A stretch of DNA of 64,000 nt from an uncultured Oscillospiraceae bacterium (GTDB lineage: Bacteria; Bacillota; Clostridia; Oscillospirales; Oscillospiraceae), in assembly GCA_947625285.1 (NCBI GenBank), contig CANQNS010000004.1, forward strand, positions 1 to 64,000, in the 5' to 3' direction. Positions 1-64,000 of the stretch are shown one piece after another. The notes beneath the pieces are model-generated. The model saw nothing but the letters and a program-made list of their open reading frames with translations. It made no database searches and was not told the origin of the DNA. The position numbers and the translations under genes are program-made. Each line of letters begins with the position of its first letter. Within the stretch, counting starts at the first letter, position 1.

Positions 1-179
1 TCTGGTCTCTCTAAGAACCCTCTTCTGGTGCTTATTTGCATAAGCTGTTTGCATTGTTTAATTTACAAGGTACACGCACGCCTACACGGCCCTCCCGCGA
101 GGCGCCTTGCTAATATATCATCTATCCACGGCGATGTCAAGAACAAAATGAGATTTTTTCGAGAAATTTTTTATAGAAA

Positions 180-200
180 GACCCTCCCGTCGGGAGGGTC
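180..200 (-). terminator. Rho-independent terminator downstream of the acyltransferase gene
   Basis: Perfect inverted repeat GACCCTCCCG-T-CGGGAGGGTC followed on the minus strand by TTTCTATAAAAAATTT. Confidence 0.7.
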
Positions 201-227
201 AGGCGCAGAATCGATGCTTGCTGATCA
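201..227. repeat. 27-bp direct repeat copy 1 (duplicate of sleB 3' end encoding KHRFCA-stop)
   Basis: aggcgcagaatcgatgcttgcTgatca; matches 1526..1552 at 26/27 positions. Confidence 0.85.
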
Positions 228-274
228 AGCACCCTGCGCGACGCGCTTGCGGCCACGGCATTGCAAGCGTGTTT

Positions 275-1387
275 TCACGCTTTGCAGGTCCATGCGCGAA
301 GCTTCTCGCGGGCCTTTCTTTCCAGCAGCAGCGCGATGGAGCTCACCCCGGTCAAAGCGGCGATGTAGACTGGAAGTATCTTCCAGTACTCGACCCCCGG
401 CGCAAACTGCACCAGCAGTTGACAGAGGATCAAATGCAGCAGGAACATCCAATAGTTGATCGCTCCCAGCCATGCGACGGCTTTTCGGAGGATCTGGTTC
501 CTATATCCTTGCTCGCGCCTATACGACAGTATGACAAATAGGACGATCAGGAAGAAACTGAAGAAATCATTTTTATCCGCACCAAACCAGTGCATCGTCA
601 TGAGCAGCATGGCAAGCGCCCCGATCTCCACTGCGCCGACCAGGAAATTTGCAGCCTTTCCACGCGCCGCGAAGCTCTGATGCCGGTCATTACAGCCGGG
701 TCTTGCCACGACCTCATAGAGATAGACGCCGAGAGACATTTCAGAAAACGCCCTCAGCACCGCACCGTACAGCCATCCCTCCCATGCCTCCTGCATAGAC
801 AGAGAGCCGTACGTTTCATAGATATGCACGAGAATGAACAGCGACACGACCGGGCAAATGCCCACGAATAACCGCTTGTTGTAAGAAAGGAGAAAGTAGA
901 TCAAAAATGACAGCAGCACAAAGGGAGACAAAAACCATATGCTTCGCATCTCATAGGAGATGCCCGGCCCCAGGTAGTGCAGGAACAGATACTGCCATTT
1001 CGTTTCGTATACATGCCAGACGAGCCACGATAATGACATCCCGTTATTAACGAACCGGATCGCCACCATCAACAGTATCGCGCAAAGATACGGCGGGTAC
1101 AGGCGTTTTAGCCGGCAGATCAGATAATCCCTCGCCTGGATCACGGGAGACTCGTCCGTTTTATGCCGGTCATAATGCTGCGCTAAGAACAGCCCTCCGA
1201 CCAGAAAGAAGAAATCAACGCCCAGGTACCCTCCCGGCCAGGGGGCGGAAGAGCCGGTATAGTCCTCATTAAAATGCAGCACGGCCACCGACAGGATCAT
1301 GATATACCGCATGAACTCCAGGTCCAGATTCCTCTTCCGGCCCAAATCGTTATTTCCTTCAATAACACATCTCATACGGCGCCCCAC
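275..1387 (-). CDS. Acyltransferase family 3 (OafA/OatA-like) membrane protein
   Basis: 370 aa, multi-TM; N-terminal LEFMRYIMILSVAVLHF and GYLGVDFFFLVGGLFLA typical of acyltransferase-3 family; GTG or downstream ATG (1375) start. Confidence 0.8.
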   Translation of the reverse strand: MGRRMRCVIEGNNDLGRKRNLDLEFMRYIMILSVAVLHFNEDYTGSSAPWPGGYLGVDFFFLVGGLFLAQHYDRHKTDESPVIQARDYLICRLKRLYPPYLCAILLMVAIRFVNNGMSLSWLVWHVYETKWQYLFLHYLGPGISYEMRSIWFLSPFVLLSFLIYFLLSYNKRLFVGICPVVSLFILVHIYETYGSLSMQEAWEGWLYGAVLRAFSEMSLGVYLYEVVARPGCNDRHQSFAARGKAANFLVGAVEIGALAMLLMTMHWFGADKNDFFSFFLIVLFVILSYRREQGYRNQILRKAVAWLGAINYWMFLLHLILCQLLVQFAPGVEYWKILPVYIAALTGVSSIALLLERKAREKLRAWTCKA

Positions 1388-1434
1388 CAGCCACAGCGCG
1401 CTATGCGCTGTGTAACGTTCTTAAAGGTTTGTTA

Positions 1435-1463
1435 ATAGTAGCACACTTACCCCCCCCCGTCAA
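1435..1463 (-). promoter_or_regulatory. Predicted sigma-A promoter with G9 tract inside the spacer
   Basis: Minus strand TTGACG (1463-1458), 17-nt spacer containing the G run, TACTAT (1440-1435). Confidence 0.65.
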
Positions 1464-1485
1464 GTTTTTCGTATTTTTGCACTAT

Positions 1486-1529
1486 GCCTAAAAAGCGGGT
1501 CTGTGTATACACAGACCCGCTTTTTAGGC
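1486..1529. terminator. 44-bp perfect palindrome acting as sleB terminator (overlaps sleB stop codon)
   Basis: GCCTAAAAAGCGGGTCTGTGTATACACAGACCCGCTTTTTAGGC. Confidence 0.75.
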
Positions 1530-2192
1530 GCAGAATCGATGCTTGCCGATCACAGTCAGCAGCGGCCGGGACCAGATCCACTTGCTGGTTGCCGTGGCCG
1601 GGTTGAAATAATAGATGGCGCCGCCGGACGGATCGGAGCCGTTAATGGCGTCCCGGGCGGCCTGGTAGGCGCTGTTCGCCACGGGCTTCCAGAACTGGCC
1701 GTCCTGCAGGCAGGAGAACGCCCCGGACTGGTAGATCACGCCGGAGATGGTGTTGGGGAACGCCGGACTCTTGACCCGGTTCAGCACCACCGCGCCCACG
1801 GCCACCTGGCCGGAATAGGGCTCCCCTCTCGCCTCGGCGGAGATAAGCCGGGCCAGCAGGTCCGTATCGCCGGAGCTGCTCTGGCTGGAGGCGGTCACGT
1901 TGATGCCCAGCGCCGCCAGAGTCTTGGGGCCGCACTTGCCGTCCACGGTCAGGCCGTTCTTCCTCTGAAAATACTTCACCGCCTCCACGGTCTTGGAGCC
2001 GTATACCCCGTCCACTTTGCCGGAATAATAGCCCCAGCGGGACAGCTTGTCCTGTATGGTAGTCACCGTTGAGCCGGTGGAGCCCTTCTGATAGGTGACG
2101 GCGTCGGCTATCTGGATGAAGCCGATGATGAATATATTGACGATGAACACGATCGCCACAGCCGCCACCAGCTTCTTTTCTGCTTTGCTCAT
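1524..2192 (-). CDS. sleB: Spore cortex-lytic enzyme SleB-like cell wall hydrolase (PG-binding + Hydrolase_2)
   Basis: 222 aa; signal/TM anchor, PG_binding_1 (GSTGSTVTTIQDKLSRWGYYSGKVDGVYGSKT), LLARLISAEARGEPYSGQVAVGAVVLNRV motif. Confidence 0.88.
   Translation of the reverse strand: MSKAEKKLVAAVAIVFIVNIFIIGFIQIADAVTYQKGSTGSTVTTIQDKLSRWGYYSGKVDGVYGSKTVEAVKYFQRKNGLTVDGKCGPKTLAALGINVTASSQSSSGDTDLLARLISAEARGEPYSGQVAVGAVVLNRVKSPAFPNTISGVIYQSGAFSCLQDGQFWKPVANSAYQAARDAINGSDPSGGAIYYFNPATATSKWIWSRPLLTVIGKHRFCA
1526..1552. repeat. 27-bp direct repeat copy 2 (native sleB 3' end)
   Basis: aggcgcagaatcgatgcttgcCgatca; 26/27 identical to 201..227. Confidence 0.85.
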
Positions 2193-2199
2193 AACAAAA

Positions 2200-2232
2200 C
2201 CCCCTCGTAGAGCTAGTCTACGAGAGGGCCTG
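2200..2232 (-). terminator. Terminator of thrS
   Basis: Minus strand CCCTCTCGTAGACTAGCTCTACGAGGGGGTTTTG hairpin plus T-run. Confidence 0.65.
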
Positions 2233-2247
2233 TCCGATTATGCGATG

Positions 2248-3999
2248 TCAAAAAAGCGAAGTTTTGGACTTGGTAGCGATCTCTTCCTGGAGCTTTGCCA
2301 GGAACGCGTCAAGAGCCATGGCCCCCTTATCGGCGTCCCGGGTGCGGACGGCCACCGTGCCCTCGGCGGCCTCCTTGTCGCCCACCACCAGCTTGTAGGG
2401 CACCTTCTCCATCTGGGCCTCCCGGATCTTATAGCCCAGCTTCTCGTTGCGCTCGTCCACTTCCACCCGGACGCCGGCGGCCGTGAGCTTTTCGGCCACC
2501 TCTCTGGCGTAGTCCATGGTCCGGTCCGTGATGGGCAGGATCTTCACCTGCACGGGGCTGAGCCAGGTGGGGAACGCGCCGGCAAAGTGCTCGGTGATCA
2601 CGCCGATGAACCGCTCGATGGAGCCGAACACCACCCGATGGATCATGACGGGGCAGTGCTTTTCCCCGTCGGTGCCCACATACTCCAGGTCGAACCGGCC
2701 GGGGAGCTGATAGTCCAGCTGGATGGTGCCGCACTGCCAGGTCCGGCCCAGGGAGTCCTCGATATGGAAGTCCAGCTTGGGGCCGTAAAACGCGCCGTCG
2801 CCGGGGTTGATCTCATAGCTCTTGCCGATGCTGGTGATGGCGTCGGCCAGGGCGGCGGTGGCAATGTCCCAGTCCTCCACGGAGCCGATGTGGTCCTCCG
2901 GCATGGTGGACAGCTCGATGGTATAGGGCAGGCCGAACAGGGAGTACACCTCGTCGAAAAGCTGGGCGATGCGGACCACCTCGTCCTTGATCTGGTCCTT
3001 AGCCAGCAGGATATGGGCGTCGTCCTGGGTGAAGCAGCGGACACGGAACATACCGTGGAGCGCGCCGGAAAGCTCATGCCGGTGGACCAGGCCCAGCTCG
3101 CCGTAGCGCAGCGGCAGGTCCCGGTAGGAGTGGGGCTCCAGATCGTAGACCAGGATGCTGCCAGGGCAGTTCATGGGCTTGATGGCAAAATCCTCGTCGT
3201 CGATGACGGTGGTGTACATATTGTCCTTGTAGTGATCCCAGTGGCCGGAGGTCTCCCAGAGGGTGCGCTTCATGATCTGGGGGGTGCTGATCTCCAGATA
3301 ATCCCACTTCTTATGGACCTGCCGCCAGTAGTCGATGAGGGTATTTTTCAGCACCATGCCCTTGGGCAGATAGAACGGGAAGCCGGGGGCCTCGTCCCGG
3401 AAGGCGAACAGGCCCAGCTCCCGGCCCAGCTTCCGGTGGTCGCGCTTTTTAGCCTCCTCGATCCGGGCCAGATGCTCGTCCAGCTCCGCCTTGGTGGGGA
3501 AGCAGGTGCCGTAGATGCGCTGGAGCATCTTCCGGTTTGAATCGCCCCGCCAATACGCGCCGGTGGCGCTGGTGAGCTTGATGGCGTTGCCCTTGATGCG
3601 GCCGGTGGAGTCCAGGTGCGGGCCCGCGCACAGGTCCGTGAAGTCCCCCTGCTTATAGAAGCTGATCACCGCGTCCTCGGGCAGATCCTGGATGAGCTCC
3701 ACCTTATAGGGCTCCTGCCGCTCCTGCATGAAGGCAATGGCCTCAGCCCGGGGCAACTCGAACCGCTCCAGCTTGATCTTCTCCTTGCAGATCTTCCGCA
3801 TCTCCGCCTCCAGGGCCTCCAGGTCCTCGGGCACGAAGGGCTTGTCGATGTCGATGTCGTAATAAAACCCGTCCTCGATGGCGGGCCCGATGGCGAGCTT
3901 GGCCTCCGGGAACAGACGCTTTACCGCCTGGGCCAGCACATGGCTGGTGGTGTGCCGGTACATTTTTCTGTATTCGGCGTCGCTGAAATCGTATTGCAT
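2248..3999 (-). CDS. thrS: Threonine--tRNA ligase lacking the N-terminal TGS domain
   Basis: 583 aa; HxxxH editing-domain motif (HTTSHVLAQAVKRLF), class II motifs, anticodon-binding domain; begins directly at editing domain. Confidence 0.95.
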   Translation of the reverse strand: MQYDFSDAEYRKMYRHTTSHVLAQAVKRLFPEAKLAIGPAIEDGFYYDIDIDKPFVPEDLEALEAEMRKICKEKIKLERFELPRAEAIAFMQERQEPYKVELIQDLPEDAVISFYKQGDFTDLCAGPHLDSTGRIKGNAIKLTSATGAYWRGDSNRKMLQRIYGTCFPTKAELDEHLARIEEAKKRDHRKLGRELGLFAFRDEAPGFPFYLPKGMVLKNTLIDYWRQVHKKWDYLEISTPQIMKRTLWETSGHWDHYKDNMYTTVIDDEDFAIKPMNCPGSILVYDLEPHSYRDLPLRYGELGLVHRHELSGALHGMFRVRCFTQDDAHILLAKDQIKDEVVRIAQLFDEVYSLFGLPYTIELSTMPEDHIGSVEDWDIATAALADAITSIGKSYEINPGDGAFYGPKLDFHIEDSLGRTWQCGTIQLDYQLPGRFDLEYVGTDGEKHCPVMIHRVVFGSIERFIGVITEHFAGAFPTWLSPVQVKILPITDRTMDYAREVAEKLTAAGVRVEVDERNEKLGYKIREAQMEKVPYKLVVGDKEAAEGTVAVRTRDADKGAMALDAFLAKLQEEIATKSKTSLF

Positions 4000-4058
4000 A
4001 TCGTCCTCCTAAAAACCCCTGATAGACGGGGCCAATATATCACCGCCGCCGGCTCATG

Positions 4059-4757
4059 TCAAGCCGAGAGCCTGTATACCGCCCAGCACAGGCCGTACAG
4101 CACCGGCTGGTGGATAAGATACACCGCCAGGGTCCTCTCCCCCGTCCAGGCCAGCCATTTCGGCGCGCCGGCGGTCCGCAGGCGGCTGTCGGGAGGGCTT
4201 GCCAATATCCGCCCGCCGAACCAGGCCCCCAGCAGGAACATAAAGATGTTGGGGAAAAAGGGCACCCAGTCAAAGGACACGAACCCCCGTGCCCGCAGCC
4301 CCAGCCAGTAAAGCCAGGGAACATTTATGAACGTGGTATAGCTTATGACGCGTGTGACAAGATACAGGCCCCCCCACAGCCAGGGGGCCAGCTTGTCCGG
4401 CACCCGCCGCGCATACTTCCCCGCGAAGTGGTACAGCGCCATGGCGCAGCCAAGAAACTGCAGGATGCCGAAGCGGATGGGCGCGTCCGCCACATAGGAC
4501 GCCAGCACCACGATCACGCCCGCAACGGCGGTGACGAGCCCCCGGCGCAGATTGGATCGGGTGAAGCGGGAGCTGACGCCGGAGAGGAAAATGAAGCTCA
4601 GCGCGATGAACCGCTGAGTGGCGAACACCGCCGGCCACTGGGTAGCGGCGGCGGGGACCCAGCCGAACAGGATGCAGTCGAAGAAAAGGTGGTAGCCCAC
4701 CATCAGCCAGCAGACCAGGCCCCGCCAGCCATCCAGCCAGCGGACCCGCTCAGACAT
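4059..4757 (-). CDS. DUF1624/heparan-alpha-glucosaminide N-acetyltransferase-like membrane protein
   Basis: 232 aa; RVRWLDGWRGLVCWLMVGYHLFFD N-terminus and LIHQPVLYG C-terminal motif. Confidence 0.75.
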   Translation of the reverse strand: MSERVRWLDGWRGLVCWLMVGYHLFFDCILFGWVPAAATQWPAVFATQRFIALSFIFLSGVSSRFTRSNLRRGLVTAVAGVIVVLASYVADAPIRFGILQFLGCAMALYHFAGKYARRVPDKLAPWLWGGLYLVTRVISYTTFINVPWLYWLGLRARGFVSFDWVPFFPNIFMFLLGAWFGGRILASPPDSRLRTAGAPKWLAWTGERTLAVYLIHQPVLYGLCWAVYRLSA

Positions 4758-5847
4758 TAAAGAGGAAGTGGGTCACGTCCCCGTCCTGCATGACGTACTC
4801 CTTGCCCTCGGCCCGCAGTAGGCCCTTTTCCCGGGCCGCCGCCTCGCTGCCGCAGGCTTTCAGGTCATCAAAGGCGATGATGTTGGCCCGGATGAAGCCC
4901 CGCTCGAAGTCGGTGTGTATCTTCCCGGCGGCCTGGGGGGCCTTGGTGCCCCTGGTGATGGTCCAGGCCCGGCACTCGTCCGGCCCGCAGGTGAGGAAGG
5001 AAATGAGCCCCAGCAGGTCGTAGGAGCATTTGATAAGCCGCTGCAGCCCCGATTCCCGGATGCCCAGCTCCTCCATGAACATCTCCCGGTCCGCCGGGTC
5101 GTCCAGCTCAGCAATGTCCTGCTCGAACCGGGCGCACACCGGCAGCACCGTGCTGCCCTCCGCGTCGGCAATGGCCTTGACCTGTTTATAATACTCGCTC
5201 TGCTCCGCCTGGGCGAAGCCGTCCTCGTCCATGTTGGCGGCGTATATGACGGGCTTCAGGCTCAAAAGGTCGGACTGGGCCACCAGCTCCGCCTCCTCCC
5301 CCTCGCAGGGGAAGGAGCGGGCGGATCTGCCCCCGTCCAGCCAGTCGGCCAGCCGGCCCATCACGTCGGCCTCTTTGGCGTATTTCTTCTCGCCGCTCTT
5401 GACGTACTTCTGGGCCTTCTCCAGCCGCCGCCGGACCATCTCCAGGTCCGCCATGATAAGCTCCAGATCCACCGTCTCGATATCCCCCGCCGGGTCCGTG
5501 GAGCATTCATGCCGGACGATATTGGCGTCGTCGAAGCAGCGGACCACATGGATGATGGCGTCCGTGCCCCGGATGTTGCCCAAAAACTTGTTGCCCAGGC
5601 CCTCGCCCTTGCTGGCGCCCTTCACCAGTCCCGCGATGTCCACGAATTCGATGGTGGCGGGGGTGTATTTCTTGGGGTGATACATCTCCGCCAGAAAGTC
5701 CAGCCGCTGGTCCGGCACCGCCACCACCCCCACGTTGGGGTCGATGGTGCAGAACGGATAGTTGGCGGACTCGGCCCCGGCGTTAGTCAGGGCGTTGAAA
5801 AGGGTGCTCTTGCCCACGTTGGGCAGTCCCACGATGCCAAGCTTCAT
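4750..5847 (-). CDS. ychF: Redox-regulated ATPase/GTP-binding protein YchF
   Basis: 365 aa; MKLGIVGLPNVGKSTLFNALTNAGAESANYPFCTIDPNVG. Confidence 0.97.
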   Translation of the reverse strand: MKLGIVGLPNVGKSTLFNALTNAGAESANYPFCTIDPNVGVVAVPDQRLDFLAEMYHPKKYTPATIEFVDIAGLVKGASKGEGLGNKFLGNIRGTDAIIHVVRCFDDANIVRHECSTDPAGDIETVDLELIMADLEMVRRRLEKAQKYVKSGEKKYAKEADVMGRLADWLDGGRSARSFPCEGEEAELVAQSDLLSLKPVIYAANMDEDGFAQAEQSEYYKQVKAIADAEGSTVLPVCARFEQDIAELDDPADREMFMEELGIRESGLQRLIKCSYDLLGLISFLTCGPDECRAWTITRGTKAPQAAGKIHTDFERGFIRANIIAFDDLKACGSEAAAREKGLLRAEGKEYVMQDGDVTHFLFNV

Positions 5848-5914
5848 AAGTATCTCCTATAGTCATTATCGGCAAAGGCGGGCGAGCCGCCCGCCTTACG
5901 CGTTATGATCTCAT

Positions 5915-7996
5915 TTATGCTTCCGTGTCGTCGCCGGTCTGGCCCGCCAGGGGGGTCGGGTCCGGCTCCGGGTCCTTCTCCCAGGCGGCGTCCGTCCGGG
6001 GCGCGTCCGGCTGGCTCTGGGCCGCCCCCGGCTGTCCGGGAGCCGCGCCCTTGGGCTTTTGCGGCGGAAGCTGGCCGTGGTCGCAGAAGTAGTCGAAGTC
6101 CGCTCCGTCGATGGACTCATGGACCAGCAGATACTCCGCCACGGCGGTCAACTGCTCCCGGTGCTCGGTGAGGAGCTGCTCGCACCGGGCCATGGCCTCG
6201 TCGAAAATGTGCTTGACCTCCTCGTCGATGATGGCGGCGGTCTCCTCGGAATAGCTCTTGGTGGTGCCGAAGTCCCGGCCGATGAACAGGCTGTGGCTGG
6301 AGTCGTCAAAGCTGATGGGTCCCAGCCGCTCGCTCATGCCGTACTGCATGACCATGGCCCGGGCCATCTTGGAAGCCTGCTGGATATCGCCGGAGGCCCC
6401 GGTGGAGATATCGTCCAGGAAGAGCTTTTCCGCCACCCGGCCGCCCAGGGCCATGACGATCTGCTCAAACATCTCGCTCCTGGCCAGGAAGGACTTGTCC
6501 TCGCTGGGCCGCATGAGGGTGAAGCCGCCGGCCTGGCCCCGGGGGATGATGGTGATATAGTGGACCGGGTCCACGTGCTCCAGATACTTGGCGGCGATGG
6601 CGTGGCCGGACTCGTGATAGGCGGTCAGCCGCCGCTCCTTGTCGGTGATGACCCGGCTCTTCTTGGCGGGGCCCATCTCCACCTTCAGGATGGCGTCGTC
6701 GATGTCGGCGTTGACGATGAACCGGCGGTGCCGGCGCACGGCCAGCAGGGCCGCCTCATTGAGAAGGTTCTCCAGGTCCGCCCCGGAGAAGCCGGCGGTG
6801 CCCCTTGCGATGGAGTTCAGATCCACATCGTCGCCCAGGGGCTTATCCTTGGCGTGGACGCGCAGGATCTCCTCCCTGCCCTTCACGTCGGGCAGGCCGA
6901 TATACACCTGCCGGTCGAACCGGCCGGGCCGCAGAAGGGCGTTGTCCAGGATGTCGGCCCGGTTGGTGGCCGCCATGACGATGACGCCCTCGTTGTTGGT
7001 AAAGCCGTCCATCTCCACCAGAAGCTGGTTCAGGGTCTGCTCCCGCTCGTCGTGGCCGCCGCCCAGACCGGAACCGCGCTGGCGGCCCACGGCGTCGATC
7101 TCGTCGATGAAGATGATGGCGGGCGCGACCTTTTTTGCCTGGTCGAACAGATCCCGGACCCGGCTGGCGCCCACGCCCACATACAGCTCCACGAAGTCGG
7201 AGCCGGAGATGGAGAGGAACTGCACGCCCGCCTCGCCGGCCACGGCCTTAGCCATCAGGGTCTTACCGGTCCCCGGAGGGCCCACCAGCAGCACGCCCTT
7301 GGGGATGCGGGCGCCCATGGCGGTATAGGCGGCGGGGTCTTTGAGGAACTCCACGATCTCCTGCAGCTCCTCCTTCTCCTCGTCGCACCCGGCCACGTCG
7401 GCAAAGGTCTTTTTGTTCTGGCCGTCCACGTTCGCACGGGTCCTGGCCTTGGAGAACTTGGCAACGCCGCCGGCTCCGCCGCCGGTGGCCCGGGTCATCA
7501 TCACATACCACAGCACGCCGAACACGCCTACCACGATGAGGTAGGGCAGGAAGCTCAGCCACCAGGGAGCCACAAAGCCCTCGTTATCGTCGTACTCGGT
7601 GAGGACGCCGGAATCCTTCTGCTGCCGGATGAGCTCGCCCAGATCCGCGTAGAACTGGTCCACGTCCCGCAGGTTGCGCCGGATCTCGGTCTGGCCCTCG
7701 AAGGGCTCCCGCAGGTACAGATACAGCTCGTTGCCGGAGATAACGAAGGATTCCACCTGCTTGGCTTCAAACAGGTCGATGATCTGGGAATAGTTCAGGT
7801 CCCCTCCCCGGTTGGAGCCGGTGAAAGAGAACACGGTAGCCAGCAGCAGCACCAGTACCAGCGCGTAAAACCCGATCTCCCGGGCCCGCCGGTTGGGGCC
7901 GCCGGGGCCGCGTCCGGGACCGCCGCCGCTGGAACCGCCGGGTCCGCCAGGCCCGGGGCTGGAGTTGTTCTTGTTGTCGCCAGGCATATTGTCCAT
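5915..7996 (-). CDS. ftsH: ATP-dependent zinc metalloprotease FtsH
   Basis: 693 aa; AAA+ [16 protein letters not shown] zinc motif; Gly/Pro-rich N-terminal leader. Confidence 0.97.
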
Positions 7997-8005
7997 TTTC
8001 TTACC

Positions 8006-8548
8006 TCATGAATAGATTTCCGGCTTCAGCAGGCCGATATACGGGAGATTGCGGTATTTTTCCGCATAGTCCAGGCCGTAGCCCACCACGAAGGCGTCCG
8101 GGATGGTGAATCCGGCATAGTCCGCCTTGATGGGGGCCACCCGCCGCTCCGGTTTATCCAGGAGCGTCACGATGCGGATGGAGGTGGGCTTGCGGGCCAT
8201 CATATAGTTTTTCAGATAGCTGAGGGTGTTGCCGCTGTCCAGGATGTCCTCCACGATGATCACGTCCCGGCCCTCGATGTTCTCGGTCAGGTCCTTGATG
8301 ATCTTCACCGCGCCGGTGGAAGTCGTGCCCTGGCCGTAGCTGGACACCACCATGAAGTCCACGGTGCAGTCGATGGTGCAGGCGCGGACCAGGTCGGCCA
8401 TAAAGATGAAGCAGCCCCGCAGCACGCCCACGAAAAGCGGCTTCTTACCCTTATAATCCGCGCTGATCTGCCGGCCCAGCCGGGCCACGATGCCTTTCAG
8501 TTCGTCCTCGGTGGCGATATACCGCTCCACATCCGGATGCATATCCAT
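8006..8548 (-). CDS. hpt: Hypoxanthine phosphoribosyltransferase
   Basis: 180 aa; VIIVEDILDSGNTL PRPP motif; synteny with tilS/ftsH. Confidence 0.95.
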   Translation of the reverse strand: MDMHPDVERYIATEDELKGIVARLGRQISADYKGKKPLFVGVLRGCFIFMADLVRACTIDCTVDFMVVSSYGQGTTSTGAVKIIKDLTENIEGRDVIIVEDILDSGNTLSYLKNYMMARKPTSIRIVTLLDKPERRVAPIKADYAGFTIPDAFVVGYGLDYAEKYRNLPYIGLLKPEIYS

Positions 8549-8559
8549 ATCCTCCCGCG

Positions 8560-9864
8560 TTACGGCTCAGGCCGTAAAAATTTTATCTCTATGATCTGGC
8601 CGCCGCCGGACCGGGCCGCGGCGCGCTCATCCTGACCGACGCCCATCACCGCCAGCACACCGGCCCCATCCCGGAGCACGGGCACGGCCGCCCGCTCCCA
8701 GGCCGGTACGCCCGCCTCGGCAAAGAGCTGCTTCAAAGTCTTGGTGCAGCCCCGGCCCACGGGACGCATTTTATCCCCCGGCCGGCGGCCGGTGACAGAT
8801 ATACTACCACATATATTCTCACATTGAAAGTAAAAAATGTTGTACGATTTGTGAACATCTTCGGTCCCGCCGGCGAATTTTGCCGCCGTCACGCTCACGC
8901 CGGCCTCCGGCACGTCCACCTTTCCCGGCACGGGAAGCGTCCTGGCCGGGATGCTCTCCGCCGTCCCGTTCACGCCGAACACCAGCCGGTCCCCCGCTCT
9001 GGCGGCCCGCAGGCCCGGTACGTCCGCCGCGCCCCCGTCCGCCGCCGCCTTCAAAATGGCTCGCACGTGCTCCGCCGCCAGGTCCCGCCCGGCCAGCAGC
9101 CGCACGGCTCTGGACGCCACGGGCCAGGACTGCTCCGCCAAAGCTTTCGCGTCCACGCCCGTTTCGTCTCCGTACCGCCGGAGAAAGTCCCGAGCCAGTT
9201 CCTCCAAAAAAGCCTCGTCGGCCCGGGCCAAAGCCGCCGTCCGGCCCACGGCCCGGACGAAGGCGGGATTGACCGTCTCCAGGGCCGGCACGGCCTCATG
9301 CCGGACCCGGTTGCGGGCGCAGCCGCCGGAGGCGTTGGTGGTGTCCTCCACATGGGGCACGCCCTTTTCCGCCAGCCAGGCGCGGATCTCTTTTTCCGTC
9401 ACATCCAGCATGGGCCGGACCACCCGGCCCCGGACCGGCGGGATGCCCCCCAGGCCCTTCAGGCCGGTGCCGCGGGCCAGATGCAGCAGCACCGTCTCGG
9501 CATTGTCGCCGGCGGTGTGGGCCGTGGCGATGACCGCCGCGCCCAGTTCATCCGCCGCCCGCTCCAGAAAGGCGTACCGCAGCGACCGGGCCGCCGCCTC
9601 CACCCCCAGCTTCTCCCGGGCGGCAAAGGCCCCCGCATCCCCCTTTTCCGAGATGAACGGGATGGCGTTCTTTTCGCAGAAATCCTTGACAAAGGCCTCG
9701 TCCCGGTCGGACTCGGCCCCCCGCAGGCCGTGGTTATAGTGGGCGGCCGCCACCGGATAGCCTAGCTCCCGGAGCCGGCAGAGCAGGTACATGGAGTCCG
9801 CCCCGCCGGACACGGCGCACAAAATGAGCCCCTCCTTCGGCAGCAGGTCAGTATCCATCTTCAT
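8560..9864 (-). CDS. tilS: tRNA(Ile)-lysidine synthetase
   Basis: 434 aa; LILCAVSGGADSMYLL PP-loop; synteny. Confidence 0.95.
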   Translation of the reverse strand: MKMDTDLLPKEGLILCAVSGGADSMYLLCRLRELGYPVAAAHYNHGLRGAESDRDEAFVKDFCEKNAIPFISEKGDAGAFAAREKLGVEAAARSLRYAFLERAADELGAAVIATAHTAGDNAETVLLHLARGTGLKGLGGIPPVRGRVVRPMLDVTEKEIRAWLAEKGVPHVEDTTNASGGCARNRVRHEAVPALETVNPAFVRAVGRTAALARADEAFLEELARDFLRRYGDETGVDAKALAEQSWPVASRAVRLLAGRDLAAEHVRAILKAAADGGAADVPGLRAARAGDRLVFGVNGTAESIPARTLPVPGKVDVPEAGVSVTAAKFAGGTEDVHKSYNIFYFQCENICGSISVTGRRPGDKMRPVGRGCTKTLKQLFAEAGVPAWERAAVPVLRDGAGVLAVMGVGQDERAAARSGGGQIIEIKFLRPEP

Positions 9865-11197
9865 CCCGGCGGCGCTCGTCGTTCACATAGGTGGTGTACT
9901 CCGGCAGCCACCGCAGATATATGGTCCCCACCCGGCCGTGGCGGTTTTTCAGGACGATGGCCTCCGCGCTGTTGGGGTCCTCGCAGGCCTGGTCGTAATA
10001 CCCCTCCCGGTAAAGGCCGATGACCGCGTCCGCGTCCTGCTCGATGGAGCCGGACTCCCGCAGGTCGGAGAGCATGGGCCGCTTGTTCTGCCGGCCCTCG
10101 TTGGCGCGGCTCAACTGGCTCATGCACACCAGGGGCACCCCCAGCTCCTTGGCGGTCACTTTCATCATGCGGCTGATGTCGCTGACGGCCTGGGTGCGGC
10201 TCTCATTGGCCCAGGTGTTGCCGCTGCCGGCGGACTGCATCAGCTGCAGATAGTCCACCACCACCAGGCCCAGGTTCTCGATGCGCCGGCACTGGGCGGC
10301 CATCTCCGCCACGGTCATGGTGGGGTTGTCGTCCAGGCGGATATCCACTTTACTGAGCACGCCGGCCGCCTCCGCCAGCTTGCCCCACTCGTCGGAGTTG
10401 AGCCGGCCCTGGTTGAGCTGGTAAAGGTCGATGTGGCTCTCGGAGGACAGCATCCGCTGGACAAGCTGCTGGCGGCTCATCTCCAGGGAGAAGATAGCCA
10501 CGGTCTTGCCGGAGGTCTTGGCGGCGTTGACGGCGATGTTCAGGGCGATACTGGTCTTGCCCATGCCGGGCCGGGAGGCGATCAGCACGAAGTCGCCGCT
10601 GCCCAGGCCCTGCAGGCACTCGTCGATATCCGCCAGGCCCGTGGAGATGCCGGGGAGCTGGCTGCCCCCCGCCGCGGCCTGGGATATCTGGCTGAGCACG
10701 TCCTGCAGCACGTTAGTCATGGGCACCAGCCCGCCGGTGACGCTCTGCTTACGCAGGGCGTATATCTTCCGCTCCGCCAGCTCCAGCACCTGCTGGCCCT
10801 GGCCGTTTTGCTGATAGACCTGCTCCTCGATCTCGGCGGCGGAGTCCCCCAACGCCCGCAGCAGCGCCCGGTCCCGGACGATCTGGCAGTATTGCAGCAC
10901 GTTGGCCGCCGTGGGCGTCACGTCCATCAGCTCCAGCAGATACTGCTGGCTGGTGGGCTTCCAGCAGCCACGGGTACGCATCTCGTCCAGCACCGTGACC
11001 GGGTCCACCTTCGCGCCCATGCTGAACATGGCGAAGATCGTCTCGAAGATGTCCCGGTTATCGTCGATGTAAAATTCAGCTCCCTTGACGCTGTTTACCA
11101 CATCGGGGATGCAGGCCGGGTCGATGAGCATCGCGCCCAGGATCGACTGCTCCGCCTCCCGCGAGTATGGCGCCTTGCGCCCCAAAAGCTCGTCCAT
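9848..11197 (-). CDS. dnaB: Replicative DNA helicase
   Basis: 449 aa; IASRPGMGKTSIALNIA Walker A; VVVDYLQLM. Confidence 0.97.
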   Translation of the reverse strand: MDELLGRKAPYSREAEQSILGAMLIDPACIPDVVNSVKGAEFYIDDNRDIFETIFAMFSMGAKVDPVTVLDEMRTRGCWKPTSQQYLLELMDVTPTAANVLQYCQIVRDRALLRALGDSAAEIEEQVYQQNGQGQQVLELAERKIYALRKQSVTGGLVPMTNVLQDVLSQISQAAAGGSQLPGISTGLADIDECLQGLGSGDFVLIASRPGMGKTSIALNIAVNAAKTSGKTVAIFSLEMSRQQLVQRMLSSESHIDLYQLNQGRLNSDEWGKLAEAAGVLSKVDIRLDDNPTMTVAEMAAQCRRIENLGLVVVDYLQLMQSAGSGNTWANESRTQAVSDISRMMKVTAKELGVPLVCMSQLSRANEGRQNKRPMLSDLRESGSIEQDADAVIGLYREGYYDQACEDPNSAEAIVLKNRHGRVGTIYLRWLPEYTTYVNDERRRDEDGY

Positions 11198-11200
11198 CGG

Positions 11201-11650
11201 TCACTTCTCCTCTGTCACCATCACATGGATCGTCCCGGCGATCTCATAGCCCAGCTTGCACTTGACCTGGAAAGTTCCGAACTGCTTGATGGGCTCGGCC
11301 AGCACGATCTGGTTCTTCCCGATCTGGATGCCGTGCTGGGCGTCCAGGGCCTCAGCGATCTGGCTGGAGGTGACAGAGCCGAACAGCTTGCCGCCCGCGC
11401 CGGCCTTGGCCTTCACATGGACCACCACCGCGCCCAGCCGCTCGGCGTATTCCTGGGCCTGGGCCTTCTCCCTGGCGATCTGTGCCTGGCGGGCCTTATC
11501 CTTCAAGCGCATGGCGTTCAGGTTGTCCGCCGTGGCCTCCACGGCCAGTCCCCGGGGCAGCAGATAGTTGCGCCCGTAGCCGTCGGAGACCTCCTTCAGC
11601 TCGCCCTTTTTGCCCTGGCCTTTGATATCCTGCTGTAAAATGACCTTCAT
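11201..11650 (-). CDS. rplI: 50S ribosomal protein bL9
   Basis: [34 protein letters not shown]; start trimmed from ORF start 11686. Confidence 0.95.
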
Positions 11651-11666
11651 CGCGTTCTCCCCCTTG

Positions 11667-13679
11667 TCATATGTCCAGATATTCATCTATGGCCGCCTTC
11701 AGGCGGGCCTCCGCCTCCTGGATGGAGGTATTTTGCAACTGGGCCCCGGCCGCGGACTGGTTGCCGCCGCCCCCCAGCTTTTCCAGCAGCACCTGCACGT
11801 TCAGACTGCCGATGCTCCGGGCGGAGAGGATCGCGCCCCCGTCCGCCGTGGGATAGAGCACCACGGAGGCCTCCACGTCGGAGATGTTCAGCATCTCGTC
11901 GGCGGCCTGGGCGGCCACCACCCGGTCAACCTCGTGGTCCATGACCGCCAGGCAGATGTTGTCCCTGTACACGGTGGACCGCTCCAAAATGGCGTAGCGG
12001 CTGACGGTGTGCTGCATATCGCTTTGCAGCAGCCGCTTCACGGCCACCGTGTCCGCCCCCATCCGGCGCAGGAACGCCGCCGCCTCGAAGGTCCGCTCGC
12101 CGGTGCGCAGGGTGAAGTTCTTGGTGTCGGTGACGATGCCGGCCAGCAGGGCCTCCGCCTCCACCCGGGATATGCTCTCCGGCTCCACCAGCTCCTGCAA
12201 AAGCTCCACCGTCAGCTCCGAGGCGGAGGAGGCGTAGGGCTCGTGGAAGGTCAGGGCCGCGTTTTCGATATAGGACGCCGCCCGCCGGTGGTGGTCGATG
12301 ATCACGAGCCGGCTGATGGTCTGCAAAAGGGCCTCGTCCTCCACCTGCTCCGGGCGGTTGGTGTCCACCACCACCAGAAGGCTCCTGGAGTTTGCCTGGA
12401 GCATGGCCTCCTTGGGCGAGACGAAGATGTCCTCATACTCCTTGTGTCGTTTCAGCTCCTCGATCATGACGTCGCAGGCGTTGGGCGTGCTGCCCATGAC
12501 GATGCGGGCCCGCTTGCCGTAGCTTTTGGCGATGCAGCAGATGCCCACCGCCGCGCCCAGCGCGTCCATGTCCGCGAACCGGTGGCCCATGATATAGGTG
12601 GTGGAGGCGTCCTTGATGAAGGCCCCCAGGGCGTTCGCCACCACCCGGCTCTTGACCTTGGTGCGGGTCTCTACCTCGGTGGCCCGGCCGCCGTAAAAGT
12701 CGAAGCTCATGCGGTTGCGGACCACCACCTGGTCGCCGCCCCGGCTGAGAGCCATCTCCACGCTCATGGAGGCAAAGTTGAAATCCTCCTCCAGACTGGC
12801 CCCGTCCAGCCCCGCGCCGATGCTGACCGTGGCGTGGATGCCGGAGGTATTGGAAACGGTCCGCACCGTGTCCAGCACGGTGAACTTGTTGGCGGCCAGC
12901 TTGTCGAAGTACCGCCGCTCGCAGAGATAGATATACCGATCCCGGTCATACCGGCGCAGAAAACCCCGCATCCCCTCGGTCCACTGGACCAGGCAGTCCT
13001 CCAACTGGTTGCGCAGGTCGTTTTTGGTCCGCTCCGGCACGTTTTTCATCAGCTCGTCATAGTTGTCGATCATGATGAGCATGATGACGGGCCGGGAGGC
13101 GGCGTACTCCAGGCGGATGTCCTCATAGTCGGTCACATCCACCCAGTAGGTGACGCCCATGGAGCCGCTGACCTGCTCCCCCTCCTTGCCCCGGACCAGA
13201 TTGCCGTGGACCTGATAGCGGCGGCCGTTCACCTCCACCAGACCCGGGCAGCGGCTCTTTCCCTCCAGGACCCACTTGCCCTGGAAGTTCGGCGCCAGGT
13301 CGGTCATGGACACGTCCACGCTGGGCTCCTTGCGGCCGCAGATCTGGAAAAACTCCTGGTTGGCCCACACCAGCCGGCCCGAGTCAGCGAAAAAGGCCGC
13401 CATGGGCAGGGGGAAATTGAGCATGGCGTTGTCCCGGGCCACCTCCGAATCGTAGGTGACGGACTGGATATACTCCATCAACTCCCGCTTGCGCTGTCTT
13501 GCCAGGCCCGTGTGGACCACGAACAGCGCCACCGCAGTGATGGCCTCTCCGGCGGCCAGGCGGTATTCCTTGAAAAATACCGCCGTGATCCCGGCGAACA
13601 GAGCCAGACAGAGTATATAAAGCCGGGAAGCCGGCTCGCCCAATCTCTTGGCGATCTTATTCATGGCATACTGCTCCAA
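11667..13679 (-). CDS. gdpP: DHH-family cyclic-di-AMP phosphodiesterase GdpP
   Basis: 670 aa; two TMs, PAS-like, degenerate GGDEF, DHH (VIIDHHRR) and DHHA1; synteny gdpP-rplI-dnaB. Confidence 0.93.
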
Positions 13680-13696
13680 AATACATATTCTGTATC

Positions 13697-13725
13697 ATTA
13701 TAGCAGAAACACCATAATAATACAA
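13697..13725 (-). promoter_or_regulatory. Predicted promoter of gdpP-rplI-dnaB operon
   Basis: TTGTAT - 17 nt - TATAAT on minus strand. Confidence 0.6.
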
Positions 13726-13773
13726 TTACATTTTTCCCGCCCCTTGACCGCATACTAAAGACGAGGTGAAAGG

Positions 13774-14733
13774 ATGAAAGCGGTCGTACTCACCGGCGGG
13801 GAGGGAACGCGCCTGCGGTCCATATCCGGCGGGCTTCCCAAGCCCATGATGCCTCTGCTGGGCGTGCCGCTGCTGGAGCGGACGGTGGCCCTTTTGCGGG
13901 AAAACGGCTTTGACAGCCTTTGCTTTACCCTCCACTACGCCCCCCGGATCATCCGGGACCACTTCGGGGACGGCTCCGCCTTCGGCGTGCGTATCGAGTA
14001 CCGGGAGGAGCCCACGGCTCTGGGCACCGCCGGGGCCGTAGCCAACTGCGCGGACTTCGTGGGGGACGAAAAATTCCTCGTCATGAGCGGGGACAGCGCC
14101 TGCGACTTCGACCTGGCGGACCTGCTGGCGGACCACCGCCAGGGCGTCACCATCGCGCTGGCCGCCCAGGCGGAGCCCCTCCCCTACGGTCTGGTGCTGA
14201 CGGACCGGGACGGGCGCGTCACCGGCTTTCTGGAAAAGCCCACCTGGGAGCGGGTAGTCACGGACCGGGTCAGCACGGGCATATACGCCCTGAGCCCGGA
14301 CGTGCTGGACCGGGTGCCCCGCGACAGGCCCTTCGACTTTGCCAAGGACCTGTTCCCCCTGCTGCTGCAAGAGGGCGCGCCCCTGCGGGGCCGGGTCATG
14401 GAGGGCTACTGGTGCGACATCGGCACGCCCCGGGCCTATTATCAGTGCAATCTGGACGCGCTGGACGGGCTTTACCACCTGCCCGGCCAGGACGCGCCGC
14501 CCCGGCGGGTGGTGCCCTGCCGGGACCGGGCAAGGCTCATGCGGGCCATGAGCGAGGCGTTGGCGGGCTTCGGCGCGGACTTCACCGACGGCCTCACCGT
14601 CCAGAACGACCGGGGCCGGGTCCATCTGGCCCCGCTGCCGGACCGGTGCGCCCTGGCCCTGGAGGGGGACCGGGCCGCCGTCCGGCGGCTGGAGGCCCTG
14701 GCCCGGAAGCTGGAGCGCGACATGGAAAGATAA
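13774..14733 (+). CDS. NDP-sugar pyrophosphorylase-type nucleotidyltransferase with C-terminal phosphohexomutase domain IV-like segment
   Basis: 319 aa; KAVVLTGGEGTRLRSISGGLPKPMMPLLGVPLLERTV; C-terminus RLMRAMSEALAGFGADFTDGLTVQNDRGRVHLAPLPDR resembles PGM/PMM domain IV. Confidence 0.8.
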   Translation: MKAVVLTGGEGTRLRSISGGLPKPMMPLLGVPLLERTVALLRENGFDSLCFTLHYAPRIIRDHFGDGSAFGVRIEYREEPTALGTAGAVANCADFVGDEKFLVMSGDSACDFDLADLLADHRQGVTIALAAQAEPLPYGLVLTDRDGRVTGFLEKPTWERVVTDRVSTGIYALSPDVLDRVPRDRPFDFAKDLFPLLLQEGAPLRGRVMEGYWCDIGTPRAYYQCNLDALDGLYHLPGQDAPPRRVVPCRDRARLMRAMSEALAGFGADFTDGLTVQNDRGRVHLAPLPDRCALALEGDRAAVRRLEALARKLERDMER

Positions 14734-14737
14734 AAAA

Positions 14738-14767
14738 CGACCGGCATGGCGGAGGCCATGCCGGTCG
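14738..14767. terminator. Bidirectional terminator between convergent nucleotidyltransferase gene and ftsZ
   Basis: CGACCGGCATGGC GGAG GCCATGCCGGTCG hairpin between two convergent stops. Confidence 0.7.
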
Positions 14768-14781
14768 CGTCTGGTCGGTCT

Positions 14782-15930
<1,149 letters not shown>

Positions 15931-16008
15931 CTTTATTTGCCTCCCGTGTATTTCGATATGGGCACACGTCAGTAGACAGGCACGCTCCGCCCAAATTACA
16001 TATGTTAC

Positions 16009-16037
16009 ATTTTATTACGGATTTTCGCGCAGGTCAA
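16009..16037 (-). promoter_or_regulatory. Predicted ftsZ promoter
   Basis: TTGACC - 17 nt - TAAAAT on minus strand. Confidence 0.6.
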
Positions 16038-16092
16038 TAGTTTATTTAAAAATATTATGTCAAACGGCGGAAAATTTTTCTTTTTGGGTCTC

Positions 16093-16851
16093 TCAGCCCG
16101 GCGTAAAGCGCACCGTAACGCCGTCGGACAGGTTTATGGTGCCCGTTTCCTGGGGCGTCAGCTGGGGCACGCCGCTCAAAAGCATCCGCAGCTTATAGTC
16201 CGTATTGTCGTTGGAGCCCATGCGGACGGTGAACCGGCCCTGGTACTGGAAGGTGGGGTTAGCGGGGTTGGACATATCCAGCTGATCCACGTCGCCGGCC
16301 ATATTCAGCTCCTCTACGGCCCCCAGCAGCTCCTGCAGATAGGACAGCTTCAGGTTATCCTCCTCCGCCACCTTCATGGGCTTGCCGGCCTCCGGGTCCT
16401 GGGGGGTCAGGTTCAGCACATGGATCAGGCCGGACAGCTCCTCCGGCCCGGCGGACTTGAGCATCTTGCAGTTGCCGGTCACCACCCAGTAGGTCCCCTC
16501 CCACTCCACGTAGGCCACGGCGGTGCTCTCCCGGACCCGGATGATGAGCTTGTTGGGCATCACCGGCTCCACGTTGGCGTCCTCCACCTGGGACAGACGG
16601 GAATAGATGCGGCTGGACGCGCCGGCCCGGTCGATGAAGAACAGGTTGTCGCCCACGTCGATGCCGGAGGCCTCGATGATCTCCTGGGGCGTATAGCTCT
16701 CCTGGCCCACCACCTCGATGGTCTGCACGCGGAAGAACACGCCCACGCCGAACACGAAGGCGACCAGCACCAGCAAAAAGGACAGCGGCGCGAACACCGC
16801 GCTCTTTTTCTTCTTTTTCCTCGCCGCGCCGTAACGATCTCTAGTAGCCAA
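16093..16851 (-). CDS. divIB: FtsQ/DivIB-type POTRA cell division protein
   Basis: 252 aa; single TM, VQTIEVVGQESYTPQEIIEASGIDVGDNLF POTRA. Confidence 0.88.
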   Translation of the reverse strand: MATRDRYGAARKKKKKSAVFAPLSFLLVLVAFVFGVGVFFRVQTIEVVGQESYTPQEIIEASGIDVGDNLFFIDRAGASSRIYSRLSQVEDANVEPVMPNKLIIRVRESTAVAYVEWEGTYWVVTGNCKMLKSAGPEELSGLIHVLNLTPQDPEAGKPMKVAEEDNLKLSYLQELLGAVEELNMAGDVDQLDMSNPANPTFQYQGRFTVRMGSNDNTDYKLRMLLSGVPQLTPQETGTINLSDGVTVRFTPG

Positions 16852-16911
16852 TGTCCGTACCTCTCATTCGGTCAACTCTAAACGTATTATTCGACTTACT
16901 GCCAGCGGGAT

Positions 16912-18177
16912 TCATTCCTGCCGGGCAGGATCGATCTTGATATGCCCGCCAAGGGCGGAAAGCACCCTGTCGAAGCCCTCGTAGCCCCGGGCCACATGGC
17001 CCCGGTCCAGTATCTCCGTCTCGCCCTCCGCGCCCAGGCCCGCGATGATCAGCGCGGCCCCGCCTCGCAGATCCTCCGCCTCTACCCTGGCGCCCCGAAG
17101 CCGCTCTACGCCGGTGACGACGGCCCGGCGGCCATCCAGGCGGATATCCGCCCCCATGGCGGCGAAGTGGGCGGCCTGCCGGTAGCGGTGGTCGAAGATG
17201 TTCTCCACGAAGGTGGTCCGGCCCGCCGCCTTCAGGCTGGCCGCCATCATCAGCGGCTGGGCGTCGGTGGGAAAGCCGGGATAGGGCTCCGTCACGATGG
17301 TCCGGCCGCCCCGCAGACGGCCGCCGCAGCGGATGCGGAGCCGGCGCGTGCCGGCGTCCAACTGCGCGCCCATGGCCGCCAGCTCCTCCGCCACGCTGCC
17401 CACATGGGCCGGGTCCAGGCCCCGCAGCTCCAGATCGCCGCCGGCGCAGGCGCAGGCGCACAGCATGGTGGCCCCCACGATCCTGTCCGGCATGACCCGC
17501 CAGAGCGCGTGCCGGACCGGGCGCATCCCCCGTATCTTTATCACGGAGGTGCCCGCGCCCTCCACGTCGGCCCCCAGGACCCGCAAAAAGCCTTGAAGCT
17601 CAACGATCTCCGGCTCTTTTGCCGCTCCGGTGAGGATCGTTTCCCCCCGGGCGGCGCAGGCGGCGATCATGGCGTTTTCCGTAGCCCCCACGCTGGGCAG
17701 AGCCAGATGGACCGTCCCGCCGGTGAGACCGGGCGCACGGCAGACGATCTCGCCCTGCTCCACGCGCACCTCCGCGCCCAGAGCCTCCATGGCCGCCAGA
17801 TGCAGATCCACCGGCCTGGGCCCCAGCTCGCAGCCGCCGGGCATGGCGATGCGCGCCTGGCCGCAGCGGGCCAGGATGGCCCCCAGAAAGACGATGGACG
17901 AGCGCATCTGCCCGGTCAGCTCCCGGGGTATGCGGCAGCCGGTCACGTTCCGGGAATCGATGGCTACCGTGCCGCCCTGCCGCTGGACCACGCAGCCAAG
18001 CTGGCGCAGTATCTCCAGCGACGCCTCCACGTCCCGCAGCGCGGGCACGTTGGTAAGCTCCGTCTCACAGCCCGTCAGTATCGCCGCCGCCAGCACCGGC
18101 AGCACGGCGTTTTTCGCGCCCTGGATGGTCAGACTGCCCTCCAGAGGATATCCACCCTGTACGCGCCATATGCTCAT
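16912..18177 (-). CDS. murA: UDP-N-acetylglucosamine 1-carboxyvinyltransferase
   Basis: SIWRVQGGYPLEGSLTIQGAKNAVLPVLAA; active-site loop PGGCELGPRPVDLH; start trimmed from 18216. Confidence 0.95.
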   Translation of the reverse strand: MSIWRVQGGYPLEGSLTIQGAKNAVLPVLAAAILTGCETELTNVPALRDVEASLEILRQLGCVVQRQGGTVAIDSRNVTGCRIPRELTGQMRSSIVFLGAILARCGQARIAMPGGCELGPRPVDLHLAAMEALGAEVRVEQGEIVCRAPGLTGGTVHLALPSVGATENAMIAACAARGETILTGAAKEPEIVELQGFLRVLGADVEGAGTSVIKIRGMRPVRHALWRVMPDRIVGATMLCACACAGGDLELRGLDPAHVGSVAEELAAMGAQLDAGTRRLRIRCGGRLRGGRTIVTEPYPGFPTDAQPLMMAASLKAAGRTTFVENIFDHRYRQAAHFAAMGADIRLDGRRAVVTGVERLRGARVEAEDLRGGAALIIAGLGAEGETEILDRGHVARGYEGFDRVLSALGGHIKIDPARQE

Positions 18178-18267
18178 GTTCCGCCCTCCGGCCAGTATGT
18201 AGAAAATGATCACCACATACTATGCGCTCCGGCGGTTTTTGTGCAGGCGCGGCGGCCGCCGCGAGAC

Positions 18268-19398
18268 CTACCGGGTCCGCTTCCCGCTCTCCGCCAGGCC
18301 CAGCACGATGGACGCGATCCGGTCCGTGGCGTCGCTGACGCCCAGGCGCAGGGAGGCCTCATGCATGGCGGCCAGCGCGGCCTTGTCCCCCAGCAGCCCC
18401 GTCACCGTGTCATACAGCGCGTCCGCGTCGAACCGGCCCTCCAGCAGCATTTTGGCGGCTCCGGCCTTTTCCATGACCCGGGCGTTCTTCTCCTGGTGGT
18501 GGTTGACTACGTTGGGGCTGGGCACCATGACGGCGGGCTTGCCCAGGTAGGTCAGCTCGCTGATGGTGGACGCGCCGCTGCGGCAGATGATCACGTCCGC
18601 CGCGGCCATGACCTTGGGCATATCGTAGATATATTCCCGCACGTCCACGCCGGGCTCCCGCAGTCCGGCCCTGTCCAGCTTTTCCCGCACGGCCTCATAA
18701 TACCGCTTGCCGGTGGCGTAGATAAGGCGCATATCGGGCTTCTCCCCCATCCGGCGGATGAAGCCCAGCATGGTCTCGTTCATATAGTCCGCGCCCAGGG
18801 AGCCGAACACGGCCAGCGCCAGCGGCCGCTCCGGGTCCAGACCCAGCTCCCGGCGGGCTTTGGCCCTGTCCAGGCCCTTGAAATCCACCCGGACCGGGGT
18901 GCCGGTGACCTCCACCTTCGCGGGGTCCTTGTAAAAATCCCGGCTGTCGGCCAAGCCCACCATGATCTGGTCCACGGTCTTTTCCAGCAGCTTCGTGGTA
19001 AGGCCCGGCACGGCGTTGGACTCATGCACCGCCGTGGGGACGCCCATATCCGCCGCCATCTTCAGCACCGGGTAACACACATATCCCCCGGTGCCCACGG
19101 CCACGTCGGGCTGAAACTCCTCTATGTACTTTTTCGCCAGCCGGCAGGCGGAGACGACACGGCCCACGGCCCGGATGTTCTCCGCGATCATCCGGGGCTT
19201 CATGCTCCGGCGGAAGCCGGAGATGCGCACGGTCTTGATGGGGTACCCCTCCCGGGGCACCAGCTCCGTCTCCATATGGCCCTCCGCGCCCACGAACAGG
19301 ATCTCCGCGTCTGGGACGATCTGGCGGATGCGGCCGGCCACGCCCAGGGCCGGGTTGATGTGTCCGGCGGTACCGCCGCAGGTGAACAGCACTCTCAT
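18268..19398 (-). CDS. murG: MurG UDP-GlcNAc:lipid I transferase
   Basis: 376 aa; FTCGGTAGHINPALGVA; CRSGASTISELTYLGKPAVMVPSP. Confidence 0.96.
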   Translation of the reverse strand: MRVLFTCGGTAGHINPALGVAGRIRQIVPDAEILFVGAEGHMETELVPREGYPIKTVRISGFRRSMKPRMIAENIRAVGRVVSACRLAKKYIEEFQPDVAVGTGGYVCYPVLKMAADMGVPTAVHESNAVPGLTTKLLEKTVDQIMVGLADSRDFYKDPAKVEVTGTPVRVDFKGLDRAKARRELGLDPERPLALAVFGSLGADYMNETMLGFIRRMGEKPDMRLIYATGKRYYEAVREKLDRAGLREPGVDVREYIYDMPKVMAAADVIICRSGASTISELTYLGKPAVMVPSPNVVNHHQEKNARVMEKAGAAKMLLEGRFDADALYDTVTGLLGDKAALAAMHEASLRLGVSDATDRIASIVLGLAESGKRTR

Positions 19399-19399
19399 A

Positions 19400-20587
19400 C
19401 TATCGTTTCTCCGGTATATCTCTGGATAGAGACAGAATGATCCCCAGCTCCGCCATCTGCAAGAGCAAAGCCGTGCCTCCGTAACTGAACAGCGGCAGAG
19501 ATATGCCGGTGCAGGGGATGGAGTTGGTACACACGGCCACGTTCAAAATGACCTGCATAGCCAGGTGGGTGGTGATGCCCGCGCCCACCAGCGCGCTGTA
19601 CCGGTCCCGCACATGCATGCTCAGCCAGTAGCCCCGGATGATCAGCAGCGCGAAAAGGGCCAGGATCAGCATGGCGCCGATGAAGCCCAGCTCCTCGCAG
19701 ACCACGGAGAAGATGAAGTCGTTGTGCTCCTCGGGCAGATAAAGGTACTTCTGCCGGGAGTTGCCCAGGCCCAGCCCCAGCAGGCCGCCGGAGCCGATGG
19801 AATAAAGGCTCTGGACGATCTGGTAGCCCGCGTCGGAGGCGTCGGCAAAGGGATTGAGCCAGGCGGTGAACCGGGCGCGCACATAGGGAAACAGCGCGTA
19901 ACCGATGCCCAGCAGCGCCGCGCCGATGGTGCCGCCGCCGATGAACCAGTACAGGGGCAGTCCCCCCAGAAACAGCATCACCAGCGCGATGGCAAGGATG
20001 ATGATGATGGCGGACATATGGGGCTCCAGCACCAGCAAAAAGCACACCACCCCGATCACCGCCGCGAAGGGGACGATGCCGTAGCGGGGGGTGGACATCT
20101 TGTCCTTATACTTGCAGATCAGCACGGCGAAGAACATGATAACGCCGATCTTGGCGATCTCCGAGGGCTGGAAGGTGGTGAAGCCCAGGTTGATCCACCG
20201 GCGGGCGTTGTTGGCCTTCTCACCGATGCCGGGCACCAGCACCAGCACCAGCAGGGCCAGCGCCACCAGCATCACGATGCCGGAGATGTGCCGGTAAAAG
20301 CTCATGGGGAACCGGGAGCAGACGAACATCACGCCCACGCCGCACAGGGCGAACAGGGCCTGGCGCACGAAGTAGTAGGTGGCGTTGCCGCCGGTGGTGT
20401 CGGAGGGGTCGTAATAGGCCCGGGCGAAGCTGGCCGACAGCACCATGATCACGCCCACGATCAGCAGCAGCAGCGTGAGCATGGCAAAGGGCACGTCCAC
20501 CGAGCCCCGCTCGATGGAGTTATCGTAGGTATAGTCCGCCAGGCGGGTGTTTTCGTATGTTCCGGCGTTTTCGGCCTTGACCGCCAT
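19400..20587 (-). CDS. ftsW: SEDS glycosyltransferase FtsW/SpoVE
   Basis: 395 aa; GNSRQKYLYLPEEHNDFIFSVVCEELGFIGA; SLPLFSYGGTALL. Confidence 0.93.
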   Translation of the reverse strand: MAVKAENAGTYENTRLADYTYDNSIERGSVDVPFAMLTLLLLIVGVIMVLSASFARAYYDPSDTTGGNATYYFVRQALFALCGVGVMFVCSRFPMSFYRHISGIVMLVALALLVLVLVPGIGEKANNARRWINLGFTTFQPSEIAKIGVIMFFAVLICKYKDKMSTPRYGIVPFAAVIGVVCFLLVLEPHMSAIIIILAIALVMLFLGGLPLYWFIGGGTIGAALLGIGYALFPYVRARFTAWLNPFADASDAGYQIVQSLYSIGSGGLLGLGLGNSRQKYLYLPEEHNDFIFSVVCEELGFIGAMLILALFALLIIRGYWLSMHVRDRYSALVGAGITTHLAMQVILNVAVCTNSIPCTGISLPLFSYGGTALLLQMAELGIILSLSRDIPEKR

Positions 20588-20613
20588 ATCCGCTACCTCC
20601 TGTCAAGTCATCC

Positions 20614-21633
20614 TCACACATACCGTCCCACGCTGGAGAAAAACGCGGCGACCGCCCCCAGCAGGGAGATAAAGCTGAACAGCGCGACGATCTGGACTTC
20701 GGACCACTTGTGGCCCGTCCAGCCCCCCATCTCCAGATGGTGGTGGAAGGGGGCCATCTTGAATATCCTCTTGCCGTGGGTGAGCTTGAAATACACCACC
20801 TGGATGATGTCGCTGAGGGTCTCGAAGATGAACACCACCCCCAGGGGCACCAGCATCAAAGGCATATCCAGCGCGAAGGCCATGCCGCACACGGCCCCGC
20901 CCAGGAAAAGGCTCCCCGTGTCGCCCATGAAGCACTTGGCCGGGTGGAAATTATAGATAAGGAACCCGAAAAGGCCCCCGGTGAGCCCGGCGGAGAACAC
21001 CCCCAGGGAGCTGAACCGGCTGCCCCAGGCAAAGGCCAGCGCGGTGTAGCACAAAAACACGGGCACCGATACGCTGGCGGCCAGGCCGTCCAGTCCGTCG
21101 GTGATGTTCACCGCGTTCACCGTGCCCACCACGATGAAGGCGCACAGCACGAAATAGAACCACTCCGGCACATGCACCGTCACGTGCCAGAACGGCACGT
21201 ACAGCGACGGGGTCAGATACCCCTCCAGCCGCAGCAGGTAAAGCAGCGCCACCGCCACCGCCAGCTGCAATATGAACTTGGCCTTGGCGGACAGGCCCAG
21301 ATTCTGCTTCTTTTTCAGCTTCTCATAGTCGTCCAGGAACCCGATGCCCCCGTAAAACAGCGAGAACAGCAGCACGAACAGCGCGCCCAGCTCCCCGTCC
21401 CGGATGGAGGTGAGCCCGAACGACAGCGTCACCACCGTCACCGCCGCGATGAAGATCACGCCCCCCATGGTGGGAGTGCCCGCCTTGGACTTGTGCCAGT
21501 TGGGGCCGATCTCCTTGATCTCCTGCCCCGCCTTGATCTTCCGCAGCCAGGGCACGTATACGTGACCGATCAGCACGGCCACGATAAAGGCCGTGATAAA
21601 GCTCAGGATCAACCGCATCGTCATACTCATCAT
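20614..21633 (-). CDS. mraY: Phospho-N-acetylmuramoyl-pentapeptide-transferase
   Basis: 339 aa; KAGTPTMGGVIFI; NITDGLDGLA; FHHHLEMGGW. Confidence 0.97.
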   Translation of the reverse strand: MMSMTMRLILSFITAFIVAVLIGHVYVPWLRKIKAGQEIKEIGPNWHKSKAGTPTMGGVIFIAAVTVVTLSFGLTSIRDGELGALFVLLFSLFYGGIGFLDDYEKLKKKQNLGLSAKAKFILQLAVAVALLYLLRLEGYLTPSLYVPFWHVTVHVPEWFYFVLCAFIVVGTVNAVNITDGLDGLAASVSVPVFLCYTALAFAWGSRFSSLGVFSAGLTGGLFGFLIYNFHPAKCFMGDTGSLFLGGAVCGMAFALDMPLMLVPLGVVFIFETLSDIIQVVYFKLTHGKRIFKMAPFHHHLEMGGWTGHKWSEVQIVALFSFISLLGAVAAFFSSVGRYV

Positions 21634-23078
21634 CTGTCACTCCCGCGAAGGTGTTCCGCCACGATCTCCCGCTCGTCCATGTGGCGTTTGACGCCCTTGA
21701 CCTCCTGATAGGTCTCGTGGCCTTTGCCGGCCAGAACGATCACGTCCCCCGGCAAATGGTTGTCGATGGCCCAGCGGATAGCCGCCGGGCGGTCGGAGAT
21801 CACCTTTCTCGGCGCCTCCGGGGGCATACCCCCCAAAATATCCGCGATGATGGCCTCCGGGTCCTCGGACCGGGGATTGTCGCTGGTGACCACGCAAAAG
21901 TCCGCTGTCCCGGCGGCGATGGCCCCCATGAGGGGCCGCTTGGTCCGGTCCCGGTCGCCCCCGCAGCCGAACAGGGCCACCACCCGTCCGCCGGCCGCCT
22001 CTTTCATGGTCCTCAGCACCTTTTCCAAGGCGTCGGGGGTGTGGGCGTAGTCGATGACGACGGTGAAATCGTCCGGCGTGGGGACCACCTCTACCCGCCC
22101 CTTCACGCCGGCGGCCCGGCCCAGGGAGGCGGCGCAGTCGGCCAGGCTCAGTCCCAGCATCCCCCCGGCGGCCATGGCGGCCAGGGCGTTCGCCACGGAG
22201 AAGGACCCGGGTATAGCCAGACGCACCGGCGCCCGTTCCTGTCCCGCCCGGGCGGTGAAAGCCACCCCGTCGGCGGACAGCGTCACGTCCTCCGCCCGCA
22301 GATCGGCCTCCCGCCCCCCGGCGGAGAAGGTCACCGCCGGACAGGCTGCCCGGTCCATCATGAACGCCGCCCAGGGATCGTCGGCGTTGAACGCCGCCCT
22401 GTCACACCGGGAAAAGAGCAGGGCCTTTGCCCCGGCATAGCTTTCCATGGTCTTGTGAAAATCCAGATGGTCCTGGGTCAAGTTGGTGAACACCGCCGCG
22501 TCGAAGCGCACGCCGGCCACCCGGTCCAGGGCCAGCGCGTGGGAGGACACCTCCATCACCGCGTGGGTGCAGCCCTCATCCACCATCCGGGCGAACAGCT
22601 TTTGCAGGTCGTAGGACTCCGGGGTGGTCCGCTCGGTCTGGAGCTGCTCGTCCCCGATCCAGTTGGAGATGGTGCCCACCAGGCCCACCTTGGCCCCCAG
22701 CACGTCCTCCAGCATATGTTTTACCAGCAGCGTGACGGTGGTCTTGCCATTGGTGCCGGTGACGCCCACCATTTTCATTTTCTCCGCGGGATGGCCGAAA
22801 TACGCGCCGGAGACCAGAGCCAAAGCCTTCCGGCTGTCCTCCGTCACCACATAGGGCCCGGCCTCCGCCGGCGCGTGCTGGCACAGCACCGCCGCCGCGC
22901 CCTTTTCCAGCGCGGTCTGGATGAACCGGTGGCCGTCGCTCTGAAAGCCCTCCACCGCCACGAACAGGTCGCCGGTCCGCACCGCCCGCGAGTCGTAGCG
23001 GATGTCCCGTATCTCCGTGTCCGGGTCCGCCTGCATGGCGGTCACGGTCACGTCCGTCAACAATTCTTTCAGCTTCAT
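21630..23078 (-). CDS. murE: UDP-MurNAc-tripeptide synthetase MurE
   Basis: 482 aa; GVTGTNGKTTVTLLVKHML; VIDYAHTPDALEKVL; VTSDNPRSEDP. Confidence 0.96.
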   Translation of the reverse strand: MKLKELLTDVTVTAMQADPDTEIRDIRYDSRAVRTGDLFVAVEGFQSDGHRFIQTALEKGAAAVLCQHAPAEAGPYVVTEDSRKALALVSGAYFGHPAEKMKMVGVTGTNGKTTVTLLVKHMLEDVLGAKVGLVGTISNWIGDEQLQTERTTPESYDLQKLFARMVDEGCTHAVMEVSSHALALDRVAGVRFDAAVFTNLTQDHLDFHKTMESYAGAKALLFSRCDRAAFNADDPWAAFMMDRAACPAVTFSAGGREADLRAEDVTLSADGVAFTARAGQERAPVRLAIPGSFSVANALAAMAAGGMLGLSLADCAASLGRAAGVKGRVEVVPTPDDFTVVIDYAHTPDALEKVLRTMKEAAGGRVVALFGCGGDRDRTKRPLMGAIAAGTADFCVVTSDNPRSEDPEAIIADILGGMPPEAPRKVISDRPAAIRWAIDNHLPGDVIVLAGKGHETYQEVKGVKRHMDEREIVAEHLRGSDR

Positions 23079-23079
23079 A

Positions 23080-25377
23080 TCAGAATATCCCCGTTTTCGT
23101 CCAGTCGCTGAGCGTGACGGTGATCACCGTGCCGGGCGCCACCAGGGCTCCCTCCTCCTCGCTCTGGCTGACCGTCAGGATATAGTCGCTCTTCATCATG
23201 GTGCCCTCGCCCCGGACGTACAGACCGTACATCCCGGCGCGGACCCGGGCGATCTCATAGCTCAGACCCAGCAGGTCCGGCACCTCCACAGGCTCGGTGT
23301 CCGGCTGCTCGTCGCAGTACAGCACGATCTCGCTGCCGGCGGCCACCTTGGCGTTGGGAGCCGGCATCTGGGCGGTGACCGCCGCGCCGGAGCCCAGCGT
23401 GGCCTTCAGGACGAAGCCCGCGCTCTCCAAAAGCTCCTGCGCCTCCTGGGGGGTCTTGCCCACCAGCCGGGGCACCCGCTGGTCCACCAGGGCCTCCTCG
23501 CCCTCGCCGTACTCCGGGTCCACCCCCACATAGGGCAGCACGTCCCGCAGCACCGCGCCCACGGTAGGCGCGGCCATCTGGCCGCCGCTGGCTACCACGA
23601 TGCTGTCCGGGCCGGGGTTTTTCAGCAGGACCAGCACCGCCACCTGGGGATCGTCCGCCGGGGCGAAGCCCAGGAAAGAGCAGATATATTTCTTGTCCCC
23701 GTGGGTGGCCTCATAGACCACGTCCTCGGAGGTCCCGGTCTTGCCGGCCACCCGGTAGCCGGGCACATAGGCGTTGACGCCGGTGCCGTTTTTATCGCCC
23801 ACCACGGTCTCCAGGATGTCGCAGCAGGTCTTGCTGGTCTGCTCGCTGATGACCTGGCGGACCACCTTCGGCTCCCGCTGGCTGGCAACGGTGCCGTCGG
23901 CGTTGAGGACTTCTTTGACGAGATAGGGCTCCAGCAGATACCCGCCGTTCGTCACCGCGCTCACCGCCGTTATCAACTGGATGGGGGTGATGGTGAAGGT
24001 CTGGCCGAAGGAGGCGGCCGCCAGCTGGGACAGGTTGCCCTTATTGAAGAACACATCCTCCGTCCACCAGAGGCTGTCCGATTCCCCGGTCAGGTCCAGG
24101 CCCGTCCGGTCGAACAGGCCGAAGGCGTGGACGAAATCATAAAACTGTTCCGCGCCGATCCACTCACCGATGGTGACGAAGGCCACGTTGCAGGAGTACA
24201 TGGCGGCTTCCCGCAGGGTCAGGTTGCCGTGGCCGCCCAGGTTGGAGCAGTTCAGCGGGTCGGTACGGCCCAGCACGTCGATGCTGCCGCCGCAGAAGAA
24301 GGTGGAGTCGGTGGTAATCGCGCCGCTCTCCAGGCCCGCCGCCAGGGTGATGATCTTGAAGACCGAGCCGGGCTCATAGGTGTCGGACAGGGCCTTGTTG
24401 CGCCACTGGGCCTGCCGCTCCGCTTCGATCAGGGTCTCCCGCTCCTCGTCGGTGTGGATCTCGGCCCTGTCCACCCGCTCCTGGGCCTGCTCGCTGATAG
24501 TCAGATAGTCGTTCAGATCGAACCCGTCCAAAGACGCCATAGCCAGCACGCCGCCGGTGTTCACGTCCATGACGATGCCCGCCGCGCCGTCCTGCAGGTC
24601 GTACTGCTCCGCAGCGGTCTGCAGGTGGTTCTCCAGATAGTATTGCACGGTCTCGTCGATAGTCAGCACGATGCTCTTGCCGTCCTCGGCGTCGTAGTAA
24701 TCCTCAAAGTCCGTGAACATCATGTCCGTGCCGTAGGCGTTGGTGGCCCGGACGATACGCCCGTCCACGCCGGAGAGCAGATCGTCGTAATAAAACTCCA
24801 GCCCCGCCAGGCCGTGGTCGTCGGAACCCACGAAGCCCACCACATGGCAGGCCAGGCTCCCGTAAGGATAGTACCGTTTGCTGGCCTCCTCGATCTTCAC
24901 GCCCAGCAGGTCGTTCTCCTCCTTGAAGGCCCGGACCTGGTCGGCCACGTCGTCCTCCACCTTCCGGGCCACGGTGGAATACCAGCTGTCGGTGTGGGTG
25001 GTCTTTTCAAAGATCTCGTAATAGTCAATGCCCAGGATCGCGGACAGGCCGCTGGCGATCATGGCCGGGTCCTCGTCATACATGACGATCTCCGCGGGGC
25101 TTATGTAGATATTGCTCACCGACGCGCTCATGGCAAGGATGTTCATGTTCCGGTCGTAGATGGTGCCCCGCTTGGCGGGGACCGCCGTCTGCCGGAGCTG
25201 CTGCTCCACCGCCGCCGTCTCGTACATATCGTGGTCCAGGATCTGCAGCTTGAACAGCCGTGCGCCCAGAAGTATAAATGCAACTATGCCGCACACTATC
25301 ATGAGAAACAGTGTGCGGCGGAGCAGTATCGTGTTTTGTCCATCGGGCTGATCGGTCTGCCGGCGTTTGTTGAACAT
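23080..25377 (-). CDS. SpoVD/PBP2-type penicillin-binding transpeptidase with two PASTA domains
   Basis: 765 aa; N-terminal TM, YEPGSVFKIIT (SxxK), KTGTSE; C-terminal PASTA repeats. Confidence 0.93.
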   Translation of the reverse strand: MFNKRRQTDQPDGQNTILLRRTLFLMIVCGIVAFILLGARLFKLQILDHDMYETAAVEQQLRQTAVPAKRGTIYDRNMNILAMSASVSNIYISPAEIVMYDEDPAMIASGLSAILGIDYYEIFEKTTHTDSWYSTVARKVEDDVADQVRAFKEENDLLGVKIEEASKRYYPYGSLACHVVGFVGSDDHGLAGLEFYYDDLLSGVDGRIVRATNAYGTDMMFTDFEDYYDAEDGKSIVLTIDETVQYYLENHLQTAAEQYDLQDGAAGIVMDVNTGGVLAMASLDGFDLNDYLTISEQAQERVDRAEIHTDEERETLIEAERQAQWRNKALSDTYEPGSVFKIITLAAGLESGAITTDSTFFCGGSIDVLGRTDPLNCSNLGGHGNLTLREAAMYSCNVAFVTIGEWIGAEQFYDFVHAFGLFDRTGLDLTGESDSLWWTEDVFFNKGNLSQLAAASFGQTFTITPIQLITAVSAVTNGGYLLEPYLVKEVLNADGTVASQREPKVVRQVISEQTSKTCCDILETVVGDKNGTGVNAYVPGYRVAGKTGTSEDVVYEATHGDKKYICSFLGFAPADDPQVAVLVLLKNPGPDSIVVASGGQMAAPTVGAVLRDVLPYVGVDPEYGEGEEALVDQRVPRLVGKTPQEAQELLESAGFVLKATLGSGAAVTAQMPAPNAKVAAGSEIVLYCDEQPDTEPVEVPDLLGLSYEIARVRAGMYGLYVRGEGTMMKSDYILTVSQSEEEGALVAPGTVITVTLSDWTKTGIF

Positions 25378-25437
25378 AGGGCGTCTCCTTTGGGTGCGGC
25401 GGTATCGTCTGCCATCAATACCAGTATAATACCCTTG

Positions 25438-26028
25438 TCAACTGAAATATGCCTTGACGGAGGCAAGCAGGTCCGCCACGCCCAGGGAGAACATATCCGC
25501 GTCGTCTTTTTCGATGACCACGGCCTTGTCGGCGGAGGCCACGCCGGTCAGGTAGAACACCTGCTGGCTGTCGGGCTCCTGCATGCCCAGCACGTCCACG
25601 GCGTATTGCTCCACGTCCTTCAGGTTGAAGATCGTCTCATATTCCACGGTCAGCTTGTCCCGCTCCAGCTCCAGCGCGGAGATCTGATCCTCCAGCCGGG
25701 CGGCGGTGTCGGAGATGTCGGTGAGCCGGATCTGGGCCAGCAGCATCATAGTCAGCAGCACTACCGCCGCCGCCGCGCCCAGCATGGACAGCAATGACAG
25801 CCCCTGGTGGTTCTTCACCAGCACGGACCGGCGCACGTCCGGCCGCGCATCCTCCTTGATCCACTCCTGCTGGCGGGCGGCTTCCTCCCGGCGGCTGGGC
25901 TTTTCAAGGGGCTGGCCGTAAAGCTCCTCGTCGGTGTACAGGCCCGGATTGCTGAAATCATAGGCCATCGTGCCGTCCACCGCGCCGGTGACGAAGTTAT
26001 AGGATTTGAATGTCCTGACGTCTTCCAT
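25438..26028 (-). CDS. ftsL: FtsL-like septum formation initiator
   Basis: 196 aa; single TM plus coiled coil, position between rsmH and PBP. Confidence 0.75.
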   Translation of the reverse strand: MEDVRTFKSYNFVTGAVDGTMAYDFSNPGLYTDEELYGQPLEKPSRREEAARQQEWIKEDARPDVRRSVLVKNHQGLSLLSMLGAAAAVVLLTMMLLAQIRLTDISDTAARLEDQISALELERDKLTVEYETIFNLKDVEQYAVDVLGMQEPDSQQVFYLTGVASADKAVVIEKDDADMFSLGVADLLASVKAYFS

Positions 26029-26031
26029 GAC

Positions 26032-26958
26032 TCATACTTTCTCCGCTATACGCAGGCGGGCGCTCCTGGCCCGCGGATTTCCCGCCAGCTCCTCCCCGTC
26101 GGGGACAACCGGCTTTCGGGTGACGCTCCTGAGTGTTTTTACAAAGCCGCAGGTGCATACCGGGAAGTCCGGCGGACAGGTGCAGCCGTTTTCACGCTTG
26201 CGGATGGCCTCCTTCACCAGCCGGTCCTCCAGCGAGTGGAAGCTGATGACGAGAAGCCTTCCCCCCCGGACCAGCCGGTCCGGTGCCTGGTCCAGCATCC
26301 GCTCCAGCTGGCCCAGCTCGTCGTTCACCTCGATGCGGACGGCCTGAAAGCACCGTTTGGCCGGATGCTGCTTCTCCCGCAGCGCGGCGGCCGGCATGGT
26401 GGAGCGGATGATGTCCACGAACTGGCCCGTCGTCTCCACCGGCCCTCTCTCCCGGGCCGCCACCACCGCCGCGGCGATCCGTCCGGCGTACCGCTCCTCG
26501 CCGTACCGCCAGAAGATGCTGCGCAGCTCCGCCTCGGAGTACGTGTTCAGCACGTCCCGGGCCGACAGCGGCGCGCTCTCGTCCATCCGCATATCCAGCG
26601 GCGCGTCCTGCATATAGGAAAAGCCCCGCTCCTTATCGTCCAGCTGGGGCGACGATACCCCCAGATCGAAGAGCATCCCGTTCACCTTTTGGATGCCCAG
26701 GCTGTCCAGGATCTGGCCCAGGTCCCCAAAGCTGCCCTTCACCAGTCTCGCCTTGCCGCCAAAGCGGGCCAGCCGCTCCCGGGAAAAGGCCAGGGCCCGG
26801 TCGTCCCGGTCGATGCCCACCAGCATACCGCCGCCCAGCTTTTCCAGCACGGCCTCCGCGTGGCCGCCCATGCCAAGGGTCCCGTCCACATATATCCCCG
26901 AAGGGTCGATATCCAGGTAGCGGACACACTCCTGGAGCAATACGCTCTCGTGCCGCAT
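26032..26958 (-). CDS. rsmH: 16S rRNA (cytosine1402-N4)-methyltransferase
   Basis: 308 aa; HESVLLQECVRYLDIDPSGIYVDGTLGMGGHAEAVL; ISFHSLEDRLVK. Confidence 0.97.
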   Translation of the reverse strand: MRHESVLLQECVRYLDIDPSGIYVDGTLGMGGHAEAVLEKLGGGMLVGIDRDDRALAFSRERLARFGGKARLVKGSFGDLGQILDSLGIQKVNGMLFDLGVSSPQLDDKERGFSYMQDAPLDMRMDESAPLSARDVLNTYSEAELRSIFWRYGEERYAGRIAAAVVAARERGPVETTGQFVDIIRSTMPAAALREKQHPAKRCFQAVRIEVNDELGQLERMLDQAPDRLVRGGRLLVISFHSLEDRLVKEAIRKRENGCTCPPDFPVCTCGFVKTLRSVTRKPVVPDGEELAGNPRARSARLRIAEKV

Positions 26959-27383
26959 CAGAAGTCGAATTCCGTCATGACAGCCGCGATGTTCTCCGGC
27001 GACGCCTCGGCGTCACGCATGGCGGCCCACTCCTCGCTGTCCCAGAACTCCGCGTGGTTGTTGGAGCCCAGGACCGTGACGTTTTTCGTCAGGCCCGCCC
27101 TCTCCCGCAGGTTCTGCGGCAGCAAAATGCGCCCCTGGGCGTCCAGCTCGCACTTGCAGGCAAAGGCGTAAAGCGGGCGCATGGCCCGCTGCTTCACATA
27201 GGGCATGGCGTTCACTTTGTCAGAAAAGATCCGCCACTGCTCCGCGCTGTAGGCGCACAGACAGTGGTCCATGGAAAGCGTCACAAAAAACTCCGCGCCC
27301 AGCTCATCCCGCAGGCGCGCCGGGATAAACAGACGGCCCTTCGCGTCGAGAGAATGTTGAAATTCCCCTGTCATCCGGCTCAC
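26958..27383 (-). CDS. mraZ: Transcriptional regulator MraZ
   Basis: 141 aa; FQHSLDAKGRLFIPARLRDELG, two AbrB/MraZ repeats. Confidence 0.96.
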   Translation of the reverse strand: MSRMTGEFQHSLDAKGRLFIPARLRDELGAEFFVTLSMDHCLCAYSAEQWRIFSDKVNAMPYVKQRAMRPLYAFACKCELDAQGRILLPQNLRERAGLTKNVTVLGSNNHAEFWDSEEWAAMRDAEASPENIAAVMTEFDF

Positions 27384-27418
27384 CTCCGTTCAAAATTGTG
27401 GGCTGTTGAAACACTTTT

Positions 27419-27433
27419 CCCCACTTCGCCCCA
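27419..27433 (-). promoter_or_regulatory. MraZ-binding box (TGGGN direct repeats, 5-nt spacer)
   Basis: Minus strand TGGGG-CGAAG-TGGGG immediately upstream of mraZ. Confidence 0.7.
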
Positions 27434-27444
27434 CTTCGCTTTTT

Positions 27445-27473
27445 ATTATAGGGGCACACTTCGCAAATTGCAA
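27445..27473 (-). promoter_or_regulatory. Predicted dcw (mraZ) promoter
   Basis: TTGCAA - 17 nt - TATAAT on minus strand. Confidence 0.7.
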
Positions 27474-27836
27474 GGGGAAATTTTCAGTTTTTTGCACTTT
27501 TATTCATGTAATTTTTTTCCAATAGTATTTTGACATTTGTGCCGCTACAACATCTAGTTTTGACAAAAAAGCGGCGAATATTTTGTTGGAAAAAATCCCC
27601 ACAGGATCTTCCGGACCGCCGAACGCCCCCTCTCGCCGGACGGCGAAAAAAGCAAAAAAGCGGAGAGTCTCCGCTCCCCGCCTATACATTTAAATAATGC
27701 CGCTCCCGCCGGCCGCGCTGTGCCCCGGACAGGACCGGGACAGCATTTTTTGCAAGGACATGAGCATACAACGCCATTTTCTTTGCGGCAAAAATCCTGT
27801 ATATTTAAAGTAGTAAATCAAGGAGGTATTTCCTGC

Positions 27837-29426
27837 ATGAGAAAGCACCTGGCGTTTGTATTGGTCCTGGCTATGTTCATGAGCCTGGCGGCCATCCCGG
27901 CCTATGCCGCGGAGGAGGAGAAGGTCCTGAACCTGGCCGCCGAGAGCGACATCCTGACGATGGACGTGGCCCTGACAACGGACGACTACTTCATCCCCCA
28001 CAACGTTTTCGACCGGCTTTTTGAGATCAAGGTCCAGCCGGACGGCTCCACGGAGATCGTCCCCTCCCTGGTGGCGGACTACAGCGTGTCCGAGGACGGC
28101 CTGACCTACACCTTCAAGCTGGTGGAGGGCGTGACCTTCTCCAACGGCGAGGCTCTGACCGCCTCCGATGTGAAGTACACCTTCGAGCATCTGCTGACGG
28201 TCCCCGGCGCCTGCAACTACGACATCGCCCAGGAGGTGGCGGGCGCTCAGGCCCTGCTGGACGGCGAGGCGGAGGAGCTGGAGGGCATCGTGGTGGAGGA
28301 CGACTATAACTTCACCCTGACCCTGGAGGCTGCCAACGCCGGCTATCTGGCGGAGCTGACCTCCCCTGCCATGAGCATCATCGACAAGGAGACCGTGGAG
28401 AGCGTGGACGGCTTCGGCATGGAGCCCGCCGACACCATCGGCTCCGGCCCGTACATCGTCAGCGAGTGGGTCCCCAACGACCACTTCACCCTGACCCGCA
28501 ACGAGAACTACTGGGGCGAGGCCCCTGACGCGGACGTGGTAGTCATGAACGTGGTGCCCGACGCCAACACCCAGAACCTGATGTTCCAGAGCGGCGAGCT
28601 GGACATCATCGACCTGGACGCGCTGGACGCCTCCATCATCGACAGCGTCTACAAGACCACCTACGCCGACTCCATCGTTCCCGGCTACCGGGTGGGCGTG
28701 ACCTTCATGAGCATGAACGAGAACAACGAGTTCTTGTCCGACGTGAACGTGCGTAAGGCCGTGCAGATGGCCATCGACCGCCAGGGCCTGCTGGACAACT
28801 TCTACGGCGGCGACGGCATCATCCAAAACGGCATGATCGCCACCGGCGTCTGGGGCCACAACGAGGACCTGGAGCCCATCGTCTACGACCCCGAGGGGGC
28901 CAAAGCCCTGCTGGCGGAAGCCGGCTATGAGGAGGGCGAGATCTCCTTCGAGTTCTCTCTGGACTCCTCCAGCGGCGACACCACCGCCATGGTGTACCAG
29001 CAGATCGCCCAGGACCTGGCCGCCGTGGGCATCAATGTGGACATCGTAAGCTATGACGAGTCCGCCTGGCTGGACTTCCGCCGCACGGAAGAGATGCCCG
29101 CCTTCATCGGCACCTGGACCATGGACTACAACGACCCCGCCAACATCCTGGGCACCTTCTTCTCCAACAGCACCTCCGGCCGGAGCCTGAACTACGCCGA
29201 TCAGGAGATCAAGGACCGGGTGGACGCTGCCTCCTCCATCATGGACGATGACGAGCGCATGGCGGAATACCAGGCCATCGAGGAGGCCATCGTGGTGGAG
29301 GACGCCGCCGTGGTGCCTCTGTACGAGCGGGCGCACCTGTTCTGCATCGGCGAGAAGGTGGAGTCCTTCGTGCCCCACTGGGCCGGCTTCTCCAACTTCT
29401 TCGTCCGGGACGTGGAAATGAAGTGA
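27837..29426 (+). CDS. Peptide/nickel-type ABC transporter substrate-binding protein (SBP family 5)
   Basis: 529 aa with signal peptide; EGVTFSNGEALTASDVKYTFEH; GSGPYIVSEW; RBS AGGAGG upstream. Confidence 0.92.
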   Translation: MRKHLAFVLVLAMFMSLAAIPAYAAEEEKVLNLAAESDILTMDVALTTDDYFIPHNVFDRLFEIKVQPDGSTEIVPSLVADYSVSEDGLTYTFKLVEGVTFSNGEALTASDVKYTFEHLLTVPGACNYDIAQEVAGAQALLDGEAEELEGIVVEDDYNFTLTLEAANAGYLAELTSPAMSIIDKETVESVDGFGMEPADTIGSGPYIVSEWVPNDHFTLTRNENYWGEAPDADVVVMNVVPDANTQNLMFQSGELDIIDLDALDASIIDSVYKTTYADSIVPGYRVGVTFMSMNENNEFLSDVNVRKAVQMAIDRQGLLDNFYGGDGIIQNGMIATGVWGHNEDLEPIVYDPEGAKALLAEAGYEEGEISFEFSLDSSSGDTTAMVYQQIAQDLAAVGINVDIVSYDESAWLDFRRTEEMPAFIGTWTMDYNDPANILGTFFSNSTSGRSLNYADQEIKDRVDAASSIMDDDERMAEYQAIEEAIVVEDAAVVPLYERAHLFCIGEKVESFVPHWAGFSNFFVRDVEMK

Positions 29427-29463
29427 TGTTGACAGCGGCCCCCATGATAATATAAAATGTATG

Positions 29464-29495
29464 ATTGGGCGCAGGAGTAGACCCCTGCGCCCAAT
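29464..29495 (+). terminator. Intercistronic hairpin (attenuator/stabiliser) between SBP and permease
   Basis: ATTGGGCGCAGG...CCTGCGCCCAAT, 12-bp stem. Confidence 0.6.
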
Positions 29496-29532
29496 TTCGT
29501 CAATGCCCGCATCGACGAAAGGAAGTGACCCT

Positions 29533-30465
29533 ATGAGTACGCTCAAAAGCATAATCCGGCGCGTCATAAGCTCCATCCCGGTCCTGATCGGGGTGGTCCT
29601 GGTCATATATCTGATATTGCGCATCCTGCCGGGCAACGCCATCCTGACTATGATGGGCGAGCACGCCCGGGAGGACGTGGTCCAGCAGATATCCGCCGAG
29701 CTTGGGCTGGACAAGCCCTGGTATGTGCAGTTCTGGGTGTACGTCACGGGCCTTTTCACCGGCGATATGGGCACCAGCATCAAGTACCACAAGCCGGTGT
29801 CGGAGCTGATCGCCGCCTACTTCCCCGTTACCATCAAGCTGTCGGTGATGGCGGCGTTGGTGGCCTGGGCCGTGGGCATCCTGTGCGGGGTGATCTCCGC
29901 CATGCGTAAGGACCGGCTGGCGGACCGGCTGGGCATGGGCTTTTCCCTGCTGGGCATCTCCGTGCCGGTGTTCATGACCGCCATGGTGCTGCAATATCTG
30001 CTGGCCTACAAGCTGAAGTGGTTTCCCATCCAGGGCACCAAGGAGGGCCTTGTCTGCTATGTGCTGCCCGCCATCGCGCTGGGCTGGAGCAGCGCGGGCT
30101 CCGTGGCCCGGCTCACCCGCTCCACCTTGCTGGAGGTCATGGGCTCCGACTACATAGACACGGCCCGGGCCAAGGGCCGGAGCGTACCGGGCGCGGTGGT
30201 GTTCCACGCGCTGCGAAACGCCATGATCCCGGTGATCACGGTCATGGCTATCCAGATCTCCTCCCTGCTGTCCGGCGCGGTGATAACGGAGACCATCTTC
30301 TCCCTGCCGGGCATCGGGCGGCTGTGCATCGACGCCATCTCCGGCCGGGACGTGCCGCTTTTGCAGGGCTCGGTGATCTTCGCCACGGTCCTGGTGATCG
30401 CCGGGAACCTGGTAGCGGACTGCCTGTACAGCGTGCTGGACCCCCGGATACGGAAGGAGGGCTGA
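29533..30465 (+). CDS. Dipeptide/oligopeptide ABC transporter permease (DppB/OppB type)
   Basis: 310 aa; IIRRVISSIPVLIGVVLVIYLILRILPGN; EAA-like loop DYIDTARAKG. Confidence 0.92.
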   Translation: MSTLKSIIRRVISSIPVLIGVVLVIYLILRILPGNAILTMMGEHAREDVVQQISAELGLDKPWYVQFWVYVTGLFTGDMGTSIKYHKPVSELIAAYFPVTIKLSVMAALVAWAVGILCGVISAMRKDRLADRLGMGFSLLGISVPVFMTAMVLQYLLAYKLKWFPIQGTKEGLVCYVLPAIALGWSSAGSVARLTRSTLLEVMGSDYIDTARAKGRSVPGAVVFHALRNAMIPVITVMAIQISSLLSGAVITETIFSLPGIGRLCIDAISGRDVPLLQGSVIFATVLVIAGNLVADCLYSVLDPRIRKEG

Positions 30466-30466
30466 C

Positions 30467-31375
30467 ATGGCGTTATTCAGAAAAAAGACCGACGTCATAT
30501 CCGCCGACCTTGCCAGCCAGATCGGGGAGAGCGAGGGCCTTGGCGTGCAGCTGCGGCGCATGGCCCGGAAAAACAAGCTGGCGGTGGCCTCCGCCGTTTT
30601 CCTGGCGCTGCTCATATTGGCGGCTGTTTTCGTACCGCTCCTGTCGCCCTATGACGCGGTGAACGGCGACGCCTCCATCCGCCTGCAGGCCCCCACCGCC
30701 GCCCACTGGCTGGGCACGGACGAGATGGGCCGGGACGTGCTGACCCGGCTTTTATACGGCGCCCGCATCTCTCTGGCGGTGGGCGTGGTGCCCACGCTGA
30801 TCTCCATGGTGATCGGCGTGGCCCTGGGTGTCGTGGCGGGCTACGCCGGCGGCAAGACGGACTATATCATCATGCGCCTGGCGGACGTGATGCTGGCGTT
30901 CCCCTCCCTGCTGCTGGCTATGGTCATCATGTACACCCTGGGCGACGGGGTCATGAACATCTTCCTGGCCCTGGCGTTGGTGGGCTGGGCCAGCGTGGCC
31001 CGGGTGGCCCGCTCGGAGACCATCTCTCTGAAAGAAACAGAGTACGTCCAGGCGGCCAGGAGCATCGGCGTCAGCCCCGGACGGATCATCCTCCGGCACA
31101 TCCTGCCCAACTGCCTGCCCGCGCTGATCGTGCTGTTCACGCTGAACATCCCCTCCGCCATATTGTCGGAGAGCTCTCTGAGCTTTTTGGGCGTGGGCGT
31201 CAAGCTGCCCAACTCCTCCTGGGGGCTGATGGTGAATATGGGCCGGCAGTTCCTGTATAACGCCCCCTGGATCAGCCTGGCCCCCAGCGCGGCCATCATG
31301 CTGGTGGTGCTCAGCTGCAACTTCCTGGGCGACGGCCTCCGGGACGCTTTGGACCCCCATCTGAACAACGAGTGA
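30467..31375 (+). CDS. Dipeptide/oligopeptide ABC transporter permease (DppC/OppC type)
   Basis: 302 aa; HWLGTDEMGRDVLTRLLYGARISL; EYVQAARSIG. Confidence 0.93.
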   Translation: MALFRKKTDVISADLASQIGESEGLGVQLRRMARKNKLAVASAVFLALLILAAVFVPLLSPYDAVNGDASIRLQAPTAAHWLGTDEMGRDVLTRLLYGARISLAVGVVPTLISMVIGVALGVVAGYAGGKTDYIIMRLADVMLAFPSLLLAMVIMYTLGDGVMNIFLALALVGWASVARVARSETISLKETEYVQAARSIGVSPGRIILRHILPNCLPALIVLFTLNIPSAILSESSLSFLGVGVKLPNSSWGLMVNMGRQFLYNAPWISLAPSAAIMLVVLSCNFLGDGLRDALDPHLNNE

Positions 31376-31382
31376 GGACCCT

Positions 31383-32354
31383 ATGGACGAATATACGCTG
31401 AAAATCGAACACCTGTCCTCCGGCTTTTTCACGGAGCGGGGCTACGTCCCCGCGGTGGACGACGTATCGCTGACTATCGGCAAGGGCCAGGTGGTGGGCG
31501 TGGTGGGCGAATCCGGCTGCGGCAAGAGCATGATCGCCCGGTCCGTCATGGGGCTTTTGAAGTACCCCGGCCGCATCACCGGCGGCTCCATCGCCCTGGC
31601 GGGCCGGGAGCTCACCGGCCTGACCGACCGGCAGCTTCAGCCCATCCGGGGCCGGGATATGGCTATGATCTTCCAGGAGCCCATGACAAGCCTGAACCCG
31701 GTGGTCCCCGTGGGCAGGCAGATGCGGGAAGCCCTGCTGCTGCATGAGGATATGTCCCGGGCCGCCGCCAGGGAGGAAGTCATCCGCATGCTGTCCCACG
31801 TGGGCATATCGGAGCCGGAGAAGCGGTACAACGCCTATCCCCATGAGCTGTCCGGCGGCCTTCGCCAGCGGGTGATGATCGCCATGGCTATGATCTGCAA
31901 GCCCAAGCTGCTGATCGCGGACGAACCCACCACGGCTCTGGACGTTACCATCGAGGCGCAGATCCTGCGGCTCATCCGGGACCTGAGCCGGGAGACGGGC
32001 ATGAGCGTGCTGCTCATCAGCCACAACCTGGGCGTGATCGCCCAGATGTGCGACAAGGTATATGTGATGTACGCCGGCAGGATCGTGGAGCAGGCGGACG
32101 CGCTGACGCTGTTCGACCGGTGCGCCCACCCCTATACCCGGGGCCTCATGGACTCGGTGATCCGGCTGGACGCCAGTCCCCGGCGGCTGCCGGCCATCGG
32201 CGGCGTGGTGCCGAATCTGCTGCGCCTGCCGGCGGGCTGCGCCTTCGCGCCCCGATGCCCCCACGCCGGGGAGAAATGCCGGGCGGAACGGCCGGAGCTG
32301 GACCAGATCGGTCCGGGCCACTGGTGCCGGTGCTTTGAAGGGAGGCGGAGCTGA
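31383..32354 (+). CDS. Peptide ABC transporter ATP-binding protein (DppD/OppD type)
   Basis: 323 aa; [35 protein letters not shown]-terminal oligopeptide Cys motif. Confidence 0.93.
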
Positions 32355-33316
32355 TGGCGGAGCAGATCCTGCTGGAAGCCCGGGGGCTGGTGAAGGAATT
32401 TCCCGCCAAGGGCCGGCGGAAGGTCCATGCGGTGTCCGATGTGGACCTGACGATCCGCGCCGGGGAGACCCTGGCCCTGGTGGGCGAATCCGGCTGCGGC
32501 AAGAGCACCCTGGGCCGGACCCTGATCGGCCTCATCCCCCCCACCGCCGGGACCGTGACCTTCCAGGGCGTCGATCTGACGGCCCTGAGCCAAAGGGAGC
32601 TGGCACCCTACCGGCGGCAGATGCAGTTGATCTTCCAGGACCCCTACGCCTCCCTGGACCCCCGCATGACGGTCCGGGACATCGTGGCGGAGCCGCTGGT
32701 GACATATGGGGTCTGCCCGGACCGGGCGGCCACCACCCAGCGGGTCCGAGAGCTCTTGGACGCGGTGGGCATCCCGGAGGAGTTTCTGTACCGCTATCCG
32801 CACCAGTTCTCCGGCGGCCAGCGGCAGCGCATCGGCATCGCCCGGGCCATTGCCCTGCGGCCCAGGCTGATCGTGTGCGACGAGCCGGTGTCGGCCCTGG
32901 ACGTGTCTGTCCAGAGCCAGATATTGAATCTCTTGAAGGACCTGCAGGAGCGGTTCGCGCTGACTTATCTGTTCATCAGCCACGACCTGAGCGTGGTGCG
33001 GTTCATGGCTGACCGGGTGGCGGTGATGTTCCTGGGCCGGCTTTGCGAGATCGGCGGCGGGGCCGACGTGTACGCCCACCCCCTGCACCCATACACCCGC
33101 TTTCTGCTGGAGGCCATCCCCCGGGCGGACCCCCGCCTCCGGGACGACAGCCGCGCCATCCTCCAGGGGGAGATACCCAGCCCCATCGACCCTCCCGCCG
33201 GCTGCCGGTTCCACACCCGCTGTCCCTATGCCACGGACCGCTGCCGGACCGAAACGCCGGCCCTGCGTCCGCTGGAGGACCGGCTGGTGGCCTGTCACCG
33301 GGCGGAGGAGCTGTGA
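32354..33316 (+). CDS. Peptide ABC transporter ATP-binding protein (DppF/OppF type)
   Basis: 320 aa; [35 protein letters not shown]. Confidence 0.93.
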
Positions 33317-33888
33317 TGGCCCCCTATCGCCTGACGCCCCGCCAGGAGCGGTATCTGGCGTGGAAGCGGGCAATGGACGTGGCGCTGGCGGCGCTGCTGC
33401 TCGTTCTGCTGGCGATCCCCATGCTGATCGTCGCCCTGGCGGTGAAGCTGACCGGCCCCGGCGAGCCCGTGCTGTTCCGGCAGAAACGGCTGGGCCGGAA
33501 CGAGGAGCTTTTCACCCTGTATAAATTCCGCAGTATGTCCCATGGCCGGCGCGTCACCGGCCTGGGCCGGCTGTTGCGCACCACCAGCCTGGACGAGCTG
33601 CCCCAGCTCTTTCTGGTGCTGACCGGCCGGATGTCCCTTATCGGCCCCCGGCCCCTGGTGCCGGAGGAGAGCGATATCCGGCAGCTCCGGCGGCGGATGG
33701 GCGTGTACCAGCTTCGGCCCGGTCTTTCGGGTCTGGCCCAGGTCCACGGCCGGGACCGTCTGGACGCGGCGGCGAAGGCCGCTTACGACCAGGCATATCT
33801 GGAATCCCTCTGCTTCCGGCAGGACGTGTCCATCTTTCTTTTGACAGTGATAAAGGTCCTGGGCCGGGCGGATATCGAGAACAAATGA
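33316..33888 (+). CDS. Bacterial sugar transferase (undecaprenyl-phosphate phosphosugar transferase type)
   Basis: 191 codons; KRAMDVALAALLLVLLAIPMLIVALAVKLTGPGEPVLFRQKRLGRNEELFTLYKFRSM; SLIGPRPLVPEE; start overlaps upstream stop. Confidence 0.9.
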   Translation: MAPYRLTPRQERYLAWKRAMDVALAALLLVLLAIPMLIVALAVKLTGPGEPVLFRQKRLGRNEELFTLYKFRSMSHGRRVTGLGRLLRTTSLDELPQLFLVLTGRMSLIGPRPLVPEESDIRQLRRRMGVYQLRPGLSGLAQVHGRDRLDAAAKAAYDQAYLESLCFRQDVSIFLLTVIKVLGRADIENK

Positions 33889-33898
33889 ACGCAAAAAA

Positions 33899-33930
33899 GA
33901 GCCGCCCCCGGAAAACTCCGGGGGCGGCTC
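33899..33930. terminator. Terminator between convergent sugar transferase and YegP genes
   Basis: GAGCCGCCCCCGGA...TCCGGGGGCGGCTC. Confidence 0.75.
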
Positions 33931-33952
33931 TGGTATCTGATCGGAACAGGCG

Positions 33953-34330
33953 TCACTCCGCCTCGACGACGGGGGCCTCGGGGGCGTTGCGGCCGATGGA
34001 GGCGATGCCGTTTTTCGCGCTGCTCTTGGCCTTGTAGCCCTCGCTGACGGCGATGATCTCACCGTTGGTTGCCTTCAGGCGGAAGCGGAACTGGCCGCCC
34101 TTGTCCTTGTAAAGCTCATACTTGGGATGGGTCAGGGGCATATAGCCCTCCTTGGTCTGGTCCTCCACATGGGCGGCGCAGTTTTTGCGCACGCTCTCCA
34201 CGCCGGTCTTTGCCGCATCCGCGCTGGAATAGGTCTCGCCGCCGGTAGCGATGATCTGACCGTTGGTGGCGTAAAGGTTGAACACGTACTCTCCGTTCTT
34301 TGCCATCTTGACTTCAAATTTTGCTGCCAT
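33953..34330 (-). CDS. YegP family (DUF1508) protein
   Basis: 125 aa; two repeats of KFEVKMAKNGEYVFNLYATNGQIIATGGETYSSADAAKTGVESVRKN type. Confidence 0.9.
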   Translation of the reverse strand: MAAKFEVKMAKNGEYVFNLYATNGQIIATGGETYSSADAAKTGVESVRKNCAAHVEDQTKEGYMPLTHPKYELYKDKGGQFRFRLKATNGEIIAVSEGYKAKSSAKNGIASIGRNAPEAPVVEAE

Positions 34331-34390
34331 GCGTAACTCCTTCTTTCTCTCAAAAATTTGGATAACGCTTCGGAAAACCTAACTGTGTAA

Positions 34391-34419
34391 AGTTTACACC
34401 ATATCTCGGAAAATTGCAA
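34391..34419 (-). promoter_or_regulatory. Predicted promoter of yegP-like gene
   Basis: TTGCAA - 17 nt - TAAACT; -10 embedded in GTGTAAAxTTTACAC inverted repeat. Confidence 0.6.
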
Positions 34420-34481
34420 GCAAAATTCGGTCACTTTCGACAAAATCACGAAAAATACTTCCCCGTCCCCGCCGCTGGTCT

Positions 34482-35603
34482 TTACGCCGTCCGCCTCCAG
34501 CAGTAGGCGGTGATGTACGGCGGCATGTTTTCATGGGCCTCGCCGCTGCCGGCCGCGCCGCTTCCGTAGGTCGTGTTCGGTGACGTTATGGAGTAGCCCT
34601 TGAAGTTGCCGGCGGAGCCGCCATTGTAGGCGTAGCTGGTCCCGCCAAAACAGTGATACGTATGGTTATGCGCCGGCATCTGCCCCAGGGTCAGCGTGAC
34701 CGCCGCCTCGCCGCCGGCCGCTCCAGCGGTGTAGGCGTCTCCCGCCGCCAGGACGAATACGTCTTTCACCCGCTCCCAGACCCCGCCGAACAGCGCGCCC
34801 GGATCTGTGTCCGCGTCGGACCAGTAATAGCTCCCCACCGGGTGAGCCAGCAGCAGCAGTTCCGATATGTCTTTGCATACGGCGTTGCCGCTCTCGTCAA
34901 ACCCCACCAACTGCTCCGCCGTACCGGCGAGCTTGTCCTGAACGACCACCTGGCCCTGCCGGCCATTGACGCTCTCCACGCCGCCAGACGGCCCCTGGGG
35001 GCCCATTTCCCCGGCGGGGCCGGCGGGTCCCTGCGGCCCTGCCGGACCGTGCGGCAGGCCAAAAGACAGGTGCAGATGGCCGTCTCTGTCCTGGGCCGTG
35101 ACCGTCGCCTCATCCGCTGCCGCCTCCGCGGAAACGGTCATGCCGCCCACATAGGCCGCCGCCTTGTTGGCCGCCTCCGCCGCCTCGGCCGCCTTTTCCG
35201 TGGCCTGGACCAGCACCAGAAATTCATCGGTGCTGGCGGCGCCGGACCCGCCGTGTCGCTTCTCCACCTGGATGTAGAACGTGGCGGTGGTCAGCACCTG
35301 CTCCCCCTCCACGATGGCGATCTCCGCCGCCACGTCGCCGGGGACCGCCAGCACCTGATCCGTCAGGGCAAAGGTGATCTTCCCGTCCTCGCCGATGGCC
35401 GCCGGGTCCATCACCCCGGTCTTGTCGGGCTTGGTGGCCCGGAATATGGCCTGGGCACTGGTGTGGTCCGGCTTCAGCGCCTCGCCGTTGGCGGTGATGG
35501 TCGCCACCAGCACCCGGCTCACGTTGTCGGCCTGCTTGGCGTTGATGTACTCGAACAGCGGCGCGTTGAAAATGTCCAGTGTTATCTCCTGTGTCAGCGT
35601 CAT
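34482..35603 (-). CDS. Phage tail fibre/baseplate-like protein (BppU-like N-terminus, collagen-like Gly-X-Y, tail-collar-like C-terminus)
   Basis: 373 aa; GPAGPQGPAGPAGEMGPQGPSGG; VGSYYWSDADTDPGALFGGVWERVKDVFVLAAGD; MPAHNHTY; NMPPYITAYCWRR. Confidence 0.8.
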   Translation of the reverse strand: MTLTQEITLDIFNAPLFEYINAKQADNVSRVLVATITANGEALKPDHTSAQAIFRATKPDKTGVMDPAAIGEDGKITFALTDQVLAVPGDVAAEIAIVEGEQVLTTATFYIQVEKRHGGSGAASTDEFLVLVQATEKAAEAAEAANKAAAYVGGMTVSAEAAADEATVTAQDRDGHLHLSFGLPHGPAGPQGPAGPAGEMGPQGPSGGVESVNGRQGQVVVQDKLAGTAEQLVGFDESGNAVCKDISELLLLAHPVGSYYWSDADTDPGALFGGVWERVKDVFVLAAGDAYTAGAAGGEAAVTLTLGQMPAHNHTYHCFGGTSYAYNGGSAGNFKGYSITSPNTTYGSGAAGSGEAHENMPPYITAYCWRRTA

Positions 35604-35804
35604 AATGACCCTCCTGTCGTCATTGATCTATTTGCATCCTCTCCGGCCTTTCGCGGCCGGCCATAGCAAAGCCCCGGCGGGCAGGCCCGCCGGGACTTTT
35701 ACAGCACATGCAATATAGCACCGCCAAAGGCGGCCGTCAAGTCTCATTATTTTCTCTCCCCCGCCTCCGCTGCGGGCCGGGATGGTTCACACCCGCCACA
35801 CAAA

Positions 35805-35837
35805 GACCCGCCCGGAAACGCGTGTTTCCGGGCGGTC
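35805..35837 (-). terminator. Terminator at end of the NCS2/transport operon
   Basis: CGCCCGGAAAC-GCGT-GTTTCCGGGCG hairpin. Confidence 0.65.
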
Positions 35838-35851
35838 TGTTGCGCTGATGA

Positions 35852-37171
35852 CTAAGCAACCACGCCCAGCACAGCGTTCAGAACAAATACAGCGGCCAGA
35901 AGGTAAAGGGCCGGGTCGATCAGAGCGGCCCGCTTCCGGCACACCATCACCACCACATAGGAGACCACTCCCAGCATGACGCCGGTCGTGATGGAAAAGG
36001 TAAAGGGCATTCCAACGATCATCAGAAAACTGGGCAGAGATATCTCTACATGCTTCCAGGTGATCTGGGTGATGCCGCTCATCATGAACATACCCACCAT
36101 GACCAGGGGGGCGGCCAGCGCGGCGCCGGACACCATCGCCACCAGGGGCGTGAAGGGGATCACGACGAGGAAGAGTAGGCCAGTCACCACAGCGGAAAGG
36201 CCCGTGCGTGCGCCCTCTCGAATGCCGGTGGCGGATTCCGCCACGGCGATCACATTGGTGACCCCCAGCAAAGCCCCGGCGCAGGTGGCGGCCCCGCAGC
36301 AAAGAAAGGCCTCCTTCTGCCCGGCGATATCGCCGGTCGTATCCGCCAGTTTGGTATCGCTCGCCACGCCCTGAAGGGTGCCCAAAACGTCAAAAAACTC
36401 CGATACCACCAGGGAGAGCAGCGCGGAGATCAGCGGGATGGGGCCCAGGGCCAAAAGGCCGGTGAAGTCCGGCTTCAACGCGGCGAGAGACAGTTTCGGG
36501 GCGGCCGTCAGGCTTTGCGGCAGGACAGTCACGCCCAGCGGGATCCCCAGCGCCGCTGTCAACGCGATGCCTATCATAAGCGCGCCGGGGACTTTTTTCA
36601 TCACCAGCACCGCTGTTATGAAGATACCCAGCAGCGCCAGCAAAGGCTCCGGCGCGGTCAGCGCCCCCATATCCACCATGTTCTCATTCGCGGTGATAAG
36701 ACCGGCGTTGATGAGCCCGGAGAGCGTGAGAAGCAGTCCCAACCCGGCGGACAGGGCAAACTTGAAGGGCATGGGCAGCGCGTCGTTCAGCCGCTGCCGC
36801 AAGGGGCTCAGCGACAGGGCCAGAAACAGCACGCCGGACAGCAGCACCAGGGCCAGCGCCTGCTGCCAGGTGCAGCCATAGTGTTGGCAGAGGGTATAGG
36901 TAAACATCGTGGGAAATCCCAGTCCGGGAACCAGCGCGAAGGGCAGGTTGGACGCCAGTCCGAACAGGATGCTGCCCAGGGCGGCGATCAGGCATGTGGC
37001 CGTCATGACCTCTTTGACATCCATGCCCGCGCCGGAAAGCTGGCTCGGAATGACCAGGATCAGGTATGCCGCAGAACAAAATGTGGTGCACCCGCCCAAA
37101 ATCTCCCGGCCTACGGTCGTGCCCCGCTGGGACAAGCAGAAGAATCGATCCAGTTGCTTCATTTTCCTCAC
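35852..37171 (-). CDS. NCS2-family (nucleobase) permease
   Basis: 439 aa; VGREILGGCTTFCSAAYLILVIPSQLSGAGMD; ATGIREGARTGLSAVVTGLLFL. Confidence 0.88.
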   Translation of the reverse strand: MRKMKQLDRFFCLSQRGTTVGREILGGCTTFCSAAYLILVIPSQLSGAGMDVKEVMTATCLIAALGSILFGLASNLPFALVPGLGFPTMFTYTLCQHYGCTWQQALALVLLSGVLFLALSLSPLRQRLNDALPMPFKFALSAGLGLLLTLSGLINAGLITANENMVDMGALTAPEPLLALLGIFITAVLVMKKVPGALMIGIALTAALGIPLGVTVLPQSLTAAPKLSLAALKPDFTGLLALGPIPLISALLSLVVSEFFDVLGTLQGVASDTKLADTTGDIAGQKEAFLCCGAATCAGALLGVTNVIAVAESATGIREGARTGLSAVVTGLLFLVVIPFTPLVAMVSGAALAAPLVMVGMFMMSGITQITWKHVEISLPSFLMIVGMPFTFSITTGVMLGVVSYVVVMVCRKRAALIDPALYLLAAVFVLNAVLGVVA

Positions 37172-37174
37172 CTC

Positions 37175-38482
37175 CTAGACCGCCGAAAGGACGTACATGA
37201 CCACAAACAGGGCGGTCAGAACGTAGGTGACTGGAGGTATCTTCTTCCCTTTCCCGCTGACAAGGCTGATGGCGGTGTAGGAGATGAAGCCCACGCCGAT
37301 GCCGTCCGCCACAGAATAGGTAAAGGGGATCATGATCATCGTGAGAAAACAGGGCAGGGCGATCTCCACCTGATGCCAGTAAATGTTGGTGGCGTTGTGG
37401 ATCATCAACATCCCGATCAGCACAAGGGCTGGCGAGGTAGCCGCCCCAGGGATCATCCCCGCGATGGGGGCCAGCAGGATGGCAGCCAGAAACAGCACGC
37501 CGGTGGCGGCGGTGTAGAGCCCGGTCCGGGCCCCGTCCGCCACGCCGGTGGAACCCTCCACCGGCACGCCGATGGCCGGCGCGCCCAGCAGCGGCGCCAC
37601 AGCGGTGGACAGGGCCACCGCCGTCATGCCCCGGCTGTATCGGCCCAGGCCGCCCTTTTTGTCCAGCAGGTCTCCGGCCCCGGCAATGCAGATGAGCGCG
37701 CCCAGAGTGTCAAAGCACAGGCACATGGTGAAGGTGACGACAGCGGTTATCAAGGGCAATATGCCCAGAGAGAATACCCCGCTGAAGTCCGCTGACAGCA
37801 GCAGCGGCCGAAGGGCGGACAGGGAAAGCGTCACGGACTCCGGCGGCTGGGTCACCCCCAGCGGGAAGCCCAGCAAAGTGGTCGCCACGATGCCGATGAG
37901 CATGGCGCCCTTCACCTTCCAGGCCATCAGCACGCCGGTGAACAGCAGGCCCACTATAGCCAGAAAGGTGGCCGGGGCGCCGATATCCCCCAGCAGCAGC
38001 GCGCCGTCCTGGGCCTGGACGATGCCGGAATTGAGCAGCCCGATAAGCGCGATGAACAGCCCCAGACCTGCGCTGATGGCGTTTTTCATGCTGGGCGGGA
38101 TGCAGGAGATCATCTGATCCCGCAGGGGCGTCAGGCTGATCGCCAGATAAGCTATCCCGGACAGGCTCACCACCGCCAGCGCCTGGGCCCAGGTATAGCC
38201 CATAGCGAGGCAGAGGGTATAGGTGAAAAAAGCGTTGAGGCCCACCCCGGGGGCCAGCATAAAAGGCAGGTTCAGGGCGGCGGACAAAAAGCAGGCCAGA
38301 GCCGAGGACAGGCAGGTAGCCAGCAGCACGCCGGTATAGTCCATACCCGTCAGGGAGAGATAGCTTGGCGTCACGAACAGGATATACGCCACGGAGAAAA
38401 AGGATGTCAGCGCCCCAAGCAGCTCCTGGCGAACGGTGGTCCCATGCTCTGTCAAGCGAAACAGACGGTCCAATAATTTCAT
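37175..38482 (-). CDS. NCS2-family (nucleobase) permease
   Basis: 435 aa from MKLLDRLFRLTEHGTTVRQELLGALTSFFSVAYILFVTP; start trimmed from ORF start 38572. Confidence 0.88.
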   Translation of the reverse strand: MKLLDRLFRLTEHGTTVRQELLGALTSFFSVAYILFVTPSYLSLTGMDYTGVLLATCLSSALACFLSAALNLPFMLAPGVGLNAFFTYTLCLAMGYTWAQALAVVSLSGIAYLAISLTPLRDQMISCIPPSMKNAISAGLGLFIALIGLLNSGIVQAQDGALLLGDIGAPATFLAIVGLLFTGVLMAWKVKGAMLIGIVATTLLGFPLGVTQPPESVTLSLSALRPLLLSADFSGVFSLGILPLITAVVTFTMCLCFDTLGALICIAGAGDLLDKKGGLGRYSRGMTAVALSTAVAPLLGAPAIGVPVEGSTGVADGARTGLYTAATGVLFLAAILLAPIAGMIPGAATSPALVLIGMLMIHNATNIYWHQVEIALPCFLTMIMIPFTYSVADGIGVGFISYTAISLVSGKGKKIPPVTYVLTALFVVMYVLSAV

Positions 38483-38600
38483 GGTTCCGTCTCCTCCGGC
38501 TTTTCCATGTGCAGCAGCACATCCGCCTGCGTGATGACAAAGGAGGATCGCTCTGCCGCCACCCGGCGGCACATCAGCAGCTTGTCCCTAAGTTTGGAAG

Positions 38601-39356
38601 TTACATCTTGTACCCCCCCCGGATTTCTGGGTCCTCTGTCCAGGCGTGGACCACCACCCGGTCCGGCGTCAGCTCTACCCGGCGGATAGCCATATGTTTG
38701 CGGAATTCCCGGCGGTCCCTGGCGCTGGGCATCTTCTCCACATCATACAGGAAGCTCACATTGCGCTCGGCGGAAATGTCCAGTTCATCCGCTAGACAGA
38801 GCAGCGCCGCCAAATAGGGCAGGCTCACCGTTTTTCCCGGCTCCACCTCAAATCGGGGCGGGTAGTTCTTCTCGTCCAGAAGATCCGTCTTCCGGTGTCC
38901 CCGGCAGACCTGGATCACAGCCTTTGCATAGGCTTCATTTGGAAAATCCAGCAAACGCCAGTACTTTTCCAGATACAGCCCGGACAATTCCTGGTGGTGG
39001 TCCCGTACGGCCCAGGCCCGGGCGTTATCATCCGCCGGCTCTGGAAACCCCAGTACCTCCCGAAACTGTTCAAAGTCCGATGCAGACACTCCCATGCCCA
39101 CATCATGGAACAGCGCGCCCATCAGCAGCACGTAGAGGTCTTCTGCGGTGAGCTTCTCGATCTGGCTGCCAATGAGCTGATTGCACAACTCTAAAATATC
39201 CAGGGAATGCAGCACCGTATGATCGGTAAAGTCAGGAAAGTAGTTCTCATACCGGCTGAGCATCTTCTGTGAGATCACCACGCAGTCCCGATACCGGCTG
39301 TGAAGTTCCGGCGCGCATCGGGCCAGTCTGCGCTCAATGCCATAGTCCTGTTCCAT
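38601..39356 (-). CDS. HD-domain protein (probable phosphohydrolase fold); 3' end apparently frameshifted at an 8-G tract, extended frame to ~38480
   Basis: ALFHDVGMG, DHTVLHSLDIL, HHQELS, LCLADELDIS; start MEQDYGIERRLARC with upstream GGAGG. Confidence 0.8.
   Translation of the reverse strand: MEQDYGIERRLARCAPELHSRYRDCVVISQKMLSRYENYFPDFTDHTVLHSLDILELCNQLIGSQIEKLTAEDLYVLLMGALFHDVGMGVSASDFEQFREVLGFPEPADDNARAWAVRDHHQELSGLYLEKYWRLLDFPNEAYAKAVIQVCRGHRKTDLLDEKNYPPRFEVEPGKTVSLPYLAALLCLADELDISAERNVSFLYDVEKMPSARDRREFRKHMAIRRVELTPDRVVVHAWTEDPEIRGGYKM
38613..38620 (-). repeat. Homopolymeric G8 tract near 3' end of HD gene
   Basis: Plus-strand tacccccccc-gg; frame continues as VQDVTSKLRDKLLMCRRVAAERSSFVITQADVLLHMEKPEETEP* if one G is added. 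Confidence 0.8.
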
Positions 39357-39398
39357 CACGATTCCTCCATTCGCTCCTCTCCCCTTGCCGCCCGGCAT

Positions 39399-41927
39399 TT
39401 ACAGGCGTTTTTCCACGGTCAGTATGTTCTGTCCGTCCTTATACTGGTAGCGCACATCGTCCATGGACTTTTTCACCATGAAGATGCCCAGGCCGCCTAT
39501 CTGCCGCTCCTCCGCGGAGAGGGTCACGTCCGGGTCCGCCTTCGCCAAGGGATCGTAGGGCTTGCCGTGGTCGATGAAGGTGATCCGCACCGCCAGAGGC
39601 TCCTGGTCCACGTCCACCCGCACCGTCGCCGGGCCGGAGGGGTCGTAGGCATACCGGGCGATGTTGCTGAAAAGCTCGTCTATCGCCACGTCGATCTGCA
39701 TCTTGGCCTTCGCCGGGCAGTCCAGCTTCTCCAGCCGCTGGTCCACGAAGTCCGTCACCACCGGGATATTCTCCAGCGTGGCCTCCACCGTCATCTCGTT
39801 GGGATCGGATGCGCCCATCTTTTTCTTAAACTCCAAACACAGCATCGTGATATCGTCGAACTGGGGCGCGTCCCCCACGAAGGCATCGATGTCCGCCTTC
39901 ACCGCCGGCAGCAGCGCGTCCGGGGCGGCGTCCGCGTTCCGGTTCAGCACCGCCTCCAGCCGCTCCATGCCGTACAGCTCGTTATTGGCGTTGGTGGCCT
40001 CCGTCACGCCGTCCGTGTACTGGAAGATCGCGTCCCCCGGCTCCAGCGTCATGGTCCCCATCTTGTACCGGGTCCCCTCCATGCCCGCCAGCACGAACCC
40101 GGCCCGTATCTTCTCCGGCGTATACTTCCCCTCCCGCCGGATGAAGGGCATCTCATGGCCGGCGTTCACAAAGTTGAACTGGCCGGTCTCCAGGTCCAGC
40201 ACGCCCTCGAAGGCCGTGATGAACAGCTCCTCGCCGTTTCCTTCGCACAGAAGCTGGTTGACCTCCATGAACACCTCCCCCAAGTCCCGCCCCGGGGTGG
40301 TGTGGTCCTTGATGAGCGTCTTGCCTATCACCATGAACAGCGCCGCCGGCACGCCCTTGCCGGACACGTCCGCCATGACGATAGCCAGGTGGGTGTCGTC
40401 CACCATGAAGAAGTCGTAGAAGTCGCCGCCCACCTCCTTGGCCGGATTCATGGAGGCATAGATATCCACCTCCGGCCGGTCCGGGAAGGCCGGGAAGATG
40501 CAGGGCAGCATGGAGCTCTGGATGTGGGTGGCGATGTCCAGCTCCGCGCCGATGCGCTCCTTTTCCGCCGTCACCGCCGTCAGCCGGCGGATATGGTCGT
40601 TCAGATCGTCCAGCATCTTGTTGAAAGCGGACGCCAGGCCGCCGATCTCGTCCGTGGACTCCACGTCCACCTTCTTGTCCAGCTCCCCCTTGCCGATCCG
40701 CTCCACGTTCCGGGCCAGCTTCTGGATGGGCCGGGTGATGCTGCCGGACACGGCGAAGGAGATGATGATCACCACGATGCCCACCGCCGCAAAGAAGATG
40801 ATGAAGCCCTTCATGATGCCGGACAGGGTCTTCTGGGTGGTCTCCTGGGCCTGGTCGGTCATGGTGTCTATGGTCTGCTTCGTCTCCACGGCGGGGCGCA
40901 CCACCTCCGCCTTATCCACGCTGATGCACAGCCGCCACCCGGTCTGGCCCAGATAGTGCCAGGCCAGATAGCTGTCCACGCCGTCCAGCGTCAGGCCCAC
41001 CAGGCCGGCGGTGTTATCCATCAGCATATCCAGATCGCCGCTCTGGCCGTCCTCGTCCACATGGGCCGCCAGGTCCATGTCAAAGCCCTCCTCGAAATAC
41101 CGGGGGTGTGCGATCAGGGTCCCCGCCTTGTCGATCACGAAGGCATAGCCGCTCTCGCCGATCTTGGCGGTGGTGATCTCGTCCAGCAGGGCCTGCAGCT
41201 TCACGTCCGACGCCACCACGCCGATGAGTCCTCCGTCCTCATCGCAGAACGCCCGGGCGGCGGTGATGCAGGTGTTGCCATAGGAGTCCAGATATGTATC
41301 CAGCCAGACCGTCCTGCCGGGCTTGGCCGACGCCTGCTGGTACCAGCCGCGCTCCCGGGGGTCATAGGTGGGGTCATAGGAATTGGACCGGGAATACCGA
41401 TAGGACACGCCGCTCTCCGTACCGGCGTAGATGTTGTCCAGCAGGTCGTTTTCCTCCAGCAGCGGGCCGAAGATGGACTCGCAGTTGGACAGAAGCTCTA
41501 TCTCCCGGTCCAGCTCCGCCGTCTTTTTCACGCCGGGCGCCAGCATATACTTGGAGCTGGCCTGGCCGTCCACCGTCTCGTCCGGCAGGGGCAGCCCCCG
41601 GCCGCCGTACTGGTCCTCGTTGGCGTAAAGATACTCGATGTAGTCCGCCAGGGACGTTACCATCCGGCTGATCTCCGTCAGCTGGGCGTTGGAATACAAC
41701 GCCTGCTTCTGGGCGATACGCCCCAGATATTCCTCCGCCTGGGCCTGCAGGGCCTCCTGGCTGTTGTCGGAGGCGGTCAGGCCCAGGGTGATGTTGGTCT
41801 TTTGAAATTCGTCCGTCAGGTCCCCCATGGACAGGTAGGAGCTGACGAACACCACCAGCAGCGTGCCCAGGGACATTACCAGCACCACCAGCAGGATCTT
41901 GATACCGATCTTCATGTTCTTAAACAT
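39399..41927 (-). CDS. Cache-HAMP sensor SpoIIE/PP2C-type serine phosphatase with C-terminal RsbW-like HATPase
   Basis: 842 aa; YDPRERGWYQQA dCache; ITRPIQKLARNVERIGKGELDKKVDV HAMP; EVGGDFYDFFMVDDTHLAIVMADVSGKGVPAALFM SpoIIE; DELFSNIARYAY/DHGKPYDP/GGLGIFMVKK HATPase. Confidence 0.93.
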   Translation of the reverse strand: MFKNMKIGIKILLVVLVMSLGTLLVVFVSSYLSMGDLTDEFQKTNITLGLTASDNSQEALQAQAEEYLGRIAQKQALYSNAQLTEISRMVTSLADYIEYLYANEDQYGGRGLPLPDETVDGQASSKYMLAPGVKKTAELDREIELLSNCESIFGPLLEENDLLDNIYAGTESGVSYRYSRSNSYDPTYDPRERGWYQQASAKPGRTVWLDTYLDSYGNTCITAARAFCDEDGGLIGVVASDVKLQALLDEITTAKIGESGYAFVIDKAGTLIAHPRYFEEGFDMDLAAHVDEDGQSGDLDMLMDNTAGLVGLTLDGVDSYLAWHYLGQTGWRLCISVDKAEVVRPAVETKQTIDTMTDQAQETTQKTLSGIMKGFIIFFAAVGIVVIIISFAVSGSITRPIQKLARNVERIGKGELDKKVDVESTDEIGGLASAFNKMLDDLNDHIRRLTAVTAEKERIGAELDIATHIQSSMLPCIFPAFPDRPEVDIYASMNPAKEVGGDFYDFFMVDDTHLAIVMADVSGKGVPAALFMVIGKTLIKDHTTPGRDLGEVFMEVNQLLCEGNGEELFITAFEGVLDLETGQFNFVNAGHEMPFIRREGKYTPEKIRAGFVLAGMEGTRYKMGTMTLEPGDAIFQYTDGVTEATNANNELYGMERLEAVLNRNADAAPDALLPAVKADIDAFVGDAPQFDDITMLCLEFKKKMGASDPNEMTVEATLENIPVVTDFVDQRLEKLDCPAKAKMQIDVAIDELFSNIARYAYDPSGPATVRVDVDQEPLAVRITFIDHGKPYDPLAKADPDVTLSAEERQIGGLGIFMVKKSMDDVRYQYKDGQNILTVEKRL

Positions 41928-42870
41928 CGTCTTCCTCCTCCCCGGCAGTCCTCCATGCGGACAGTAGGATGTCCTCTACCATGTCCTCATACCGCACCCC
42001 GGAATAGGCCGCCTCCCGGGGCATCAGGCTCCCACGCTTCAGGCCGGGGACCGCGTTGATCTCCAGCACGTAAAACGCGCCGGCGTCCCGGGCCGACATG
42101 AAGTCCACCCGGCCCACGCCTCTGGCCCCGGTGATCTTGAATACCTTCTCCGCCGTCCGCTCCATCTCGCGCAGGAGCTTTTCGTCCAGCTCTGGCGGCT
42201 CCACGCCGTACTCGCCGGTGAAGAGGGTCAGGTCGTTTTGCTTTTCCACTTTCTCGCCGGAGAGGGTCTCCACACCCTCCACGCACTTGAGCGTGACCAG
42301 CTTTCCGTCCTTCTCAAAAAGCCCCACCGTGTAAAAGTCCCCGTCGATGAACTCCTCTAAAAGAATGGGGTCGTCATACTGGAACACGTGGGCTATCTTC
42401 CCCAGGTCCTCCGGCGAGCGTATCAGCTCGATGCCGAAGCTGCCCCCCTGGGTGGGGGCCTTCGCCACGAAGGGATAGCCGAAGCCGCTGTAGTCGAACT
42501 CTCCCCTCTCATACTGCTCTTTGGACAGGATCGTCCACCGGGGCGTGGGGACGCCGCAGCGGTCGAAAAGGAGCTTGCAGAGGATCTTGTCGTTGATGAG
42601 GGCCGCCGCCCGGGCGCCGCTGCCCGTAAAAGGGATGCCCTCATGCTCCAGCATGGCCTGCAATGTGCCGTCGCCGTGGTGCTTGCCCTGTACGCAGAGA
42701 TACACGATATCCGCCTTCTCCCGGCGCAGGGTCTGGACCATATCCCGCCCAAACTCCAGCATACACACGTCGTAGCCCTTGTCCCGCAGGACCTCCTCGA
42801 TCGACCTGGCGTTCTTGGCGGAGGCCATGGCCTCGCTGGACCAGCCGCCGTATACGATAGCGATCTTCAT
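41920..42870 (-). CDS. ATP-grasp ligase, D-alanine--D-alanine ligase family (divergent)
   Basis: 316 aa; IPFTGSGARAAALINDKILCKLLFDRCGVPTP; FVAKAPTQGGSFGIELI; RVDFMSARDAGAFYVLEINAVPGL. Confidence 0.85.
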   Translation of the reverse strand: MKIAIVYGGWSSEAMASAKNARSIEEVLRDKGYDVCMLEFGRDMVQTLRREKADIVYLCVQGKHHGDGTLQAMLEHEGIPFTGSGARAAALINDKILCKLLFDRCGVPTPRWTILSKEQYERGEFDYSGFGYPFVAKAPTQGGSFGIELIRSPEDLGKIAHVFQYDDPILLEEFIDGDFYTVGLFEKDGKLVTLKCVEGVETLSGEKVEKQNDLTLFTGEYGVEPPELDEKLLREMERTAEKVFKITGARGVGRVDFMSARDAGAFYVLEINAVPGLKRGSLMPREAAYSGVRYEDMVEDILLSAWRTAGEEEDDV

Positions 42871-44768
42871 GCTCTCACTCTCCTTCTTCCGCCCAGGGCC
42901 TCGGTCAGCACATAGCAGACCACCGCCGCCAGAAACAGCGCGCCCATGGCCGTCAATCCACGCTCATAGCCCAGCAGGATCACCACCGAATAGGCGGTGG
43001 GGCCCAGCATCTCGGTGATCTTCTTCAAAAAGCTCAGACAGGACAGGCTCCGGCCAGAATTCATGCTGGCGATGGCCGGCATCGCCAGAAAATAGTTGTT
43101 CTGCGCGCCGAACCCAAAGCTGTCCGCCACACCCAGAAACACCACCGCCGCCAGCGACGCCGCCATGCCTCCCACCAGGCCCGCGGTGAGCAGACCCACG
43201 GAGAAGACGACGTTATAGGCGATGTTCGCCCAGATGAGGTTTTGGGACTTGTCGATGATCTTTGCCGACAGCCACGGCCCCAGGTAGACGATGAGCAGCC
43301 CGTAGACCAGTTGGGCACGGCCCACGTCGGACACGGTCCGGCCTATGCTCTCATAATACAGCGGCAGATAGTAGCTCAGATAGGACCCCACGATGCAGGA
43401 CGGGGCGATCATGAACACGGAGAAGGACACGATCTGCAGCTTCTCCCGGACACGCAGGCCGCTCCGCTCCCGCTTCTCCACCGGCTGCTCGTTTTTGGGC
43501 AGCACGGCGTTCTCCATCCGGATGATGAACGCGCTGCACAGCACGGTCAGCACCGTCGCCATCAGAAACACGTTCCGGTAACCGAACCGCTCCGCCAGGA
43601 TGGACCCCAGCGCCGAGCCGCAGTTCATGCCGGCATAGAGCCCGGCGTTGAGCATGGAAAAGCCCCAGGTCTTCTCCCTCTCGCTCCGGCCGAACAGCGC
43701 AAGATTCCGCAGCGTCATCCAGCAAAAGCCGTACCCCAGTCCCACCACGGCACGCGCCGCGATGAATACCAGAAGCTCCCCGGACATGGCGCTGAGAAAC
43801 GTGCCCGCCGCCACCAGGACAAGTCCCGCCATGAACGGCAGCTTCCACCCCTTGCGCGTCAAAAGCTCCGTGGCCGCGAATATCGCCACGCAGGTGAGCA
43901 GCGTCTCCGCGGACTGGGGCATGCCCGCCGCCATGTTCGCGTCCATCCCGAACAGCGTCGAGTGAAGCTGCTTTGCCATGATGGGGATGAAGGCCGCGGA
44001 GAGCCGGGAGGCAAAGTAAAATAGAAACGCCGTCTGCCGCACGAAGTACAGCGCGGCCGGCTGGCCCTTCGTCTCCCGGCTCTTGCGGGTCACCAGGCCG
44101 ATCATGCCCCACACCATCTCCACGGAGAAAAACACGGATATTACCAGCGTAGTCAGCAGATCCAGCCAGATGGAGAATATCTGCCGCGTCCTGTATTGCT
44201 CGTTGACCCAGAACACGACCTGGGAGTCGTTGATGAAGGGGAATTCATACCGCTGCATCCCCTCTTTGCCCGCCAGCAGCGACGCCCCGGTGGACACGCG
44301 GGTGTTCCCCTCGCTGTCGATGATATACACGCCCTCGCAGCTGGAGCTGGACCGCACGGTCTCGTCCAGGATCTCGTCGATCTCATCGCTGTCCCCGGCG
44401 GTCTCCAGGCGGTTTATCATCCGGCGCATATCGCCGTACATCTCATAGCGCAGCTGCTGGTCCTTCTGGGAATACGAGGCGAAGGAGAACGCCAGCAGGA
44501 TGACGACCAGCACCGACACCATCATCGCCAGGATGTTGCCGCTCTCCACCTCGCCGTAAACGTTCAGCGCCGGGCCCTTGATGAAAAACACCGCGATCGT
44601 CACGATAGCCGCCCCGCCCAGAACGAAGATGCACAGGCGCAGCATCTGCTGCACGCCCCCGCTCTCGTTCATGTTCAATATCCACAGAAAAAACAGGTCG
44701 ATCATGATGACCGCCACGGAGCCGATCAGCAGCGACAGCCTTGTTCTCTTGTTTTGTTCGTGTTCCAC
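42867..44768 (-). CDS. MFS transporter fused to N-terminal membrane-bound extracytoplasmic sensor-like domain
   Basis: 633 aa; 3 N-terminal TMs, Cache-like EGVYIIDSEGNTRVST segment, then MFS (GLGYGFCWMTLRNLALFG, GLYAGMNCGSALGSILAERFGYR). Confidence 0.8.
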   Translation of the reverse strand: MEHEQNKRTRLSLLIGSVAVIMIDLFFLWILNMNESGGVQQMLRLCIFVLGGAAIVTIAVFFIKGPALNVYGEVESGNILAMMVSVLVVILLAFSFASYSQKDQQLRYEMYGDMRRMINRLETAGDSDEIDEILDETVRSSSSCEGVYIIDSEGNTRVSTGASLLAGKEGMQRYEFPFINDSQVVFWVNEQYRTRQIFSIWLDLLTTLVISVFFSVEMVWGMIGLVTRKSRETKGQPAALYFVRQTAFLFYFASRLSAAFIPIMAKQLHSTLFGMDANMAAGMPQSAETLLTCVAIFAATELLTRKGWKLPFMAGLVLVAAGTFLSAMSGELLVFIAARAVVGLGYGFCWMTLRNLALFGRSEREKTWGFSMLNAGLYAGMNCGSALGSILAERFGYRNVFLMATVLTVLCSAFIIRMENAVLPKNEQPVEKRERSGLRVREKLQIVSFSVFMIAPSCIVGSYLSYYLPLYYESIGRTVSDVGRAQLVYGLLIVYLGPWLSAKIIDKSQNLIWANIAYNVVFSVGLLTAGLVGGMAASLAAVVFLGVADSFGFGAQNNYFLAMPAIASMNSGRSLSCLSFLKKITEMLGPTAYSVVILLGYERGLTAMGALFLAAVVCYVLTEALGGRRRVRA

Positions 44769-44783
44769 TGTCCCGTTCTACGG

Positions 44784-45083
44784 TCAGCTCTCGATGGTCA
44801 GGATATCCGCGAAGCCCGTGACCTCGAAGATCTCATTGATGGTCTCGTTCACGTTTTTGATCACCATGGACCCCTGCTTGTTCATGACCTTCTGGGCGCT
44901 CAGCAGCACCCGCAGGCCCGCCGAGGACAGGTACTCCAGCCCCGCCAGATCCAGCGTCAGCTCCGTGACGCCGTTTATGCTCTGCTTCAGCTCCGCCTCC
45001 AGCTGGGGGGCGGTGGTGGTGTCCAGCCGGCCGGCCAGGGCCAGGTCCAGATGGGAACCGTTCTGATTTTTCGTGATAGTCAT
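44784..45083 (-). CDS. STAS-domain anti-sigma factor antagonist
   Basis: 99 aa; GRLDTTTAPQLEAEL; LDLAGLEYLSSAGLRVLLSAQKVM phosphoacceptor loop. Confidence 0.93.
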   Translation of the reverse strand: MTITKNQNGSHLDLALAGRLDTTTAPQLEAELKQSINGVTELTLDLAGLEYLSSAGLRVLLSAQKVMNKQGSMVIKNVNETINEIFEVTGFADILTIES

Positions 45084-45117
45084 CGTTTTCTTCCTCCTTG
45101 TTTTTTCGTGACAGTTT

Positions 45118-46524
45118 TTAATGCGTTACAAAGAACATGACGGTAAAGAGCGCCGCGATCACCCATGTTCCCGCTTTTACGTTCTTTGCCTTTCCGGTAA
45201 ACACGCTGATAAGCGTATAAGAGATCACGCCGAAGGCAATGCCGTAAGAAATATTGTAGGTCAGAGGCATGATCGCCAAAGTGAGAAACGCCGGGACCGC
45301 GTCCTCTGTTTTCAGCCAGTCTATATCTCTGGCGCAGTTCATCATCATGATCCCCACATAGATGAGCGCCGCCGCCGTCGCACATCCCGGTACGAGCATC
45401 GCGATCGGGCTCAAAAACATGCTGATGAAAAACAGCGCCCCCGTCACCATGGCGGCCATGCCCGTCTTGCCGCCCTCAGCGATGCCCGCGGAGGCCTCCA
45501 CATAAGAGCTCACCGTGGAGGTGCCGCAGACCGCGCCGGCCGTGGTGGCTATGGCGTCGGCCAGCATCGCCTTGTCCATGTTGGGCACTTCCCCTTTTTC
45601 GGTCAGAAGATCTCCTCTGGCGCAGGCTCCGTACAGGGTGCCGATGGTATCGAACATATCCACCAGGCAGAACGCCAGCGCAGTCGTTGCGATCAACAGG
45701 GCAAGCTCCACCCCGCTGTGATCGGCCAGATAGGGAGAAAAATCAAAGCCCTCCGTAAAGACCTTGCCGAACGCGTACCTGCCAAAGTCCCTGAACGCCG
45801 CGAACGGGTTGAAACTCAAATTTTCTGTAAAACCATTATAAAATCCGGGAATGGTAAAAGCAAGCAGATAATACAGCGCCGTTCCCCCCAGAATGCCCCA
45901 GAGCACAGAGCCCTTCACCCGCTTGCATGTCAATACCGCGATCGCGGTCAAAGCGGAGATCGTGACGAGCATGGGCATGATATCCCCCCACGCCACGTTT
46001 CCGGAGAGCAGATTGAAGGAGGCAAGGCTGACATAGGTGGATGCATCCGCCACCACGATCCCGGAATCCTTCAGCCCGATGAAGGCGATAAACAGCCCGA
46101 CCCCCGCGGGGATCGAAACCCGCACCGCCGTCGGGATCGCCTCGAATACTTTCTTTCGCAGTCCTGTCACCGTGAGCAGGATGAACAGGACCCCGTCCAG
46201 CAAAACGAGCACCAGGGCATTGGCATAGCTGAGCCCAAAGCCGAAACACACCGTATAGACAAAGAAGGCATTGGCGCCCATGGCGGACGCCTGGGCCAGC
46301 GGCAGATTCGCCAGCAGCCCGATCAGCACCGTCCCGATACAGGCGGAGATCGCCGTCGCGATATAGATGGCGTTGTAGGACACCCCCGGCAGCTCCGCAA
46401 ACATTCGGGAATTGACCATGAGGATATACGCCATGGTCATAAAGGTCGTGACCCCCGCCAGCACTTCCGTTTTCACGGTGGAGCCGGCTTCCTTTACATG
46501 AAATCTTTTCTCCAGTGATAACAT
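45118..46524 (-). CDS. NCS2-family (AzgA/PbuG-like) permease
   Basis: 468 aa; TVKTEVLAGVTTFMTMAYILMVN; MGANAFFVYTVCFGFG; STVSSYVEASAGIAEGGKTGMAA. Confidence 0.9.
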   Translation of the reverse strand: MLSLEKRFHVKEAGSTVKTEVLAGVTTFMTMAYILMVNSRMFAELPGVSYNAIYIATAISACIGTVLIGLLANLPLAQASAMGANAFFVYTVCFGFGLSYANALVLVLLDGVLFILLTVTGLRKKVFEAIPTAVRVSIPAGVGLFIAFIGLKDSGIVVADASTYVSLASFNLLSGNVAWGDIMPMLVTISALTAIAVLTCKRVKGSVLWGILGGTALYYLLAFTIPGFYNGFTENLSFNPFAAFRDFGRYAFGKVFTEGFDFSPYLADHSGVELALLIATTALAFCLVDMFDTIGTLYGACARGDLLTEKGEVPNMDKAMLADAIATTAGAVCGTSTVSSYVEASAGIAEGGKTGMAAMVTGALFFISMFLSPIAMLVPGCATAAALIYVGIMMMNCARDIDWLKTEDAVPAFLTLAIMPLTYNISYGIAFGVISYTLISVFTGKAKNVKAGTWVIAALFTVMFFVTH

Positions 46525-46573
46525 CTGTCCTTGCTCCTCTCTTTCTTTTTAAAATGATATCGTTTTTCCATTT

Positions 46574-48160
46574 TCACGTCTGGCTTCTCAGGGTATCCAC
46601 GTCCAGCATCTCCAGCGAGCCGCCCAGGTCCGTCAGCGCCATCTGCAGGCAGAACAGGTTCGCCGCCGTGGCGAGAAACTCCAAGATCACGTTCAGGGCC
46701 GTCATGACGGCCACGGCCTCCATAGGCACGCCCAGCTGGGTGAACAGCAGCGTGTAGCACGTGAGAGCCGCCCCCGGCACCGGCGGGGCCGCGACGGCCA
46801 GCATCACGCAGATGAAAAGCGCCGTCAGCAGCCACGTGGGAGTGATGGACACGCCGTATATCTCCGCCATGCACAGACCTGCCGCCAGAAACAGCACCGC
46901 TGCGCCGGGCATGTATATGACCTGCCCCAAGGGGATGCCGAAGCGGGTGATCTTCTCGTGGATGCCCAGCCGCTTTTCGCAGCACTCCTGGTTGGTGGGA
47001 AAGGCCGCCACGGAGGACGCGGTGCTCAGGCCGATGAGGAAGGTGGGCATGGTCTTTTTGAGCACCGTCATGGGCCGGACCTTCCACCGCAGGCACACCA
47101 GCGCAAGGCTGCATACCATCATCACCGCCGTGCCCAGGACTATGACGGGGATGATCTTATAGGACCGGGCCAGGAGCCGGAACCCGTCCCCCAGGAACAT
47201 CTTGAAGACGCTGCCGAACACGAACACGGGAACCAGGGAGCTGACCGCCTCCATGATGAGCTGGACCACGTAGTTGGACTGCTCCACGAACGTGGCCGCC
47301 ACGGAGACCTTCTCCCCCAACAGCAGCAGCGCTATGCCGATGAGCACCGCCACGAAGATGATCTGCAGGGGGTTGCCCTCCGTGAAGGGGGTGAAGAAGT
47401 TGGCGGGCACGATATCCAGCACCATATCCATCAGCTCCGACGGGTCGAAGGCCTGGCCGCCCCCCGCGGCTATGGGGAAGAAGGGCACCACAGCCGCCCC
47501 CGCGATGATCCCCAATACGACGGTCAACAAAATGAGCTTGGTGATCATCCGCTTGCCGATGCGGCCGAAGGAGGCCACGTCCCCCATGCAGCAGATGCCC
47601 CATGTCACCGACAGGAATATCATGGGCCCGGATATGGCGGTGAGAAGGCCCATGAAGGTATTGAAAACAGGCGTCACCACCTTATCCGAGATCACCAGCC
47701 GTACTGTCTCCGGCAAAAGCCTGCACAGATAGCCCAACACCACCGCCAGTACCAGGGCGGCGGCCAGGGAGCCCATGAGGGAACGCTTTTTCCGCTTGGG
47801 GGTGAACAGGACGCGGTTGGTCCCGTCCTTGTACTGCCACAGGGGCGCCAGGCCCATCTGGGCCATCATGCCCGTCAGCGCGCCGCTGTCTGGCTGGTCG
47901 GATTCAGACAGGGGGTCCAGGGACGGGCCGGGCACGGCGAGCTCCACCCGCGGGGCGCGGAAACGCCGGCGGCAGCGAAGGCCGAACCCCTCCGCCGTCC
48001 CCTCGTCCCGATAGCGCAGCAGCGCTTCCTCCAGGGCCAGCCGGACCCGGAGGGCGTCTTTCCGCTCCACTTTGGCGGCCGTAAGGAAGCTGTAAGCCGC
48101 CTCCCCGGCGTCGTCGATGCCGGACCCTGTCAGTTCATATCTCGCTTCTGTGTTTTCCAT
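46574..48160 (-). CDS. Dicarboxylate/amino acid:cation symporter (DAACS/SDF) with N-terminal degenerate RsbW-like HATPase module
   Basis: 528 aa; aa 1-126 ALRVRLALEEALLRYRD...LWQYKDGTNRVLF; then SDF core FLIGLSTASSVAAFPTNQECCEKRLGI. Confidence 0.85.
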   Translation of the reverse strand: MENTEARYELTGSGIDDAGEAAYSFLTAAKVERKDALRVRLALEEALLRYRDEGTAEGFGLRCRRRFRAPRVELAVPGPSLDPLSESDQPDSGALTGMMAQMGLAPLWQYKDGTNRVLFTPKRKKRSLMGSLAAALVLAVVLGYLCRLLPETVRLVISDKVVTPVFNTFMGLLTAISGPMIFLSVTWGICCMGDVASFGRIGKRMITKLILLTVVLGIIAGAAVVPFFPIAAGGGQAFDPSELMDMVLDIVPANFFTPFTEGNPLQIIFVAVLIGIALLLLGEKVSVAATFVEQSNYVVQLIMEAVSSLVPVFVFGSVFKMFLGDGFRLLARSYKIIPVIVLGTAVMMVCSLALVCLRWKVRPMTVLKKTMPTFLIGLSTASSVAAFPTNQECCEKRLGIHEKITRFGIPLGQVIYMPGAAVLFLAAGLCMAEIYGVSITPTWLLTALFICVMLAVAAPPVPGAALTCYTLLFTQLGVPMEAVAVMTALNVILEFLATAANLFCLQMALTDLGGSLEMLDVDTLRSQT

Positions 48161-48173
48161 AGGTCATTTCTCA

Positions 48174-51100
48174 TTAAAATACGATAGTCACTGTGTTGAC
48201 CCCGTCGGCATAGGCGTGCTCGCCGCTCCGGGTCCTGCTGAGAGCCAGAGCCGTGCTCAGCTCGTCCCCCTGCGTCAGCGGATCGAACTTGTCCCCGTTC
48301 CAGCGGATGACGGCCTCGCATTCGCTTCCGTCCTCACTGCAAAGGGCGTCGAAGCTCATGCTGCACCCGTCGTCCGGCAGGGCCGGCAGGATGCTCGTCA
48401 CGCACAGCTCTTCAAAGATCTGCTGGTACTTGAGCGACTGCTGTGCGCTCAGCAGCTGCTTGCGGGCAAAGCCGTCGATGTCGGTCGCCGCGCCGATAAA
48501 GTCAAACTCCTTGGAGTCGATATCCAGATGGAGGGTCTTCAGGCGGTGGACGAACGCCCGGCAGCGGTCGGTCTTCGGGTGGTCGAACACCTGCTCCGGG
48601 GTCCCGTCCTCGTAAACAACGCCTTCGTCCATGTAAAATACCCGCGTGGACACATCCCGGGCAAACTTCATCTCATGGGTGACGATGAGCATCGTCAGCC
48701 CCTGCTCGGCCAGGCTGCGGATGACCGCCAGCACCTCTCCCACCATGGTGGGATCCAGCGCGCTGGTCGGCTCGTCAAACAGCACGATCTCCGGCTGCAT
48801 CCCCAGGGTACGGGCAATGGCGACACGCTGTTTTTGACCGCCGGAAAGCTCGTCCGGGTAGTTCAGCGCTTTTTCCGCCAATCCCACGCTTGCCAGCAGA
48901 CGCATGCCCCGTTCATAGGCCTGCTGCCGGGTGCAGCCAAGCAGCTCCACCGGCCCCAGCATGATGTTTTCGATCACCGTCAGATGGGCGAACAGGTTAA
49001 AGCTCTGGAACACCATTCCCATGCGGCGGCGCACGGCGCCAAGCTGCGCCGGCTTCACGCCGGTCACCGGCTGACCGAACACCTTGATCTCGCCGTCCGT
49101 CGGCGTTTCCAGCCGGTTGATGCAGCGCAGAAGGGTGCTCTTGCCCGTACCGGAAGGTCCGATGATGGAGATCACATCCCCGGTGTTTATGACGGCGTTG
49201 ACATCCTTCAGGGGCGTCGCGTTGGGGAATACCTTCTTCAAATGGGAGATCGTGATCACCGGCCCCTCGCTTTGCGCGGCCTTCGGTCCTTCCGGGCTCT
49301 CCGGCAGGGCGGCCTTCCTGTCGACCCCCTTCGGCTCCCGCCGACGGCGTTTGGGGTCGATCTTCCTCTCCACCAGTCCCAGCAGAGAGGTCAGGCACCA
49401 CGCCAGCAGGAAATACAGCACCGCGGTCAATATCAGCGGGAAAAACGCCTCAAAGGTACGGCTGCGGATAAGGTCGGTCACCTTAGTCAGATCCTGCACC
49501 GCGATATACCCCACCACAGACGTCATTTTCACCATGGAAATGAATTCGCCCTTGTATACCGGCAGGATATGCCGCGCCGCCTGGGGCGCGATGATCTTTG
49601 TAAAGGTCTTGACCCGTCCAAAGCCCATGGCGGACGCCGCTTCCCACTGGCCGGCGTCCACGGCGTCGATGCCGGTGCGGATCATTTCGGAGACATAGAC
49701 GGCAAAGTTGATGGTGAAGCCGATGATGGACACGACGATCCCATCCAGTCTCGCGCCGGCGAATACGACGTAGAACAGCACCATCAGCAGCACCAGCACC
49801 GGGATCCCCTGAATCAGCCGGACAAAGGCCGCCGTGATCCCGGAGGCGATCTTGCTGCGGCTGCGGCGCACCAGGCACAGGCAAAAGCCCAGCACCGTGC
49901 CGAACAGAGCCGAAAAGATCGATATGACGAACGTGGCGCCCAGGCCGGAGAGGATCATCTGCCACCGGTTTTCCTGGATGAAATTCTTATAAAAGCTGTT
50001 TTCAAGCCCGGCCCAGAAGCCCGTTTCTTCCGCCTCTGCGGCCACGCCCACATCTTCGCCCCTGACAACGAGCACCTGGCCGCCCACATAATGGGTGACG
50101 GGGAAATCGATGCTTTGCTTCCGCTCATCGGTGATGCTCATGGCGCCGGATACGATATCCGCCCGGCCGCTGTTCAGCATCTGGATCAGCGAATTGAAGG
50201 TGCTTTGGGTGATCTCCAGTTTCATCCCCAGCTCCTTGGCGATGAGCGAGACCAGCTCCACCTCATAGCCCAGGGATTGGCCGTTCCCGCCCACATAGCT
50301 CATAGGCTCCAGCGTGGAGTCATGGGCATAGCGCAGCGTGCCGTTGGGCGCGTCATACTCCCCCACATCGATGGTCTTTTTGCTGTCGTCTGCGCCCAGC
50401 CATTTTTCCCGCAGGGCGTCCAGCGTGCCATCTTCTGTATATCTTTCAATGATCGCGCTGACCTCATCTGTCAGCGGGCTGTCCTTTTGCAGCCCCAGGC
50501 CGTAGCTGTCCGGCACCACCGTTTCGGGGAATATCGCCAGGTCCGGCTGCCTTGCCACCGCCAGCTGGGCAACGGGCATGTCGAGGGCCACGGCGTCCAG
50601 CGTGCCCGACTGCAGCGCCAGAAGCAGGGCGGAAGAATCATCGTAATACTGATATTCACATCCGCTTACGACAGCGTCCACAAGCTCGTTAGAAATGCTG
50701 CCCGTCATGGCTCCCACGGTCGTACCGGCAAAGTCCTGGAGTGTCTGGAAGCGGACCTGGGTTTGTCCCCGGTTGGCTACCACCGCCACCACGCCGCCGG
50801 AGTAATCCGGCTCGGAGAAATTCACGCTTTCCGCCCGTTCCTCCGTCACCGTCAGGCCGGTGGCCGATACGTCGTATGTACCCGTGGCAAGGCCCGCGAA
50901 AATAGACGAGAGCTCCGCGCTTGTCACTTCCAGAGCATAGCCGCGGTCCTTGCAGAAGCGGGCCATGATGTCGATATCATATCCGACGATATTGCCGTCC
51001 TTGATATAGCTGAAGGGCGCCACGTCGGTTTTGACCGCCATGCGGATGACGCCGTTATCCGCCGGGAAGGCCGTCCAGTCCTCCACCACTTTTTTGCTCT

Positions 51101-51599
51101 CGTCCGCGCCCAGCCAGATACCGTCTATCTCCTCCAGGGTGCCGTCCGCTTTGATCTGCTCCAAAAATTCGTTATACTCGTCCCGCAGCGCGGCGCCCCG
51201 CTCGGTCTTTGAAAAAGCGGCGGCGTAGCTTTCTTCCACCAGCACGTCGGGCAGATAGGTCACCGCCTGGTTTTCCAGGCACAGGGTACGGGCAATGGGT
51301 TCGTCGATCAAAAACCCGGCGGTCTTCCCCTGTTCCACCGCCAGAGCCAGATCCGGGACCCGGTCGTAATACTGCTTGTCCGCGTCCTCGATCAGTTCAT
51401 CGGTGATGACGTCAAGGCTGGAGCCGGTCAACACGCCGACGGCCTGGCCGTCCATCTGACGGATGTCGGTTATCTGCTCGGCTTGCCCGCCGCTTTTCGA
51501 GCAGCCTCCCAGAAGCAGGCTGATAAGCAGGACCGGCAGGATCAGGTAAAGGCAGATCTTCTTATTATGCTTTCTGAAAAACGTATTGTTTTCCATCAT
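48174..51599 (-). CDS. Single-chain ABC importer: lipoprotein SBP lobes, permease, ATPase and C-terminal HATPase-like module
   Basis: 1141 aa; [10 protein letters not shown] lipobox; SBP3-like repeats; permease [20 protein letters not shown]; ATPase [35 protein letters not shown]-terminus [11 protein letters not shown]...[12 protein letters not shown]. Confidence 0.88.
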
Positions 51600-53185
51600 G
51601 ACACGCTCCTTTTCAACCTGTTTTTGTCAAGCATCTCCACGCCGTTCGCCGCCAGCGCCACCTGGACCTGCAGGCAGGCAACGCCGGCAGCCGTCATAAA
51701 GAAGTCCAGGATCGCGTTGACCGCGACCGCCAGGGCCAGCGCCCCTTCGGGAATGCCAAGCTGTGCAAACAGGACGGTAAATACGGAAAGGGCCCCGCCG
51801 GGGATCGGCGGCAGCGCCATGGAAAGAAGCCCTACCGTCAAAACCGACATGAAGAGGAACAGCGGCGTAATGGGAATGCCATAAGACTCCGCCATGCACA
51901 GGGCCAGCGTAAAAAGGCCGACCACAAAGCCCGGCTTATACAGCACCTGTCCCAAGGGGATGGCAAAATCCGCCACCTTTTTGGGAATGCCCAGTTCCTT
52001 TACGCACGTCTCCAGATTCGTCGCCAGGGCGGCGGCCGAGGAAGCCGTCGTCAGGGCGATCAGATATGTCGGCAGCATTTTCTTCATCAGAAGCCCAGGG
52101 CTGACCTTCAGCCGCACCGCCGCCACAAAGACATAAAACAACGTCAGGATGAAACACCCCGGTACCACGATCACAAACACCTTGAACACGCTTGAGAACC
52201 CGCTGTCATAATCGGACAGGATAAGGTTGAACAGGCTTAAAAACACGAACAGCGGAATGATCTTTCCCAGTACGCTCATCAGAAACTGTACGGCATCGTT
52301 CACCTGCATCAAGGTATTTTGGGCCGCCGAGACCCGCTCGCCCAGGATCAAAAGAGCGGCTCCCACGCAGATGCCCAAAAATACGAGCTGCAGCGCGTTT
52401 CCATTCAGAAACGGCGAGATGATATCCGAGGGCACGATATCCAGCACCATCTGATAGATCTCCGAATAATTGCCGGAGATCTTATTTCCCGCTTCCGTGG
52501 CGACCGGAAACAGCAGGCTGCCCGCCAATGCCATGACCGCCCCCAAAACAAACGTCCCCGCGACCATTCTCAAGATCAGTTTTTTGCCAACTCTGCCCAC
52601 TACCGTCAGATCGCCGATGCTCACGATCCCGCAGCAGACGGCCAGAAACACAAGCGGCGAGGAGACCGCCCGAAGCGCGCCCAGGATCATATTGAACAGG
52701 GGCTCTGTGACCGAAAGAGCCGCTGTCTGCATGGTCGGGAACCGCCTTGCGGCGGCGCCCAGAAATGCCGCCAGGAAAACCGCGCCAAAAAGCCAGGCCA
52801 CCTGCCCCATGGACGACTTTTTCTTCTTGGGATTGCAGACCAGACAGTTTTTCCCGTTCTTATAAGAGTATGTAAACGACAGCCCCGCCTGGGAGAGCAT
52901 ATGGCTGCTGAGTATCAACGCCTCGTTATCCCATGCGTCCATGGCCGGACCTTCTACGCTTACCTTCAAAAAAGGCCGTCCGAATGTCTTCCCGCTTTCC
53001 ACGCGGACCAACGCGCCCGACAAAGATCCAAGCCAGACGCCGAGGATCTCCTCCAGGGACAGGCGCAGACGGATGATATCCTTTTTATCCGCCTCTGCCT
53101 CCGTAAGCGTCTGCACGCAGATCTCGGACACCGCGTCGATCGTCTGTGTAGTCAGTCTGAAGTTTTCATTGCGGCTGCTTACCAT
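51596..53185 (-). CDS. DAACS/SDF cation symporter with N-terminal degenerate HATPase-like module (second copy)
   Basis: 529 aa; [15 protein letters not shown]...[23 protein letters not shown] core [26 protein letters not shown]. Confidence 0.85.
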
Positions 53186-53221
53186 ACCTGTTTACCTCCC
53201 TTGGCTGCTCGATCTCTGTTC

Positions 53222-54346
53222 TTATGGCTGCTCTTTCAGAGCAGCATCCATCCAGTCACAGGACGGCATGAAGCTTCTGTCCGTATAGGTGTCCCCCGCC
53301 ACATCCGAAAGATTTTCCACTGTGACATCCTGTTCGGACATGACCTGCTCCTGGGTCACCAGCACGGACGGGATCTCCATCCACATTCCCGGGCTTTCAT
53401 AATAGCTGGAAGCCGCTTTGATGTCGTCATACTGTCCGGCCATTTCCAGAGCCAGCACCCGGCAGGCAAACTCTCCGTTCAGCGTCCAGTTGGTCGTGGC
53501 GCAGGCCTTCCAGTTTTTGCCCTCCGCCATGAGCTGGATATCCTCGTCACAGATATCTACCGATACCATGGGGATATCACTGCCCAATTCCCGCAGGGCT
53601 TTATATACTCCTCTGGCATAGGCGTCATAGCAGCACCATATGGCGTCTATTTGCCCGTCATTGTATTTTCCGATAACGTTCTCCGCCACTTCCTGCATGG
53701 AAGATTCGGGGCTTAGATGATCCTCCGGGGCTATCCGCTCCAGCGTCCTGATACTTCCCGCTGTTTCATAAGGCTGATAACCGATCTGGCGGCGGTCAAA
53801 AGCAATAATGTAGTTCTCCTCCTGTACCTGCAGGATATTGACCGGCTCCTGATCCGCCGCTTTGTCCGGGTACATTGCCAAGATTGCTTCTACCAAGACC
53901 GCCGCAAGCCCGGAATCCTGCTGGAACAGCTGGACCACGCCGTCGATCGTTTTCGTATCTCCGCTTTCATCCTTGAAAGAGGTGTCAAAGGTCGTTATTT
54001 TCAGATCCGGGTATTCCTCCAAAACGCCCGACAGAAACTCCCACGCATAATCCACTCCGCCATGGGACACCAGCAGCCCGTCATAACCCTCTTCTGCGCA
54101 TTGCAGGATCCTGTTTTTCCATTCCTCGTCGCTGTCCTCGCAGAAAAAAGTGTCCGCCTCCATGCCGAGACCTTCCGCCGTCTTTGTAAAGGACTCCGAC
54201 CACAGCTCAAAAATGGGCGAGGAGGACATATACATGATATACGCCGCTTTTTTCCCCTCGACCGGGCTGCTTTTTCTGGGGGATGAGCCTGCCGCGCAGG
54301 TGACTGTCATGACGGCCGCCATAAGCAGTGTGATTATTTTTCGCAT
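53222..54346 (-). CDS. Periplasmic sugar-type substrate-binding protein (Peripla_BP_4-like), probable lipoprotein
   Basis: 374 aa from MRKIITLLMAAVMTVTCAAGSS; ELWSESFTKTAEGLGME...GYDGLLVSHGG; DAIWCCYDAYARGVYKALRELG. Confidence 0.75.
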   Translation of the reverse strand: MRKIITLLMAAVMTVTCAAGSSPRKSSPVEGKKAAYIMYMSSSPIFELWSESFTKTAEGLGMEADTFFCEDSDEEWKNRILQCAEEGYDGLLVSHGGVDYAWEFLSGVLEEYPDLKITTFDTSFKDESGDTKTIDGVVQLFQQDSGLAAVLVEAILAMYPDKAADQEPVNILQVQEENYIIAFDRRQIGYQPYETAGSIRTLERIAPEDHLSPESSMQEVAENVIGKYNDGQIDAIWCCYDAYARGVYKALRELGSDIPMVSVDICDEDIQLMAEGKNWKACATTNWTLNGEFACRVLALEMAGQYDDIKAASSYYESPGMWMEIPSVLVTQEQVMSEQDVTVENLSDVAGDTYTDRSFMPSCDWMDAALKEQP

Positions 54347-54394
54347 TCCTGATCTCCTCCATGGTCCTTCAAACAACTGAATATGTATAACACA

Positions 54395-54424
54395 GTAATA
54401 CTAAAAATAGGGAAAAATATCGAA
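54395..54424 (-). promoter_or_regulatory. Predicted promoter of the SBP/transport operon (weak -35)
   Basis: TTCGAT - 18 nt - TATTAC on minus strand, just downstream of direct repeats. Confidence 0.45.
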
Positions 54425-54453
54425 TTTGGTCGTTTTGATCCCGAAATTGGTCG
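54421..54453 (-). promoter_or_regulatory. Candidate LytTR response-regulator binding site (direct repeats 21 bp apart)
   Basis: Plus strand CGAATTTGGTCG-ttttgatcc-CGAAATTGGTCG. Confidence 0.55.
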
Positions 54454-54467
54454 CTGGCGGAAAAGAA

Positions 54468-54492
54468 AAAAGCCGCCCGAAGGCGGCTTTCA
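54468..54492 (-). terminator. Terminator after the histidine kinase gene
   Basis: Minus strand AAAGCCGCC-TTCG-GGCGGCTTTTTTCTTTT. Confidence 0.8.
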
Positions 54493-54513
54493 AATCTGAA
54501 ACAGTATGAGATC

Positions 54514-55794
54514 TCACGGATTCAGGATCACACAGGCAGTACAAATGCCTTCCTGGATCTTATAGTTGATCTCCCCATGATACTTGATGGAGGAGGAAAT
54601 GATACTGTCGATCCCGATACCTCGCGCAGCGGGCAGTCCGTTTTCCAACTTCAGCTCCGCGCCGCAGGGATTGCTGACGGCGATCACCGTTTTGTTCCCC
54701 ACGTTTCTGATATGGGCCTGGATAGGGCCGGCGCTTTTCCGTGCGGCGCAAGCGTTCAGCGCATTTTCCAGAAGGTTGGCAAGGATCGCCACAAGATCCA
54801 CATCGGAGACTGGCGACTGCGCCGGGGTATCCGCTTGCGCGACAAATCCCACGCCCGCCTCTTTTGCCTTCCCCGCGTAAGAGCTCAGGATGCCGTTGAC
54901 CGTGACGTTCGGGCACCACGCGGGAAAGCTCTCCAACGCTTCTTTGCTCTGCCCCAAATACGCTAAGATCCCCTCTGTATCGCCCTCCTGCGCCATAGAC
55001 GCGATCCGCTCGTCGTGATGGCGCAGGTCGTGACGGATCCGCCGGTTCTCCTGCTCGGTTTTTCTCGCATTTTCCATATAGGACATCAGGTACTCGACGT
55101 TTTGCTTTACCAATTCGTCCCTTGCTTCCTTTCGCATCTGATAGATGTTGCTGATTATCAGGATGCTGGCTACGGCAAAAGAGCACACGAGCAGGGAGAA
55201 AAGGAGCAGGGTGTCTGGATTGATCCCGTTATCCGCGCTGATCCTTGACAGAAGTATCACGAAAGCGAAAAAGTATATCACGGAAACGATGCTCAGCGAT
55301 ATCCAGTTTTTCGTACGAAATCCGCTGATCTCACGGATGACCGGTCTGCCGTATTTATAATATGCAAATGAAAGCGCAAAGCAAATAACGCCGTAGATCA
55401 CGCCTCGCATAAAATACACAAAAGTGTCCGGCCCGTTCGGCACAAGCAAATAGCACCCCAAAAATGAAATGGACAGCGAAACGCAGAAAACGCAGCCATA
55501 TGTGATCCAAAGATAGCATTTCTTCCAAAATCCGTCCGCTGACGCAGTTATAAAAATTCCCCAAAAGTATAGATACGAAAGCGTCAAAGCAATAGGCATC
55601 CTCCATGGCTTTGACAGATAAAGAAAGCTGAAACCCGCATCCAGAAAAAGGAATATACCCGCCGACCCCCACAGCAGCGCCGTCTTTTTTACCGGGTATT
55701 TTCTCTCCTGCAACAAAAGTCCCGCCGTCAGATGCGTTGCAAAAAACAACAGGCTGACAAAAAAGGCTATTATGATTATTTGGATCGTCCGCAT
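54514..55794 (-). CDS. GHKL-type (AgrC/ComD-like) sensor histidine kinase
   Basis: 426 aa; multi-TM; RRIRHDLRHHDERI H-box; ILANLLENALNAC N-box; GIGIDSIISSSIKYHGE. Confidence 0.92.
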   Translation of the reverse strand: MRTIQIIIIAFFVSLLFFATHLTAGLLLQERKYPVKKTALLWGSAGIFLFLDAGFSFLYLSKPWRMPIALTLSYLYFWGIFITASADGFWKKCYLWITYGCVFCVSLSISFLGCYLLVPNGPDTFVYFMRGVIYGVICFALSFAYYKYGRPVIREISGFRTKNWISLSIVSVIYFFAFVILLSRISADNGINPDTLLLFSLLVCSFAVASILIISNIYQMRKEARDELVKQNVEYLMSYMENARKTEQENRRIRHDLRHHDERIASMAQEGDTEGILAYLGQSKEALESFPAWCPNVTVNGILSSYAGKAKEAGVGFVAQADTPAQSPVSDVDLVAILANLLENALNACAARKSAGPIQAHIRNVGNKTVIAVSNPCGAELKLENGLPAARGIGIDSIISSSIKYHGEINYKIQEGICTACVILNP

Positions 55795-56519
55795 CAGTTT
55801 CTTGCCTCGTTTAAGTAAAAATCAAAATACGCCTGCTTCAGCTCCGAGCGGCACCGCCTTGGAACAGGAATGCGGGACTCATCATCCATGACCAGATCCG
55901 TGCCGGAAAAGCAGTGAACATGATTCAGGTTGACGATGAAAGAACTCCCGCACATCGTCATGCCTTTTTTGCCCATGATACATTCCTGAAGCTGCGTTGG
56001 CAACGACCACACCGAGAGCTTTTTCCCGGAGGCAAGGGAAAACACACGCCGTTTGTCTCTGGTCTCTATGTACAAAACATCTTCCAGGGCGATGCGGTGC
56101 ACTTTCCCCTCGCAGCGAAGAGGGATCCATGTTCTCTGCTCACGCTTGGCAATGACCCGTTCCAGGGCCGCGTCAAACTGTTCCTGCGTATAAGGCTTGC
56201 AGATATAGTCCGCGGCATGCAGGGAAAAGGCGTCGACCGCATAATCTGAACTGGTCGTCAGAAAGACGATGTCGGTATTCTCACTGAAACGGAGGATATC
56301 CCGGGCCAATTCCGTTCCCAGCATACCGGGCATACAAATATCCAAAAGCGCAATATCAGGACCGCCCGATCTATCAAATGCTTTCAGCATTTCAAACGCG
56401 GACGAATATACGTCGAATTCGATGCCATGCTCACAATGCGCCGCCGCGTAGGCCCGGAGATTATCCGCGATCTTTTTCCTCTCTCCGGCCTCGTCATCAC
56501 AAACAGATATCTTAAGCAT
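55794..56519 (-). CDS. LytTR-family response regulator
   Basis: MLKISVCDDEAGERKKIADNL receiver; LLDICMPGMLGTELARDI; LytTR domain FIVNLNHVHCFSGTDLVMDDESRIPVPRR. Confidence 0.93.
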   Translation of the reverse strand: MLKISVCDDEAGERKKIADNLRAYAAAHCEHGIEFDVYSSAFEMLKAFDRSGGPDIALLDICMPGMLGTELARDILRFSENTDIVFLTTSSDYAVDAFSLHAADYICKPYTQEQFDAALERVIAKREQRTWIPLRCEGKVHRIALEDVLYIETRDKRRVFSLASGKKLSVWSLPTQLQECIMGKKGMTMCGSSFIVNLNHVHCFSGTDLVMDDESRIPVPRRCRSELKQAYFDFYLNEARN

Positions 56520-56655
56520 CGTTCCGCCTCCTTTCTTTGCGGCGCCGCGGGCCGGCAGGCTTTTCGGCGGTATTCGGGATGTTCTCAAAGGGGACGGGCC
56601 GAAAGCCCACGTCCCCGCACAGCTCATCAACCGATTTTAACAGATAAAAACTGCT

Positions 56656-56700
56656 GGAACCCTTGATATTACTGTCTTTTTCAGCAATATCAAGGGCTCC
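56656..56700 (-). terminator. Terminator of tRNA-Gln
   Basis: Long stem GGAGCCCTTGATATTGCTG/CAGTAATATCAAGGGTTCC followed by GTTTTT. Confidence 0.75.
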
Positions 56701-56705
56701 AACTT

Positions 56706-56779
56706 TGGCAGCGGGAGAAGGATTCGAACCCTCACATACGGAGTCAGAGTCCGCTGTGCTACCTTTACACAATCCCGCT
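56706..56779 (-). tRNA. tRNA-Gln (anticodon CTG), CCA encoded
   Basis: AGCGGGA..TCCCGCT acceptor, GCGGA-CTCTGAC-TCCGT anticodon arm, GAGGG-TTCGAAT-CCTTC T-arm, GCCA end; 74 nt. Confidence 0.93.
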
Positions 56780-56797
56780 ACGCCTGCAACGGTGTGT

Positions 56798-56826
56798 ATT
56801 ATGCCACCATTTCGGAAAAATGTCAA
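56798..56826 (-). promoter_or_regulatory. Predicted tRNA-Gln promoter
   Basis: TTGACA - 17 nt - CATAAT on minus strand. Confidence 0.75.
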
Positions 56827-56862
56827 GGACAAATTCCCAGCCGTGGCAAATTTATTGCCCGC

Positions 56863-57507
56863 TCACCGCTCCCGGTCTCGCAGCCAGCTCAAGGCGTCCG
56901 CCAGGCCGCCCAACTGGTCCATCAGCCCGCAGGACACCGCCTCCTGGCCGTCGATGATGCTGCCCACGTCGTTAGCCAGCTCCCCCGTTTTGAGCATATA
57001 GTCCAGAAACCGCTCCCGGCCGATGTGGGAGTTGGCGGTCACGAACCGGACGATCCGCTCCTGGGTCCGGGCGAAGTATTCATAGGTCTGGCTCACGCCG
57101 ATGACCGTGCCGTTCATACGCACGGGATGGATGGTCATGGAGGCGGACGGCGCGATGAAGCTGCGCTTGGCCGCCACGGCCAGCGGCACGCCGATGGAGT
57201 GGCCCCCGCCCAGCACCAGCGACGCGGTGGGCTTGCTCATGCCGGCGATCAGCTCCGCGATGGCGAGACCCGCCTCGATATCGCCTCCCACGGTGTTGAG
57301 CAGGATCAGCAGCCCCTTCACATTGGGGGCCTCCTCCACCGCCGCCAGCAGGGGCAGGACGTGCTCGTATTTCGTGGTCTTGTTCTCCTCCCCCAGCACC
57401 TGGTGGCCCTCGATCTGGCCGATGATGGTCAGCACCTGTATCTCCGACGGCGCGGCGGAGCCCAGCTCTTTTATGTCCTCGGTCTTGACTTCATCCAAAA
57501 CGATCAC
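56863..57507 (-). CDS. tepA: ClpP-fold serine protease, TepA-like
   Basis: 214 aa; LLILLNTVGGDIEAGLAIAELIAG; VLGGGHSIGVPLAVAA; SASMTIHPVRMNG. Confidence 0.85.
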   Translation of the reverse strand: MIVLDEVKTEDIKELGSAAPSEIQVLTIIGQIEGHQVLGEENKTTKYEHVLPLLAAVEEAPNVKGLLILLNTVGGDIEAGLAIAELIAGMSKPTASLVLGGGHSIGVPLAVAAKRSFIAPSASMTIHPVRMNGTVIGVSQTYEYFARTQERIVRFVTANSHIGRERFLDYMLKTGELANDVGSIIDGQEAVSCGLMDQLGGLADALSWLRDRER

Positions 57508-57546
57508 CCGGAGCCAGTTTTCCCGGCTCCGGGCGATTTTATCACG

Positions 57547-58929
57547 TCACTTGGCGTCGTAGGCCGCCTTCATGCACTTATAGGTCATATAGCAGTCGAA
57601 TTTGGCCGTAGTCTCAAAGGGCGCGTGCATCGAAAGCACCGGCACGCCCGCGTCGATGGTGTCGATGTCCCGCATAGCCATCTCCGTTGCCACGGTGCCG
57701 CCGCCGCCCTGGTCCACCTTGCCCAGCTCGCACATCTGCCAGACCACCCCCGCGTCGTCGCACAGCCGGCGCAGATAGCCCACCAGCTCTGCGGAGGCGT
57801 CGCTGGCCCCGGACTTGCCCCGTGCGCCGGTATACTTGCAAAAGCCAACGCCGTAGTTGAGCCGGGCGGCGTTCTGCTTTTCGCTGACCTCCGGGTACAT
57901 GGGGTCCAGCGCGGCCGTCACGTCGGCGGAGATGCAGAAGCTGCGGGAAAAGCTCTCCTGCACAGAGCAGACGCCGCCGCAGAGCCTCTCGATGAACCGC
58001 TCAAAGGCCTGGCTCATCATGCCGGTGACGCCATAGGAGCCGATCTCCTCCTTGTCCGCCAGGATGCAGACCGCCGTGCGCTCCGGCGCGCTGGTCTCCA
58101 GGATGGCGGCCAGCTCCGCGTAGGCGCAGACCCGGTCGTCCTGTCCGTAGCCGCCGATCATGCTCCGGTCCAGGCCCAGCTCCCGCACGTCAAAGGCGGG
58201 CACCGCCTCCAGCTCCGCCGAGATCAGGTCGGCCTCCGTGATGCCGTAGCGGTCGTTGAGCAGGCTCATGACCGCCAGCTTCACCCGGTCGCTGCCCTCG
58301 CCGGCATAGGGCACGCTGCCGGCCAGGACGCACAGCTTCTCTCCCTCCACGCCCTTAGCCATGGTCTTCTGCATCTGGTCCGCCGCCAAGTGGGGCAGCA
58401 GGTCCGTCACCACGAACTGGGGGTCGTCCCTGTCCCGGCCGACGACCACGTCCACCGTGGAGCCGTCCTTCAAAGCCACCGTTCCGTGCAGCTCCAGGGG
58501 TATGGCGGTCCACTGGTACTTCTTGATGCCCCCGTAATAGTGGGTGCGGAAGTACCCCAGCTCCGTGTCCTCGAAAAGAGGCAGCTGCTTCAGGTCCAGC
58601 CGAGGGGAGTCCACATGGGCGGCCTCCACCACGAACCCCGCGCTCATGGGCTTTTTGCCACCCACCGCCAGCAGCAGGCTCTTGCCCCGGTTGCTGCAAT
58701 ACACCTTCTGCCCCGGCTTGATGGGGCCCGCGCCGTCCGCCAGAGGCTCGAAGCCCGCCGCCTCCGCCAGCTTGATGGCCTCGCTCACGGCCTCCCGCTC
58801 GGTCCGGGCCGCGTCCAGATAGGCCATGTAGCCCTTGCAGTAGTCCTCGCAGGCCAGCCGCTCTTTGGCGTCGATCAGGTCGTAGCCGTTTTTCGGCTGA
58901 TAAAAAAGCTCGTTTTTCTTCTCATCCAT
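57547..58929 (-). CDS. M18 family aminopeptidase
   Basis: Start trimmed to [61 protein letters not shown]. Confidence 0.93.
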   Translation of the reverse strand: MDEKKNELFYQPKNGYDLIDAKERLACEDYCKGYMAYLDAARTEREAVSEAIKLAEAAGFEPLADGAGPIKPGQKVYCSNRGKSLLLAVGGKKPMSAGFVVEAAHVDSPRLDLKQLPLFEDTELGYFRTHYYGGIKKYQWTAIPLELHGTVALKDGSTVDVVVGRDRDDPQFVVTDLLPHLAADQMQKTMAKGVEGEKLCVLAGSVPYAGEGSDRVKLAVMSLLNDRYGITEADLISAELEAVPAFDVRELGLDRSMIGGYGQDDRVCAYAELAAILETSAPERTAVCILADKEEIGSYGVTGMMSQAFERFIERLCGGVCSVQESFSRSFCISADVTAALDPMYPEVSEKQNAARLNYGVGFCKYTGARGKSGASDASAELVGYLRRLCDDAGVVWQMCELGKVDQGGGGTVATEMAMRDIDTIDAGVPVLSMHAPFETTAKFDCYMTYKCMKAAYDAK

Positions 58930-60154
58930 GCTGTTCGTCCTCCAAGATGGTTTTGAATAACTGGTCGCAGGCCCGGCGGAAATCCGACCGGCTGCCGTTG
59001 TTTCGCAGGATATGGCCGCACCGGGCCTCATAAAAGGCGTCCGGCTTCTGGGCCCGGATGCGCTTGAGCGCATTCTCCAAACCGACGCCGTCCCGGACCG
59101 TCAGCCGGGCCGCCCGGACCTCCTCCGCCGCAAGCACCCCCACCAGGGCCGTGAGCCGGCCCTCCAGGGAAGTGCCCAGCAGATTTACGGCGTCGATGGC
59201 CGCGTACCGGCCCCCCGCCGCGGCGTGCTCCGCCAGCAGCTCTTCGATGGCGGCGATCACATACTTGTCCGTGATATCGCTCAGGTCCGCCAGGGCCTTG
59301 GGGTCGGAAAAGACCACCGCACCCAGCTCCTTGCGCCGGAGCACGCCGTCCTCCACCGCACCGGGGAACCGCCGCTCGATCTCCGAGAGCATCTGAGCGT
59401 TTTCCCGGCACAGGCCGTGATAGACCCTGTCCGCGTCGACGACCAGCGCACCCATGGCCGCCAGGGAATCCAGCGCGGTGGTCTTGCCCGCCCCGGTGCC
59501 GCCGGTGACGCCCACGATCTTCAGCGAGCCGATCAACGCCTCCCGGATGGCCCCGGCGGACAGCGCCCCTTGGCGCAAAATGCGGTAGGGCGTCCGGGTC
59601 AGGTCCACGATGGTGCTCTCTGTGCCCAGGGCGCAGGCCCCGCCGTCCACGATGGCCTCGATAACGCCGTCAAAGTAGGCGGCCACCTCCGCCGCGTTCC
59701 TGGGGCTTGGCTGGCCGGAGGGGTTGGCGGAGGGACAGGCCAGGGGCAGGCCGCATCCTTTCAGCAGCTCCAGCGTCAGTTCGCTGTCCGGGCACCGAAG
59801 CCCCACCGTGTCCCCACCGGCCCGGACGATCGCCGGGATATTCCCGTCCGCCTCCACCACTATAGTCAGCGGTCCGGGCCAAAAGGCGTCCGCCAGCACA
59901 TACGCGCCCCGGGTCACGTTTTTCCCGTACAGCCCCAGCGCCGGCCGGCCCTCCACCAGCAGGCTCAGGGGCTTCACCGCCGGCCGGCCCTTCACCTCAT
60001 ATATCCGCTCCACTGCGGCCGGGTCCAGGCCGTTGGCCGCCAGGCCGTACACTGTCTCCGTCGGCACCGCCACCAGCCCGCCCCGGCGCAGTATCTCCCC
60101 TGCCCGGACCAGTCCGGCGGCGTCCGTGATACGCTGTGTGTCTATTCTATCCAT
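58922..60154 (-). CDS. Fusion: L-threonylcarbamoyladenylate synthase (Sua5/TsaC/YwlC-type) + dephospho-CoA kinase (CoaE)
   Basis: 410 aa; [30 protein letters not shown] (Sua5/YrdC fold); [35 protein letters not shown] (CoaE). Confidence 0.9.
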
Positions 60155-61217
60155 TTTCGCTTCTCAGCTTTTCCGCCTGGTCCGCCGTCACCAGCGCGTC
60201 GATCAGCTCGTCCAGGTCCCCGTTCATCACGGCGTCGATCTTATACAGGGTCAGGCCGATCCGATGGTCCGTCACCCGGCCCTGGGGGAAGTTATAGGTG
60301 CGGATGCGCTCGTTTCGCATACCGCTGCCCACCTGACTGCGCCGCTGATCCGCCCGGTCCGCCGCCTGCCTTTCCCGCTCGGCGGCCGCCAGACGGGACG
60401 CCAGGATGGACAGGGCCCGTTCCTTGTTTTTGTACTGGCTGCGCTCGTCCTGGCACTCCACCACCGTGCCCGTGGGGATGTGCGTCACCCGGATGGCGGA
60501 GGAGGTCTTGTTCACCTTCTGGCCCCCGGCCCCGGAGGAGCGGAACACGTCGATGCGCAGCTCCGACATATCCAGCTTGAACTCCACCTGGTCCATCTCC
60601 GGCAGCACCGCCACCGTGGCGGTGGAGGTGTGGACCCGGCCCTGGGTCTCCGTCTCCGGCACACGCTGGACCCGGTGGACGCCGCTTTCAAATTTCAGCC
60701 GGGAATAGGCCCCGGCCCCCTCCACGATGAAGCTGATCTCCTTGACGCCCCCCAGGTCCGTGTCGCTGACGTTGGCCACAGATACCTTCCAGCCCCGGCT
60801 CTCGGCGTACATGGCGTACATCCTGTAAAGGCTGGCGGCGAACAGGGCCGACTCCTCGCCGCCCACGCCGGCGCGTATCTCGATGATGACGTTCCTGCCG
60901 TCGTTGGGGTCTTTGGGCAGCAGCAGGGTCTTCAAGGCCAGCTCCGCCCCTGGCAGAGCGGCGCGGGCACCGTCCAGCTCCTCCTGGGCCAGAGCCCGCA
61001 GGTCCGGGTCGTCCTCCCCCGCCAGCAGGGCCTCCGCCTCCGCGGCGCCGGCCCGCAGCCGCTTCACCTGCCGCCAGGCCTCCACCACCGGCTCCAGCTC
61101 CTTCCGCTCCCTGGCAAGTTCTCCGTACAGCGCGGGATCGGCATAGGCGGCCGGGTCCTCCATCCGGGCGGCCAGCTTTAGATACCTGTCTTCGATTTGG
61201 CTTAATTTATCATCCAT
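60147..61217 (-). CDS. prfA: Peptide chain release factor 1
   Basis: 356 aa; [19 protein letters not shown] motif; [29 protein letters not shown]. Confidence 0.95.
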
Positions 61218-62418
61218 TTCCTATCGTCGCCGGGCCGGTCCGCCAGTCGGACCCGCCCGCTCTCTCCGCCGGCGCGGGACGGCCCAGCACATAGAAGTCC
61301 CGGGCCGCCGCCGTCAGGTAGAATATCTCCCGGGAGCGGGGGTCCAGCTCCTTCACCGTCCCGGGCCGCGTCACAATGGGCACGGACGCCTTTTCCTTTA
61401 TCCGCCGCAGCAGGGCCCGGCCCCTCTCGGTGGAGGCCAGCAGCCGCGCATAGGGGACCGCCGCCCCGCCCATGTCCGCCCGGATGCCCAGGGCCCCGGC
61501 CAGGGCCATCCGCCGCAGCCGGCTCAGGGGGTAGCGTTTCGTCTTGACCGCCTCCAGCACGCCCTCCAGCGTGCCCCGCTCCCGGACCGCCCGGTAAAAC
61601 CGCTCATCCAGGCCCTCGGTGGCGTCCGGCAGCGCGGCGAAGTCCTCCTTCTTCATGGCCCGCAGCCGGGCCATCACCGCCTGCTCCAGCCGCTCCGCCG
61701 TCACGGGCCCCCGGCCCGCGGCTGTCTCCCGCTCCAGCACCAGAGCCGCCCCGTCCGGCAGCGCGGGGCCTATATCCTCTCCCGCCGCCAGCCGGGCCCG
61801 CAGGGCCATCGCGCTGGGCGCGGCGGCGTTCTCCCGGTCGTCATGGCGGGACCCGTCCCGGACCGTCGCCACCGGCGCCATGGCGGACTTAAGAGCCACC
61901 AGGGCCTTGCAGTACTCCACCGCCAGGATGTCGTTGGGCCCCCGGAGCAGATCCGCCTTCGCGCCCAGTGCCCGGCGCAGGACCGTCTCCCGGGCGGCGG
62001 CGAAGCTGGCGCCGGAGCGCATCTCTTTTTTGACCGCCGCCAGCGCCTCCGGGTCCACGGCGGCCCGGGCCAGGGCCCCGATCCCCTCCAGGTCCCCGGA
62101 CTCGCTGCCGAAGCTGAGGTGGGTCACGACCCCCGATCCCTCCAGCAGCCCCACGGCACCCAGGGCGAACCGCTCCGCCGAGGACACGCACCAGGGCAGG
62201 GGCAGCTCGAACACCAGGTCCGCGCCGCAGCGCGCCGCCATCTCCGCCCGTGCGTGCTTATCAAGGCACGCCGGCTCTCCCCGCTGGACGAAGTCCCCGC
62301 TCATCACGCACACGATGGGCGCGTCCGCCCCCAGCAGGGCGCGGCTCTTCTCAAAATGCTCCCGGTGGCCCCGGTGAAAGGGATTGAACTCCCCCACCAC
62401 GCCGACGGCGTATTCCAT
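61210..62418 (-). CDS. tmcAL: tRNA(Met) cytidine acetate ligase-like nucleotidyltransferase
   Basis: 402 aa; [36 protein letters not shown]. Confidence 0.9.
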
Positions 62419-62430
62419 GCCTTGTCCCTC

Positions 62431-62458
62431 TTGCGTTTTTCCAAAAATGCGGTAGAAT
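62431..62458 (+). promoter_or_regulatory. Predicted ackA promoter
   Basis: TTGCGT - 16 nt - TAGAAT. Confidence 0.5.
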
Positions 62459-62522
62459 GGGAACGATATCCCATATCATTTTACACGACTTTCTATATTT
62501 TTCAAGACGAAAGGGGTCCACC

Positions 62523-63722
62523 ATGAAAATTCTTGTCATCAACTGCGGCAGCTCCTCTTTGAAGTATCAGCTTCTGGACATGGACGGCGAGTCCCTGCTG
62601 GCAAAGGGCCTTTGCGAGCGCATCGGCATCGACGGCCACCTGAAGCACCAGCCCCAAAACGGCAAGCCCGTCTTTGACCAGGACCTCGCCATGCCCACCC
62701 ACACCGAGGCCATCGCCGCCGTGCTGGAAAAGCTGACGAGCCCGGAATACGGCGTGGTGGCCGATATGTCCGAGATCGGCGCGGTGGGCCACCGGGTGGT
62801 CCACGGGGGCGAGAGATTTGCTTCCTCTGTCGTCATCAACGACGCGGTGATGGACGCCATCGCCGCTTGCGTGCCGCTGGCCCCCCTGCACAACCCGGCC
62901 AATATCACCGGCATCGAGGCCTGCAAGGCCGTCATGGGCGGCGTGCCCCAGGTGGCGGTGTTCGACACCGCCTTCCACCAGACCATGCCCGGCAAGGCCT
63001 ATATGTACGCCGTCCCCTATTCTTACTACACGGACCTGCAGGTCCGCCGCTACGGCTTCCACGGCACCAGCCACCGGTACGTGTCCGCCCGGGCCGCCGA
63101 GATGATGGGCCGGCCCATCGAAGAACTGAAGCTCATCTCCTGCCACATGGGCAACGGCAGCTCCATCTGCGCCATCGACGGGGGCAGGAGCGTGGACACC
63201 TCCATGGGCTTCACCCCCATCGCCGGGCTGCCCATGGGCACCCGCTGCGGGGATATCGACGTGTCCATCCCCGACTACATCTGCCAGAACACCGGCAAGG
63301 ACGTAAAGACCGTCACGGACGAGCTGAACAAGAAGTCCGGCGTGCTGGGCGTGTCCGGCGTCAGCTCCGATTTCCGGGACCTGTCGAAAGCCGCCGGCGA
63401 GGGCAACGAGAGGGCCGCCCTGGCGTTGGAGATGTTCCAGTACGCCGTCGCCAAGACCATCGGGGCCTACGCCGCCGCCATGAACGGTGTGGACGGCATC
63501 ATCTTCACCGCCGGCGTTGGGGAGAACGACGCCGCCTGCCGGGCCGGTATCTGCCGGTATCTGGGCTATCTGGGCGTGGAGATCTGCCCGGAGTGCAATT
63601 CCAAGCGGGGCCAGGAGACCGTTATCTCCGCCGACGGCAGCAAGGTGAAGGTCATGGTGATCCCCACCAACGAGGAGCTTGTCATCGCCCGGGACACCAA
63701 GGAGCTGGTGGAAAATGCCTGA
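62523..63722 (+). CDS. ackA: Acetate kinase
   Basis: 399 aa; MKILVINCGSSSLKYQLLDM; GHRVVHGGERF; GVSSDFRDL. Confidence 0.97.
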   Translation: MKILVINCGSSSLKYQLLDMDGESLLAKGLCERIGIDGHLKHQPQNGKPVFDQDLAMPTHTEAIAAVLEKLTSPEYGVVADMSEIGAVGHRVVHGGERFASSVVINDAVMDAIAACVPLAPLHNPANITGIEACKAVMGGVPQVAVFDTAFHQTMPGKAYMYAVPYSYYTDLQVRRYGFHGTSHRYVSARAAEMMGRPIEELKLISCHMGNGSSICAIDGGRSVDTSMGFTPIAGLPMGTRCGDIDVSIPDYICQNTGKDVKTVTDELNKKSGVLGVSGVSSDFRDLSKAAGEGNERAALALEMFQYAVAKTIGAYAAAMNGVDGIIFTAGVGENDAACRAGICRYLGYLGVEICPECNSKRGQETVISADGSKVKVMVIPTNEELVIARDTKELVENA

Positions 63723-64000
63723 GGACGGTTTCCGCCCCATGCGGCGCGTAAGGCAGCAGTTGTCCGACCGGGAGACAGAGGCCATCTTGCAAAAGGGTGT
63801 GACCGGGATCCTGGCGGTGAACGGGGACGGCGGATACCCTTACGCCGTGCCGGTGAATTACGTCTGGAAGGACGGGAAGATCTACTTCCACGGGGCCAGG
63901 GCCGGCCACAAATTCGACGCCATGGCCCGGGACGGGAAGGTCTGCTTCTGCGTCATCGGCCGGGACGAGATATTGCCGGAAAAGCTGACGGACGCATACC
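63715..64000 (+). CDS. Pyridoxamine 5'-phosphate oxidase-family (NimA-like) flavin-binding protein, truncated at window edge
   Basis: Frame reads MPEDGFRPMRRVRQQLSDRETEAILQKGVTGILAVNGDGGYPYAVPVNYVWKDGKIYFHGARAGHKFDAMARDGKVCF; overlaps ackA stop. Confidence 0.85.
   Translation, partial: MPEDGFRPMRRVRQQLSDRETEAILQKGVTGILAVNGDGGYPYAVPVNYVWKDGKIYFHGARAGHKFDAMARDGKVCFCVIGRDEILPEKLTDAY

Follow-up and report, generated by a model that had tools for sequence, protein, structure and literature searches.

A G9 tract in the -35/-10 spacer of a predicted acyltransferase promoter as a candidate contingency element in an Oscillospiraceae bacterium

The familiar examples of contingency loci built on poly-G tracts come from Neisseria, Campylobacter, Helicobacter and Treponema. 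The window analyzed here, a stretch of 64,000 nucleotides from an uncultured Oscillospiraceae bacterium, carries a run of nine guanines in an apparent promoter upstream of an acyltransferase gene (Table 1), and this raises the question of whether such a run is a switch or merely the fixed spacer of an ordinary promoter. On balance, the acyltransferase gene probably has a sigma-70-type promoter of its own, with the G9 run as a contingency tract between -35 and -10 where slippage would tune transcription, although considerable doubt remains.

The promoter and its G9 tract

Read directly, the minus strand from 1463 to 1435 is TTGACG-GGGGGGGGTAAGTGTGC-TACTAT. The sequence-only reading of this locus, which placed the two hexamers 17 nt apart with eight Gs in the spacer, is therefore exact, and its remark that the run is the longest homopolymer of the window also holds, the runner-up being a C8 at 38613-38620. 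In the whole 2.06-Mb genome, runs of nine or more Gs number only six, the one in the promoter among them. As in a spacer-type SSR, a homopolymer able to slip lies between -35 and -10, with eight of its nine Gs occupying the 17-nt spacer.

The significance of this arrangement was assessed in shuffles of the flanks that left the tract intact, with a TTGACA-like hexamer (at least 5/6), a TGn element and a TAnnnT hexamer required to pair at 15-19 nt. Under such shuffling, the architecture appears at the G9 site with a frequency of 0.00033 (0.033%); across the genome there are 18 tracts with eight Gs or more, and two of them show the same design, against 0.0024 expected. The architecture of the G9 promoter is thus beyond chance. 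The hexamers alone are not exceptional, because a plain consensus scan of 2.2 kb returned four promoter-like sites, the G9 promoter included, against 1.4 in shuffles. What is exceptional is the position, the TGn element and the tract taken together.

Table 1. Features of the acyltransferase locus and the second long G tract of the window
Feature	Position	Strand	Remarks
Native sleB terminator	180..200	-	now behind the acyltransferase gene; directly after sleB in relatives
27-bp direct repeat, copy 1	201..227	+	repeats the sleB 3' end; distal end of the insertion
Membrane acyltransferase gene, Acyl_transf_3 (OafA/OatA type)	275..1387	-	370 aa from GTG
Predicted 5' leader	1388..1428	-	8-bp hairpin (CACAGCGC/GCGCUGUG); z -2.4
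-10 hexamer TACTAT	1435..1440	-	ATAGTA on plus strand; extended -10 with TGC just upstream; 17-nt spacer
G9 homopolymer	1450..1458	-	C9 on plus strand; followed by TAAG; eight Gs inside spacer
-35 hexamer TTGACG	1458..1463	-	CGTCAA on plus strand; 5/6 to TTGACA; last G is first base of G9 tract
Perfect palindrome, 44 bp	1486..1529		22-nt arms, no loop, T/A runs at both ends
sleB, spore cortex-lytic enzyme	1524..2192	-	upstream gene and insertion site; TIGR02869, E 8.8e-87
27-bp direct repeat, copy 2	1526..1552	+	the sleB 3' end itself; 26/27
Second tract of the class, G8	38613..38620	-	followed by TAC; truncates HD-CE gene 38601-39398 (-)

A species-specific insertion behind sleB

On the minus strand, the genes and elements follow one another as thrS, sleB, the 44-bp palindrome, the promoter, a short hairpin leader and the Acyl_transf_3 gene. 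The palindrome, which includes the stop codon of sleB as well as the insertion junction, is absent from the output of a terminator scan that requires a loop. It probably terminates transcription in both directions and so insulates the promoter from sleB. As it would probably halt sleB transcripts, the acyltransferase would need a promoter of its own, and the gap from the palindrome to the gene offers no consensus promoter other than the G9 one.

The downstream gene, read from the sequence alone as an OafA/OatA-like acyltransferase, encodes an Acyl_transf_3 protein (PF01757, E 1.7e-16), with 60.6 bits against a curated cut-off of 31 and a match over profile positions 2-319 of 326; NCBIfam gave no match for the protein. 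As a putative OafA/OatA-type enzyme, it may modify a surface glycan or peptidoglycan. The ATG at 1375, which stands behind GGTGGGG, is a likelier start than the GTG. Additionally, Rfam gave no match in positions 1-2400 of the window.

Promoter and acyltransferase together form a species-specific insertion of about 1.3 kb after sleB, flanked by the 27-bp repeat. In three congeners (G241, G243 and G010) the site is empty, and the terminator and the next promoter come immediately after the end of sleB. The unit is present in no other congener among the 35 genomes searched, and no locus homologous to the G9 promoter locus was found among these or among 396 genomes of the order. Homologues of the acyltransferase reach at best about 26% identity in 40 relatives; at E 1e-25 there are none in the 396 genomes of the order, and none were found in plasmids. 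Because congeners have empty sites and the unit was found in no other genome searched, gene and proposed switch look like one acquired unit. No recombinase gene lies inside this unit (201-1552).

Long G tracts as a class

Long G tracts in the genome of the window differ from shorter runs in their flanks. Where a run has eight Gs or more, the next base is T in 15 of 18 cases, compared with 88/354 for runs of five or six (Fisher 7e-7), and TAA follows 7/18 compared with 0/354, the shorter runs having been counted in 133 kb that include regions picked for long tracts. By this signature, unlike that of G5-6, long G tracts are a distinct class, of which the promoter G9 is a member. In six genomes of two lineages, namely the genus and one other of the same taxonomic class, a T comes next in 119 of the 137 G8-12 tracts (87%), and the commonest tract length is nine (83/137). 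Moreover, GGGGGGGGTAA outnumbers its reversed control by about 45 to 2 in the genus and by 16 to 1 in the other lineage, while the two are roughly balanced in the rest of the taxonomic-class sample. Most genomes of the phylum or family that were examined have no clear asymmetry of this kind, and in two Helicobacter genomes the base behind the listed tracts of eight or more Gs is T in only about half of the cases; the bias was therefore rejected as a general trait of phase-variable G tracts. This lineage-specific bias is the most novel element of the finding. A bolder and rather unlikely proposal is that the genus and the other lineage have in common a sequence-directed process which creates or preserves pyrimidine-G8/9-T(A) tracts, in coding and non-coding DNA alike, as dedicated switching sites, and that the promoter tract would be one of its products.

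Members of the class often lie in surface-glycan or surface-protein genes, and many of them sit near the starts of open reading frames. For instance, four tracts of the window's genome are gathered in about 13 kb of sequence inside a sugar-biosynthesis region, whose genes encode a hexose dehydratase, an epimerase, an ATP-grasp protein, an acetyltransferase, a PIG-L protein and a formyltransferase.

Tract lengths differ between related copies. In the second lineage, homologous tracts with 90-100% identical flanks read G8/G9, G12/G9, G9/G8 and G9/G10 between species, and the tandem short open reading frames of genome G013, apparently peptide precursors, carry tracts of 9, 9 and 10, with another pair at 9 and 10. 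Genes are out of frame at many tracts, although the totals of ON and OFF states are rough, since at least one locus (L237) was miscalled. In the window itself, the G8 tract cuts short an HD-CE gene whose homologue in G009 stays in frame and is about 43-44 residues longer. Tracts of the same kind with changed length or a disrupted frame, as far as rough frame calls tell, are thus found in this organism or its close relatives.

Several further arrangements were observed. Eight short open reading frames of G013 (L085, L081, L079, L080, L247, L254, L258 and L263) follow the pattern MSEEKKIQ-RGG-VTPEQ...GG, like the leaders of peptide precursors, and each has G9-12 near codon 9; their frame states are mixed. 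Proteins of 300-400 codons in the same genome (L084, L082, L078 and L243) have G9-11 near the 3' end, where the tracts lead to alternative C-terminal tails of about 20-30 residues. A repeat family, CCTTTCTCCGACATTTGTC-G9-TAATTTTAATAATTTAAAAAACGCGG, occurs in G055, G090 and G145 (L278, L284, L287, L289, L291, L293 and L301), with a tract length of 9, 10 or 12 among its copies.

Switch or fixed spacer

The sequence-only reading went further and proposed that the promoter is phase-variable. Its promoter part is supported by the position of the site as the sole candidate in the gap, directly past the probable terminator, and by the 17-nt spacer. Slippage draws its support from the sequence context, that is, from the genus-wide class of G8-12 tracts, from length differences and from frame disruption elsewhere. 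Similar promoters also exist in the genus. A second one in the window's genome (G000:C9), for which no orthologue was found in the genus, reads TTGACG-16-TGC-TACAAT with G8, and in the congener G020 a TTGACA-19-TAATAT promoter with G9 lies 63 nt upstream of the ATG of a choline-binding surface protein. Phase variation is likely because the G9 tract belongs to a wider, length-varying class and because spacer promoters of this type recur in the genus. In a separate observation, two related copies in G013 (L211 and L262) have G9 just upstream of a strong TTGACA-TATAAT promoter.

The best-surviving alternative, possible but doubtful, is constitutive transcription from a promoter with a G-rich spacer that is either fixed or subject to neutral drift, G9 being a long, non-switching version of TTGACG-Gn. 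The tract could indeed be fixed promoter sequence, as its first G belongs to the -35 hexamer and the other eight lie within the spacer. Several relatives have TTGACGGGGGG with a credible -10 some 17 nt further on, in one case in front of an apparent tRNA gene (L062). Shorter TTGACG-G6 promoters are also present in the genus, and one of them keeps G6 in two species (L054 and L057). Because this promoter is constant, a G-rich spacer alone does not make a switch; such spacers can be static. However, a tract of 9 Gs belongs to a length class that is rare in the genome (six tracts), is marked by distinctive flanks and shows length differences at other loci.

It is quite improbable that the tract length is an artefact of assembly or sequencing. 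Homopolymer lengths are hard to call, assembled ones may deviate by one, and deep sequencing in Bifidobacterium breve disagreed with the reference (PMC9187656), but a modal length of nine and a T-after bias common to six genomes are not expected from errors.

An action in translation is hardly credible and was mostly rejected. A GTG at 1482 opens a mini-ORF, MQKYEKLDGGG*, in which G9 puts the TAA after the tract in frame, so that length changes would alter a leader peptide, and the location of many tracts of the class near the starts of reading frames agrees with this. Nevertheless, the mini-ORF is without a clear ribosome-binding site, sits immediately after the probable terminator, ahead of the predicted transcription start, and is joined to the acyltransferase at no tract length, as the matching frame (G10) has an intervening TAA. 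A G-quadruplex at G9 was rejected, since one G run by itself cannot form such a structure.

If the tract is a contingency element, replication slippage would add or remove Gs, and the spacer would follow, measuring 16 nt at G8, 17 at G9 and 18 at G10. Transcription would come close to its maximum with the present nine Gs and drop at other lengths, and the outcome would be a stochastic, reversible tuning of surface modification.

The wider interest lies in a Clostridia-type genus with dozens of tracts in genes for glycans, surface proteins and apparent peptide precursors. If the proposed role is correct, hypermutable surface variation would reach a little-studied Gram-positive branch, and the arrival of a new gene together with a spacer switch would illustrate how these switches are spread. 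Additionally, because the T-after-tract bias is lineage-specific, comparisons can be used to test how contingency tracts originate.

A literature search found no report of such tracts for this lineage, which is not proof of absence, and the nearest parallels come from elsewhere. The pilus genes of B. breve, another gut Gram-positive, contain slipping G-tracts, and the authors mention tracts in promoter spacers (PMC9187656); the main cases there are coding, however, and the organism belongs to the Actinobacteria. The poly-G phasome of Helicobacter canadensis has tracts in three kinds of position, within promoters, close to the beginnings of genes and close to their ends, the last causing C-terminal switching (PMC2823697). 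All three positions are also found in the genus of the window, although length ranges were seen in reads in H. canadensis, whereas the present tracts are known from assembled sequence. The two other Helicobacter genomes differ in their flanks, with T after about half of the listed tracts, against the much higher share in the genus and the second lineage. The closest likeness is to two promoters with poly-G between -35 and -10, porA of Neisseria meningitidis, whose activity is best at 17 nt, and tp0126 of Treponema pallidum, with top transcription at 17-nt spacing (PMC7864442). The former drives a Gram-negative porin gene for which switching was shown experimentally, and the latter, tested with reporters, serves an OmpW-like protein. 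By the logic of both, best at 17 nt, the G9 form found here would be the high state, and G8 and G10 the lower ones.
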